A stretch of 64,000 nt of DNA from Diogma glabrata (Eukaryota; Arthropoda; Insecta; Diptera; Cylindrotomidae), in assembly GCA_963693315.1 (NCBI GenBank), contig OY856186.1:89509925-89573924 (forward strand), written 5' to 3'. The notes under the pieces are model-generated. The model ran no database searches. It was not told the DNA's origin and saw only the letters and a program-made list of their open reading frames with translations. Shown piece by piece: positions 1 through 64,000 of the stretch (position 1 is the stretch's first letter; each line of letters begins with the position of its first letter). The position numbers and the translations under genes were made by a program.

Positions 1-37
1 TTAAAATTTCAAGACAAAAAACGCAAAATAGAAAAAA

Positions 38-172
38 TAGTATAAAAAACTCGTTTCATAAGACGTTTTATCGCACTTATCCTTTAGAAAACTCCCCGCT
101 GCGCGGGTCGTTTTCTAAACAGATTGCGTGCGATAAAATCGTCGATTATGAAACTAGTTTCTTAATATACTA
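38..172. repeat. Imperfect foldback (MITE-like), ~135 bp
   Basis: The arms are TAGTATA...TTTATCGCAC (38-76) and GTGCGATAAAA...TATACTA (127-172), separated by small indels. A second, inner hairpin (TTTAGAAAAC at 83-92, GTTTTCTAAA at 110-119) closes on a GC-rich loop. No coding potential. It lies just past the broken 3' end of the Harbinger transposase, so it may be a separate insertion or a subterminal part of that element. Confidence 0.7.
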
Positions 173-360
173 TTTTAGAACATAAAATGACATTTTAATT
201 AAAGTGTACAATAAAAGATGGCGTGAAATTAAAAACAAAATAGCTTGAAATTTAAATTTTATTTTATTGTTACAACAAAAGTAATAAAACTGCCATTACA
301 AAATCGATTTTTGTTATAGAATTAGCGTTTAATTTTAACATTTTACATTTTACATTTTAA

Positions 361-1130
361 TTTTAACATTTTAGCATTTTAATCGACTATTATTAAATAT
401 AGTGCTATCGTGGCTAGAACCACGTTCAAGCCGTTGTAAATGTCTGCATTTTCAACGGCTTGAACGTTAACAGAGAATATATCTTTGCGATTCCTATAAA
501 ACTCAGCATTTTCCCCACCTATAGAAATAAAAACAATCTTTAATTTGTAATTGGCTACTAAAAATTCTTTTATACCTGGCGATATTATTGGAACATGAGT
601 ACAATCAATTGCACCAATCACGTTAGGAAATCGGGCCATTTTATAAAAATCATATGAGCATTTTTGTTGTTTTTCTTCTGTATCTGGCATTTTAATGAAT
701 AATGGACGTAGTTGGGCAATAGCTCTTGTTACCTTCTTTGTGATTCTACATACAGTAGATTTGTGTAGCCCATATAAATCTCCTGTACATTGCTGTATTG
801 TTCCAGTTGCAAAAAAGCGCATTGCTAACAATACTTGATCCAGTGGACTAACAGCTCGATTTCTAAGAAAATTTATCATTTAATTTAATTAAAAGTATGA
901 ATGTATTCTTTAAATATAGAACTTACTTTGTTGATATAGTTTAATTAGTTCTGTAAGCCAAAAAATTGTTTCTTTTGACATCCGAAACCTGGCTTCGAAA
1001 TCTATATCATCCCAACTAAAAAACTCTTCTGTTGATCGGAAGGTTTTCTTTTTCTTGATGTCACATTGTTAATTATTTCTTCATCGTCAGAAGAATCAGA
1101 ACAACTAATATTATATATTGAATCAAACAT
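361..1130 (-). pseudogene. Harbinger-type (HARBI1-like) transposase, broken
   Basis: A DDE-family nuclease that would cut and paste its own transposon. The start at 1130 opens with an acidic stretch (SDSSDDEE). After a one-base frame shift near 1060 it continues with FEARFRMSKETIFWLTELI, typical of the HARBI1 N-terminus. A likely first intron spans 926-863 (GTAAGT...TTTTCTTAG). The main open frame, 879-379, has the helix-turn-helix-like stretch around GLHKSTVCRITKKV and the first catalytic Asp in IGAIDCTHVPI (about residue 92). FYRNRKDIFSVNVQAV is the family signature. A 57-base intron (575-519) is read through in that frame. After NVV a small deletion shifts the frame; SSHDSTIFNNSR, which holds the second Asp, follows in another frame and the rest is lost. 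The catalytic Glu is absent, so the protein is dead. A host HARBI1 gene is unlikely given the flanking transposon end. Confidence 0.88.
519..575 (-). other. Short in-frame intron of the Harbinger transposase
   Basis: Read on the minus strand, the segment begins GTATAA and ends TTTTTATTTCTATAG. Removing its 57 bases brings SPG directly against GENAEFYRN, which matches the family pattern. Left in, it adds 19 extra residues (about 104-122 of the 166-residue frame) that relatives lack. Its length is a multiple of three, so the frame stays open through it. Confidence 0.75.
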
Positions 1131-1398
1131 TTTGAATTTATTTATTTAATAAAATTCGCGCACAATTATTTATTTCACAAAGCCACCGAGATAAAAATTA
1201 CAGTTTGACAGATATATTATTATGACAGATAATCAATGGTTAAATAGTTGATTAGCCATTTTTGGTCGGTAACGGTTAAGTTAAATATTTAATCAGAGAT
1301 CACCTTAACTTTACATGAAACAACTAGTTTTTAATTTTTTCACCGGTTATCAGAGATTTAACCAAACAGTTGATTTAATCGGAAATGAAACAACTGGC

Positions 1399-3077
1399 CC
1401 TTAGTGTTATAATAGTTACGATTGAGAAGAGAAAAATTATAAATTCAATGATTTTTTTCATATTTTCTCATTCAACTACATCTGTATTTTGAGATCATGT
1501 GTAACGACAGCCTATTCCGAATTTTACTCTAAAACAAGAATATTCATATTCAACCAAATTCGCCAATGATTTGCTAATAGGTTTCAGTTCCGGCCTTTAA
1601 GTTAAAACTAACATAAAAACATTTATGAGTGCGACAAGTCATTCAACAATATTTTAAAATATTGTTTTGTTGCGTCATTACATAATATCAATTAATAATA
1701 CAGATTTCGGTCTGTATTCATTATACACATGTTTTTGTAAGGCTTAGTAATAGTATTACAGTTAGATGTAATATGATTGTTCAAAGTTATTTAGTTATAG
1801 AGAAGTTGTTTGGTGAGATGATATATGGAAATTGTTGACTTGCATTATTTATTGAGAGATGTGGGAAAGTTATAAATTTTTGTGCGATGGAGAGTATAAT
1901 TAAAGAGAGGCAAGAAAAGAAGAATCTTACTATTTATACTCGACCAAATGTTTGATCGATATTATTATATTAATTTCAATCAAACAGAATTTTTATCATC
2001 AGTTTTTGTGCCACAAGTGTTGTAATCGTTTAACTAACTAATTATGATTATTTTAATTTTTTCATATATATAGTTAATTTTTTTTTGTGGCCAAGAATTG
2101 GATGTAAGAAATTGTGTTCGCAAAAGTGATAATAAGTCTTCAAAAGTTCTTCGAATTAATGTAAACTAGAAGTTGAATAAAAATAATATTTTGCGCTTAA
2201 TATAAAAATTGGCACTTACAAGTTGAACTCGCCGTCAATAGTTGGATGTGACAAACTTACGAATTTTTATTTTGGAACCTCAGGCGCTGATTTTAATACA
2301 ATGAGTTACTATATATATATGATCGTCATGTTGCGGTAACTTTAAACCATATTCATCTGTGATGTCTTATAATTTGGATAACTCTACAAATTATTGGATT
2401 GGTGATCTTTTTTTAATGCAATTTGAATACGATCATCATTTTTGTCACACGACTTTTTTGGAAGAAAGCATTAATGTAAGCTTTGTGTAATTAATTTTTT
2501 TAAATTTTTGATTAATTTATATAATTTTTGTCGCTTTTTTTTGTTAAATTATTTTTTTTATATTCAACCACGAGTTGTTTTTGGTAACAAATCTAAGAAA
2601 ATAAGAAATTTCCTAATCAGTATTCCCATTTATTTTTATGATAAAGTCCAATGGTCTTACATGTGAAAAACTGCTGAATAATTATTGAACGTAAGGGTGA
2701 TCAATATATATTTGAAAGGAAACAATGATAGAAAATTCTCAATATAAAAAAAAACATTCTGTTCGATCGAGAATTATCGAGGACTAACGATTAGTATAAT
2801 AAAAAAAAATAAATATTTTTTTTTTAAATTAGTTTCAACTTTCAACACAGGATGGCTTGAAATTCGTTAAAAAATTTGGTGACAGGCAAATATTAAAGTT
2901 GTATTGTGCTCGAATGGGTTTACCGATTTTAATAATTTTTTTGTTTGAAAAATGCTTAGTGAGACTTTATAAAATGTTACAATGACAAAAAATGTTTATA
3001 TTTTTATTTCATTTTTATCTATTTTAGTTTTCCAAACACGTTGATTTCAAAAATTAACTTTTGTTTTCTTTCATTTT
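1399..3077. other. No gene seen
   Basis: AT-rich sequence with homopolymer A and T runs. I see no coding signature, long repeat or RNA gene. Confidence 0.6.
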
Positions 3078-4015
3078 TAGGGTTCCGTACTTTAATAAAG
3101 GAAAAACGGTACCCTATTGGTGAGACTTCGGTATCCGTTCAATTTTCGAAATCATCAATTTACTCACAAACTGTAAATGCTTTCAACTTGAAATTTTCTA
3201 CAGTTTTAAAATGTGTTTTCCCACGCCTACTGATAACGAAAAAAATTCAAGTATATGTTTTCATCTATATTTTATGAACATAGATAAGGTGATAGTAAAA
3301 CAAAAGTTTTTTGTAAGGAATCGAGTTTGGTATAGAAAAATCGAAAAAGACCAAAATATTTCAAAAACGAGTTTCATTTATTTTTCGACTGCTTAGTTTT
3401 TAGATATTGCTAAAACGAGTGTTTTTTCCCTGTCCCCCCACTTTAATTTCGAACATTACACAAGGAAAAATTTGAAAAAATTCGTGGTTATGGGCAATGC
3501 TGTAAAGATTGAATGAAAACTATAGCGGTCGCCTCATCATTTCAAATGTTTTTTTTGAGGGGTTCGAGAGTGGAAATTTTGAAAAAAAAATAATTATTTT
3601 TGACTTTGTCGAGTCCCCAAAAGGAAGAAAAGGTAATTTTTTTAGTCCAAAACAATTTTTTTTTGTAATTTTCAAAAACGCAGTTTTTGATTTATGTTAA
3701 AAAATGTGAAAAATATTTCCTGACCCCCCACCCCTTAACTTCGAACATTACAACAGAAACAATTTAAAAAAATTCATGGTTATGGGCAATATTGTAAAGA
3801 TTGAATGTTAACTATAGTGGTCGGCTCATCATTTCAAATGTTATTTTGAGCGGGTTGAGGGTGGACATTTTGAAAACAAATTATTTTTGACCTTATCTAG
3901 TGGGGTGTCATACAAAAGGTTAATTTTTTTCTAGTCCAAAACAATTTTTTTGTAATTTTCATAAACGCAGTTTTGAGTTAATGTTTAAAAATGTGAAAAT
4001 GGAAAAAAAATTTAA
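3078..4015 (+). mobile_element. GGTTCCGT-type repeat element with ~292-bp tandem units
   Basis: It opens with AGGGTTCCGTAC...AACGGTACCCTATTGG, a small terminal hairpin. Two tandem units follow at about 3425-3720 and 3721-4010. Each contains GGTTATGGGCAAT, a TTTCAAATGTT motif (3541 and 3833, spacing 292), CAAAAACGCAGTTTT and a C-rich tract followed by CTTCGAACATTAC. The same terminal hairpin, reversed, closes the element at 56152-58310, so these are two members of one family in opposite orientation. No protein is encoded; the short open frames here are chance. The downstream end is not resolved. Confidence 0.7.
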
Positions 4016-4103
4016 ATTTTTTTAATTTTTTGAAAACTTTCCTTTATGAATTCATAAAAATAATAAAAATTTCTTTTTACGAATTTTAAAAAATTGATCT
4101 ATA

Positions 4104-4207
4104 ATGCAGTTTTTTAAAGTTATATTGCTACTGTATATTGCTACTGCAGTTTTTTAAAGTTATATTGCTACTATTGCTACTGTTTTTTAAAGTTATATTG
4201 CTACTTT
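4104..4207 (+). repeat. Minisatellite, three ~35-40 bp units
   Basis: GTTTTTTAAAGTTATATTGC recurs at about 4107, 4147 and 4182 with TACTG-rich joins of varying length. Confidence 0.85.
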
Positions 4208-4209
4208 TT

Positions 4210-5165
4210 GCAATTTGAGTTCAAGTCATCATGCTACATAAATATTGGATATATATAAAATTGAAAGTATTGTTTGTCCTTTATGCATCAATACAAATTA
4301 ATCATCATGAAAATTTGGGAAGTTGTTGTGTACACTAGCCAGAAGGTAAGTGGCAAATTTTCTATTTTCAAAAACTGCACCTCATGGCCCTTATAATTAT
4401 CTTAAGAGATTTTGCCTAAATGTTGTAATTATTTAATTTGGTTTTTATTCAAATATCGTCTTAAACGGTAGTTTGCGTTGATCAAATGATTTGCTTTAAG
4501 GCTCTTAAAAACAACATATTTGCTATTTTTAAAACCGCTTGAACTAACTGTTTTCGCTTTGGACAGCAAAGATGCTATGACATTTTTATTTAAAAAATCT
4601 GCAATGTAAAAGCAAAAAGTACTTTAAATTTACAGGAATTTATTAAAAGTTCATCGAAAATATTAGGTCAACAGAACAAACAGAAAATATTACGAAAATT
4701 GCTGTCAAAGGATAATATTAATTTTCAAATTCTCCGTTTTTATTGTTTTGAAAATTTTTTTTATTTTTGATCTACGGGTGTGACAACCACGCGTACTCCA
4801 GTCCCTGCTATTGACATACGAGTTAACGTGAGATATCACATACCACTGGCAATAGCAGTGAGATATCACAAGCCAAGGTGACATCTTAGGGGTGGTGGCG
4901 GATGAACTGTTTTCAGTCAATGGTAGCACTCTCAATCTTAACTGTGAAATACTCTTTGATGATGAGACGCTATTGCTTTCTTGAGGAAACGAGCCTTCAT
5001 ATAACTATGTGTTTTGTAAACATTTGTTAATTTTTGTAAACATTTGTTATTTACTTTTTAATTTACTTTTATTTCCTCTATTCTATCATAAAATATTGGC
5101 CTTTGTCATATTCTGTCAGAGATAGGATTTTTTTTTTAGTTTTCCCTTCTTTAACAAAAAATATA
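4210..5165. other. No gene; locally GC-richer patch at ~4790-4935
   Basis: Mostly AT-rich. The patch at 4790-4935 is richer in G and C and contains GTGATATCTCAC twice (minus strand). A 76-codon open frame crosses it, but I recognise nothing in its translation. It could be a fragment of a short interspersed element. Confidence 0.4.
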
Positions 5166-5171
5166 AAAAAA

Positions 5172-5310
5172 CATAAAAAAAAGATTTACGTCCATCAACA
5201 CCTCTGAACGTGTGTTGTTGTGGGACCTTGGTCTTTAAAGGTTTTTATATGTTATTGTGATACATATTGTAATTCCTACTACACAACACATTTTATAAAA
5301 AAAATGCGTT
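5172..5310 (+). mobile_element. LINE 3'-end fragment
   Basis: CATCAACACCT, then TTTTTATATGTTATTGTGATACAT, a CACAACACA motif and an A-rich end. The same 3' untranslated signature (TGTTATTGTGACACAT, then ACAACACTTTTTATTT) follows LINE coding sequence at 27.9 kb and, reversed, at 60.3 kb and 42.3 kb. Confidence 0.7.
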
Positions 5311-6200
5311 TTATCCTGAGCCAGTGGATTCAGACTCAATTAATCGCGGTTTTCTAAAATTCGGGTTTTTGGAAAATAGCAACAGCAACAAATAAAATAT
5401 TTGCATTGTATTTGTTCTAAAATTTGTATTGCGTCTTTTCTAGAAAAGGTACTAGCAAAGTCATTAGTTATTTTGTTTTGGAGAACATTCCGGACAAAAG
5501 AATATTAAAATGTGATGGATTCTTTTAGAACAAACGGCATACCATTACCATTTTAGCAGGTTATTTTGGACGGTATTAATTAATTGTAAACGTATAGCTT
5601 GTAGTACGCGCTATATAAAGTATAAATATAAGCCTGTGTATTTACCTTAATCCAAAAGCTAGTAGCTCACGTTTAATTAAGGCTAAATTTCTAAATTTCT
5701 CTCCAAATTGAGGCTCAGTGAAATAACAGCAAAATATTGTAATGTTTTATGTTGTGCGTTAAAGATATCTTCCAATTTAAATCAATTAAGTCCGCTCATT
5801 TAACACACAGGTTAATAATATTTTCAATAATTGATATTTTCTCTAATTGAAATCTAAAGAAAGGTTGAGTGACGAGACGAGAAATACTTAGATGAGCAAC
5901 TTAAAATGCAACAAAATAAATAATCCAACTTTGTTCCTATTGCGTCTTCGTGTAATTGAAATTTTACAAATGTCAACAGATTCATCAACACGAAACTGAA
6001 TGATCAATCATAATAATAAAATAACAATGCTGAACATTATAAAACTGTATACATTTCGTCAGTTTCTAATAATATCATCGTGGCGGCTTTCGAAGCTTAC
6101 TTCTTACTACTTTTTTAACATTCACATTTTGCTGCTTTTTGCTGCTTATTTTAAATCAAAATCGTTGTATGAATTTTCTGCGAAAGCTTTCTTTACTTAA
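5311..6200. other. No gene seen
   Basis: AT-rich; no long repeat or coding signature. Confidence 0.5.
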
Positions 6201-6210
6201 ATAATCAATA

Positions 6211-6709
6211 TCATTCATTATTGATTAGAGGTAGATTAAGAGTTTCATTTGATTTTGGTGGCTGTATTCCAATACTTCCTTTTAATGTTTTTATTTCATT
6301 ATCACTATCGTAATCGGAAAAATTATGACTTGTTTTTATTTTTTCTATCGTTAAAAGTAATTCTTTAGAAAACTTACGACTTTTTGAAATTGAATCATCA
6401 TAATCTTTGGTTTTGACTTTGATTTTCTTTGCCATTATCCGATTCAATAACGGGTTTATGATTTTTTGGGGAAATCATAGCATAAGTCAACGACTTATGA
6501 ATTTATTTTATTCATTTGGACAAGAGATGGTGCCTTTTCTGAATAGACTTTCATTTCAGTTTTACAACTGTTAGCCGATTTTGATCTTTTCCTTCGCGTT
6601 AAATTTGATGTTCTCGAACTGGGTTTTGGGGTGGTCGATGGTGATTTATTAGTTGTATTGAAATCGGAGTTACCTATTACAGAATTGATTATTTTGGATT
6701 TTTTTTTAT
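6211..6709 (-). pseudogene. Frame-broken exon-like segment, unknown protein
   Basis: I do not recognise the protein. Reading leftwards, a frame open from about 6709 (possible acceptor TCTGTAATAG at 6674) gives a Ser/Thr/Pro- and Lys/Arg-rich stretch including NKSPSTTPKPSSRTSNLT and RRKRSKSANS, and stops at 6497. The next frame continues as ISPKNHKPVIESDNGKENQ. The third frame runs from 6447 to a stop at 6211 and includes KFSKELLLTIEKIK and NEIKTLKGSIGIQPP. All three stretches have protein-like rather than AT-random composition, and they join through one-base shifts. It may be an exon of the same gene as 7211-6894, broken by mutation or by sequencing indels. Confidence 0.35.
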
Positions 6710-6780
6710 ATTATTTACTCGTGTTACAATTACAATTTGTGGATGGACTATTATGGAATTGTAACAGAGTAAAATAATAT
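6708..6780. repeat. Short foldback hairpin
   Basis: ATATTATTT...TGTTACAATT (6708-6731) pairs with AATTGTAAC...AAAATAATAT (6757-6780); the loop is about 25 bases. It lies between the two exon-like segments. Confidence 0.75.
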
Positions 6781-6893
6781 AAATAAAATCCATATAATTA
6801 CCATCAACTGAGGATTCATAACCATTGCAGTTATGTATTTCTGGAAAAAAATTTAAATTCAATATTTTTTATTTCTCCACATTGAGTATTTTT

Positions 6894-7211
6894 TTATAAC
6901 GCTGGTGTTACAATTGGGTCACAATTTTCATCTAAATATGTTTTTAAGATTAAAACTGGGGCACCAATTTCGATCCGATGATCATCTGATTCATTGCCGG
7001 TCATATCATAGCTACCAGATATCGGTTGTATAACATTATTACGCCCCGGAGATTTACGTAGAAATTTACTACTAACCGTTGAGTAAAGTTTCGTTATTTT
7101 ATTGAAAATTCCGTTTGTTGATTTTTCCGTTGTTGTTTTATTACGTAAATTTTTATTTTATCCATTTTTGTGGGTCGGTTAATTCATCTGTTTGATTTTA
7201 TTGCCTTTGGA
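6894..7211 (-). pseudogene. Candidate host exon, unknown protein, indels
   Basis: The minus strand has a good-looking acceptor (T-rich tract, then ACAATTAAG) ending at 7212. The reading frame is then TDELTDPQKWIK, breaks at an A-rich run, and continues open from 7157 to a stop at 6894 (about 87 codons, no start Met). This stretch includes STNGIFNKITKLYSTVSSKF, LRKSPGRNNVIQPISGSYD, SDDHRIEIGAPVLILKTYLD and ENCDPIVTPAL. The composition is unlike the surrounding AT-rich DNA. I cannot name a family. It may be a terminal exon of a host gene on the minus strand whose frame is disturbed at A runs. Confidence 0.4.
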
Positions 7212-7219
7212 CTTAATTG

Positions 7220-8640
7220 TAAAAATTAAAAAATACGTAAATAAGTATTTCCAGTAAAATACAGATTATAGTTCGTTGAAAATAGTTTTATTTACTTTAA
7301 AATATTGGTGGAGCGGAGCATTAACTGTAATAAAATCATTTATAAGAAAGAATAATTACGTGTGGAATATTTTTTATCTAAACGAATATTTTTTGAAGCA
7401 CGTAATTTGTATATCTGTGCGTTCTTCATCCATGACATTTGACATAATTCGTTTTGTATTTTAAAATAAAATGAGAGCTTTTATCCGAAATTCTACTTTA
7501 AGATATTCAAATAAAACAAAATTTATAAAAATTAAACTTTAAATTAATGTTTTACAAAACAATTATTAGTATTTGTGCAGTAGTTTATTCATAAAAATGA
7601 AGTGTTGCATTAAAATATGTACAAATAATCTTAAATACACGAATTAAATGAAATTTGATCACCGAATTTCATATTAATGATTAGAATATTTTTGCTAATA
7701 CTACGCATAAAAAGGATTTAGAATGATGTTTTAACAAGAACATAAAGTATTTGCTTTACAAAAACTGTTATTTTCTAGTTTAATTTTATATTTTATTACC
7801 CTACATAAATCTAATTTTCCTTAATCCATCGTTGTCAAACCAAATTTCAAACGCTATCACAGCCGAATATAAGGTGTTCCTAAAGTAATGCAATATGATT
7901 AAAATTTGTGTTGTATATGGACAATTAAAAATATTTATATTTGGGAATATAAGGAAATATTTTATTCAAACATATTAGGCTTTTAAATTTATATGTAACA
8001 TTTATTATTTCTTTTGTTTGTTTTGAAAATATAAATACGCAAATAGTAAACAGTACCACCCAGCTTGAATGCAAACACAATCAAACTTCACCAATACTAA
8101 AAATTATGTGGTTCACTCAAAATGTCAAGTTACTCTTCCTTAGATATTTATTCAATGCTCATATTTTTTTTATTTTCTATTTATAAAATGGAATTGTTTT
8201 GAATTGTATTTTATTTATTTGATTTTTTTTTCTTTGAAATACGAGAATCGACCTACTGTTGAAGAACACTCTATATAACATCTGTTTACATTATTATAAT
8301 AATAAATTCTAAAACAAATATCAGGTAAAAACTTTAAGGCGACATAATTAGATAATCGAATATATATAAACGATTATTATCTTTATTCTATACATATTTA
8401 CAATTTCATACGTCTTTTCATATATCACTATAGATTCAACAATCGAAGAAAATTCGTGAAAAGCCAAAAATAATATTATGAAAATCATAAATAGACATTT
8501 TATTATTAATGAAAGATAAGTTATATTCTTTGATGATTATTTGAATTTATGATAGCATGAGATTGTAAGATAAAGGACAGGAGGAAAGGAAGGACAGGAA
8601 ATTTAACAAAGAAAATTAAAAAATATAAAAAAAATTAAGA
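7220..8640. other. No gene seen
   Basis: AT-rich with short homopolymers. Open frames are at most about 62 codons and lack any recognisable motif. Confidence 0.6.
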
Positions 8641-8654
8641 AACATTACAAAAAA

Positions 8655-8945
8655 AAATTTGGAAAAATTCATGGTTATGGGCAATGATGTAAAAATTAAA
8701 TGAAAACTATAGCGGTCCGTTCATCATTTCAAATGTTATTTTAAGGGGGTTGAGGGTGGAAATTTTAAAAACAAATTATTTTTGACCTTGTCGAGTGGGG
8801 TGTCATATGAAAGTTAATTTTTTTCTAGTCTAAAACAAATTTTTTTTGTAATCTTCAAAAACGCAGTTTTTGAGTTATGTTCAAAAATGTGAAAAAAATT
8901 CCTGTCCACCGCCCCCCCCCTTTACTTCGAACATTACAAAAGAAA
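8655..8945 (+). repeat. Tandem-family unit (as at 3.4-4.0 kb), left part
   Basis: It carries GGTTATGGGCAAT, CTATAGCGGTC, TTTCAAATGTT, GTCGAGTGGGGTGTCAT, AACGCAGTTTTTGAGTTATG and the C-rich tract followed by CTTCGAACATTACA in the same order as 3440-4000. It breaks after ACATTACAAAAGAAA and resumes at 11393, so it was cut by the next element. Confidence 0.85.
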
Positions 8946-11392
8946 CTAGTGGGGTTGGGTGTGACCATTAGGGCCACGCCAAGAATGATTAAGTTTAATA
9001 ATAATAATCTAAGCAGCTTCAGGAGGTCATTTAACGTAAAGAAATCACAAAAATTCCGATTTTGAAAATCGGCCTAAAAACAATAACTTCCCATATCGGG
9101 AAGTTAATAAAGTATCGGAATGCTAAAAAAAATTAAAAAACAACAAACAAAATGTCAACCTAACATTATGGTCAGTTAAAAAATCAGTATTTGTTTTATA
9201 GATACCGACCACTTTGTACAAGATACCTGACAGGCTAATTAATTTTTCTCATGTTAACTGAAACGTTTTATCAAAGATTAGTAAAAAAACACTTCACAAC
9301 TGAAGGCTGTTGTTGGGATATCAGTAAAAGAAAGATTAAATATAAGATACTCCACCGAAAGTGATATACCGGAAGTGTTTTTATAAACATTACAAAAACT
9401 TTATGCACTATGTTTCAACCAAATTAAATCTCAGATATGAGTGTTATTGAAGTTTCAGATGAACAGTTGACCAAGCGATCCACTCACTAACCTCTAAACT
9501 TTTTTTCAAGTTTTGAAAATAACTTAGATCATCGATATTTAAGTAAGTCCGTATGCGTCTGCAGCTCATTTACACACCAAAGATTCATCTAGATACCATG
9601 CGTTTGCGTAACGAAAATAACACGTAGTTTTTTCACATTTTATTAAAAAACTCAAAAAGTAAGATAGCTATAGATTATACAAATCTTATTATAAATGGCT
9701 GACATGATGACAAACAATATGGAAGTTTCATGACCTTGATAGCATTATTTAATATCATGATATTTGCACGAGATGATTTTCAGTTTTTTGGAAACCACTA
9801 AAAAACAAATGATTTAATTTCGCTAGAAAAGGATTTTTGTTAAAATCGACCCATCCGTTGTTGAGAAAGCGTTGGACAAAAATTTGTCTACATACAGCGA
9901 TACATACATACATACATACATACTAGGGTGTTCCTTAATCATATGAGAAAAAAAAATAACGATATATTTTTGGTCTCACACCCTAAATCGGTGTGTATAC
10001 ATCTAAAAATGAACTACAAGAAATTTTAGGTCAATCAAATAAAGTTAACCCGTGCCGACTTGAAGCTGAACTTTGGCTTAAGAGTCATTCTATATGAAAT
10101 CATCGGAAAAAAAGAAAAATTGTTGCTGCACTGTTGTAGATGTTACTCAAACTTTGTGGAAATGTTCTTTAGGGTTCAAAAAATCAAAATCCTCAAGGAT
10201 TTAATTTTCGCACGCGCCTCTTCCGGTCCACACAAAATAAAGCACTTGAAAAGTCGTATTTTTTGTGTTTTACGATTTTAGCTGTAAAACTTTTTCTAAT
10301 AAAGATATTGATTCGATCAATGTGACATTATAAAGCTGGAAGATGGTAGTTTTTAAAACAAAAATAAAAATGTAAGAAACTGTAAGCTGTAAGTAAGAAG
10401 CTGTAAGAAACAAATGGCTATATAATGTTGGCTTCTCTTTAAACGCCTGTACACCCGCGTCAAGAGGAAATAACAAAACAAACCTTAAAGTTTTTTAAAG
10501 TTAGAGGTAAGAACTAAATATACTGCTAATTTCAAATTTTTGCCTTTGCCAAACACGTCCAAATTGTAGCCTGAAATAGGCAAACTGCTGAAATTTCAAA
10601 ATTTCAAGTATAGAGTTTTCGCATTACGAGTTGATTGAACGAGTTGATTTTAATTTTTTATATTATAACAATATATGCACTTTGATATATCAGAATATTT
10701 AGACTTTTATATTAAACAGTGCAGACGCTGGTGTCAATTGAAAATCACAAGAAATCAATAAAATACACGTATTTTCAATACTCTTTCATTTTTCAAATAT
10801 ATGAATTATGCCAATTTTTATTTTTGTTTTAGAAACTACCATCTTTCAGCTTTATAATGTCACATTGATCGAATCAATATCTTTATTAGAATAAGTTTTA
10901 CAGCTAAAACCGAAAAAACACAACAAATAAGACTTTTCAAGTGCTTTATTTTGTGTGGACCGGAAGTGGCGCGTGCGAAAATTAAATCCTTGTGGATTTT
11001 GATTTTTTGAGCCCTAAAGAACATTTTCACAAAGTTTGAGTTACTTCTAATAAAGTGCAGCAACAATTTTTCTTTAATTTCGATGATTTCATATAGGACT
11101 CTTAAGCCAAAGTTCAACTTCAAGTCGGCACGGGTTAACTTTATTTGATTGACCTAAAATTTCTTGCAGTTCATTTTCAGATGTATACACACCGAATTAG
11201 GGGGTGAGACCAAAAATATTTTGAAATTGAAAATTAAGGAACACCCTAATACATACACACACACACACATACAGACGACCAGCTAAAAATAGTCTAAACA
11301 GCTTCAAGAGGTCATGAAACGTAAAGATATCATAAAAATTCCGATTTCGAAAATCGACCTAAAAACAATAACTTCCCATATCGGGAAGTTAA
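8946..11392 (+). mobile_element. Microsatellite-plus-hairpin repeat (Helentron-like, non-autonomous?)
   Basis: The insert interrupts a tandem-repeat unit. It ends at 11392 with a conserved ~105-bp tail beginning at TCTAAACAGCTTC (near 11293) and closing in a perfect hairpin (AACTTCCC...GGGAAGTT). The same tail is present at about 9008-9110, suggesting a truncated first copy next to a longer second one. The long copy runs to a CATA microsatellite (9903-9923) and resumes after the nested element with CA and CAGA repeats (11252-11280). A microsatellite followed by a short tail and 3' stem-loop is the layout of Helentron-associated elements such as insect DINE-1/HINE. That placement is inference: I see no rolling-circle transposase and no CTRR end. 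Confidence 0.55.
9926..11246. mobile_element. Non-autonomous element with ~440-bp terminal inverted repeats
   Basis: GGGTGTTCCTTAAT at the left pairs with ATTAAGGAACACCC at the right. The inverted arms cover about 9926-10370 and 10812-11246 with high identity. TA flanks both ends (9924-9925 and 11247-11248), which suits a Tc1/mariner-type target. The open frames at 10060-10281 (+) and 10860-11123 (-) are the same sequence in the two arms and are not genes. The central ~440 bp holds nothing recognisable. It sits inside the microsatellite of the preceding element. Confidence 0.85.
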
Positions 11393-11600
11393 AAATTTGG
11401 AAAAATTCATGGTTATGGGCAATATTGTAAATATTATAGCGGTCGGCTCATCATTTCAAATATTATTTTGAGGGGGTTGAGAGTGGAAATTTTGAAAAAA
11501 AAATTAGTTTGACTATGTGTCATATGAAAGGTGAATTTTTTTCTAGTCCAAAAAATTTATTTTGTAATTTTCGAAAACACCGTTCATTCATTTCATATGA
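11393..11600 (+). repeat. Tandem-family unit, right part after the insertion
   Basis: It resumes with TTTGGAAAAATTCATGG and contains GGTTATGGGCAAT, TAGCGGTCGGCTCATCAT, GAGGGGGTTGAGAGTGG and TCTAGTCCAAAA. It joins in register with the left part that ends at 8945. Confidence 0.8.
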
Positions 11601-12398
11601 TTAAAACTCTAAAATTGTGTTTTTGTGAAGGACTATTCACATAAAATAATCGTAGAAGAGGATAAATTTTGCTACATATCGATATATATCGATATGAGCT
11701 ATAACGGAATTTACCGGCACTCTCACGATCGCATTTCTTGACCTACAACAAAAATTTTTTCTGTATACGTTGCGGCAAAAAATTTCTTGGACAAATTTGC
11801 GAACTGGCCATATCCGGGTACAAGTTAAGTAGCTAGAGCCAACAAAGTCGAATAATCTAGGGCGTTATAACTTCCGTTTGAATCATAATATTTTAATAAA
11901 ATTTATCAATATTGAATATTTAAACATGACAACCTTGGCATTCCAAGACAACCTTGGCATTCCAAGTTTCTGAAAAATCAGCTGTTTTAAAAATTTATTA
12001 AACTTTGTTGTCCTTGATTTGGCTGAAAATGGCCAATCTCACTTTTGAATAGTTACGCACACGTTAACTAGAACATAAATCTTTCCAAAATTTAAAAAAA
12101 AAATAGTTCAAGTCTAGAGGTTGAGACACCAGGGCTGTTAGAACAAAAACAAACGCTAACGGCCATGCTTTGCACATTTTTGAGTTTATGCTGTTTAACC
12201 TCGTACTCACTTTTAGATAAACTTTTCAGCTATAACCTCAGAGATTTTCAGCTTTCTAGCCCAAGAGTCTCAATGTAATTAGCATTAAACCTAATGAATG
12301 TCATTCAATTACAACAACAACAACTTCTATAAAAATATAAAAATATCGCATAGAAAAAATATTAAAAAAATTTTCTTTTGTTTTTTTTTCAGTTTTTA
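11601..12398. other. No gene seen
   Basis: AT-rich. Small palindrome ATCGATATATATCGAT at 11678-11693 and a tandem ACAACCTTGGCATTCCAAG at about 11929-11966. Confidence 0.55.
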
Positions 12399-12403
12399 GT
12401 TAT

Positions 12404-12773
12404 TGTAATGTATTAACATATTAAGAAAATTAAGAAACACTCTTGCGCTGCAGACTGTAAAATGTAAAATAAAACCTATATATGTATATATGTGAAATTA
12501 GTGATAAAACCTGTAACTTATATATTTTATATATTTAGATTTATGTAATACAATAATTTCCATTTTGGAAAAGAGTGAATGATCACATTTGTTTGCAGTC
12601 AGCTGAGTTATAAGCTTATAAATAAATTAGTGGAAAAATTTAAAATAAACTTTTGTTATATTTAAAAAAAAAAGAGTTATAAGCTTATAAATAAATTAGT
12701 GGAAAAATTTAAAATAAACTTTTGTTATATTTAAAGTTAATAGTTTGATTGTTTGTTTTTCTAATACATAAAA
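12404..12773 (+). repeat. 5' LTR
   Basis: It begins TGTAATGTATTAAC and ends CATAAAA. It contains an internal ~69-bp tandem duplication (starting GAGTTATAAGC at about 12604 and 12673) that is also present in the 3' LTR, so it is inherited rather than new. Confidence 0.95.
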
Positions 12774-12774
12774 G

Positions 12775-12786
12775 TGGCGACGATGA
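12775..12786 (+). other. Primer-binding site candidate
   Basis: TGGCGACGATGA lies one base after the 5' LTR, where reverse transcription would be primed by a tRNA 3' end. The tRNA is not identified. Confidence 0.6.
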
Positions 12787-12939
12787 TAAAAACGAAACTT
12801 TTGTGAAACTATTGTAATTTAGAGTAAGTAAATATAAGTGAAAGATTATACCGTGCAAGCGTCGGTACGCCATATTTGCGTTTATATAAAAATTGTCTGG
12901 AGTCGTGTTAAATTGTGTTTTTCTTAGTATAAAATTAAT

Positions 12940-13971
12940 TTGTACTCTCACTGCATAGACAAATTGATGTTGGAGTCAGAGATCATAACACAAAATAAGA
13001 AAGAAACTTTTGAAGAAACTTTTGAAGAAACTTTTGAAGAAAGGTGTAAAGATTTCAAGCAAAATCAATTAACTACAAAACAAAAGATGTCATTAATTGG
13101 TATCATTGAAGCTTTTGTCCCAGGAGAAGACTTTGAGACGTATGAAGAGAGATTGGAGCAATTTTTTTTGATAAACGAGGTACAGGAACAAAAAAAGGTA
13201 TCACTATTTATAACTATTATGGGGGGAGAAACTTACAAAATTTTAAAAGGCTTATCTACACCTAAAACACCTAGTTCTTTGCCATATGCGGAGTTAATAA
13301 GTGTACTTAAGAATCATTTTAAACCCAAGGTTAATAAGAGGGCTGAACGATTCAAATTCTCTAAAGCAAATCAAGAGGATGGTGAGTCAATCTCAGATTA
13401 TATAGTGAAGCTTAAATGTCTTGCACAATCTTGTGAGTATGGGGATTTTTTAGATGATGCTTTAACAGACAAGTTTGTAGTCGGCTTGAAATCAGAAGAA
13501 ATTCAACAGCAGCTGTTACAACATCCTGATATTAAATTTAATGAATGCTGCCAAAAGGCATTAAATATTGAGATGTCTGTAAAAGAAGTGAGATCCATAA
13601 ATCCAACTATAGGTCAAATATTTCAATCTGGTGGTGCTACCAAACAACATTACCGTCAAGCACGTCAACCTTACCGTCATCATTCAAACAGTCATTATGA
13701 AAGTTCAAACTTAAATCGTAGTTATAGTCCAAGGAACGGAAATCATAGTCATGAGTCATTTAGACGTTATCAAAGTCCAAGTTCTGTCCGGAGCTTAAGT
13801 CCAAGGAGCATCAGTCGTAGTGAACCAGGAAGTCAACATGCAGTCGTTGTGGGTTATACAGTCACCATGAAAGTCAATGTCCGGCACAGAACTGGAAGTG
13901 CTACAGTTGCTATAATTACGGACATACATCTAAAACATGCCGTAATAAAAATTCGAAACACATCAAGGTAA
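12940..13971 (+). CDS. gag: Gypsy Gag, N-terminal and capsid part (frame-broken)
   Basis: Gag would form the cytoplasmic retrotransposon particle and package its RNA. The frame starts at 12940 with a short EETFEE repeat (three near-identical 12-base units near 13005-13045). The capsid-like region contains FETYEERLEQFFLINEV, a run of hydrophobic helices and LKNHFKPKVNKRAERFKF, and then NQEDGESISDYIVKLKCLAQ, the pattern of the retrotransposon Gag domain. A Ser/Arg-rich stretch follows (about residues 235-295). The nucleocapsid zinc knuckles are missing from this frame but appear in the next one from 13839, so the last ~45 residues (after about 298) are an artefact of a one-base shift. Deliberate ribosomal frameshifting is unlikely because zinc knuckles normally belong to Gag itself. 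Confidence 0.88.
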   Translation: MYSHCIDKLMLESEIITQNKKETFEETFEETFEERCKDFKQNQLTTKQKMSLIGIIEAFVPGEDFETYEERLEQFFLINEVQEQKKVSLFITIMGGETYKILKGLSTPKTPSSLPYAELISVLKNHFKPKVNKRAERFKFSKANQEDGESISDYIVKLKCLAQSCEYGDFLDDALTDKFVVGLKSEEIQQQLLQHPDIKFNECCQKALNIEMSVKEVRSINPTIGQIFQSGGATKQHYRQARQPYRHHSNSHYESSNLNRSYSPRNGNHSHESFRRYQSPSSVRSLSPRSISRSEPGSQHAVVVGYTVTMKVNVRHRTGSATVAIITDIHLKHAVIKIRNTSR

Positions 13972-14279
13972 TCAACAGTATCAATAAATCAAATTTACCA
14001 ATGGAATATGAAGTCACTATTGAAAACCAAAAGGTCATCATGGAAGTAGATACTGGAGCATGTTCATCAATAATTAACGTAGTTAAGTATAAAGATAGTT
14101 TTAGTCATTTAAGATTAATCAGTGTTAATGATTCTTTCTCTACCGTTACGGGACAGGTTATCACGGTTATGGGGAAAATGATTGTCAACGTGAGTTTTAG
14201 AGGGAATATATACAATTTGGAGTTAATTGTTATTGATGCCGAGAGGGATTTTAAACCTTTAATCGCAGATCGTGGTTAG
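13839..14279 (+). CDS. Gypsy nucleocapsid zinc knuckles and aspartic protease
   Basis: This frame begins inside gag. It carries two CX2CX4HX4C zinc knuckles (CSRCGLYSHHESQC, CYSCYNYGHTSKTC), which bind the element's RNA. It then runs without a stop into the protease, where VDTGACSSI (14048-14074) holds the catalytic Asp of the homodimeric retroviral-type enzyme that would mature Gag-Pol. The usual downstream hydrophobic strand (YNLELIVIDAE) is present. The frame ends at 14279, right after FKPLIADRG. The expected WLD... continuation follows in another frame, so a single base is missing near 14255. The first ATG in the frame is at 14001, but the open sequence clearly starts earlier as part of a Gag-Pol fusion. 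Confidence 0.88.
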   Translation, partial: CSRCGLYSHHESQCPAQNWKCYSCYNYGHTSKTCRNKNSKHIKVINSINKSNLPMEYEVTIENQKVIMEVDTGACSSIINVVKYKDSFSHLRLISVNDSFSTVTGQVITVMGKMIVNVSFRGNIYNLELIVIDAERDFKPLIADRG

Positions 14280-14326
14280 ATGCTATTTTACCGGAATGGA
14301 GGGATTACTTAGGCTCATCCGAACCT

Positions 14327-15970
14327 GTGTTGGTAAATAATTTAAAAGTTATGTCAATTTTAGATAAAATAAAAGTAAATTTTCCTAAAGTACTCGAAAG
14401 CAATGCTACAAATCAATCGATTGAAGGGTTTTTGGTGGATATTTTGTTAGAAGATCATGCTAGGCCTATCTTCCATAAAGCTTATACGGTAGCTTATAGA
14501 ATCAGGCCAAAAGTTGAAGCCAAACTAGATAGATTGTGTATGAGTGGTATTTTAGAAGCAGTAAAATTTAGTAATTGGGCTAGTCCGATAGTCATTGTAC
14601 CAAAAACAAACGGAGACATTCGGATATGTGTGGATTTTAATGTGACTATTAATAAGATGGTCAAAACGGAGCACTACCCTCTACCTCGCATCGACGACAT
14701 ATTTGCAGGACTTGCAAATTGTACTTATTTTTGCGTTATTGATTTAACTGGTGCGTATCAGCAATTATCCGTCAAGGAAGACTCAAGGGAGCTCTTAACA
14801 ATAAACACACATAAAGGTTTATTTAGGTATCGGCGCTTACCTTTTGGATTGAAATCGGCCCCATCCATATTCCAGTCCGTGATAGATCAGATATTAATTG
14901 GGATAGAAGGAGTTGTATCATATCTCGATGACATATTAGTCGGAGGAAAAGATTATCAAGATTGTTATGATAAGCTGTTTCGGGTATTAGGAAGGTTAAA
15001 TGAGTATAATGTTCAAATTAATATTGATAAATGCAAAATTTTGTCTCCCAGTGTATGCTATTTAGGTCATACTTTGTCCGCAGAAGGAATTCATCCTAAC
15101 ACAGAAAAGATCCAGGCTATTGTAAATGCACCTGCACCATCAAATGTGTCACAATTACAATCCTATCTAGGATTACTTAACTACTATGGGAAGTTTATCC
15201 CAAATTTGTCGACGGAATTACGAGATTTATATTACCTTTTAAAAAAAGATGTTGTTTTTGATTGGTCCGAAAGTTGTCAGGTTTCGTTTCAAAAATCTAA
15301 ATCTCTTATTTTAAAACACAATTTATTGGAATTGTACGATTCAAACAAACCTATTATTATTGCTACTGATGCCAGCCCATACGGTGTGGGCGCAATTTTA
15401 TCACATGTGGTGAATGGGGTTGAAAAGCCAGTTCTTTTTGCCTCAAGTACATTGTCACCGGCAGAAAAAAATTACTCCCAACTTCACAGAGAAGCCTTGG
15501 CAATAATCTTTGGCCTTAAACAGTTTCACAAATATGTATATGGTCATTCTTTCATAATCCAAACTGATCATCAAGCGCTTAGAGAAATATTTAACCCTAA
15601 CAAGTCAACGCCTGCAGTTGCTGCAGCCAGGTTGCAGCGATGGGCAGTTATATTATCTATGTATAACTACAAAATAGAATATCGTCGTGGATCGCAGATG
15701 TTACATGTAGATGCATTGTCTCGATTACCCGTAACGTCAGGAACCAATATAGATAACAATATTTGCATCAAGTCATTTAATTTCACAGATAATGTGCCTC
15801 TGAATCCAAAAACGATTGTAGAAGAAACTAAAAAGGATAGAATCATGAATGAAGTTCTAGAGTTTTGTATGTTTGGGTGGCCAGATTCTTCAAAATTGTC
15901 GGAAAACGTAATGGTGTACTATAAAAAAAAGAATATTTATGTTGTGAAGATGAGTGTTTATTCTATATGA
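14327..15970 (+). CDS. pol: Gypsy reverse transcriptase and RNase H
   Basis: Copies element RNA into DNA in the cytoplasmic particle. The reverse transcriptase motifs are in order: NWASPIVIVPKTNGDIRICV, YFCVIDLTGAYQQL with a catalytic Asp (about residue 139), RLPFGLKSAPSIFQ, and SYLDDILV with the two catalytic Asp (about residues 200-201). QSYLGLLNYYGKFIP marks the connection. RNase H (RT_RNaseH type) follows with ATDASPYGVGAIL (Asp about 348), HREALAI and TDHQALREIF, ending near VDALSRLPV. The frame is open upstream of the ATG at 14327 and is continuous in sense with the protease apart from a one-base break, so the ATG is not a true start. The last few codons (after about 15945) are out of frame; the true continuation is the integrase frame. 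Confidence 0.95.
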   Translation: MLVNNLKVMSILDKIKVNFPKVLESNATNQSIEGFLVDILLEDHARPIFHKAYTVAYRIRPKVEAKLDRLCMSGILEAVKFSNWASPIVIVPKTNGDIRICVDFNVTINKMVKTEHYPLPRIDDIFAGLANCTYFCVIDLTGAYQQLSVKEDSRELLTINTHKGLFRYRRLPFGLKSAPSIFQSVIDQILIGIEGVVSYLDDILVGGKDYQDCYDKLFRVLGRLNEYNVQINIDKCKILSPSVCYLGHTLSAEGIHPNTEKIQAIVNAPAPSNVSQLQSYLGLLNYYGKFIPNLSTELRDLYYLLKKDVVFDWSESCQVSFQKSKSLILKHNLLELYDSNKPIIIATDASPYGVGAILSHVVNGVEKPVLFASSTLSPAEKNYSQLHREALAIIFGLKQFHKYVYGHSFIIQTDHQALREIFNPNKSTPAVAAARLQRWAVILSMYNYKIEYRRGSQMLHVDALSRLPVTSGTNIDNNICIKSFNFTDNVPLNPKTIVEETKKDRIMNEVLEFCMFGWPDSSKLSENVMVYYKKKNIYVVKMSVYSI

Positions 15971-16416
15971 ATCGAATTGTAATTCCAAATAGTTTACAAG
16001 ATAAAGTTTTAAATTTATTACACGAAAATCATGGAGTTGGAATTGTCCGTATGAAAATGATAGCTAGGTCATATGTTTGGTGGTATGGCATAGATAAAGA
16101 TATAGAATGCTTTGTAAACTCATGTTTAATATGTCAACAAAGTCGAAATAGGAATCAAGAAATAGTATCTACACATTGGCCGGCTACTAGTTATCCCTTT
16201 GAAAGGATACACATTGATTTCTTCCATTTTGAAAACAAAGAGTTCATAATTATTGTTGACGCGTATAGTAAATTTGTAGAGGTGGTGTTAATGAATGTCA
16301 CAACAGCATCTGCAGTAATTACAGTTCTGTCAAAATTTTTTTCCAATTTTGGCTTCCCTACAGAAATTGTGTCTGATAATGGGCCTCCATTTAATTCAAT
16401 AGAATTTATTCAGTAA
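15967..16416 (+). pseudogene. Gypsy integrase, N-terminal part, cut by insertion
   Basis: The zinc-binding HHCC domain is intact (His 19, His 22, Cys 53, Cys 56, counted from 15967). The catalytic core follows with IHIDFF (Asp 84) and VSDNGPP (Asp 137), two of the three D,D-E residues. The frame then runs into the ribozyme element that starts at 16408, adding three foreign residues before a stop. The preceding codons DECLFY (15949-15966) belong to this frame, so the protein was continuous with RNase H before a one-base shift near 15945. The rest of the core is at 16974-17784, in the same frame once the insertion and one target copy are discounted. Confidence 0.93.
16397..16407 (+). repeat. 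Target duplication of insertion A, left copy
   Basis: CAATAGAATTT, repeated at 16974-16984 on the other side of the insertion; 11 bp, no mismatch. Confidence 0.9.
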
Positions 16417-16581
16417 ATTATTTGTGATGTAACATCACCCCGATGGAAAATCTCCCATCAAGAATAATATAAGAACTGAATCTAAAAAATTATGCATAAT
16501 TTTTTAGATTCAGTTCTTATATTATTCTTGATGGGAGATTTTCCATCGGGGTGATGTTACATCACAAATAATTTACTGAAT
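16408..16581. repeat. Perfect 174-bp palindrome at the start of insertion A
   Basis: Left arm 16408-16494 and right arm 16495-16581 are exact reverse complements with no spacer (centre TTATG|CATAA). The left arm begins exactly at the insertion boundary. Confidence 0.95.
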
Positions 16582-16595
16582 TAATTGTTGATCAT

Positions 16596-16609
16596 GTGTC
16601 AATAGACAC
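16596..16609 (+). other. Small hairpin in the ribozyme element
   Basis: GTGTC-AATA-GACAC. It is conserved in copy B (sense and antisense). Nearby TCTAGA and GAAGA/TCTTC pairs also suggest a folded RNA. Confidence 0.6.
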
Positions 16610-16829
16610 AAGTGAAGACTAGTCATCTTCTTCTCACAGATACAATTTTGTTATTCAATACTAGAAAATCTAGAGTATAACAAAACAGTGATCACCAGAG
16701 AAATTAATTGACTAAACCTGAATTTATTAAATGTATGTTTATGTAAATTTTTTGTTTTTACACTTCGCTAGAGTTGTAACCTAATTTTTGGTTTATAATC
16801 ATTAGCGTTAACATTTTTTGGTAGAGTTT

Positions 16830-16904
16830 ATCTAGTCGGCTAGCCCTGATGAGAATGATAAACTTTTTTAGTTTAAAAATTTTCTCATTGGTTCGAAACT
16901 AGAT
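16830..16904 (+). ncRNA. Hammerhead ribozyme, copy 1
   Basis: A self-cleaving RNA motif. The conserved cores CTGATGAG (16846-16853) and CGAAAC (16894-16899) are complete. Helix III is seven perfect pairs, ATCTAGT (16830-16836) with ACTAGAT (16898-16904), and is open-ended, so the topology is type III. Cleavage would follow the C of GTC at 16837. Helix I is only GGC-TA-GCC (16838-16845), three pairs and a two-base loop. Helix II begins G-C, A-U, A-U, U-G and then loops over a small AAACT/AGTTT hairpin. The core assignment is read directly; self-cleavage is predicted, not shown. Confidence 0.85.
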
Positions 16905-16973
16905 CGCTCTAAAATTGTATGGATTGCAAAAAGTTTCATAATTTGCACCATAATTTTTTAGATTCAGTTCTTA

Positions 16974-17784
16974 CAATAGAATTTGTAAAATTTTTAGAGC
17001 GGCATGATATTAAAGTAACTAAATCTCCACCGTACCACCCTCAATCGAATGGTTTGGCAGAAAGAAATGTTCAAACAGTAAAATCTGCGTTAAAGAAATA
17101 TCTTCTAGATGAATCTAAACAGCTTACTACACAACAAAGGTTAAATCAATTTTTGATGCAACAAAGAAACACACCTTGTATGTCAACCTCTAAAACTCCG
17201 TCTGAAGTAGTTTTTTCCTATAAACCAAAAATTTTGTTAGATATAGTCAACCCTAGAGCAAAAGTTCGATTTGCTATAGACGAAAATAATAATAAAAATC
17301 TGAAGAACATAGAAAACGCCAGTTATATAAAACTAGATAAAGAAAGAATTAATAATAAAAAATCCTGTATCAACTATAAACATTTCAAAAGAGGTGAAAA
17401 AGTATTATATCAAAACCGTTTTAAAAATTATATAAATTGGATTCCCGCAACGATTTTAAAGCGTGTCAGTCCATTAACGTATTTAATTAATGTAAATAAT
17501 CATGTGCGATTCGTACATGAGAATCGTCTTAGATATTCAAATCTAAATGATAAATTTCATCACAACTTAATATTATTCCGGAGCGTACCCAAATTAAAAA
17601 TGATGTTGCGCTTTCCAAAAAGCAGCATACAGCAGATAAGAATAGTATATCTATGGGTGATGAAAATAATGCTTTTACACCTCCGAATAAGTATTTTGCC
17701 AAAAGAAAACGTAGTCCAGAATTGGAAATAGAATTAAGAAAATCACAAAGAAAAATAAAATCTCCAGATAGATTTAGATATTAA
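16974..17784 (+). pseudogene. Gypsy integrase, catalytic Glu and C-terminal part
   Basis: After the second copy of the target duplication the core resumes with FVKFLERHDIKV and SPPYHPQSNGLAERNVQ, which holds the catalytic Glu. A C-terminal chromatin- and DNA-binding region follows, with FKRGEKVLYQNRFKNY and WIPATILKRVSPLTYLI (GPY/F-like module) and VRFVHENRLRYS. The open frame stops at 17731, but a one-base shift near 17570 gives a better tail, rich in Lys and Arg and ending KSPDRFRY, then TAA at 17784. That is the usual end of gypsy polyproteins. An ATG at 16919 lies within the ribozyme element and is not a real start. Confidence 0.92.
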
Positions 17785-17877
17785 AAAAAAAAAAAATAAA
17801 AACTATAATAATTATGTTAGTTAACTATTGTATTTATTTATTGCTTTATGTAATTTTTGTTTATATAGTTTTAAATT

Positions 17878-17890
17878 AAAAGGGGGAAAG
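17878..17890 (+). other. Polypurine tract
   Basis: AAAAGGGGGAAAG lies just before the 3' LTR (one T between), where plus-strand DNA synthesis would be primed. Confidence 0.85.
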
Positions 17891-18269
17891 TTGTAATGTA
17901 TTAACATATTAAGAAAATTAAGAAACACTCTTGCGCTGCAGACTGTAAAATGTAAAATAAAACCTATATATGTATATATGTGAAATTAGTGATAAAACCT
18001 GTAACTTATATATTTTATATATTTAGATTTATGTAATACAATAATTTCAATTTTGGAAAAGAGTGAATGATCACATTTGTTTGCAGTCAGCTGAGTTATA
18101 AGCTTATAAATAAATTAGTGGAAAAATTTAAAATAAACTTTTGTTATATTATTTGTGATATAACATCACCCCGATGGAAAATCTCCCATCAAAAATAATA
18201 TAAGAACTGAATTTAAAAAATTATGGTGCAAATTATGAAACTTTTTGCAATCCATACAATTTTAGAGCG

Positions 18270-18346
18270 ATCTAGTTTCGAACCAATGAGAAAATTTTTA
18301 AACTTTAAAAAAGTTTATCATTCTCATCAGGGCTAGCCGACTAGAT
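18270..18346 (-). ncRNA. Hammerhead ribozyme, copy 2
   Basis: Same core, GTC cleavage site and seven-pair helix III as copy 1, on the minus strand. The helix II loop hairpin is longer here (AAACTTT/AAAGTTT). It belongs to the full antisense unit of insertion B. Confidence 0.85.
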
Positions 18347-18725
18347 AAACTCTACCAAAAAATGTCAACGCAAATGTATATAAACTAAAAATTAGGTTAC
18401 AACTCTAGCGAAGTGTAAAAACAAAAAATTTACATAAACATACATTTAATAAATTCAGGTTTAGTCAATTAATTTCTCTGGTGATCACTGTTTTGTTATA
18501 CTCTAGACATTCTAGTATTGAATAACAAAATTGTATCTGTGAGAAGAAGATGACTAGTCTTCACTTGTGTCTATTGACACATGATCAACAATTAATTCAG
18601 TAAATTATTTGTGATATAACATCACCCCGATGGAAAATCTCCCATCAAGAATAATATAAGAACTGAATTTAAAAAATTATGGTGCAAATTATGAAACTTT
18701 TTGCAATCCATACAATTTTAGAGCG

Positions 18726-18802
18726 ATCTAGTTTCGAACCAATGAGAAAATTTTTAAACTTTAAAAAAGTTTATCATTCTCATCAGGGCTAGCCGACTAG
18801 AA
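18726..18802 (-). ncRNA. Hammerhead ribozyme, copy 3
   Basis: The core and GTC are intact. The outermost helix III pair is lost (T where the others have A), leaving TCTAGT/ACTAGA, six pairs. It lies 456 bp from copy 2 in direct tandem. Confidence 0.83.
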
Positions 18803-19107
18803 AAACTCTACCAAAAAATGTCAACGCTAATGTATATAAACTAAAAATTAGGTTACAATTAATTATTGATCATGTGTCAATAGACACAAGTGAAGACTAG
18901 TCATCTTCTTCTCACAGATACAATTTTGTTATTCAATACTAGAATGTCTAGAGTATAACAAAACAGTGATCACCAGAGAAATTAATTGACTAAACCTGAA
19001 TTTATTAAATGTATGTTTATGTAAATTTTTTGATTTTACACTTCGCTAGAGTTGTAACCTAATTTTTAGTTTATATACATTAGCGTTGACATTTTTTGGT
19101 AGAGTTT

Positions 19108-19184
19108 ATCTAGTCGGCTAGCCCTGATGAGAATGATAAACTTTTTTAAAGTTTAAAAGTTTTCTCATTGGTTCGAAACTAGAT
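19108..19184 (+). ncRNA. Hammerhead ribozyme, copy 4
   Basis: Core, GTC and seven-pair helix III identical to copy 1. The helix II loop carries the AAACTTT/AAAGTTT hairpin. It lies in the sense unit at the right end of insertion B. Confidence 0.85.
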
Positions 19185-20917
19185 CGCTCTAAAATTGTAT
19201 GGATTGCAAAAAGTTTCATAATTTGCACCATAATTTTTTAAATTCAGTTCTTATAAACTTTTGTTATATTTAAAAAAAAAAGAGTTATAAGCTTATAAAT
19301 AAATTAGTGGAAAAATTTAAAATAAACTTTTGTTATATTTAAAGTTAATAGTTTGATTGTTTGTTTTTCTAATACATAAAAGTTATTTTCGCAAAAATTT
19401 AAAAAAAATTAAAACAAAGCTGAGTCATTATTGTTTTAAATTAAGGAATATTTTCTTCTATGCATATTGATTACACATTGACAAAAGTCTTCCTAAATTG
19501 TAGATATTTGAATTATTTGAGTTGTAAAAAGTTGTTTGACAATTTTAGATTATAAATTATGTTTGGTGGTGTTGAAGGTGTGACGTTGTGAGAACGTTTA
19601 TTTGCTCTTTGGTGGATTTAACATGTTATTAAAAGTAGTTTCAACCAACTTAAATAAAACTGTTCCGAAATCACATTGATAAAGTAGTTTCCGTTAATGT
19701 ATTTAGTTTGGTTTGATAAATTTTTTGGGTTATTCTGGACTTGGACTATTCTACTTAAATTTTTTATTTAAACTAATCTGATATATCCAATTCTATTTGT
19801 ACACAAAGCTGTCTGGTCCCGAAATCTACCTATTTCTAGCGGATATACGTGCCGCTTGGACTTTTTTTTTACTTTGTGCCATATACTAAAAGAAAATTTA
19901 TTGATTTAGTATGTTTTGGGTAAATATTAATTATTTTGGCAGTCCAATATTATAGTAAAGCCTCACTAAGTACCTAGCAAACAAAATAAAAACTATGTAA
20001 GCCGTTTAATTCGTTCGAGCACAGTTTAACTTTAATATTTGCTTGTCTTTGAATTTCTTAAGAATGTTCAATGATTTCTTGACAGTTTACAACAATGCTG
20101 TAAAGAAACTAGTGAAAAACTTAAAGAATAAAAAACACGAATTTTTTTTAGTATACTAACGATTACCGAAGTTTTAAGGAAATCGAAAATGGTCGGGTAT
20201 CATCATCTTGATGCAATTCGAATTTGATTTTCCATGAAGGCGCTTGTATTTCCATTAAACAAAAAACTTACACCAACTTAAATGTATGTAACAATCCTTT
20301 ACATTTTTTTTAATAATTCTTGAAATATAATTCAAATCACGTTTTAAAATGCAAATAAATTTACTTCAAATTTATTTAATTTATTTTTATTATTCTAATT
20401 AACAATACATTGTAAACAATCATTTTGAGAGTTTCAATTCATTGCTTGAATGATTTATTGGAAAAAATAATAGGATTTACATCCATGATATTGGTTTTGA
20501 ATATAACGTCTATGCGAATGCAGATGTAACGTAACAAATGTAACGTAATAAAAATAGATACAATGTTAATTGAAATATAAAAAAATTATATAATCTAATG
20601 TAAAGTAGCATATACTCATATAGGATATATAATTAAAATCTATAAGTTTACGATTTCAAAAACCAATAGAGCCAGTTGCAAATTGTTACAAGAGTTACCA
20701 GTTGAGTTAAGTTTTAAAAAAGTAACCAAGCTATAAGTATTAAAATTCTATATATATATAAATGCTATCCCAAAATTAACGCAACATTTGAATTTGCCAC
20801 CATTTGTATAGTAAATTGTTGGCAACCCTGAAAATCTAGTTGCCCACTGACTGATAAGGGTTAGTAAAAATGAAAGTTTACACAATACAACAAGTTGTTT
20901 TAATTATTCAACAATAT

Positions 20918-21360
20918 TGTAACGACTCTTCGTTGGTTCTTTTCGATTATTGAGCAAATACGACAGTAAAAAGACGGATCTTTGGTTAACAGAATATCAA
21001 ACTTTATTTGTCAACAAATTACAGCAGCTTCCGTTTTTCCTTACAATAAATTCCAGGGTCTCCAATTTATGTACGATAAACTTCACCGCTTTTCCACAAT
21101 TTGAATCAATAATATTCGGAATCGTAAAATCTGTATTTACTATTCCACTAAGTTCAAATTCTTTTACTATTAGTACCCAGGCTCAAGTACCACCGATTAT
21201 TCCTTATACTTGCGAATATTTATAAACACTTTTAATTGCAAAATTAAAACTGATCATCTGATATTTTGTTCGCTTATTTATATCGAAAAATAAATAAATC
21301 GAAACTTCTATAATCCACTAGAAATCAATACTACGTAGTCCGTACATCTTGAATAGGCCA
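20918..21360 (-). mobile_element. Possible solo LTR (only one end seen)
   Basis: On the minus strand AATAAA (21008-21003) is followed about 85 bases later by GAGTCGTTACA, an end typical of gypsy LTRs (final CA at 20918). The region is a little richer in G and C than its flanks. A TG start near 21360 (TGTGGCCTATTC) is a guess, and I found no matching target duplication. Confidence 0.25.
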
Positions 21361-23272
21361 CACCTATTTTCATTCGTACTTGCATTTGTATTAGCGAACT
21401 CAAATTTAATTTATGCAAAATGTATTTGTTAAAGGGAGTTAACTTTTAATTCATCTTTGCCATAGTCTGAATGTAGAAAACATTTAGGCGGAACGTATTG
21501 GTTATTTATGATTAAATTAAATTAACCCATTCTGGACGAAGTTTATTACAATATATAAAATATAAGGAAAATTTATGGTCGGCATAGTGTTTAAACTTCG
21601 TCAACTGAGAAGAAATTAATTGAAAAATTCAGGAAGACTGGATCAGTTGGATACGCAAAACAGACTAGTTGTCCAAAACCAAACTGTTAAAATGTCAATA
21701 TCGAAGCAGTTTGTGAGAATGTTGGCGAAAATCTCAGAACATCAATTCATAGCCCTGATTTATACTCACAAAAGTTCTATGTATCATTGGAACAAGATGG
21801 TTACACATGCCAGCTTAACGATTTATTAATCCTACCATTTATATATTCCTTAAATGTAACGAGGTGACGTGATGCACACAAAGCAGTCTAGTGAAACAAA
21901 AACCTAAACAAAGGTTATGACTTATGAGGCTGACTGGGTTCTGAACTGTGAAACAAGAAAACTTTTCAAAGTTCTTATTTGTAAATAAAAATAAAACACT
22001 TACGAAAAGTACAGTGAGTGGAGTGAGCCCGTCACAGAGGGTGATCCATTAATGAGGACCTTGAAGAAGGATTTTTTAACGTGGCTAGATAACTTATCGA
22101 TCGCATATAAGTTCACAATATCATACAAGTTAAAAAATAGTTTGTTGCATAAACTTATAGTTTTTTAACATGTTTCATTCTCAACATCTTCACACAACAA
22201 ATCTAGTTTTGAATTATAATCACTTCATATATTCATTGATAAGAAATTTATCTTCTATTTTTATTGTTGCTAATTTACAGCCTATTAGATTTATTATGTA
22301 CACACAAGTAGATTTGGTTAAACATAAAATTACATAAAAGATGTGGTTTTGTTGTTTATATGGTTACATTATGAAATAAATCATGTGAACTTAGCATACA
22401 GGCAGCGTATGTAGGTGTGTTATTGTAGTTTTCTCATTCCAAGTAATAAATTGACGATAGATGAAAACTTAAGAATTATCAAACATTTGATTAAATGTGG
22501 CAGGTGTTTTTATTGATTACTTGGCATAAAAATATTTCCGTTAATATTTTATGATGAAAGTTGAGGATGTAAATTGTTGATTAGTTTGACAAGAATATAG
22601 ATTAAAACTTCAAACCCAATTATAAACAATGTTTTGCGGGATAATCGTAAACGACGAAAGATAAAAGGAATACTTATAGGAAAAAATTTGTTATAGTTCC
22701 GATTACGTCAACGTAAATATTATAACATCAAGATCCTTTTTCTTTCATATCTTCTTTATTCTTTAAGGCGTTTTTCATAATTTTGTTTTCATTGAAGGTA
22801 TAGATAGAAAAACTTTTGAGAAACCGTAAAGAAGAAAATAGGATAAACGAACAGTCAACTTAATTGATTTCAATAATAATCCGGAAGCATATTTTGCTAT
22901 TATTTTTACAAAAATAGTTATTCTTCCGTTTTATTTGTATTTATAAGGGACGAACTGCAAAAATGGTAAAATTACTTGAGTTGAGCAAAAAGCGTTAGGA
23001 AAAATTAACTAATTCTGTTTTCCTTCCTCATTTTCTATTTAATTTTTTTTTTTAGTTTAATAAGTGACTAAAATGAATGATGGTATCGTGGAAAAAAAAC
23101 TAACTGAGACGGAAATCGAATTATTTAATAATCCTTTTCAAAAGGAGATTGAGATAAATTTAGAATTATAAGGATTGGGATCGTGTTTGTGTTTGTTAAT
23201 TATTTGTAACAATTTTGTATGGTTTGTGGTTTTGTGGTTGACGCAGAAAATTATCTATTCAAGATTAGCTTA

Positions 23273-23329
23273 CCTATTACTATAGATTATTTACTACACC
23301 TATTACTATAGATTATTTACTACACCCTA
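23273..23329 (+). repeat. Tandem duplication of ~28 bp
   Basis: CCTATTACTATAGATTATTT followed by ACTACA occurs twice in a row. Confidence 0.85.
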
Positions 23330-24725
23330 CTTGTCTGCAGTGGTGATTTATAAATTTTAAGTATATTCTGTGGTGTTGATTGTTGTTATTTGCATATTAA
23401 AATTCAAGAAATATTGACATTTTTTGTTTTATAATTTATTTGCAGATAAATTTGGTGAATAGTGTTATCATATATTACATTTTAGGGTTAAATTTAAAAA
23501 TACGTACGAGTTAACACTCAAAACTATAGACGAATTCAACTTTAAACAATTCAAGTTACTTCATTTAAATTTCTAAACAGTCTTTAGAATCAGTAGCGGA
23601 CTAGCAAATTCATTCGGCCCGGTAAAAATTTTCTGATCCGGCCTCATTAAAAAAATATAACAATAAACAATAAACATAAAAAATCAATTTATTTTGAAAA
23701 CCAAAATATGTTTTTTAGTTTATATTAAATATAAAGATTGACGAACTCTAACCGCTATTAAACCATTAAATAGTTTTTTATTCGCCTACATATTAAAGTG
23801 GTACTTTGTTACTGTGATTTGCGGCCAAAAAGTGTCACTTTTTAACCATATATTTTGCTGTCATAGTTACGTCCAAAAAAGTAAAAAACATTTTTATTTG
23901 TTTAAATTCTATAAAAATCAGAAATTTTTATCAAAGCAACCTTTAAATTCAAAATTTCATTATCCAATTAAAATTATTGTTATTATTTGTTGTCATAGTT
24001 ATACAATTATTTTGAAAAAAATAACAAATATTTTGTCAAAGGTTACTTGTTCAACATATTTTCATTTCAAAATTTATGCAAAATTATAACTTTGGTTTAG
24101 AATAAACAATTTTTTTAAATACTTTGCTAGCGGCGAATTAAAAATAGTATATGACGCATGAACGTGAGCTATTTGGACTTAATGTGGGTCCAAAGTCTAA
24201 AGTCCACATACGTCCAAAATCTTTAGCTTTACGTCCTTGCATCATAATGTACTATTTTGTAGAGTAAACCGTAAAATGCACTTTTACGATTCAAAAATTG
24301 TGCGAAAAGCAGGCCTTTTTACTTCGGTCTGAAAGACCTAAGTATTGCATTCATGAGCTCAAAGTGAAATTCTTACCCCAACTTTTTTTGGCATTTCTCG
24401 ACGTTTTAGGACATACTGATTCTAAAAAAGCAAAAAAAAAAAAGTCTGTCTGTCTGTCGGCCGTCCGGCCGGCCGTCACAACCGACGAAATCTAGAAAAC
24501 CGCTTTTCTAAAAATAGGTTTACTCAATGGGAACAGCCGAAAGGACGTTGTGTTTGATAACTGTACCGGAACTGTGTCAAAAAGTCGTCAAGTGTGTCAA
24601 AACAATGAAATTTGCATATTTTTTGCTTAAAAAACGATCGTTTTAAGTGATTACGAGTAGGAACATTGAATTTGGAGAAATCTTGATGGTCGGGATTAGT
24701 ATGTGAGACCAAAATCTAGATTATT

Positions 24726-25230
24726 GCATTATAAGTTTGTCAAAAAAATGTTGTCAAGTGTGTCAAAAGCAAGATTTTTATTTATTTTTTTAACCAATTT
24801 TTTGGAAAAAAAATAAAATTAATTGTTTGTTTGAAATGAAGTTTTATTATTATTATTGAGAATTATGATGACATTATAAGTTTGTCAAAAAAATGTTGTC
24901 AAGTGTCTCAAAAGATTTTTATTTAGTTTTTTACCTAATTTTTGGAAAAAAAATAACATTGTTTGTTTGAAATGAAATTTTATTATGATTATTGAGAATA
25001 ATGGCATTATAAGTTTGTCAAAAAGTGTTGTCAAGTGTGTCAAAAGAAAAGGTTTTTATTTATTTTTTACCCTATTTTCTTAGAAAAAAATAAAATTAAT
25101 AGTTCGTATGACATGATATTTTATTATTATTATAGAGTATTATGGCATTATAAGTTTGTCAAAAAATAATGTCAAGTGTGTCAAAAAATGATTTCATTTA
25201 ATTTTTTAGCCAATTTTTTGGGAAAAAAAA
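24726..25230 (+). repeat. Tandem array, four ~140-bp units
   Basis: ATAAGTTTGTCAAAAA, then TTGTCAAGTGTGTCAAAA, starts at 24731, 24876, 25009 and 25150. Each unit contains a TTTTTATTTATTTTTT stretch and AATGAARTTTTATTATKATT. Confidence 0.88.
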
Positions 25231-25259
25231 TGTAGCTGTTTTCGTGACGTAAATGTAAT

Positions 25260-25690
25260 TTAAAATGAAATTGGACATGGAAATTTTTGAATTTGTTATA
25301 GTTTTTGAAATATTTTTGGAATTTTGAAAAAGTTTGTATTTTTTGATTTTGTAATAGTTTTTGCAATATTTTTAGAATTTCGGCAAAAGTTTTAATTTTT
25401 GATTTTGTAAGAATTTTTGGAATATTTTTAGAACTTTGAAAAATTTTTAATTTTTGATTTTATTATAATTTTTGGAATTTTGAAAAAATTTTCAATTTTT
25501 GATTTTGTAATAATTTTTGCAATATTTTTAGAATTTTGGAAAAAGTTTGAATTTTTAAGAATTTTTGAAATATTATTGGAATTAAGAAAATATTTAAATA
25601 TATGATTTTATTCTAATTTTTGGAATATTTTTGGAATTTTGAAAAAGTTTGATTTTATTTAATTTAACAATATTTTTGGAATTTTGATTA
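25260..25690 (+). repeat. Degenerate minisatellite, ~60-bp units
   Basis: The motif TTTTTGATTTTGTAATAATT, then GCAATATTTTTAGAATTTTG, recurs about seven times with drift. Confidence 0.75.
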
Positions 25691-26246
25691 TAATTTTCCG
25701 GCAACGTATTGATGTTTCGTGTTAGTTTTGTAATAAATTTTTAAACAGAGATAAAAAAACTTGTACTTTAACAAAGAGTTTTGTTTGATATACATCGCTC
25801 CCCAAAACTAAAAACCATTTCCTCATAAAAGTATTTTGCCGAAAACTATATACAAATCCTTAACCCAGACCGAAGTCTTAATATCTCAGAGCTGTGAGAT
25901 TTCAGCCCCTCCATATTTTCCTATTGAAATAATAATGCCTAAATTGAAATAACAATGTCTAAAATTAATATTACTATTACTATTACTATGCCTAAAATTA
26001 CTAAATTTTTGACAACATCAAACGAGCTTAAAAGAACAAAATACATTATAGCTTTTTCCAAAAAAAAAACACATATATACATACATATTTAAAGACATAG
26101 GTATATGTTTTGTGAAATTTTATTTTGAGAAAATTGTTTAATCTTAGCATTTTTTGTTTGTTTGTAATTTTATATATGTACAATTAAAATGAAATAAATT
26201 GGTTGCTTAAGAAATTTAGAAAAAAATATTAACAATAGTAGATTTT

Positions 26247-26331
26247 GTATTACTAGTGCGAATGCGTTTTCCAAACGAGAGCTAGTTTGCAAATAACTGG
26301 CGTTTGGAAAACGCATTCGCACTAGTAATAC
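26247..26331. mobile_element. 85-bp MITE/foldback with perfect 31-bp inverted repeats
   Basis: GTATTACTAGTGCGAATGCG, continuing to 26277, is exactly complementary to 26301-26331; the loop is 23 bases. Its GC content is above the surroundings. Confidence 0.85.
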
Positions 26332-27034
26332 ACACTATTTTTTGTAACTAGTGCATAAAATTTATAAATAGTTATTCAATTGTTCATTTAATCATTTATT
26401 TAACAAAGTTATAAACAAATTTAAGATTTTTAAATAATTAAAGTGCGCCATATTCGTTGTAATAGTTGTAAATTATACTAGCTCGGAAAAATAAACATAA
26501 AAATCCAACTAAAAAAACACATAGTAATCCAACTGAGCTGTCAAAATTGTGAACTTTGAAAACCCTAATGAATTGTTTTTTCTTGCAATTCAAATGATGC
26601 AATGTGTTTAAGTTGTTTTTACTATATAGTAAGTTATTTAAATTATTATTTTGATATTTTAGTGCTATAAAAATATTATATATAGATAGATATATGGATA
26701 GATTTAACTACAAATCTGACATGCAGGCGGCGTGCTAGCCCGTGCACAAAATATTTTGTGGTCATATGTGCGGAAAATAAGTTTTTTCTTGCATTTTATT
26801 CTAGTACAAAATTACATATTTTTTATGCATGTCTTACAAAAAATATTATGTGCATTTAACAATTTTCTCAAAAAATATTTTACAAGAAATATGCATACAA
26901 TACGATAGATCAAATGAAACTGGAAAACAAAATGTTTTAAATAAATTAATATAGAACTTAAAAAAAAATTGGTTGCTATAGAAATTTAGGAAAATAATTA
27001 TCAAACGAAAAACTACTTGGATTAAACAATTTTC

Positions 27035-27134
27035 GGGCATAAAGCATCTTTTTTGCTTTCAAATGTTTATTGCCCTCGGCCAACGCCTCGAGCAACAATT
27101 CAACTCTCAAGCAAAAAAGATCCACTTTACGCCC
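27035..27134. mobile_element. 100-bp MITE-like inverted repeat
   Basis: GGGCATAAAGCATCTTTTTT at the left resembles the reverse complement of the right end (GGGCGTAAAGTGGATCTTTT). A GC-rich centre contains CCCTCGGCCAACGCCTCGAG. Confidence 0.6.
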
Positions 27135-27418
27135 TTAATATATAAATAGCTATTTTACCCCGGGCGCATGTTCACATATATATAATTTACAATATTTTCA
27201 TTTTCTAAATTGAATAATATGTCCATATCAATGGCCAATAGCATCAATGCCCGTAAATGATCTTCAGTGAGTGAGCTACTTAATCAATTTTTTATTATTT
27301 TGAGTTTAGAAAAACTGCGTTGATGATAATGTTTATTTACCTTATTTACCTTATTTACCAAATAAATATTGCGTTAGGCATTGCTATATAATTAGTATTT
27401 TGGCAGTAAACTATAAAC

Positions 27419-27985
27419 ACAGAAAACTCGGCCTCCTAAATAGATGAAAAAAATATTTCATTCCATACCTATTGCTCCATGTTTATAAGACATATACTCG
27501 TCCCTGTATGGAGTACTGTTGTCAAGTTTAGGGTGCTGCTTCTGTTTCCAGTCTCTTTTGGACTCTGTTCAAAAGCTTTGACATATTTAAGTCTGGACAT
27601 CAAAACTTGATTCCCTACAACATCGTCGCACTCTTGCTGACCTCGTTGTTTTTTTTTACAAATATCGCTTTCAATAGTACTTAGATGAAATCAGCAGCAT
27701 CATGCTTCAAACTTATTCTTACCCCCGTTTTACTCGGCAATCGGCTAGCGCAACCAGTCAAACGGTCAAGATCCCGCGCTGTCATACTGGCAGATCGCAG
27801 AAAGACTTCTTTATCTGAACTGCATACAAATGGAATAGTTTGCCAGAATCTATAGTCTCAGGTGGTTTCAATCCGCAGAGGTTTAAAAAAGCGTTCATAA
27901 ACACCTAAAAGGTATTTATGTGTTATTGTGACACATTTCGTAAGCCCTATAACACAACACTTTTTATTTTAAAAAAAAATACACT
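27419..27985 (+). pseudogene. LINE reverse-transcriptase polyprotein C-terminus plus 3' UTR, decayed
   Basis: A non-LTR retrotransposon fragment. From about 27468 the translation gives YLLLHVYKTYTRP, MEYCCQV, a stop, then GAASVSSL, the conserved segment after the thumb of insect LINE reverse transcriptases. It continues with frame shifts to FTRQSA, VKIPRCHTGRSQKDFF and, in another frame, TAYKWNSLPESIVSGGFNPQ RFKKAFINT, then stop (27907). The 3' UTR follows (TGTTATTGTGACACAT, ACAACACTTTTTATTT, A-run). The 5' truncation point GAAAACTCGGCCTCC is the same as in the 60.3-kb copy. The clade is not resolved; Jockey-group-like is my best guess. Confidence 0.8.
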
Positions 27986-27989
27986 TTCT

Positions 27990-29505
27990 GAAATTAATTT
28001 CCAACATACATATTACGCCTCCTTACTCCGAGTCTCAGTCTGAAACATCACTCAATTTATTTGTAGGGGGAAGTGGCCTAAATCGTTCCGATTTTATATT
28101 TTAAGAGCTAATTCCAAAATTATTTTTTTGCACGAGTTGTATATAAAGTATATTTCCGTTTCTCATTTGCGGGAGCGGATTGCATCTTTTACTCCCTAGA
28201 GTGTAAAAAATAACAAACCGTGACCACAATAATAGTTTTCATGGAAACAGGATTATTTACGTTAAATTCAAACAAATTTGTAGAAAACCCATCTACTAAA
28301 CTAAACAATAAAAATTACAATCTTCGTTTTTTTTAAAGTTTAAATGATTAGATTAAATACCTTTTCATTTATTTAATTTTTTTTAAATAAATAAAAGCTT
28401 ATTTAAAATATGTCGATTAGATTTAGTTTTTAATATCATAATAATATTAATGTGGTCGTGCAAAAAATAGTTTATGCACCCCGAGAAAGAGAGAGAGCAT
28501 GTCATCCCTCTCAGTGATATGTAGCCTTCAGGCTTCACCCTCAGGCTCCAAACACACCTTGGGAGAAAAACTTCTCTCCATTAGTTTATAATCTATTATT
28601 TTTTCTTAATTTTTTAGTGACATTGATAATTAAGTACATATTTTTATACTTATTTTCTCGAAAAAACTTAGTAATTTATCAAATTCTGCTGAAAAAATTG
28701 ATAAATTTTAAGATGCTGCAACTGGCACATTTAACGCAACCCGTTTTCTGATTAATACCACCCATTTCTTAATTCAATCTCGCAAAAAATTATGGTGTTA
28801 CTTACTAACTTTTTTGGTAGAAATAACACACCCTTTCCTTTTTCTTTTGAGTACCTGCATTTTCTGGCAGTTGTGTTTTATTTTATTTGTTTCGATTAGT
28901 TCAAAAGCCAATCATCGAACCTCATTTAAACCGATTCCAAAATAGTTGTTCCAGGGTTAAAGATTCTATTTGTATTTTAACGTATTTTTTGCCTTTCTTT
29001 AATATAATTTATTCAGATCACGTCTAAATGTTGGTTTAGGATGCTCTACTATTAATTTATTGCAAACCACACAAGTTATTTACGCTTACTGTGCATTGTT
29101 TTAAAATACATATTCTTAAAGAAAAGTAATTGTAAATATACAGTTCAAAGTTATCCACAATTAAGGAATTTATTCCATTTTTGTCACCATTAAAAACATT
29201 TATAAACACATTAAATCATTGTGTTACCATAGCTCCCTAAATCGTACTAGTAAAATTAAGGAATTTTTACTAATACGATTTAGGTAACTGGTACATTTTT
29301 AATTTATTTTGTAAGAAAACTTAGAAAAAACTGTAACGATGGCCTATTTCGATTTTTACTCTGAAATATGAAAATTCATACTTAAAGAAATTCGCTAATG
29401 GTTTGCTATTTTATTTCAGATCCAGCCTATGAATTTCAACAAACATAAAACAATTTTTTTGTTAATTGCTTTGCTGCGTCTCACAATATCAATATCACTT
29501 TAATG
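27990..29505. other. No gene seen
   Basis: AT-rich. A short GC-richer stretch at 28480-28580 holds GAGAGAGAG and CTTCAGGCTTCACCCTCAGG. A near-palindrome CCTAAATCGTACTAGTAAAA...TTTTACTAATACGATTTAGG spans about 29235-29284. Confidence 0.5.
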
Positions 29506-29509
29506 TATT

Positions 29510-29665
29510 TTAACAAAGAATTATGTATGATATACATCGCTGCCCAAAACTAAAAACAATTTCCTCATAAAACTATATTTGATATATATATCCTTGATAT
29601 ATATCCTTAACCAAAACCGAAGTCTTAATATCTCAGAGCTTGAGATTTCAACTCCTCCATATATT
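29510..29665 (+). repeat. Second copy of the right end of the 24.3-kb element
   Basis: GATATACATCGCTGCCCAAA, then CATTTCCTCATAAAA-like sequence and CCGAAGTCTTAATATCTCAG, matches 25765-25920 in order. Confidence 0.8.
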
Positions 29666-30203
29666 ACACATAAAATTATGTGCGAAAGAAATTTTTTTGT
29701 GGATGTAATGAAAACAATCTTGTTAAATTAACAGACCCTTTCAATAATTAATTTTAGTGATTTCACAAACTTATTATATTTTTTTATATTATTTTTTATT
29801 TCTCTTGTTTCATGTCGATTTATTGAATTCTTCATAATATTGAAAAAATTTTTGAAAACTAGTATTATTTCTACGTATAATTCAAATCTTTTAAATTGTA
29901 CCATGGGAAAAATGGCGATAAAATGGACACATAAAATCACACTCATATATTCTCTTAAATATATACGAACGCTATCTTCATGCATAAAAATGGGATGGGA
30001 AGATTTTTAGAAAAATCGATTCTCGATTCCTACTTCGATTTTATACATTTCGATTCATAGAACCGATTCTCCGGCTGGCAAAGTCGATTCTTTTGATTTT
30101 AATCGATTCCTATGTTAAAAAAAACTAGCTTTATCTGAAAAAAATTTAAATTTATATTTCAGTGATATACGTTTATTCAAAATAAATTTTAGACAATCAA
30201 CTT

Positions 30204-30758
30204 ATGAAAACCACATATTTTCTGCAACTGATCTTAAGAAAAGTAGCATATTCAAATGATCAGACGTTAGTTGACTTGGAATATGATTTGCAATCAGACC
30301 ATCGTGTGAAAATAAACGCTCACATGGTGTTGATCTTGCTACTATGTATTGTTAAATATTTTTTTGTTATATTGTTGATAAATTTGAACGTTCATTTTCG
30401 AGTGTTTTTCTTGTGTTAATTGGATTTGGATTACTTTTTCTGTCGACTGTTGGCCGATTAGATTAATGAATTCTCTTAATTCAATCAGCAACCCGCCTAC
30501 TTCATCACTGTCATTATTTTGATGGTTTTGTTGCATAGTGTCGTCTAAAAAATCCCAAATACCATTATGATTTGAAGATCGTTGATGATCTGCAGTGTAT
30601 TCACTTTCATGATCAGCCGCAACACTTTTTATTAGTTGATTTTCTTTTTTCAAGCAATCACGTATATAGATAAAGTTTGAACAAATTACTTGAAAAACCT
30701 TGACAAAAAAATGTTTCTTTATACTTGAAGATTCTTTCTGATGAACACATACCAACAA
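30204..30758 (-). pseudogene. hAT transposase C-terminal fragment
   Basis: Cut-and-paste transposase, C-terminal third only. The open frame 30758-30342 contains NHNGIWDFLDD and GGLLIELREFINL, matching the region before the dimerisation domain in BED-finger hAT proteins. After a one-base shift near 30345 another frame, ending at a stop at 30204, reads ARSTPCERLFSHDGLIANHI and DHLNMLLFLRSVAENMWF. That is the hAT dimerisation domain, with the PCERLFS motif in place of the common P-S-E-R-x-F-S. The N-terminal zinc finger and most of the RNase-H-like core are absent. The first ~50 residues of the open frame match nothing I know. Confidence 0.85.
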
Positions 30759-31059
30759 TAGTCACACACTCAAAAAAATAATTGGTTATCAACAAAGCAA
30801 TATGCAGTTAAAACAACCAAAAACTGTGATATATTTTAGCTAATCTCAGAATGATGTTCTACTTACTAAAAAAATTTGGTTCAATATACCAAAACCATAA
30901 TAGGTTACCTCAACCGTTTTTCTGTAACTTATGTGGTTTGATTTACCACATACATTTTAATAAATAAATGTGGTTAATTTTACTAATTTTGTGGTTGGGA
31001 AAGTAGATAATACAATGGTAAATTTAACTATTTCATGTGGTTCGTCGAACCACATAATA

Positions 31060-31401
<342 letters not shown>

Positions 31402-32779
31402 TAATATAAAATGCAGACATATATGTATATAGTAAAGTAAAAGAATTTAAATACTATTTTAATTTAAATTGTTTATTCAAATACAGCAGTATACAAAATT
31501 AATTATACATTTAATTAACAAAAGTTTTTATGAAGTAGATTTAAAACATATTTATTGTTTATGTATATATTCCATTTGGTTGGCTTAAATTAATTTAATT
31601 ACATTTTCGTATGTAAATTAAACCGTTTATTATTTTCTTCGGACTAAGGTTTTTAGAAATAATCCTTTAGTTGTATTGCAATTTCTCCATTCGGTAATAA
31701 ACAAATATGAATTGGAGTGCCTGTCAAATAATTCATATCTATGATAAGATGCGTTTTGTTTTTTGCAGATGTAGCTAAAAATACATATCAAACATATTAA
31801 CATTATTTACTACAAAATAGCCAATTTTATATATAGTACCTTTAAATTAAATTTGAGTCGTTAACCTCTATTTATCAATTTAAAATTTTTTTATTCTCTT
31901 CCATTTAATTATATCAGCTTTATTAGTATGTTTTTTCGATAATAATAGTATGTATTATTGTATTGTTTTTTAACCTATAGCCTAATGAACTTAACCTATT
32001 GCCTAATGAAACTTTTATTCAATTGGTATGATTCCAATTGGTCAAATTATTTTGATTTCATTAAAATTATTTTCAAATTATAATCACATTTGCTTTGATC
32101 AGTTTTGTTCAAAAATCAAATTTTGAGTAATTCTCTTATTTCGTTTAGTTGAACTTGGTTGATTGTATGAGAAGGGCGTTTTTTATCATCAGGGTTTTTT
32201 TATTAAGAAATTTGATTTATCAATTAAAACAATAAAGATTTATTGTTTTAATTGAAGAAAATGTTTTTATTTTTTATAATACACAATTCTTTTTTATAAT
32301 AAAATCTTTGTCAGAGAATAAAGTATTGTAATCGATTCGTGAATAATGAATTTTATTCTCTCGCAAATTAAAATTCTCGCATAAACTACTTCATTATTCA
32401 CTCATTGATTAAACTACTATTATATGTTAAACATAAATGTTTTTTATAGTATAAGTACTGTTTTTATACTTGGCACCAAATTTTCACATCAAATTGCACA
32501 AATTATTTTAATTAATTTATATGCCATATCAAAAAATTTTGATTGATTTTTTATAATTATTATTGAGTTATATTCACGTTGTGGTATATAATCCGAATAC
32601 AAAGGAGTTTCCTCGATAAATGCATTCAAACATTTGTGAACTTAACGGCTTCTAAAACCAAAAAAATCGATTCTTGATCGACTTTGAAAATTAAAAATTG
32701 ATTCTTCTTAATCGATTATTTTAACAGACAAGTCGATTCTCGAGAAGAATCGGAATCGACTTTTCCATCCCTAGAGCCC

Positions 32780-33075
32780 ATACAAACACCGATAGCAGCA
32801 AAAACAAAACAAAGATATACCAAACCAATATATGTAAATAAATGGTCTATAATAATATAATTTAGGTGACGTCACATATTGTTAGCCTCTCTGGTATGTT
32901 AGTGAACTGTATGTTCGTTGATATATGACGGCCAGAGAGACAAACAAGTTTAATTTTAAAAACAACACTTTGTCTCGTACAGCAAGTGCAATCACACAAT
33001 AGTTGATAAATTGGTGATATAATGAATGTGATTGATCGTAAAAGCCACTGCAATTTCACACAATAATTGGCAATA
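32780..33075. other. No gene seen
   Basis: AT-rich DNA with TGACGTCA (32869-32876) and partial matches to the minisatellite that follows. Confidence 0.4.
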
Positions 33076-33078
33076 AGT

Positions 33079-33560
33079 TGATAATACGATGAATGTTGAT
33101 ACGAAGAATGTAATTAATTAGTATTGCCATATGATATATGTAATGATTCGATACAGCCACTGCAATATCACACAAAAATTGGCAATGGTTTGATAATACG
33201 ATGAATGTTGATACCAAGAATGCAATTAATCAATATTGCCACTACAATATCACAGATTAATTAGCAATGATTTGATAATACGATGAATATTGATACGAAG
33301 AATGTAAGTAATTATTATTGCCACTGCAATATGTCACACAACAATCAATAAATTGTTTATATACGACGAATGTAATGATTTGATACAGGCACTGCAACAT
33401 CATACAATAATTGGAAATGATTTGATAATACGATGAATGTCGATACGAAGAATGTAATTAATTAATATTGCCACTGCAATATGTCACACAATACTCAATA
33501 AATTGTTGATACGATGAATGTAAGTTTGCATCAGTACAGTTATTGTAACACCATAAATTG
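33079..33560 (+). repeat. Degenerate minisatellite, GATAATACGATGAATG units
   Basis: GATAATACGATGAAT occurs near 33080, 33192, 33274 and 33424, each followed by TGATACGAAGAATG-like and GCCACTGCAATAT-like segments. Spacings of 112, 82 and 150 bp suggest units lost or fused. Confidence 0.85.
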
Positions 33561-33985
33561 ATAATGCGATGAATATGAATATATTTGCAGATGCAAATAC
33601 AAGGTATTAATAATTTCTCACACAAATTCAACAAACCAGTATGGAACGACTTATTAAATTTATCAAACGAAGAACACCTCCATCACTAGGTTGAAACCAT
33701 GGCGTGGTTGATGAATAAGAATATCAAAACACAAAACACGTTCTAATTGTAAATTGTAATGGCGCTGACGTGACTTTTCATCACAATTCACCGATGATAA
33801 AATCATCAAGGTTGGGTTCAATCTTATGAAATGATTTTAAGCAACCAATCTTTAGTCTTCCAATCGTTAATTTATTTTTCAACTTAATTTTAAAAATGAT
33901 ACACAGTTGGTTACGGCAATTTAAATTGACCACTATACTATACGACTGAGAAACATTCCATTAACTAGATTAACAGTTGTATAAC

Positions 33986-34449
33986 ATTTAATTATTACTA
34001 GGAGGGCCTGGCGTGCTTCGCTACGCTTATAAATAAAGTTTTTGCGTAGACATTTTGTTGACGTAGAAGCAATGATTTCAAAAAGTGGTAATGAGATATG
34101 CTAGCATATACTTTATAATTTTTCTTTTTAAATATATGAATGAAAAATAATCACAACTCTAGCTGATCAGTTCGGATAAATGAAAAATTAGCGACCAAAT
34201 AAGTTTTCAAGTAAGCTTACTTGATATCTAACTTATTTGATCGCTAATTTTTCATATATCCGAACTGATCAGCTAGAGTTCTGATTATTTTTCGTTCATA
34301 TATTTAAAAAGAAAAATTAAAAATTATATGCTAGCATTTCTCATTATTACTTTTTGAAATCATTGCTTCTACGTCAACAAAACGTCTACGCAAAAGCTTT
34401 ATTTATAAGCGTAGCGAACCACGCCGGGCCCTCCTAGTAATAATTAAAT
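33986..34449. mobile_element. 464-bp foldback element, ~215-bp inverted arms
   Basis: ATTTAATTATTACTAGGAGG pairs with the mirror sequence ending at 34449. The arms stay complementary through GCTTATAAATAAAG, GTCTACG/CGTAGAC, ATATGCTAGCAT, GCTGATCAGTTCGGAT and TAGCGACCAAATAAG to a centre near 34217. No coding capacity. The palindrome continues into the flanking ATTATTACTA, so the exact end and target duplication cannot be fixed. Confidence 0.9.
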
Positions 34450-34889
34450 TAATAATAATTAAATTAAATAAAGAAAATCAAAGAAAATCAAAGAAAAATA
34501 ATAATAATAAAAAAACAAAGAAAAATAATATAATCTCACTCATACCATTATCACGTCGAATCAATTCTATCTTCATCTGACAAATTCAACAAACACATGA
34601 AATTTAAAATGATAAATACCACGTGCAATTCGTTTCTTCATTCATAACATTCATAGAAAAATATTACGTCTATCCACTCCTATAATAAAAATATTGCGAC
34701 GCTGATGCATAGGCTGACTTCATCACAGCTCTGGAAACATAGTGTTCTGGATATATAATGAGCTAATATCCATAAAATACTTTAATTAAAAGCTAACCAA
34801 TATTATGGACTTCGTAGTTCTAATAATAAAAATATTAAAGCAGGCAGTAGTATCCCAACAAACATAAATTCTGTTGTACTAGAAAAAGT

Positions 34890-37800
34890 AAAAAAAACTT
34901 TATCGGAAGTGACAAAGCGGAAGTTAGGATGCAGAACTGTTGTAAACCGTACAAAATGTGTATGTACCAAATTTCATCCAACTCGATTATCAGGTACAGA
35001 AGTTATTGAGCTTCCAAAATAACGGGTGCTTGGAGGACCCCCTACCACTTTGTTCACTATCGCTAAAAAAACTAATCAGTTTTTGCAAAGTGTAATCAAA
35101 ATTACTTAACGAACGAATGTTGTATGCTTCCAACAAACATTGAAAGGGTGTTCGGGAGGACCCCACCACTTATCCCAATATTGTCCAAAAACTAGTCAAT
35201 TCTTTGTCAATAAAGTCTTTATCTTTTTTCAAAGTGCCATTAAAATTGATTAATGAATGAAATCTGTATGCTCCCAACAAACTTTTAAAACCAAGCGTGA
35301 AAAGTCAGCAGTTGTATGGTGGATCCTCCGCCACTTTGATCAACGTGTCCCAAAAGATGATAATTATCTTCTTACACTAATTGAAACCTTTCCATAAGTT
35401 TTATCATAATCACTTCATTATTGTAGGCTGTAGTATGCATAAAGATATTGAAAAAACTGCCAACAATTAAAAAAAATTTTTTTTACCGGAAGTAAAAAAC
35501 CGGAAGTTGGGATGCAGAATTTTTGTAAATCATACTAAATGCTTATGTACAAAGTTTCATCCAATTCGATTATCAGGTACAGATGTTATTGAGCTTTAAA
35601 AAAAAACAGGTGTATGGGACACCCCCCACCACTTTGTTCACTATCGCTCAAAAACTAATCAGTTCTTTGCCATACATGTTTGCATTTTTTTCCAAAGTGT
35701 CATCAAAATTGGTTCACGAACGAATGCTGAGTGCTCCCAAAAAACATTTAAAAAATTTTGACACAGTAAACAGGTGTTCGGGAGACCCCGTACCACTTAT
35801 CCCATTATTGTCCAAAAACTAATCAGTTCCTTGTCATTTAAGTCTACATCTTTTTCCAAAGTGTCATTAGAATTTTTTGATGAATGAATTCTGTATGCTC
35901 CCAACAAACTTTAAAAACAAAGTGTGAAAAGTCAGCAGTTGTATGGTAGACCCCCCGCCACTTTGATCAATGTGTCCTAAAAGATAATAATTATCTTCTT
36001 ACACTAATTGGAACCCTATTCCATAAGTTTCATCATAATCACTTCATTATTGTAGGCTGTAGTGTGCATAAAGACACTGAAAAAACTTTAAAAAAGTAGG
36101 AAAAAAAATTTTTTACCGGAAGTAAAAAACCGGAAGTTGGGATGCAGAACTATTTTAAACCGTACTACATACTCATGTACTTAGTTTCATCCAATTCGCT
36201 TATCAGGTACAGAAGCTTTAGATCTTTCAAAAAAACAGGTGCTCCAGGGACCCCCCACCACTTTGTTCACTATCGCTCAAAAACTAATCAATTCTTTGCC
36301 ATACATGTTTGCATCTTTTTCCAAAGTGTCATCAAAATTCGTTCACGAACGAATGCTGTGTGCTCCCAACAAACATTGAAAAAAGTGTGACACATTAAAC
36401 AGGTGTTCGGGAGGACCCCCACCACTTATTCCAATATTATCCAAAAACTAATCAGTTCTTTGTTACTTAAGTCTCCATCTTTTTCTAAAGTGTCATTAAA
36501 ATAAATTAATGAATGAAGTCTGTATGCTCCCAACAAACTTTAAAAACAAAGTGTGAAAAGTCAGCATTTGTATGGTAGACCCCCCACCACTTTGATCAAT
36601 GTGTCCCAAAACATGATAATTATCTTTTCACATTAATTGGAACCCTATTCCATAAGTTTCATTACAATCACTTCATTATTGTAGGCTGTAGTGTGCATAA
36701 AGACACTGACAATACTTCAAAAATTTACAATAAAAATTTTTTTACCGGAAGTGAAAAACCGGAAGTTGGGATGCAGAACTATTGTAAACCGTACTAAATA
36801 CTCATGTAACAAGTTTCATCCAATTCGCTTATCAGGTACAGAAGTTATAGAGCTTTCAAAAAAACAGGTGCTTCAGGGACCTCCCACCACTTTGTTCACT
36901 ATCGCTCAAAAACTAATCAGTTCTTTGCCATACATGTTTGCATCTTTTCTCAAAGTGTCATCAAAATTCGTTCACGAACGAATGCTGTGTGCTCCCAACA
37001 AACATTGAAAAAAGTGTGACACATTAAACAAGTGTTCGGGAGGACCCCTACCACTTATTCCAATATTATCCAAAAACTAATCAGTTCTTTGTTACTTAAG
37101 TCTCCATCTTTTTCTAAAGTGTCATTAAAATAAATTAATGAATGAAGTCTGTATGCTCCCAACAAACTTAAAAAACAAAGTGTGAAAAGTCAGCATTTGT
37201 ATGGTAGACCCCCACCACTTTGATCAATGTGTCCTAAAACATGATAATTATCTGCTCACCTTAATTGGAACCCTATTCCATAAGTTTTATCATAATCACT
37301 TCATTATTGTAGGCTGTAGTGTGCATAAAGACACTGAAAAAACTTCAAAAAAGTACAAAAAAAAATTTTTTACCGGAAGTGAAAAACCGGAAGTTGGGAT
37401 GCAGAACTATTTTAAACCGTACTACATACTCATGTACCAAGTTTCATCCAATTCGCTTATCAGGTACAGAAGTTATAGAGCTTTCAAAAAAACAGGTGCT
37501 CCAGGGACCCCTCACCACTTTGTTCACTATCGCTCAAAAACTAATCAGTTCTTTGTCATTCATGTTTGCGTCTTTTTCCAAAGTGTCATCAAAATTCATT
37601 CACGAATGAATGTTTTATGCTCCCAACAAACATAAAAACTTTGTGGAAAAAACGACCTGTTGTATGGTGGACCCCCCAACCCTTTATCCAATGTGATCCA
37701 AAAGCTGATAAAATCTTTCTCATGTTATTTAAAAGCTTTTCGCAACGTTTCATGAAAATCGATCGGTAATTGTAGGCTACAGTAGGGATAAACACCTGAA

Positions 37801-38060
37801 AAAAAAACTTTTTAACCGGAAGTGACAAACCGGAAGTTGGTATGCAGAAATATTGGAAACAGTACTAAAACCTTATATACTAAGTTTCAATAAGATCATA
37901 GCCCGGGATCAGAAGTTATTCAAGATTTAAACTTAGAGGTGTTCAGGAGACCCCCCGCCATTTTGTCCAAATTTTAAATGAATCCAGATCTTCCATTTTC
38001 AAGTGAACCTGTATCATTTGCCAAAGTTTCATCAAGATCCTATGCAGAAAACTCACCCTA
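34890..38060 (+). repeat. Satellite array of ~629-bp higher-order units
   Basis: CGGAAGTTGGGATGCAGAA-type anchors lie at 34918, 35501, 36131, 36760, 37388 and 37831 (spacings 583, 630, 629, 628, 443). Each full unit contains four related segments of about 157 bp, each with a GACCCC-type tract and an AAGTGTCATC/AAGTTTCATC motif. They can be told apart by CACTTTGTTCACTATCGC, CACTTATTCCAATATT, CACTTTGATCAATGTGTCC and CGGAAGTTGGGATGCAG. The end units are shortened and more diverged. Several open frames of 80-145 codons cross the units; they recur in register and are not genes. Confidence 0.93.
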
Positions 38061-38089
38061 TATTATCTATATTTAAAAAAATTCTACTT

Positions 38090-38790
38090 GAAGCCGTATT
38101 TTTCATTTATCAAAGGCTATCTATAAATTAAAAATAAACCAAATTAAAAAGGGTCGAGTCAAAATTTCGCAAAATTTTGCTGAACTTGACTGAAATTGCT
38201 TTTTAAAAAGTTCATTTAATAATAAAATATTGGATATTTAACATAAAAAAAAAATCTGGATCTAAAAATCGCCATTTTTATAATTTTCCTTCAGAACAAA
38301 AAAAACTGATTCCCGACAGTCATATGCACAACGAATTTTATCTCTAAAACAAAAAATGATGCTAGTCCTAAACTTTCACAAGTTGTTAGATATAAAATAA
38401 GCTTCAATTTAGTTTAAAAAAAAAAAAGGCTATGCCAACTTTTTTTTTCAATTACACCATTTTTTTCTTATGTTACACCGTTAAAAATTATTTCAAAAAA
38501 TTAACAGTGTACATTTTTAAAAACTTTGTTCTAGTACCTATTCAACGACATATCATTTATGAAAATCGATTGAGTAGTTTTTCTACAATCGCTCGTCAAA
38601 ATGCACTCACATCACAAAATAACAAAAATTGAGGGGCACCTTGTGAAGACCCCTGGTCGAAAAAAAAAATTCTAAGAGAACTTGTATTTTTTATTTATCA
38701 AAGACTATCTATAAACAAAAAATAATCAAAATTAAAAAGGGTCAAGTCAAAACGTTGTTGAATCTTCGTGAAATTGCTCAAATATAAAAA
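38090..38790 (+). repeat. Direct repeats ~100 bp, ~590 bp apart
   Basis: ATTTATCAAAGGCTATCTAT (38104), then AATTAAAAAGGGTCGAGTC, is echoed by ATTTATCAAAGACTATCTAT (38694) and AATTAAAAAGGGTCAAGTC. It may be diverged flanking sequence of the satellite. Confidence 0.75.
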
Positions 38791-38799
38791 AGAAAATAA

Positions 38800-40360
38800 A
38801 GTTTTAAGTTTTAAATTTCATTTGTTTCGTGTTTTTTTACTTGTATGTAAACTTATAATGCATATGTATATAAAAAGTTTTTCGTATATAATAACTTTTT
38901 TATTTATGATCCGAAAAATCCCAAAAATCTTTAAAATCTAAGTTACACTAATATCAGTTAGCTGTGAAAATTTGAAATGAATCAAAATTCCAATAAAAAA
39001 GCTTTAGGCTGTACAAAGTTTTGTTTTAGCGTATTAATATATAAGATAACTTAATATTCACATGAATTTATTTTCTTTAAATCTACAGCTTAACATTTAC
39101 ATCAATTTCCTTTCTTTAAATTTACAACTTAGTAACACATGAGATTTGAATACTTAACATGATGATTGCAAATTAAAACAAATAGTAATGAGGGAGGATC
39201 AATGGCTGTCAATAGTTATATAATGCGATTTTTTTTTGGTGAAATAGCGCCATCGTTTTCCAGCGTCAGATCCTGTAAGCAATTATTTTAATTGTATTAC
39301 ATCCCGAACTCATCAAATTGAGCTAATTTGAAATTTGATAATTTAATTCGAATTTTAATGTATGAACTAGTTTTGATTTTTTGATGATTTAGTTCGGATA
39401 ATTCTATTTTAATGTAATTTATTCTACTTACGATGATATTAGTGCTTGAATGCAGAATCCTTTCTTAGTTTACATTCTTAATTTTTTGGTTTCTATGAAT
39501 CTATCTATCACCACTTTTGTGTGAACACATATCTTAGAAATTGGAACATGTTCGTGATAGTTGTACACCGTTTGTGTTTCATTAACATTTCATACATGCT
39601 AAAATCAAATATGTTTGTGATACTTATAAAAAAATTTATCAACAACGACTGATTAGTCAATTCAAATACGGAGTATTGTTTTATTCAATCACGAACTTAT
39701 TCAATATCACTATTTTTAGTCTAATTTTTAATTTACCACGTTTGTAATCAATTGAAAATGAAATCAAACACGGCATTGTTGCTCGAAAATGAAATCATAG
39801 TTGACTCAACTACAAACAGGGTTAAATCAGATATGTTTGTGATACTTATAAAAAAATATATCAACAACGGCTAAATTGTTAATTTAAATACGGAGTGTTG
39901 GTTATCACAAACGTATTTCATTCCACAATTTTCCCCAATTTTAATGTTCGATTAACAATGCAACATGTTTGGATCAACCAAGGTTTTTTCTTTCAGTGTA
40001 GGATTTTCGGTTGGCTAAATTGATGTTAACCTGCCCACTTCTTTCAGTGCTTTAATGAGAGTGTGGTTTCGCGTTAATTGGTTCTCATTTTATAATTTAA
40101 TATGTATTCTCGTTATTTGGGACCAAGAGGAACACTCAGGATGTCCTTAAAAAAATTTACAGGTTATGTTATCGATACTTTGTAAAATATTGGTATTTGG
40201 GCAATGGGGATAGGGGTTATAAAAGATAAAATTGCAGTATTATATTAAGTCTAGCACTTATGATACGGATAATATCAATCGTTAAAATTCAAACGTATTA
40301 TCTCGTTTGCTTAGTTTGTTTTTGGTTTTTAAACAAATTTGATTTTCAACTGTCACTTTG
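38800..40360. other. No gene; one pair of direct repeats
   Basis: AT-rich. ATATGTTTGTGATACTTATA, then TCAACAACG and AAATACGGAGT, occurs at 39607-39676 and 39829-39897, about 220 bp apart. Confidence 0.6.
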
Positions 40361-40559
40361 GTAAAAACTAGGGTATTCAAATTACTCGACTTTGCAAGTA
40401 CCCGGGTAGTCGAGTATTTAATTTCTGAAATACCCAGGTTACCCGGGTAACCAGGTAGTTGAAAAAGTAATAAAATAAATCTATAAAAGTAAGGGTATTG
40501 TGGGGGTGCCGCCGTGTATAGGGTTTATATATTTAAGATTCTTTTCAGATTCAAAGTCG

Positions 40560-41935
40560 AGATTTGAACTTGACCATTTTTGATTTTCCTGAAACTTGGC
40601 ATATAAGTAGTATGGACAGAATAAAAAGTACAACTTATTTTAAAATTTTTTTAAAGTGCATAGTTTCAGCATAGGGGGCACCCCAACATCCATGAAAAAT
40701 GAAAATTCTGCCAATCCGATGTAACTTTGAAATTAAATTGCTCAAGAACGGCTATATCGATTTTATCTAATTTGAAATTTGGAATTTTTTTGTTTAATAG
40801 ATGATTAATTAGTCGTTTGAAAAAAAATTAATTTATTGCTTAGATTATTAATTTTTAAATAAAAATATTAAAAAATCTTTTTTAAAGAGGACGCTAGGAT
40901 CAAAGATCAATTGGAATTTAATTAATTTTTTTTTTGAAAATAGTTCTATCCTTACTCTAAAATATATCAAATTAACTCAGAGGCGTTAATTTTTGTTCTA
41001 GAGATACTTAATTTTAAAGATTTTTAGTATGACTGACATTCGAATTTTTCATCATTTTTTCAATTAACTTCCATTAACAAAAATTTTAAAATCAATTAAA
41101 TTTTAACTTTAGTTTTTTATATATAGTTCCAACCTTACTTTAAAATATATCAAATTTACAAAGAGGCGTTAATTCGTGTTCTTGAGATATTTAATTTTAA
41201 AGATTTTTAAACCGATTAAAATTCTAATTGTTCATTATTTTCTCGAACTTCAGTGGTTAAAATTTTTTCATGATCAAAATTGTTCGAAAAAATAATGAAC
41301 AATTAGAATTTTAGATGGACTAAAAATCTTTAAAATTAAATATCTCAAGAACACGAATTAACGCCTCTTTGTAAATTTGATATATTTTAAAGTAAGGTTA
41401 GAGCTATATTTAAAAAAAAAGTTAAAATTTAATTGATTTTAAATTTTTTTGTTAATGGAAGTCGTTTGAAAAAATGAAGAAAAATTCGAATTTCAGTCGT
41501 TCTAAAAATTTTTTAAATTAAATATCTCAATAACAAGAATTAACGTTTTAAGAATAAAACTATTTTCAGAAAAAAAATTTATTAAATTCCAATTGGTCTT
41601 CGACCCTAGCGCCATCTTTAAAAAAGTTTTTTTAATATTTTTTATTTAAAAATTAATTATATAAACAATAAATTAATTTTTTTCAAACGACTAACTAATC
41701 ATCTATCAAACAAAAAAAAGTTTGATGAAATCAGTATAGCCGTTCTTTAGCAATTTAATTTCAAAGTTACATTGGATTGGCAGAATTTTCATTTTTCATG
41801 CATGTTGGGGTGCCTCGTATGCTCAAACTATGCATTTTCAAAAAATTTTAAAATAAGAAGTATTTTTTATTTTATCCATACTACTTATATGCCAAGTTTC
41901 AGGAAAATCAAAAATGGTCAAGTTTTCACAACTCT
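40560..41935. repeat. Giant imperfect inverted repeat (arms ~690 and ~655 bp)
   Basis: The left arm, 40560-41249, pairs with 41282-41935 across a ~32-base loop. Shared landmarks, inverted, are TGACCATTTTTGATTTTCCT, CATATAAGTAGTATGGA, GGCACCCCAACAT, AATTCTGCCAATCC, GAGGCGTTAATT and TTCTAATTGTTCATTATTTT. Each arm also contains an internal duplication around CCTTACTCTAAAATATATCA. A transcript would fold into a stem of several hundred base pairs. Confidence 0.92.
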
Positions 41936-42287
41936 GTCTAGAACACGTTTTTCATCAATAGCAATAATTTCAATTTCTTAAGATCGTAAATTAAAGAAAT
42001 TTCATCATTGGTAATTCTATTGTTCTATTTTTCATACAAATTTGAGCAACCGTTAGCAGGTGTCTGGGAGGGAAGAATTCTCATTAACGATAAAGCAACA
42101 CAGTTTTGTCTAACAGCATCTTCTCCATGAATTTTATCATTCTGTTCAATATCTTAAACAACTGATTATGTATTTCCTTACAATATCAGACACGCAGGTA
42201 CAAGATTTTGGTTGAAATGAAAACAATTTAGCTTATTTCCCTAACGCGGTTCACTCGGCATGAATTTACTTTTGACTGATTTTTTTT

Positions 42288-42400
42288 TAATAAGATGTGT
42301 TGTGTAATAGGACTCATAATATGAGTCACTACAACACAGAGAGCCCTCTTAAGACCTAGGTCCCACTAAGTCTTAAAAAGTCCTAGGTACTACGTCCCAA
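42288..42400 (-). mobile_element. LINE 3'-end fragment
   Basis: Reverse of the LINE tail: ATGTGTTGTGTAATAGGACT, CATAATATGAGTCAC, CAACACAG and GACCTAGGTCCCAC. Compare with 60303-60400. Confidence 0.7.
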
Positions 42401-42574
42401 TCAAAATAAATTCAAGATTAAGAATATTTTAATTGCTTGTTGAAAATTAGCATTTTACAGATCTACCCGAGTAGTTAATGGAAATACCCGGGTAGTCGAG
42501 TATGTCGAAAAAGACAAAAATCTTGGGGTACCCGGGTATACTCAATAATCGACATTGAATACCCTAGTGAAAAC

Positions 42575-45140
42575 CAGACAATTGAAATAATATTAACGGA
42601 TAATAGCACAAGTGAATAGTACTAATTTTTGAAACACCAAAAACTAAAATTCACAAAACAAAATCGATAAAATTGTTCGTATAAAAAATAATCCAAAATT
42701 ATTGAAATAATTTCTTTGGCTCAATGAACAATTTATTAATATTACAATACAATACAAAAATATTTAAGTTCAATAACTGATGTTTATTTTTGTAACGAAT
42801 CGTTTCAAACGCTGATAGTGTAAGGTTCACTAATAAATCCACTTACAATCATTGTTAAGCATGTAAGATAACATATAAACAATCTTTGTAGAGATAAACA
42901 ATGATGTTTTAATCAAAAGAAAATTTCTGAGACAACAGTATTCATCACAACATATAATAAATCTTCTTTAATTTATTTTAAAAGCAAATTAAGCTTGTCA
43001 TCCCCAAATTCTATTGAAAAGGATCTATGACAGTAAAATTTTACCATTAAAATACTATAAAGTTACAATGAAAATCATCATCACGTCACTTAATTTTCCT
43101 AATAACATTAGATTATATATGAAAACTATGTCAACATTCAAACAAAAAAGAAAATAAATTATTCAACTTTTATCTTAGTTTCCTTTTGGTGGTGTTGCCT
43201 GTTCTCACCACAATCACAAAAACAGCAAACAACCCACAAGATATAAAACAAATTAAGAAAAACGTAGCTCTTCTTACCATTTCCTTAAGCGTAGAGTCTT
43301 ATCAAAAGAAATTTGCTTTGTTGATGTTTTTCGAAACAATAAAATGTAAAAAGCAAGTCAAATTTATACCTTGACATTTATGTTCATAGTTTTTCATTTA
43401 CTTATATTTAATTGAATTTTTAATTAAGATTTAAAATAAAGAATGAGATGAATTTTAAATTATTTTAAAATAAAAATTTACGGGATTTCAATCAAAAGTA
43501 TCTGTAAGTCATCAAATATAAATAACAGAAATTCGTATAATCCAAAAAACGTTGCGTGAGTAAACAATTGTTTTATTATTTAGAGAAATAAATTACTTAC
43601 TTTTTCATTTTGAGTTTTACGCTATGATAATCACTTTGCTATTTGTATCTTAATTTTTGTCGACTTTAATATTTAATTTTAATATATAAGTTAAAAACAA
43701 CTAACTGTTAAAAAAGATACTTTAAGTTGCAAAAGTTTCAGATCTTCATTTTTTTGTTTTATCAGAACGTAAAAGTTTTTAATTAAGATTTTTTTTTTCT
43801 TTTCCTTCAAAATATTCCATTCGTCAACAGACGACAACCAATTCTAACAGTTATATCGAATGACCAACGAGGGAAACGAGAAAAACAAATATTATTTAAT
43901 CTAATTATGTTAAAACAATTTGCTTATATTTTAATTATTTATCATATTTTTTGTCGAAGAAAATCAAATTAAGAAATTTAAACAAAAATAAAGAAAAATA
44001 TTAGTTTTTGTTGTTGTAATTTTTCTTTTGAAAATCGAATTAAATTTAATACATTTACAAACGGGAAAAAAGTTGCTTTAGATTTAATTAAAATTATAAA
44101 AAAATATGGATTTTTTTCCCATTTTTGTCAATCAATGCAAAACGAGAAATTATGAAAATTAGTAATTTTGTTAATTTTGGAAAAATTAAAGATTCATAAA
44201 CTTTTTGTGTGTTTAGGGCTCTTTACTTTACTTTAGCACAATTAGAAATTGTTTTGAAAAATTTGAAGTGGAGGTGCTTGTTTTCGCCAGGTGTTTGTGG
44301 TCATCTGAGATGTTTGGGATAGCTATGTTAATATTTTTATCTTTGTTCTATACAGTATAAAATGTTTTCTAAAATCAGAAAAAGTGTAAAACATCTGCGG
44401 TAAATATAATGAAAAGCAGCCATTTAAGGGAAAATAAAATTTATTCAAATTATTATTCATGTTATTATTAGTCAAAGTTTATTCAAATTATTAGTCAGGT
44501 TTGAAGAAAAGAAATTCCTGGACAAAATTTGACATGGAGATTTAAGCAAAAGACATTTTTTAAAACAAACAAATTATATGAGGTCTATTTGATACACACT
44601 TCTGGAATGCCATAATATGGTATGGTAAAGCTTTATCTTTCCATATAGACAAAATAATAAATATAAATATACACATTACGAGGAGTGAAAGTTGGGATTT
44701 TTACAATTTGTCTCAGGTCGTTCAATGTGGCAAATATTTATCCCTGTCTTTCATTATTGTCGTCGTCAGTCATCTTAGAAAATTATAGCCACGATTTTTT
44801 TACGAGACTGTTGTATCCAAAAAAATAAAAAACATTTGCCTCTCCTTCAATACAACTTATCGTCTTTTTATTCATACCTTTCCCAACCCTGTTTGCAATG
44901 ATTTTGTTTTCATTCATTGTTGTCTCATTTTTGATATGTTATTGATCCATAATTTTTGTGAGATGTGTACTTGGACATTTGAAAATTTGAAGGTAGTAGA
45001 AACAATTTCATTTCCGTTTTAGAAACTATTTCATAATTTAAGTTTTACTCACTTTTATTTTGTTAGTTTTAAAACAATCACACAAAATATGAATATTTTA
45101 TGTATAATCAATATTTTAACTTAACCATTAATTTAACAAA
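42575..45140. other. No gene seen
   Basis: AT-rich, no long repeats. A 62-codon open frame at 43186-43374 has no recognisable motif. Confidence 0.55.
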
Positions 45141-45199
45141 GTTGAATGCTTTTTGTGCATATGTTATATAGTTGTGCTATAATTTATTATAGTTTTGTC

Positions 45200-45442
45200 T
45201 TTTATTTAAAAGTTTCAAACTACTTACTAAACGTAGTTTATCCAAACCGCAGCTACGCTACACAAATATCGACTTGTTTGTCTATTCGAACAAAACAAGA
45301 AGCTCTTTGTAGTTTTCTAGACATTGAAGGTGCCTTTTTGAATATGCTATTTCAGAATATCAATTTGAAGTTAAGAAGGCAAAGTCTACTTTTGTTAAAT
45401 GGACTGACAACATACAGTTTAACAAATGACGAACGCAATTGA
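45200..45442 (+). pseudogene. Possible LINE reverse-transcriptase fragment
   Basis: Within an open frame (45146-45442) the translation reads RSYATQISTCLSIRTKQEAL and then CSFLDIEGAFLNMLF. FLDIEGAF(D)N is the first catalytic-Asp motif of many insect non-LTR reverse transcriptases, and the upstream residues have the expected spacing for the block before it. The second catalytic block is not present; the rest of the frame is unconvincing. A small 5'- and 3'-truncated relic is likely. Confidence 0.5.
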
Positions 45443-45444
45443 CA

Positions 45445-46470
45445 TTTTTTTCAACTCCTAACCATAAAAACCACAGCTTACAAAGATTTTAAGTTTTACT
45501 TTATCTCACTACTAACAAATGTCTACACAAAATGGTAACGCTTAAGATGAAGCCTTTCTTGCTTCAACAAAGTATATAAACTTAATTAAAATATATTACA
45601 AAAAAGATTTTCTTATTTATTCAACGAAACAATTTGTTGAACTTTTTCCTTTTTGAGTTTCTTCAATTTTTCTTGATTAAATCATTCTGTGGTTTTCATA
45701 CAACTTATGTCTATACATATATATCTTATATATACACTCCTATATATTGATTTGTTATGGATCAATGTTGATATATAAATGTGTATATCCACATTTGTAC
45801 GTGACTTGTTACTTAACAAGTATTTATGTAATATTTACAATTAATAGTTTCTCTAGTATCGTTTGTTATGTTTTCTAATTGTTCGAAAGAAAACAAAAAT
45901 CTTAGATTAGAAGAAATTATTTTCTTGAGAGAATAACCTTTTTTACTATTGTTCACATTAAGTTTTATTGAAAGAAATAAATTCATTTGATTATTAGAAA
46001 CCAAATGAGAGTGTGAGGAAGAAGTTATGGGTTTTATGGTTACGATATTCATTATATAAAATAACAATTTTATTTCAGGTTTGTGATCATATTGTATATT
46101 TAGTAGTTAGGTACTTAACAATCATGTGGTTTTATTTTAAAGGATATATACCAAAACTTTAAACTTTGAAAATCAGGAAAAATTTAAATAATAATAACTC
46201 TTTATACAGCACATTAACTCTTAATATGATATGAATTTTCATAGTGATTTTTTGTTTTTCAATTTTAATTTATTCATAATTTCCACTCATTTAGGTTCTA
46301 ATTTAGAGAATTTCCACTGATAACATTTTACATTTCAACAAAAACTTTAATTTATTTTTATAGGGAAAAAATTCTTTTTTTGTACATAGCGATTACAGTA
46401 TATTATTTGTTTGACCAATTAAGCGAGTTTATTTTAATTTATGTTAAATTTTATTTTGTAAATAAAATTT
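45445..46470. other. No gene seen
   Basis: AT-rich; no recognisable coding or repeat signature. Confidence 0.5.
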
Positions 46471-46471
46471 T

Positions 46472-46586
<115 letters not shown>

Positions 46587-47005
46587 AATATTTTTATTTA
46601 TTTAAAAGCATTTTAAATTATAAAATTTATTAGGACTAATGAACGGACTATTAATTTATAAGGACTAATGTTTTGCAGATAGATGTAATATATGTTCCTT
46701 GTATGCCAAATTTATGGATATGTATATGGCTTTGAACAAAACAATACGGACAAACTTTTTTCTAATTTTCTCTGTATTTTCAGTTAATAATCACTTAAAA
46801 AGTGATATACGTTAAACTGAACATTCAAATTTATACGGTAGAAGATAAGAATATTAGTTTCGATCAAAATATTTAAATTGTTAAACAACATTTAAAACTC
46901 TATCAGTTTCGAACAATTCTTCTTACTAACCATAACAAAACATATAACTTTATGTAGTAACAAGTTTAAACATTTGTTTTTCTAAGTTTCTTTCTAGAGT
47001 ATTCC

Positions 47006-47742
47006 CATACAAGGTTGTACAACTGGTCCAGTAATGGTCCATTACTGGCAGCCAGTAATGCAGCAATGGGCGAGTACTGGCAACCACGACTGGGCCATTA
47101 ACATAATTTTTCTGGATGATAACTTCGGACAATAAATGGTTGCCATTCTTGGGCCAAATACTGGCAACCATGACTGAGCCGTTAAAAAAAATATACATTA
47201 TTATCATATGTAAATTTAAATAAATTAAATACAAGCTAATTTAAAATAAAATAAAAATGACGGAAAAAATTCAAAACTCTCCATACAACACCGCCCTGAC
47301 TCCGCCATTAAAAAAAATATAAAATAATATTTTTTATACATAAATTTAAATAAATTATTTACAAAATAATTAAAATAAAATAGAAATGAAAATAAATTAA
47401 AACATATACCAACCTTTTCTTTATTACCATAGTCTTTCAACCGAAGAGGCGATAACTAAACTATATGTGAAATTTTTCAAGCTATGTATCTCTAAAAGGG
47501 ATAATGCTCTAGTGAAATTTAAAAAAAATGACAGATCGGCAAATTCATGGCTACAGTACTGGCCCAATAACAATAGCCAAGTAATATTTACCATTCATGG
47601 GCCAGTGCTTGGCCTTTCAAAGGTAACAATATACTGGCTTTTTTCTGTAAACCATAGATCGGCCGATGATTGGTTCTAGTATTGGCCCAGTAACAATAGC
47701 CAAGTACTGTTAACCATTAATGGACCAGTGCTTGGCCGTATG
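47006..47742. mobile_element. Inverted-repeat element with ACTGGCCCAGTA-type motifs
   Basis: The left ~180 bp repeats TACTGGCAACCACGACTGGG-like sequence. The right ~190 bp carries the reverse-complement form (CTGGCCCAATAACAATAGCC, twice). The outer ends CATACAAGG... and ...GGCCGTATG are also inverted. The 350 bp between is AT-rich. Open frames at 46950-47234 and 47467-47679 are these repeats translated. Confidence 0.65.
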
Positions 47743-48394
47743 TCGATTTCTGGCAAAACCTACTTGGGTTGGAGCTCGTATTACAAAATAGTAATTAATA
47801 CCAAGTTAAACGTTTGCATCTCCAAACTCATGTATTTCGAAGAACTCATGTACTCGAAGGCATTATCATATGAATATTATAAAAACCGAAAAAAAAAACA
47901 CAAACTGTGTGATCAAAATTAATATGACAAAGATAATATGCACACGAAGATAGACTATTTATCAATTTCTAAAAATTTAAATATAAATTAGTTCAAGTCC
48001 AGAGGTAAAAAAATCAGGAAATCAATGCCAGCGTCATTTTCGAGTTTATGTTGTATAAATTCATCCTATCTTTTAGACAAACGTTTAAAATGTAATCTAA
48101 GATAAGTCCATCCAACCTTTTAATCTAAGAGTTCCTTATTTTATAAGATTTAAACTAACCTCAAAAATAGAAAGTGTAGCCAAAAGGAATTGGTTACGAG
48201 TAAGAAATGCACCTTGATTAAGAAATTGTTTTGAAATGTCATACTATACCTATACGCCCAAAAAAATAGAGAAACCTCTCCAATTGAGTCTTACTTAGGC
48301 ACTTCAAAGTATGAACACTGAAAGAAAAATTTTGTTCACCGCAACCTTATTTTGTGCCAACCGAATATTTTTGTCACATAGACTTTATAGTACG

Positions 48395-49564
48395 AGATCC
48401 GGCTGCAGGATTAGTGCGCTCATCGATTTTTTGCTAAAACCAAATTTTTATGTATATTTATAATTAGGAGAATATATATCTACCAGGTTGCCTATCACAA
48501 TTTGGCCGCCAGTATTTTTAATTAAATTATTTTTAATTGATTTTTGGGAAAAAATTTCGTTCACTGGCGGTGGTGCTATTTTTGATCGAAAAAAATTTTG
48601 GTCAAAAAAAAAAAATCAAAAATCAAATAAAGTTACTTCTAAGAACTCAAAGGAGGGACCAAGGTATTTTTTTTAATTTCAATATTTTAGTGTGTGATAA
48701 AATATAAATAAATAATAAATAAAAATAAGGAAAAAAAGAAAAAAAGAAAAAACTAAAAAAAAAACCAAAGGGGGGACCAAGGTAAAATTGAAAGTTTAAT
48801 CCTTTATAACTTTTGACCCCCTCATTTCCGCAAATTTTTTTTTTTTCATAACTACGATGCAGAGGACCTAATCTTTCTATTTATCTGAAAAAAAAAACGC
48901 AAATTTATTTGGGGGGATAAACTAGAATTCTACCATTTTTTGTTGTAGTTTTTAAATTTGTCATTTTGAAAAGGAAGATAATTTTTTTGGAGTATTTATT
49001 AAGTCATCTCTATTACTCCCCGGTGGTTGAGAACACTAACATTCGACGCATGCGCAATGGCTTAAGAGCGTCGCACAGCTGGCAATCGCTATCCTCGTCT
49101 GACAAATGATGTTACGCGCTAGCTCTTTTTCACTCTACCTTAAATATTTATCATCTTTAACAGCCAGCAACCCTTATTTGCGGCCGGATTTAATTAGGCA
49201 ACCATATATGATAATAAATAGAAAAAAATTAGCTTTAATTTGATAAAGAATTAATCAATGTACGTTATGAACGTATAAATGTATCGAAATCATACCTGCT
49301 TACACCTGGCTGCGAAGAGGTGCGGCCAGGTGCGCAATGGCAACCGTGAATTTTTAGAATCTTTATATAAATTGCCGCGATGTAGACGATATTTTATTTA
49401 AAGAACAAGTGAACAAAATTTCTTCCCAAAAATCAATTAAAAATACTGGCGGCCAAATTTTGATAGGCAACCTGGTAGATATATATTCTCCTAATTATAA
49501 ATATACATAAAAATTTGGTTTTAGCAAAAAAATCGATGAGCGCACTAATCCTGCAGCCGGATCT
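48395..49564. mobile_element. 1.17-kb element with ~165-bp terminal inverted repeats
   Basis: AGATCCGGCTGCAGGATTAG at the left is the exact reverse complement of the right end. The arms run to about 48566 and from about 49407, sharing CTCATCGATTTTTT, CTAAAACCAAATTTTTATGT, CCAGGTTGCCTATCA, GGCCGCCAGTATTTTTAATT and GGGAA/TTCCC. The centre has two GGGACCAAGGTA copies and a GC-rich block (49015-49200 and 49295-49350). No transposase. Confidence 0.88.
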
Positions 49565-49740
49565 AAGACTATTATAATTTGGTTGTCATATCCTCCTGTA
49601 TTGGATAGTAAATTAGTAATGAAATTGGATAATAAATTAAAAACTATATAAAAATGCGTTGCTGCAACCGAACTAAAAATGCTTTACAGTTGTTAGAACA
49701 TAAAGTTTCGTGCACGCTTAGTATAGTTAATAGTAGCTAC

Positions 49741-50637
49741 AAAAAACATCAAAAATGTAAGTTTTAGTTCGTGAAAAAGGTGCAGTTTAAAGTTTAATAG
49801 TCAAAACTATCTGTTCAGTACAAAAAGAAGTGATATCTTGTTTCTTGAGTAAAAACGAGTGTAAAACAAAACATTTCCAAATAATTAGGTGTTCTACATG
49901 TTTGAAATACTTACTTTGTCACTCGGATTAGAGATTAGAATTAGAAACAACTTCAACTAACTAGGTATTAAAACAAAAGTTTCTAGTAAAAATAAAAGTA
50001 CAAAATAATATTTATTTATTTATTTATATTCGAATGCAAATGTGGAATGCGATATTTATGCGATCGACCAAATCGAGAGAAGTGCAAAACCATCACGAAA
50101 CCTCAGTGACAGTTAAGACTTTTATTTAATGTGAAATATTATATACAAAATGAAAATTCTATAAAAGAAAGGCAAACTAATTTATTAGTTAGTATTTTAT
50201 ATTGCAGACCCTAGTTTGTAGATTAAGAACATGTTATTTGAACAGAATTTCATTAAAGTTACAATCTGTTAGTCCTGAGGTTTCGTGATGGTTCCGCACT
50301 TCTCTCAATTCAGTCGATCGTATAAATATCGCATTCCACATTTGCATTCGAATATAAATAAATAAATAAATATTATTTTGTACTTTTATTTTTACTAGAA
50401 ACTTTTGTTTTAATACCTAGTTAGTTGAAGTTGTTTTAATTCTAATCTCTAATCCGAGTGACAAAGTAAGTATTTTAAGCATGTAGAACACCTAATTATT
50501 TGGAAATGTTTTGTTTTACACTCGTTTCTACTTGACACAAGATATCACTTCTTTTTGTACTGAACAGATAGTTTTGACTATTAAACTTTAAACTGCACCT
50601 TTTTCACGAACTAAAATTTACATTTTTGATGTTTTTT
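49741..50637. mobile_element. ~900-bp foldback, ~370-bp inverted arms
   Basis: AAAAAACATCAAAAATGTAA at the left pairs with the right end at 50637. The arms, 49741-50113 and 50267-50637, are near-identical through AAGTGATATCTTGT, ACATGTTTGAAATACTTACT, CGAATGCAAATGTGGAATGC and CCATCACGAAACCTCA. The loop is ~153 bp. No coding capacity. Confidence 0.92.
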
Positions 50638-51419
50638 GTTACTGATATCACGAGTTTTTTTGGTAAATAAAAAATTTTATGAGCTTGGATTATAATGAAA
50701 TAAATAATAAATTTAAAAATAGGTAATTATTTCATTTTGATATAAGAAATTTGAATTTTTGTTATCGATTTATTTGTAAACAAACTTTAACAATTGATTG
50801 AATTATTTCCAATTTTTCTGCGCTCATAACAACATAACCAATAATCCGCAAGATATATAATTTGGGCCAAAGATTTATCTAATGGTGTGGGTTGGTTGGG
50901 TGAACCAAATATTGGCACCAAATATTTTGAGGAGTATATTAGAATTGCTTAAGCATATGATGTAAAACCAATATATAAGTCTCCTCCTGTTTGCTATTTG
51001 ATCCAGAATCTACAATAATTTGTTTATCGCCTTCAGATGAACTTTCGATATTAAACATGGCTTAGAACTATAAAAAAATATAAGTAACAGATTTAGTTCA
51101 AGTATCATTGCTTTAATATTAATTTCAAATTTCTTTAATATTAAGATTAATTTCAATGTGATTTTTCAGTATACAAATACCGAATTTATATTGTCTCACT
51201 TTTCTTTTATTTAACTAGAAACTAATTTTAATAAAACTATTTTTGAATTAAAAATAATTTTCACAGTATGTAATTTCATATTTCAAAATAAGATTCAACA
51301 AACGATTAACCATTTGTTACGGTGAAAATTTTTGTTTATTTGTATCTGCAAATCGACTAAAACTATGCAATTTGCAGTCCTACTTGAAAAAATTTTGACA
51401 GCTATAAAAGTTGATCATT

Positions 51420-54400
51420 AGAAAAAGTATTTGCATTATTATTAGGGACAAAAGCGTTAAATAGCACACGCGGTGTTGTTTTAGGGGTCTAGTGATCGGC
51501 ACTTTACGGTGCAGTTTTTAATTTCATTTAAGTTAGATCGATAAATACATATGTTTAAGAAAAAAGCTATATAATAATGTTTTTATGACAACTTCCTTTC
51601 TAATGTTTCTTGTCAAGACCAGAATCATCATAGTAAAATTTCATTGAAGATATATTTGAAGAATATAAAACGAACACACCAACCATAATTTCTATAATAT
51701 AAAATTTCTAGAAAAAGTGAATGCATACTCTGAATTATTGTTTGGGACAAATGCTCTAAATAATACACTCCAATATTTTGTTGTAGGATCTACCTATTGG
51801 CACATCATGGTATAGAGTTTTAAACGAATTTAATTTAAATTGAATCCCGAAAATTTTTGGAAATATTCAGTCATTCGCAGTAAAACAAATTATAATAATG
51901 TTTTTATGACAACCTACACACCTAAATCTTAACACATTTCTTTTTAAAAAAAATTGTCTTGTTAAATCCTTTTACGCAGAATCAGAGTAAAATTTTAGAA
52001 AAAAATATTGCAATCCAGGAAAAAAAATTATTTGGAACAAATTCACTAGATAATATACCCCCTCTTATTTAAAACACATATTTCACCCTACAAATGTCCA
52101 AAAATAAATGTTAACTGTCCATACGCATTAAAAGAATAAATTATAATATGTAATGTTTTTATGTCACACTACAAACCAAATGCATGCCCTTTTAAAATGG
52201 GTCTTAACTCTTAGCTAATTTTCTTTAGCTTTATTATGCAAAATCAGAGTAAAATTAAATGATAATAAAGTTTTTACTTTTTATGACAGTTTCCTTTCTA
52301 ATTTTTTTCTTAACAACAGAATCAGAGTAAAATTGACATTTGTTGAATTTTTTTTGTAAAAAGCGTTCAATAGATGGAACCAAAGACAGTATGAAACTTA
52401 TTCGCCTTAAAAATTATTTTAACATTAGTTTCTCAAAACTCAAAACTTTTTTCAAAATGTCATATTTTCACAAATTTTGTTTACAGTCATGTGTATTAAA
52501 TTCATTTCATATTAATATTTAAAGGTGATTTTATGTTAAACGATTCGCCATAAGCTTATATTATATGGACAAAATTAGATCAAAACCTTTTTTGAGGTTA
52601 TGTCTACTAGGTTCAGCGTAAATAAGCAAAAGTGGTAATCGCTATTTTTTTCACGAACAGCGATCTACCTCATCGCTTTAATTTTAATGATGTTTTTATG
52701 ACAACCTACACACTTAAACCATAACACATTTCTTTTAAAAAAATCGGCTTAGCTAAAACCGTTTACGCAGAATTTAAGTAAAATTTTAGAAAACAGTTAT
52801 TGCAACCCTAGAAAAAAATATTATTTGGAACAAATTTGCTAGATAATATACCCCGCTCTTTGGTTAAAGTGATTAATGGTCCCCGCAAACCTGGATTGCA
52901 AACCCGCGAAAAATTATTTGGGATAAATGCGCTAAATAATATTTTATGTTGGGTCTAATAATCGGCATATTACGTTATAGCTTTTTAAACAAATTAAATT
53001 TAAACTGGATCCCGAAAATTTATGGAAATATTCAGTCATTCGGAGTAAAAGAACAATTACAATAATGTTTTTTTAAAACAACCTACAAGTCTAAACCTTA
53101 ACACATTCCTTTTTAAAAAATTTTTCTTAGCAAAGACCGTTTTACGCAGAATCCGAGGTAAATTTACATTTGATGATATTTTTGGAGACAAATCTTTATT
53201 AGCTAGTACGTATCAGAATTAGGGCATGGTTAGATTAATCGATTATTCGATTAATTGATCATTGCCCAAATTGTTCGATTAATCGAACAAAAATCTTATA
53301 AATCGATTAATCTAAAATTGAGAAAAAGTTTGAAAACTACAAATTCATTTGATAAAAGAATTTTGTACCAAATTGTAAAAAGGTTGGTTATCTATATTCT
53401 AATTACATTTTTAGTTGTTAAGGATATATAACACAAACTACATTAATAACAAAGTTTGTTAACAATGCAAAAACTTTACTAATTGCCTTAAGTAATATTT
53501 TTATTACTAATCTAACCAGTAAACTATGCTTTGTTGTATTTGATATTTATAGTGAACTTAAAGCTTAAGGACAGAGCTAATGTAGTTTCTTAAAGTTGTC
53601 AATTAGTACAAGAAAATGAGAGAAATACAGAATTTAACAGAGAGATAGGTACAAATCCTGAGGGTGAGGTATGGGGACGAAATCTATAAACATGATGAAA
53701 TCAAAACTATCTTTAAGCATAGAACAAGCAAAATGATTATTACTATTACTTAACTACAATTTTATTTAAAATTTTAGTTATTTTTATGTCATTTGAAAAT
53801 TCGGCTTTTAAATATGATAAATATGTTATTACATATTATTTTAAATACGATATATGCGTATTTGTTTGAAAAAATTTTTAACTGTTAGTAAATTTTATTT
53901 ATTCGATTAATCAATTAATCGGTGTTAAAATTTTCATATTAATCGTTAATCGATATTTTGTCCCAATCGATTAATCGACCATGCCCTAATCAGAATCAGC
54001 CTTTAAATTTATTTATTTGTATTCTTTTGTCATAATATGCAGTAAAAGATCAAACTTTAATGTTTTTATTTTTAAAAAAGTGTCTTAGCTATTTACATTT
54101 ACATTTTAAATAAATTTACAATAGATGGCTTGAATGAAGAAGTCACTTGGATGCATAAATTTCCGTCTGAATAAATATGAAATTTCATTTTTCAATAATC
54201 GTTTTCGAAATTTTATGTTTTAATTAATTTTTTATACGGTTTATTGTACAAAATCTATTTCAAATTAAAATTTAAAGGTGAGTTTATTTTATAAAACTCG
54301 TCATAAGTTCATATATTATGTTAAACAACATTAGATCAAATCATTTTTTTGAGGTTATGTCTCCTAGGTTCAGCGTAAATAAGCAAAAGTGGTAATCGCT

Positions 54401-54450
54401 ATTTTCTTTTTTTCACGAACAACGATCTACCGCATCGCTTTGATAGCCTT
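51420..54450 (+). repeat. Degenerate repeat field, interrupted by a hAT MITE
   Basis: ATGTTTTTATGACAACCTAC-like anchors lie near 51577, 51897, 52166, 52690 and 53065, often followed by AACACATTTCTTTTTAAAAA and GCAGAATCAGAGTAAAATT. A ~160-bp segment (GGTTATGTCTACTAGGTTCA, AAAAGTGGTAATCGCTATTT, CGATCTACC) occurs at about 52522-52680 and again at 54275-54445. The spacing is irregular, so this is an old array or a cluster of related elements. Confidence 0.7.
53220..53988. mobile_element. 769-bp hAT-type MITE with perfect 8-bp target duplication
   Basis: TAGGGCATGGT at the left and ACCATGCCCTA at the right are inverted. ATCAGAAT flanks both ends (53212-53219 and 53989-53996) without mismatch. ATTAATCGATTA-type palindromes are repeated in both subterminal regions, possible transposase-binding sites. 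The interior is AT-rich and non-coding, so it depends on a transposase from elsewhere. Confidence 0.93.
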
Positions 54451-56150
54451 TCTTTTTATATAATTTTGATAAACTGTTTGAATTTTTTATTATCAATAAT
54501 AGTATGACAAGACAAACATTTTATAATAATACTTGAAAATGCATTTATTTTGGCAAGCCAAAATTTTTTTTCACTTACTTAGGTAAAAATACATATACAA
54601 ACATTTGTTTTTATGATTAAATAACTAATTAAAAGGATAATCAATATCTTAAAGTATTAAAGATTTAAAAAATCGTGTGAGAATAACAGGATATTTTTTA
54701 GAAATAAAATAGCTTTTTCTTACATCAGGAACCACAAACTAGATATTTTTTCACCATCACATAATTACATATAACTATAAACAAAAGCCAGCAAAAATTT
54801 ATTTTTTCTATTTATAGTTTATATATATTATAAAACTTATTATTTTATGTAAGTTAAATCAAATCACAAGCTTTACCATATTTTCTACTAACAATAGAGA
54901 AATCAAAACTGATTTAAATTGTATTGTAAAACAAACTAGTTCAACAGTTTTAACCAAAAATTCACACTTCAATCGCAAAACCAACCACTTTTTTAAAGTA
55001 CGGTTTCCAAACATTTCTTATAACAGAACAATAGACACACAATACAAAATGAAATGTTTACTTTAACAAAGATAACATCTCAAACTAAAAAAAAGAAAAA
55101 ACAAACAAAATTCAAAATATAATAACCATAAAAAATGATAGTTTTGGCAACCGAATAAATCTGTTGAATATACCAATTTCAAGACTAATGCCGTAGTTGG
55201 GACAACTAAATCAGAAATAAAGAATTTTAGACAGTCTACAAACGAATTATTCATTTAGTTTGACCGAATTTTAGTTATCAACACTAAATTTAGTTATAAA
55301 GGACGAATCGCAATTACTTTAAACGAATTTTGATTATAATAGCTGCAAATCTCTTACTATAACTTTTATTGATTCTCATAACCACATTGCTCATAAACTT
55401 TTCTTTCAGTGAAGAGAATCTTATGTATACAGGTACTTTCCTACAGGTAGATCAAAATTTCACAGTCTAGGAGTAGGTGAAGTCGGGTTTCTTCTTACAG
55501 TAGACAAAATCTTTATTTTTTTGACTCCTCCACCCCAGCATTCTTTAGCTATTTTGAATATATTAAGAATATCTTAATTTCTTTGAATATTTGAATATAT
55601 TAAGATGATATTTTGAATATATGAAATTAGTTGTGTTAAAAATAAAACAAACTATTTTTACAAATTAAAATAAAAAAAATCTTATAAAACTAATAATAAA
55701 AATTTAAAAATCTTGTTGATGTTAGATAACGATTTCCTGTTTCTTTAATTTACTATTTTTACATAATTTTTTATGAACAATTCTTAATATGTTGTTATTT
55801 GTTAATGAATTTAATTATGAAGTTAAAAAACTATCTATTGTTATTAATAATTGACTGAATTTATTTTAAATAAAATTATAACAAAACAATTTGATTTATT
55901 TCGATCAATATTTTTATGAATTAATTAATTTTTAATACATTTATTTATTTCTATCTATTTAAACACGTTTCAATTCATAAAATTCACGAAAATCCACGTT
56001 TTTTTTCATTAAAATCGCCAAAAAACATAAGCCGCTATGAAATTATTATATAAACCTCTATGAAATTATTGTTGTTTTTCAGTAAACTCAGTCATATTGA
56101 ACGCACTTATATGGTTACAAATTTTAAGTAAAACAAACCAAAAGAAAAAA
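54451..56150. other. No gene seen
   Basis: AT-rich, with short A or T runs and scattered TTGAATAT repeats near 55555-55625. Confidence 0.55.
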
Positions 56151-56151
56151 A

Positions 56152-58310
56152 AGTCGGACAAGTGCGAATAAAATTCGCTCGCCAAGGGTTCTGTGAATGT
56201 AAAAGAACACAATATCAAAAATAAATGACATAAAGTTATGTTGTAAAGTCTTTATATCGCCAGACTATGGACGCATAACAGAATAAATGTTTAATCGTAA
56301 ACGTTAATAGTAAATGTCAATCACATCTACATTGATCAAAAATGTTACTTGAGGTTAAATCTTATCCATAGCTGTTTATGTTAGCTAAAGAAAGATTTAA
56401 CCAGTATTTTAATGGTCTAAATTGGGAATATTTGTTCTATAAATCAGCGTCGAAATATAGGGTGGTATACATACACTTAAAATAGCACTTTTTTTCATCA
56501 ATAACTAAAAAACTGTGCATTGCAGAATTCTACAAAATGTTGCAATGTTTCTTAAATTAAGTGTTCTTTCAAATGACACCCCACTCGTTTGGTTCCAAAA
56601 AAGTTTTTTTTATCCCTTAAACACACAGAAATATAATTATTTGAGAGTTCGCTATAATTTTCGTTCAAAATATAGCAAACTTCCTGTCTCCATGAATTTT
56701 TTCTGTCAATCAGTGTCGAAACGTAGGGGGAGGAACGGTCTGGAATTTGCACATTTTTTAGAATAACTCCGAAACTGTGAACCGCAAAATTCTAAAAAAA
56801 ATTGCAATGTTTTGGAAATTTGGTGTTCTTTCAAATGATACCCCACTCGCTTGGGTCAAAAAAAGTTTTTTTTACCCCCCTTACATTCCCTAAACACACA
56901 GAAATATAATTATTTGAGAGTTCGCTATAATTTTCGTTCAAAATATAGCAAACTTCCTGTCTCTATGAATTTTTTCAATTTTTTCTGTCAATCAGTGTCG
57001 AAACGTAGGGGGGGAACGGTCTGGAATTTGCACATTTTTTAGAATAACTCAAAAACGGTGTATCGGAAAATTCTAAAAAAAATTGCAATGTTTTGGAAAT
57101 TTGGTGTTCTTTCAAATGAAATCTCACTCGCTGGGGTCAAAAAAAGTTTTTTTTTATCCCCCTTACACCCATCCCCTCAACACACAGAAATATAATTATT
57201 TGAGAGTTCGCTATAATTTTTGTTCAAAATATAGCAAATTTCCTGTCTCTTTGAATTTTTTCAACTTTTTCTGTCAGTCAGTGTCGAAACGTAGGGGGGG
57301 GGGGGGGGACGGTCTGGAATTTGCACATTTTTTAGAATAACTCAAAAACTGTGGACCACAAAATTCTAAAAAAAATTGTAGTATTTCTGAAATTCGGTGT
57401 TCTTTCAAATGACACCCCACTCACTTGGGTCAAAAAAGTTTTTTTTCACCCTTCCCCACCCCAATCCCTTAAAAACACCAAAATATAATTATTTGAGAGT
57501 TCGCTATATTTTTCGTTCAAAGTTTATCAAACTTCCTGTCTCTGTGAATTTTTTCAAATTTTTCTGTTAATTAGGCTCGAAATGCAAGGGGGGGACCAAC
57601 TTTTTGTGTCACTTTATTGATAATAATTCAAAAACTATGCACTGCAAAATTCTAAAAAAAAGGCAATATTTCTAAAATTAAGTGCTCTTTCAAATGACAC
57701 CCCAAATGACCTGGTTTTAAATGATGTTTTTACCCCTTAACATTCCCACCCTTTTAATAATTATAGTTATGAGCGTCTGCCACTTTTCTATATTTTTCAT
57801 TAAAAACCTACTCAATTTTCTATCATTCCAAATATATTTCAAGATTTTCGATGAAGTAGAGTCGGAGTTAATCGGGGCAATAAAACATCCAGAAAACGTC
57901 ATTTTTCAAAATTATACAAAAAATGGTGAGGTGTAAAATTCCAAAATATATTTTTAAAAAATGCTGAAATGAAGCCCTTTCATATGATACCCTGCTCGTC
58001 TCGCTAAAAAAATGTATGTTGTCAAAGGCTTTACATCGTACCTCTTTAAAACAAACGAACGCAACTTTATTTCTTTGGTATTTTTTGTATTAAATTTCTA
58101 GATATTACGATGTGTGAATTCATAAGATGAGAGAATATTTCGTTAACAACTTTATTTATTTTTTAACCCGTCATCTTATGTGGATAGGTTAGTTTTATAA
58201 GCACCTCAAATTTTAAGTTCATCGGATTAATGGTTCACGAGATAATCGAAATAATGTGAAAAACACGTTGTACTCTCACCAATAGTGTTCCGTATAAAAA
58301 ACGGAACCCT
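56152..58310 (-). mobile_element. GGTTCCGT-type repeat element with ~285-bp tandem units
   Basis: It begins AGTCGGACAAGTGCGA, then TCGCTCGCCAAGGGTTCT, and ends CACCAATAGTGTTCCGT...ACGGAACCCT, the reverse of the hairpin that opens the 3.1-kb element. Between them are five to six tandem units with GTGTTCTTTCAAATGA anchors at 56561, 56823, 57104, 57397, 57682 and a weak one near 57973 (spacings 262-293). Each contains CCCACTCGCTTGGGTC, TATAATTATTTGAGAGTTCG, CTTCCTGTCTCTATGAA and a G-run after CGAAACGTA. Open frames of 63-85 codons recur unit by unit and are not genes. Confidence 0.8.
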
Positions 58311-58314
58311 AAAA

Positions 58315-60300
58315 AAATTCTGAGAGCATTATATTTATTTATTTCAAATAATTATCTCCCAACAAAAATTTTCTTGTTCTTTTTATTTTGCTCACAAAAA
58401 GATTTTTCGTAAATTCTTTTATTTTATCTTAAGAGCAAGGGCGAAAAACAGAAAAAATGGAGCCCGTATGATTTTATTTCTGAAATGAATGCAGGTGTCC
58501 TTAAAAAATAAAAAAAAAACTGTATACTTCTCTAACTAAACCATTTCCAGGCAAACATTTATGAAAATGATTTTTTACGATACCGTTACAATTTTGTGAT
58601 TGGGCTCAAATTTTGAGACCGGATTGGGTGTAAAACGAATTAGTCCAGGAAAACAAAAAAATCAAATTAAGTTGGCCCAGAAGCTCTCGCTTAGACACAC
58701 ATTTTTTTTGCTTTTTAACCTTTTTATGTTGTAAAAATTCGAGAATGCCAAACAAGGAGAAGGTCTGAAGGTGAGATGTTGATAATTTTCGCATCAATCT
58801 AAATAATAAATTTGTGTTATCAGACCGAAGTGTATGTTTATGATAGATTTTTCAACCGTGTAAATTATTTATACATAGATGTAATACATTCCTTTATACA
58901 TAACACTATATTAAAGTAACAAATTTTGTATTAACTCAAAAATATAATAACCGTAACGGAAAAATTTAATTCATAAAAATGAAAAGTAAAATTTTCATTT
59001 TCAACACAAGTCAATTCCCGAGAGACTCTTATGATGTTTTTGATTTGCTAATGCAGAAAAAAATCTGGGGATGCTATTATTATTTAGTTTGTGTCCGTAT
59101 GTATACACAAGTATTTTAAAATGAATTTCTATTGTTTATTTGCCATTCACAAAGTAGATTACTGTAATTTTTTTTCACTTGTGTTACTGTTGTTTGCATG
59201 ATAAAAATTTAATGTGCGGAAACTTTTGGATGATATCGTGTTGTTTTATTTTTCGTTCAGGGAAATATAATAACAAACAAAAATTCGAATTTTCCGGAAG
59301 TAAAAGAATTACTTTTATTTTACTTGAAAATGCAGATTTCGGAGTTTATACGATGAGATGATGGTGTACAGTTGATGTAATCGATAAATAAGTTGTCGGT
59401 TTAATCCCATAAATTTTTTTTGGATTCGCAAAAGTAATCATAATAATAAATGAGTATCATAAATTTCAAAACAGAAAACTACTTCGACATAACCTCAAAC
59501 CTTCCTTAGTTATTATAACCGAAACTTATTTATTCTAAAATTTTCGGGTTTGAGTCACACAGTCACAAACTTGAAATAAAATGAAATAAGGAAGAAAAAG
59601 AAAATGTTTTTATTTATATCGGAAAATAGAAGTAAAACTAAATACGAAAAAAGTAAAACGAAAAACATGGAAAATTTATTGAGATTGCTGTTAAAGTGAA
59701 TTTATTTCGACAGGCCTTCTACGCCTTCTGTTTTGGATTTTGAAAAATATGTTTAACTTTTCTTTATTTTTCAAGTTTTACGATGATTTTCAAAATGAGG
59801 ATGATGATGATGATTAAGGTATTCCTTTTGAGAACAAGATTAAGTTTTTTGTTTTAATTTTGAATTTATTTTATTTTTTTTACTTGTTTTATTGCTGTTT
59901 GATTTGTGTGTTTTGTAAAATTTTAGAAAAAAGTACTTAAACTTTTTGATGATTTTATTTTGAAAATGTTATATTTTAAATTGTTGCATATTTAATAACG
60001 AAGTAATTGAAATAAAATATTCAAAAGGGATGGGAAATGAAAAACGAAGTTCAAGTGTAAAGATCGAAAAATATATGGGTGCCAAAAAGAAATTTATTTA
60101 TTTTTTAGGGTAGGCCAATAAAAGTTTCACAATGTTTTTGTGGCTTAAATTTGTTGCACATGGTCTTTTTTAACTTCCCTTTACATTAAGGTATTGCTTA
60201 TCTTTCATAACTAAAATTGTTAATGACTATTGGTGACAAAGTGTAAATTTATTGACAAGGCTAATGCACAAGCTGATCTGACCACCAGGTCTTTTGTTTT
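58315..60300. other. No gene seen
   Basis: AT-rich. A GATGATGATGATGAT run lies near 59800-59813. Confidence 0.55.
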
Positions 60301-60302
60301 TG

Positions 60303-60880
60303 TTAAATAAAAAGTGTTGTGCTATAGGGCTTACAATATGTGTCACAACAACACATAAATACCTTTTAAGACGTAGGTCCCACAATAACTTTCGCTTTAA
60401 GGTGTTGATGAACGCTTTTTTTCGAAACCTCTGTTGAGTATAACAACCTTAGACTATGGATTCCGGCAAACTGTTCTATTTGTATGCAGTTCGAACAAAG
60501 AAGTCTTTCTGTGATCTGCCAGTATGACAACGCGGGATCTCGACCGTTTCACTGGTTGCGGTAGCCGACTACCGAGTGGAACCGGGGTAGGAATAAGTTT
60601 CAAGAATGATGCTCCTGTTTTCATCTGAGCACTGTTGCAACAGTGCGACGATGTTGTAGGGAATCAGGTTTTGATATCAAATCTCGATCACCCACAATTC
60701 GTATAGCCCACTTTTGAACAGATTCCCAGAGGGCCAAGATGGAAACAGAAGCAGCACCCCAAACTTGGCAACCGTTCTTCATAGAAGGACGAATATAGGA
60801 CTTATAAAAATGGAGAAATTGGTATGGAGTGAACAATTTTTTGCATCTATTTAGGAGGCCGAGTTTTCTCAAGTAGGTAG
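60303..60880 (-). pseudogene. LINE reverse-transcriptase polyprotein C-terminus plus 3' UTR
   Basis: Non-LTR retrotransposon fragment on the minus strand. The open frame 60872-60621 translates to KLGLLNRCKKLFTPYQFLHF, YKSYIRPSMKNGCQVWGAAS, ALWESVQKWAIRIVGD and LQHRRTVATVL, the well-known segment after the palm and thumb of insect LINE reverse transcriptases. Beyond 60621 the sequence keeps family features with frame breaks and ends with GCGTTCATCAACACCTT. The 3' UTR is then GTCCTACGTCTTAAAAGG-like followed by TTGTTGTGACACAT and AACACTTTTTATTTAA. It is clearly a sister of 27419-27985 and starts at the same place, GAAAACTCGGCCTCC. The catalytic domain is not here. Confidence 0.88.
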
Positions 60881-60912
60881 TAATAAAATTAAAAATTTCA
60901 TTACTACCTACT
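60872..60912. repeat. 13-bp perfect hairpin at the 5' end of the LINE fragment
   Basis: AGTAGGTAGTAAT (60872-60884) pairs with ATTACTACCTACT (60900-60912), with a 15-base loop, immediately next to the truncation point of the LINE copy. Confidence 0.8.
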
Positions 60913-63900
60913 GCGATAGATTTGGTGAGGCTCTAATTATAGACAAATTTATTACAATAAAATTATACACAAATTTTACCATAAACAAAAAACCCGAAAT
61001 TCATAGGGTAGAGTATCCAATTTGAACATTCAAAGTGACATTTGCTATAATCTTTAAAAATCCATCACTTCAACAATTTTCTGTACTCAAAAACGTGAAT
61101 TTACCAATGTCTGATAGTTTAAAACTTTCTGGATATATCAATACAACGTAAGAGCAATGGAAATCATACCACGTAAAAGCAGGTTGGTGACGGTACCCCA
61201 TATTTTAAGGGATCAAAAACTGACAACATAATTTTTCTACCTCCTTAAAAACTGAACATGGATAAGAAATTAAGAGCAGATCAATATAGCATATAATATA
61301 CATAACTGCAACCTGATTTTCCTAAAAATGAACGATTAAAATAATATACGTAATAAAAATAGCAGCTTTAGAGCTGCATACAATGCCAACTTTCACAGCT
61401 AAATCATTCATCCGTCATACGTTCTCACCTTTGCATCTGTCTTTGCGTAGCTTAATCCTCCAAAAACAAAACAAAAACTTGTTAGATTTCATCCTGCGGT
61501 ACACAACAAAATTTCAGATAATTTTATTGCTATTTATTCAATTTAAAACTAATATTTAACTTTACAAAAATTTTAATTAATTTTACAAGATTACGTCATA
61601 TAAAATGAGTCCAAAAATTTGGGAAAGCTTTTGTGAGTGATCAAAGCTGAAGTTTTGCAATTCCAAATTATTTTTCATTTTCTCTTAAAAAGACTCCTTT
61701 AAAAACTAGTTTTTTAAGTGTGTCGTGTCGAGAATGAACTCACACTCATCAGAAACACCCTTGTTTAATTCTTTGCGTCTCTATTGAAGACTGGATCTGC
61801 TAGTGAGTCACTAACAATAAGCAAACGGAGGATTGCGTGCCTGGCAGAGTTCTTATTCCGACGAACTTCAGCCATGTGTGTCCGAGAAATAATTCTCCCA
61901 GTTCAGTACAAATGATCAGATATGCACGAAAATGAAACTGTGCAGACGGAATGAAATACGCCAAATAAGTAGCAGTAGCAGGGATACGAACGACCACAGC
62001 GACTGAAAAGCGGGAATCATTACACCAAAATAGTTACAATTATTACAATTAAAAAATATTAAATAAGGTTTCACTCACCCTATGATAACATCTGGTCCAA
62101 GTCTTCATGCCCATGTCAATCAATACGTCATCTTGACCACCTTCACTTTATTAAGCATGATCACATTACTAGTAATGCCTCTTCCAATTGCAAAGCCAAT
62201 AGACTAGGCGACAGTTAAATCATAACGCAATCAAAAATATTGCTTCCAAAAATAAAGAGGTGCTTTATGATAAAAATATTACTGCATCAAACGATTGTGC
62301 AATCAAATATTCTCACTCAAAATCCCAAAAGGTGATTGATGAAAAAATTAATGACACTTGAAACAATGATATGAAAAAATTTAATCAAAGTATTTATATG
62401 TATTTCTACATACACTTGAAACTAAGACTTGGATTAGTTTTAAAAGAAAAACTAAATGTATTCAAGGTCATCAAGAGAATGCTTTTCACCAACTGACTCA
62501 AAAATTAAAAAGTCCAAGTAAATAATATACAAAAAAATTTCATGAATCAACAACAATACAAAATTAGACAGCAAGCGAAAAAGAAGAAATATCATTGCGA
62601 GCGAAGTTGAACGAAAAAAATACATGAGAAAAAAACGATAAGTTGTATTAAATGTGATAATTCATATACAATAAAGTTGTTTAGACAAATAAATTTTAAC
62701 CGGAAAACAGCATCATAAATATGCCTTATACACTCAACCACATTGGCGATGATGAAATATATTTCAATTTTCTTTCATGTTTAGATGATTTTAGAAATTG
62801 AACTAGGGTGTCTCTGATAAGAGTGAGTTCAATCCCGAGAAGAAACATGGAAACAAATCTTTCTAAAGGAGTTTTCTAACAGAAAATGAAAAATGATTTA
62901 CAACTTGCTATTTAAACTTTTATCAATCACAAAAGTTTTCGTAAATTAATTTTCCCTTATGGTGTCTATATATAGGCATACATTGAAAATCTTGCATTTA
63001 CAGCAAAAATAATAAGCACAGTTTTTGATTGCTTTAAAAACCTTCTTCACCCTTTCAAATATTGGTACATTTATTAACTAGTAAAGTTAGACTTCAAAAG
63101 CTCATTTATTTTCATTAAAAACCAATAAAAGACCAAGAAAACTTTTTTTCCATTTCAAACAATAACAAACTTTATTTTCTTTTTTATAATGATTAATTGT
63201 TATCATAAGTAGCAAACTACAAACTAAATTTTCTCAAGACACTCGAAATTCAAAAGAAAATTGATCATCATAATGACTTTTATTTTCATCATCTTTTCAA
63301 CAATTTTCAAAAATGTCATTGTATTCATAGAATTGACCTATTTTTTTATTATTTTGCTCTTTTCATTCTTGGACTTTTGATAACAAACAAACTATCTTTT
63401 ATCTAATTTTTTATGTGTATATAAAAGAAATGGTTTTTTTATTCAATCAACTTTGACTTAGGAAGTAAACTTATGAAAACGAAATAATTTATGATATGGG
63501 AAGTAATCAAATGAAAGAAGGATTGTTGGGAACAAATTGTGGTTTCTAAGAATAAAATAAATATTTTTTGGTAATTTACACCGACAATTGAAAAAGGCCG
63601 ATGTAGCGGTATAAACTATTATTTATTTTTACAGATTTTCATGGAAATAATTCATTTATAATTCCTGCCTCATCTTATTTGATCCTTTTTTGTTTTTATG
63701 TGACCATTCAAATAAAACAATTACCAATCGATCGCCCTAAGGAAACAGAAATAAACTTTTATAGGCAAATACAAAACCAATTTAAATGGAAAAATTGTTG
63801 AAAAGGATCATGAAAAATACCAAATGTTAAAGAGTTGTAAAGTCTGAGAAGGTAGAAAACGTTTCTTCATATTTGATTTAGATAATTGACGTTTGATTTG

Positions 63901-64000
63901 TATATCTCATATCTGAATAGAAGGATATTTTCTGAAATCAACCATTGGCGAAATTCCTGCATAGGATGTAAATGCCAGATTGCGAGAGAGAGAAAAATAT
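60913..64000. other. No gene seen
   Basis: AT-rich, with a GC-richer ~250-bp patch at 61735-62000. An open frame of 65 codons (61997-61800, minus) and a weak polymerase III B-box-like GTTCGTATCC lie in that patch, too little to call a gene or SINE. No repeats to note beyond that. Confidence 0.5.

Follow-up and report, generated by a model that had tools for sequence, protein, structure and literature searches.

Animal non-LTR retrozymes have been described as short, gene-less, AT-rich tandem repeats that carry hammerhead ribozymes, lie between target duplications longer than 4 bp, and are proposed to move as rings by means of LINE or Penelope-like element (PLE) enzymes; in the portions of that account drawn on here, PLEs are named as strong candidates only (PMC7229834). 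PLEs themselves encode an RT/GIY-YIG frame and carry minimal type I hammerheads, as outlined in two reports (PMC3846280, PMC11167929). In vitro, the anole PLE protein initiates at a pair of neighbouring internal sites of the RNA, and both strands of the target are extended; hammerhead mutants were without effect on insertion, the ribozyme required the protein, and the relevant part of the report gives no RNA reads that begin or end at the ribozyme site (PMC11167929). The family of gene-less insertions described here bears on how PLEs integrate, why their ends are inverted and carry a tail, and what moves retrozymes.

The window, by which we mean the whole stretch of 64,000 nucleotides of Diogma glabrata DNA that was analysed, contains two such insertions (Table 1). 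Their common unit is 454–456 nt long, has a G+C content of 28.9%, and carries a full hammerhead core. No ORF longer than 37 aa lies wholly within either insertion (frames of at least 30 aa were scanned), nor does either hold an RT/GIY-YIG frame. Both insertions terminate in ATTCAGTTCTTA, both possess inverted arms, and exact target duplications flank them on both sides. In insertion 2, the minus strand carries about 1.5 units arranged head to tail and spaced by 456 nt, and the plus strand a further ~0.9 unit; this insertion is located in the 3' LTR of a host LTR retrotransposon, whose 5' LTR represents the empty site. An initial annotation of this DNA had already described a frame-less unit of ~456 bp inserted twice, a head-to-tail pair in one insertion, a shared terminal sequence with inverted arms, and direct repeats of 11 and 17 bp, all of which stood on re-analysis.

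Table 1. Coordinates of the two insertions, their predicted RNA features and the host LTRs within the window.
Feature	Position	Strand	Remark
5' LTR of host LTR retrotransposon, serving as the paralogous empty site for insertion 2	12403..12775	+	372/373 identity to the 3' LTR without insertion 2
Left target duplication, insertion 1 (CAATAGAATTT)	16397..16407	.	exact 11-bp repeat
Insertion 1, whole	16408..16973		566 bp
Insertion 1 inverted arm, outer end = site B (unit position ~203)	16408..16494	-	
Insertion 1 sense arm, outer end = site A (136)	16495..16973	+	25 nt of one unit and a full 454-nt unit
A-B domain, predicted to fold as a closed stem enclosing two hairpins	16508..16581	+	A and B near the base
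Hammerhead core, type III order	16830..16904	+	cleavage predicted after 16837
Right target duplication, insertion 1	16974..16984	.	11 bp
3' LTR of host element, part preceding insertion 2	17891..18150	+	resumes 19271-19383
Left target duplication, insertion 2 (TAAACTTTTGTTATATT)	18134..18150	.	17 bp
Insertion 2, whole	18151..19253		1,103 bp
Insertion 2 inverted arm, outer end = site B (unit position 192)	18151..18858	-	~1.5 tandem units
Hammerhead core	18270..18346	-	predicted cleavage between 18339 and 18338
Hammerhead core	18726..18802	-	helix III 6 bp; predicted cleavage between 18795 and 18794
Insertion 2 sense arm, outer end = site A	18857..19253	+	
Hammerhead core	19108..19184	+	predicted cleavage after 19115
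Right target duplication, insertion 2	19254..19270	.	17 bp

The unit is a short, gene-less mobile repeat with a putative self-cutting RNA motif that has spread many times through the genome: exact matches to its 19-nt core number 7,299, so that the other genomic copies proposed as a test by the initial annotation were found. The ends were analysed in 42 rows, from which L042 was removed as the same insertion as L071; the resulting 41 loci represent 39 separate insertions, as L049, L050, and L051, with common flanks, are duplicates of a single insertion, and 37 loci have both ends, with L063, L072, L077, and L080 cut short by the limits of the sequence extracted for each (L052, L082, L083, L085, and L086 lie outside this analysis). 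Exact target duplications of 8–17 bp (median 12 bp; at least 11 bp in 19 of 24) flank 24 of the 37 complete loci, 23 of them from the end analysis and that of L061 from a wider search, compared to 394 control pseudo-insertions, of which 13 reached at least 8 bp, 3 at least 9 bp, and none at least 11 bp. In 21 of these 24 loci, outward-facing inverted arms end at site A on one side, ~136 nt past the predicted cleavage point, and at site B (unit positions 192–219) on the other, with no A/A or B/B case; the remaining three (L044, L061, and L064) are single arms with an end at A. Among the A/B insertions, L060 and L070 have internal deletions, and L069 contains an extra inverted piece, the repeated piece itself holding an inverted junction. 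The 13 loci without a duplication of at least 8 bp (L047–L051, L065, L074–L076, L078, L079, L081, and L084) are mostly single arms or decayed, besides L047, with A and position 179 as its ends, and L078, an old locus with B at both ends. No LTRs were seen in the family. The two outer ends correspond to different unit positions and the inverted copies vary in length; on these grounds, a terminal-inverted-repeat DNA transposon or a MITE was rejected.

Most of these loci are best matches to the window copy, and hence young. A sample free of this similarity choice, the first 100 of the 7,299 cores ordered by position (on C1), gave the same-strand orientation for 20 pairs of neighbours within 2 kb (modal spacing 454), the outward (-,+) orientation for 20, and (+,-) for none.

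We consider it probable (roughly 0.64) that this is a non-autonomous retrozyme-like element moved by Penelope-like enzymes that are primed on both target strands. The arrangement suggests copying outward from both sides of a DNA cut, apparently from one small RNA ring; the sequence features that point this way are one fixed end each at A and B, inverted arms, target duplications, and mostly one haplotype per insertion. In the cycle that we propose, tandem units would be transcribed, a type III hammerhead would cut the RNA into monomers of 454–456 nt, and the ends of the monomer would be joined to form a ring. The target would receive a staggered cut, made in trans by a Penelope-like reverse transcriptase/GIY-YIG endonuclease, after which the nicked strand, its 3' end usually reading ...TG, would begin a cDNA at RNA site A, while the opposite strand would begin a second cDNA at site B, ~65 nt off, across a folded RNA domain. 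Both polymerisations may circle the template several times, yielding tandem units in each arm, and the two cDNAs would be joined at arbitrary points through microhomology or filler. Ribozyme activity, circularity, and the identity of the enzyme are the parts of this cycle that we infer. The A-B domain has a fold z of −3.4 (16508–16585); folds of its variants are not independent support for the stem, as the search pattern demanded both closing-stem strands.

Pooled differences per nucleotide amount to 0.0043 within an arm (214 pairs), 0.0034 across arms (130 pairs), and 0.0243 between insertions (6,076 pairs), these means being dominated by the long arrays L052, L058, L063, and L056. Units differ by ~1% or less in 18 of the 24 insertions compared, against 2.4% between insertions; the other six (L043, L044, L045, L060, L069, and L070) differ internally by 1.8–3.1%, as much as separate insertions do. 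Eleven variants are private to one insertion and occur in all of its covered pieces; they fall in 6 of 23 insertions, with five in L046, whose pieces longer than 150 nt show no differences among them. Eighteen variant cells segregate inside an insertion yet are shared with at least two other insertions, and the arms of L060 are different haplotypes. The low divergence within the 18 uniform insertions points to one monomer per insertion, the units of an insertion being mostly of one haplotype. A single-monomer stage must have been needed at some step, perhaps not at every transposition, and the parent array may be unsampled.

The best surviving alternative retains the same enzyme and two-sided priming but replaces the ring with a long linear transcript of a uniform genomic array. 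Such arrays are present (L058 and L063) and their transcripts would be uniform, the template of L069 has to hold an inverted junction, and the anole PLE works on unprocessed RNA in vitro, according to the in vitro part of PMC11167929. The six non-uniform insertions of the 24 also speak for such a template. We nevertheless regard the linear template as somewhat unlikely, given that the 11 private variants are present in every covered piece, including the identical longer pieces of L046, and that arms resemble each other as closely as do units of one arm.

The hammerhead itself was examined in the four cores of the window, each composed of GTC, 8 nt, CTGATGA, a 4-bp helix II, GAAA, and a helix III of 7, 7, 7, or 6 bp, in agreement with the annotated complete core per unit with 6–7 helix III pairs. 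The invariant core and the three helices of a hammerhead are present, and the strand order is that of type III (helix III open), a type not assigned in the annotation. Helix I, annotated as very short, is an 8-nt palindrome, GGCUAGCC, with no room for the usual loop. Self-cleavage of this predicted hammerhead would fall at the junction GTC/GGC. The same four cores are the sole matches of a lenient hammerhead descriptor in the window, and a chance motif was rejected because shuffled sequences almost never match (dinucleotide-shuffled windows: 15 matches in 1,531, a rate of 0.0098 each; shuffled unit dimers: 4 in 22,524). As to the covariance-model check proposed with the annotation, Rfam hammerhead models gave no match in the window at E≤1 or in a 131-nt stretch at E≤10; the annotation had named such a result, together with missing RNA ends at the predicted site, as refuting. 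In the minimum-energy fold (−27.2 kcal/mol, the hammerhead fold reaching −14.9 kcal/mol), the core is buried. None of 455 cells in the hammerhead helices has both sides changed (35 rows, in which the pairs hardly vary), and the covariation signal of the rival fold is not above that of shuffles. Inherited variants are not significantly depleted in the hammerhead (8/134 versus 27/254, p = 0.14).

The buried core, the lack of covariation, and the blank Rfam search would all fit a relic or chance hammerhead, with monomers arising through template jumping or recombination between repeats. We think this unlikely in view of the shuffle rates, and also because GTC, CTGATGAG, and CGAAAC are retained in order in 123 of 141 copies. 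Furthermore, two PLE stretches of this genome contain hammerhead-like motifs, spotted by eye, 86–159 nt from the end point, and no arm ends at the cleavage point: none of the 34 inner arm ends at 17 junctions lies within 3 nt of it, and these ends are spread uniformly (KS p = 0.58). The junctions were typed by hand, with L063 included though incomplete, and insertion 2, L060, L069, L070, and L073 omitted. The same count led us to reject the linear cleaved monomer as a template.

In LINE-type twin priming, a LINE would mobilise the repeat and the second primer would invade the RNA at a random upstream place. Inverted arms, variable target duplications, and junction overlaps of 1–7 nt between the arms are what this process would leave, but the second start is confined to the 28-nt zone of site B in 21 of 21 insertions, no poly(A) lies between the A end and the duplication, and 18 of 24 first strands have TG at their end (read by eye, with one ambiguous base allowed), making such an origin very improbable. 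That the inverted arms arose when a single RNA or cDNA folded back or primed itself, an origin put forward for bdelloid Penelope elements in the relevant passage of PMC3846280, is barely credible here, for although the inner ends lie 0–5 nt apart in 3 of 17 junctions (insertion 1 with its perfect palindrome, L043, and L058), they lie 11–188 nt apart in the other 14, and at least 99 nt in eight, where fold-back predicts equal positions and leaves the second fixed outer end unexplained.

The GIY-YIG elements of this genome are called putatively Penelope-like here on the basis of that domain. Their neighbours within 15 kb are oriented (-,+) in 17 cases, (+,-) in none, and on the same strand in nine, so that all 17 opposite-strand pairs face outward. 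Of two pairs tested, one on C3 has a 12-bp target duplication and a one-sided 42-nt tail, and in the second no target duplication was found. In another GIY-YIG family, the end points of 20 of the 42 matches lie no more than 11 nt apart, 149–159 nt after a hammerhead-like motif. The GIY-YIG elements share the insertion design of the gene-less repeat. A partner PLE with the A-B domain was sought in five PLE stretches (three places), where no match to the unit was better than E 0.009 (21 nt), and by a genome search with the A-B domain, which skips very common words and returned no candidates. Against the retrozyme reading we counted the Rfam result, the buried core, the absent covariation, the non-significant depletion, the non-uniform insertions, the L060 haplotypes, the B/B ends of L078, the inverted piece of L069, the lack of a partner PLE, the duplication-less second PLE pair, and the anole hammerhead results (in the sections of PMC11167929 cited above). 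Of the annotated interpretation as a retrozyme or hammerhead-bearing PLE, the mobile family, tandem units, duplications, and an architecture shared with GIY-YIG elements were upheld, which supports that interpretation in part. The two distinct outer sites, the apparent two-strand priming, and the mostly single haplotype per insertion go beyond it.

Low-G+C tandem repeats, a hammerhead, and duplications longer than 4 bp are common to this family and animal non-LTR retrozymes, at least as the latter are characterised in part by Cervera and de la Pena (2020). The 8–17-bp duplications, with no LTRs seen, favour the non-LTR class, described as free of LTRs, PBS, and PPT. Non-LTR retrozymes, in the excerpts of PMC7229834 used here, have type I hammerheads with a loop-loop contact and RNAs of ~170–400 nt, whereas the order here is type III and the unit 454–456 nt; outward two-arm insertions with two fixed ends also set our family apart from that description, and circular RNA, demonstrated there, is predicted here from sequence. 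Head-to-head inverted arms, target duplications, partial tandems, a one-sided tail between adjacent start sites, and a hammerhead upstream of the start are shared with PLEs as partially described in PMC3846280 and PMC11167929, but the window insertions are without the PLE frame and the A-B spacing is ~65 nt as opposed to PLE tails of 30–42 nt. Plant LTR retrozymes, per the same excerpts of PMC7229834, are alike in their type III hammerhead and in a predicted ring whose base pairing blocks the ribozyme, and differ in having LTRs and 4-bp duplications. Arthropod type III hammerheads are also found in termite and dipteran genomes, and others in HDV-like agents; in the sections consulted of PMC7936874, helix I of these ribozymes is long and bears a loop-loop pseudoknot in place of our palindrome. 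In the open-licence literature (titles and beginnings of abstracts), we found no description of an animal type III retrozyme, or of insertions that combine a single haplotype with two fixed sites of initiation. Small PLE hammerhead variants reportedly cleave as dimers (Lunse et al., 2017), helix III being the short one; the weak helix suited to pairing between ribozymes is a likeness, but the short helix here is I.

Many recent gene-less copies preserve a record of the reaction, with a fixed start for each target strand, arms that are joined end to end and vary freely in length, and mostly one haplotype, which makes the model accessible to ordinary long-read RNA and in vitro assays. Tentatively, and as a possibility that we rate below even odds, one small RNA ring, bound by one PLE complex, would undergo rolling copying that starts at each of the two 3' ends left by a staggered break and uses two dedicated start sites flanking one RNA fold; its release from tandem transcripts would fall to a novel type III hammerhead that acts as a dimer via its palindromic 8-bp helix I. 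If this is true, it would account for the tandem arrays of animal retrozymes as well as for the tails and inverted ends seen in Penelope elements. A functional ribozyme would add a hammerhead layout, type III with a palindromic helix I, to which the Rfam models do not respond, in which case similar elements may be overlooked elsewhere. A viral collection gave no matches for a 23-mer; a prokaryotic collection gave 21 matches of a 16-mer, most likely by chance. The window also contains a HARBI1-like ORF, with named relatives in four insects, two ticks, and two fish.

Both insertions that the initial annotation had placed in one LTR element, with their direct repeats and common unit of about 456 bp, are present in the window (see table): the repeats are exact, the hammerhead cores are spaced 454–456 nt apart, and the unit copies are 95–99% identical. 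The host element, for which "gypsy" is the initial annotation's label, matches Pfam Retrotrans_gag, RVT_1, and RT_RNaseH. Insertion 1 breaks a frame downstream of its reverse transcriptase/RNase H frame, and insertion 2 lies in its 3′ LTR. With insertion 2 removed, this LTR is identical to the 5′ LTR at 372 of 373 positions and holds the 17-bp target once. The near-identical LTRs indicate that the host element is young, and thus that the insertions are younger still. The LTR also contains a 69-bp tandem duplication, with insertion 2 at the end of the first copy.

Coordinates of the insertions, the host element, and related features
Feature	Position	Description
Insertion 1	window 16408-16973	between exact 11-bp direct repeats
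Insertion 2	window 18151-19253	between exact 17-bp direct repeats
5′ LTR of host element	window 12403-12775	
LTR tandem duplication	window 12595-12745, 18083-19350	69 bp
HARBI1-like frame	window 379-879	transposase
Inverted repeat	window 41197-41333	long
Hammerhead-like motif, locus L087	L087:500-560	type I-like (by eye)
Hammerhead-like motif, locus L088	L088:370-415	type I-like (by eye)
Head-to-tail array, contig C598	G000:C598:2654-17122	at least 6 GIY-YIG units, spacing 2,868–2,869 bp, frames 620–840 aa
Mixed-strand repeat, locus L069	L069:3224-4290	420-nt repeat of sense and antisense unit pieces

Judged from its sequence, the element behaves as a non-LTR retrozyme with a putative ribozyme, probably mobilised by the enzymes of Penelope-like elements (PLEs). 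As initially proposed, each of the four units in the window carries a hammerhead core, in the order AUCUAGUC, GGCUAGCC, CUGAUGA, helix II, and GAAACUAGAU (one unit has UUCUAGUC), with the predicted cleavage point between the first two. A lenient descriptor found only these four motifs in the window, against an expectation of 0.0098 per shuffled window. Helix III comprises 7, 7, 7, and 6 bp, helix II comprises 4 bp (GAAU/GUUC), and the strand order is that of type III. Helix I consists of the palindrome GGCUAGCC; on its own, a molecule can form only 2–4 bp of it (2 with a usual loop), whereas two molecules can pair over 8 bp (predicted duplex energy −14.8 kcal/mol). The genome search for further copies was productive: the exact 19-mer GTCGGCTAGCCCTGATGAG occurs at 7,299 places, and its reversed control at none. 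GTC, CTGATGAG, and CGAAAC are kept in order in 123 of 141 copies (90 distinct) from the fetched loci.

We mapped 41 loci to the unit, with positions counted from the predicted cleavage point; four of the loci run past the fetched DNA. Exact target duplications of 8–17 bp (median 12) bound 24 of the 37 complete loci, 23 from the main end mapping, with L061 added after the search was widened. Among 394 controls with random flanks, repeats reached 8 bp in 13, 9 bp in 3, and 11 bp in none. In 21 of these 24 loci, inverted, outward-facing arms end at site A (BLAST end 136–149, ...ATTCAGTTCTTA) on one side and at site B (unit positions 192–219, ...TTTACTGAATTAATT) on the other. The other three (L044, L061, and L064) are single arms ending at A and cut off elsewhere. 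No A/A or B/B pair occurs among the 24; L078, one of the 13 complete loci without a duplication, has B at both ends. The predicted RNA structure includes a folded domain with both sites close to its base. By reading of the mapped ends, 18 of the 24 loci have CA in the target at the A junction (...TG on the primer strand). In a position-ordered sample independent of similarity (the first 100 of the 7,299 exact cores, contig C1), the cores fall into 60 clusters, of which 35 hold just one core. Neighbouring cores no more than 2 kb apart are (−,+) in 20 cases, (+,−) in none, and on the same strand in 20 (modal spacing 454). The outward-facing layout is therefore not a product of locus choice.

Arms range from about 0.1 unit (L070) to at least 12 units (L052). 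The 34 inner ends, in 17 junctions, are uniform over the unit at unrelated positions, with none within 3 nt of the predicted cleavage point; paired inner ends lie 11–188 nt apart in 14 junctions and 0–5 nt apart in three. Junctions show overlaps of 1–7 nt or fillers of up to ∼20 nt. In the L069 repeat, an inverted junction (58|95) occurs twice, which suggests a template already holding that junction, or a later duplication.

Across 114 pieces from 26 insertions, those of the same arm differ at a pooled rate of 0.0043 per nucleotide (214 pairs), those of opposite arms in an insertion at 0.0034 (130 pairs), and those of different insertions at 0.0243 (6,076 pairs), with long arrays dominating the pooled values. 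Internal difference is about 1% or less in 18 of 24 insertions and 1.8–3.1% in L043, L044, L045, L060, L069, and L070; the majority of the six are older (93–96% to the window unit), and L060 has a different haplotype in each of its two arms. Among 23 insertions with at least three pieces, 91 variants occur in every covered piece (11, spread over 6 insertions, are private to a single insertion), 111 are in a single piece, and 12 are intermediate; 18 non-fixed variants are common to at least two other insertions. The predominance of one haplotype per insertion indicates that both arms descend from one monomer in most insertions. This is most simply explained by a ring copied several times; in the main rival reading, the template would be a linear RNA transcribed from an array that was uniform beforehand. 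In the L052 array, one variant recurs at every fourth unit (3, 7, and 11, with the first unit numbered 0), which may reflect a template of four units, conversion, or chance.

The machine behind the retrozyme is likely a Penelope-like enzyme. A first look yielded 4,129 candidate frames for the GIY-YIG endonuclease domain; the 150 scored and listed are taken as Penelope-like, judged by domain, frame length, and layout. Among these 150, neighbours within 15 kb are (−,+) in 17 cases, (+,−) in none, and same-strand in 9, an outward-facing layout as in the retrozyme. A pair on contig C3 (outer sides L088 and L091) has a 12-bp duplication with one end 42 nt longer; no target duplication was found for a pair on contig C4 (L089, L090). 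In the L087 PLE family, the ends of 20 of 42 matches fall at query 447–457, placing them 149–159 nt past a hammerhead-like motif (by eye) of minimal type I that includes a CCGG palindrome. The corresponding distance in L088 is ∼86 nt, and retrozyme site A lies 136 nt past the predicted cleavage point. Five PLE stretches showed no convincing similarity to the unit. The L087 and L088 motifs combine GAAACCGGU with the CCGG palindrome and depart from the CUGAUGA core. In vitro, an anole PLE protein initiates reverse transcription at two neighbouring internal sites and elongates each strand of the target; the genomic "tail" is the sequence between the start sites, and the hammerhead is dispensable for insertion in vitro (PMC11167929). 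Bdelloid Penelope elements have inverted ends and duplications of 8–10 bp and can carry a 31-bp tail on one side, a structure read in that study as self-priming (PMC3846280). Two-strand priming fits the retrozyme ends better than self-priming, because the inner arm ends usually differ.

Described animal retrozymes carry type I hammerheads, whereas the unit has type III order and thus is not a full member of that group. Type III hammerheads in some insect genomes have a long helix I, according to passages of PMC7936874, in contrast to the 8-nt palindrome here. The covariance-model check suggested initially went against the motif, as Rfam models gave no hammerhead match. In the predicted minimum-energy fold GAUGAGAA pairs with UUCUCAUU, burying the core, and the predicted hammerhead fold is ∼12 kcal/mol worse; in a predicted ring the core is mostly paired as well. 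According to PMC7229834, the rings of plant retrozymes and of viroids can hold their ribozymes in a blocked state, so a buried core is compatible with function. An alignment of 35 variants contains no double changes, and the hammerhead's share is lower among variants common to at least two insertions (8/134) than among single-unit variants (27/254; p = 0.14). Given the Rfam result, the buried core, the lack of double changes, and this p value, we infer a catalytic hammerhead from sequence only.

Elsewhere in the window, the named relatives of the HARBI1-like frame come from insects, ticks, and two fish; the frame itself has no Pfam match at 0.001. Two microRNA models pick out the long inverted repeat, each scoring below its cut-off; the repeat is perhaps a MITE-like hairpin.
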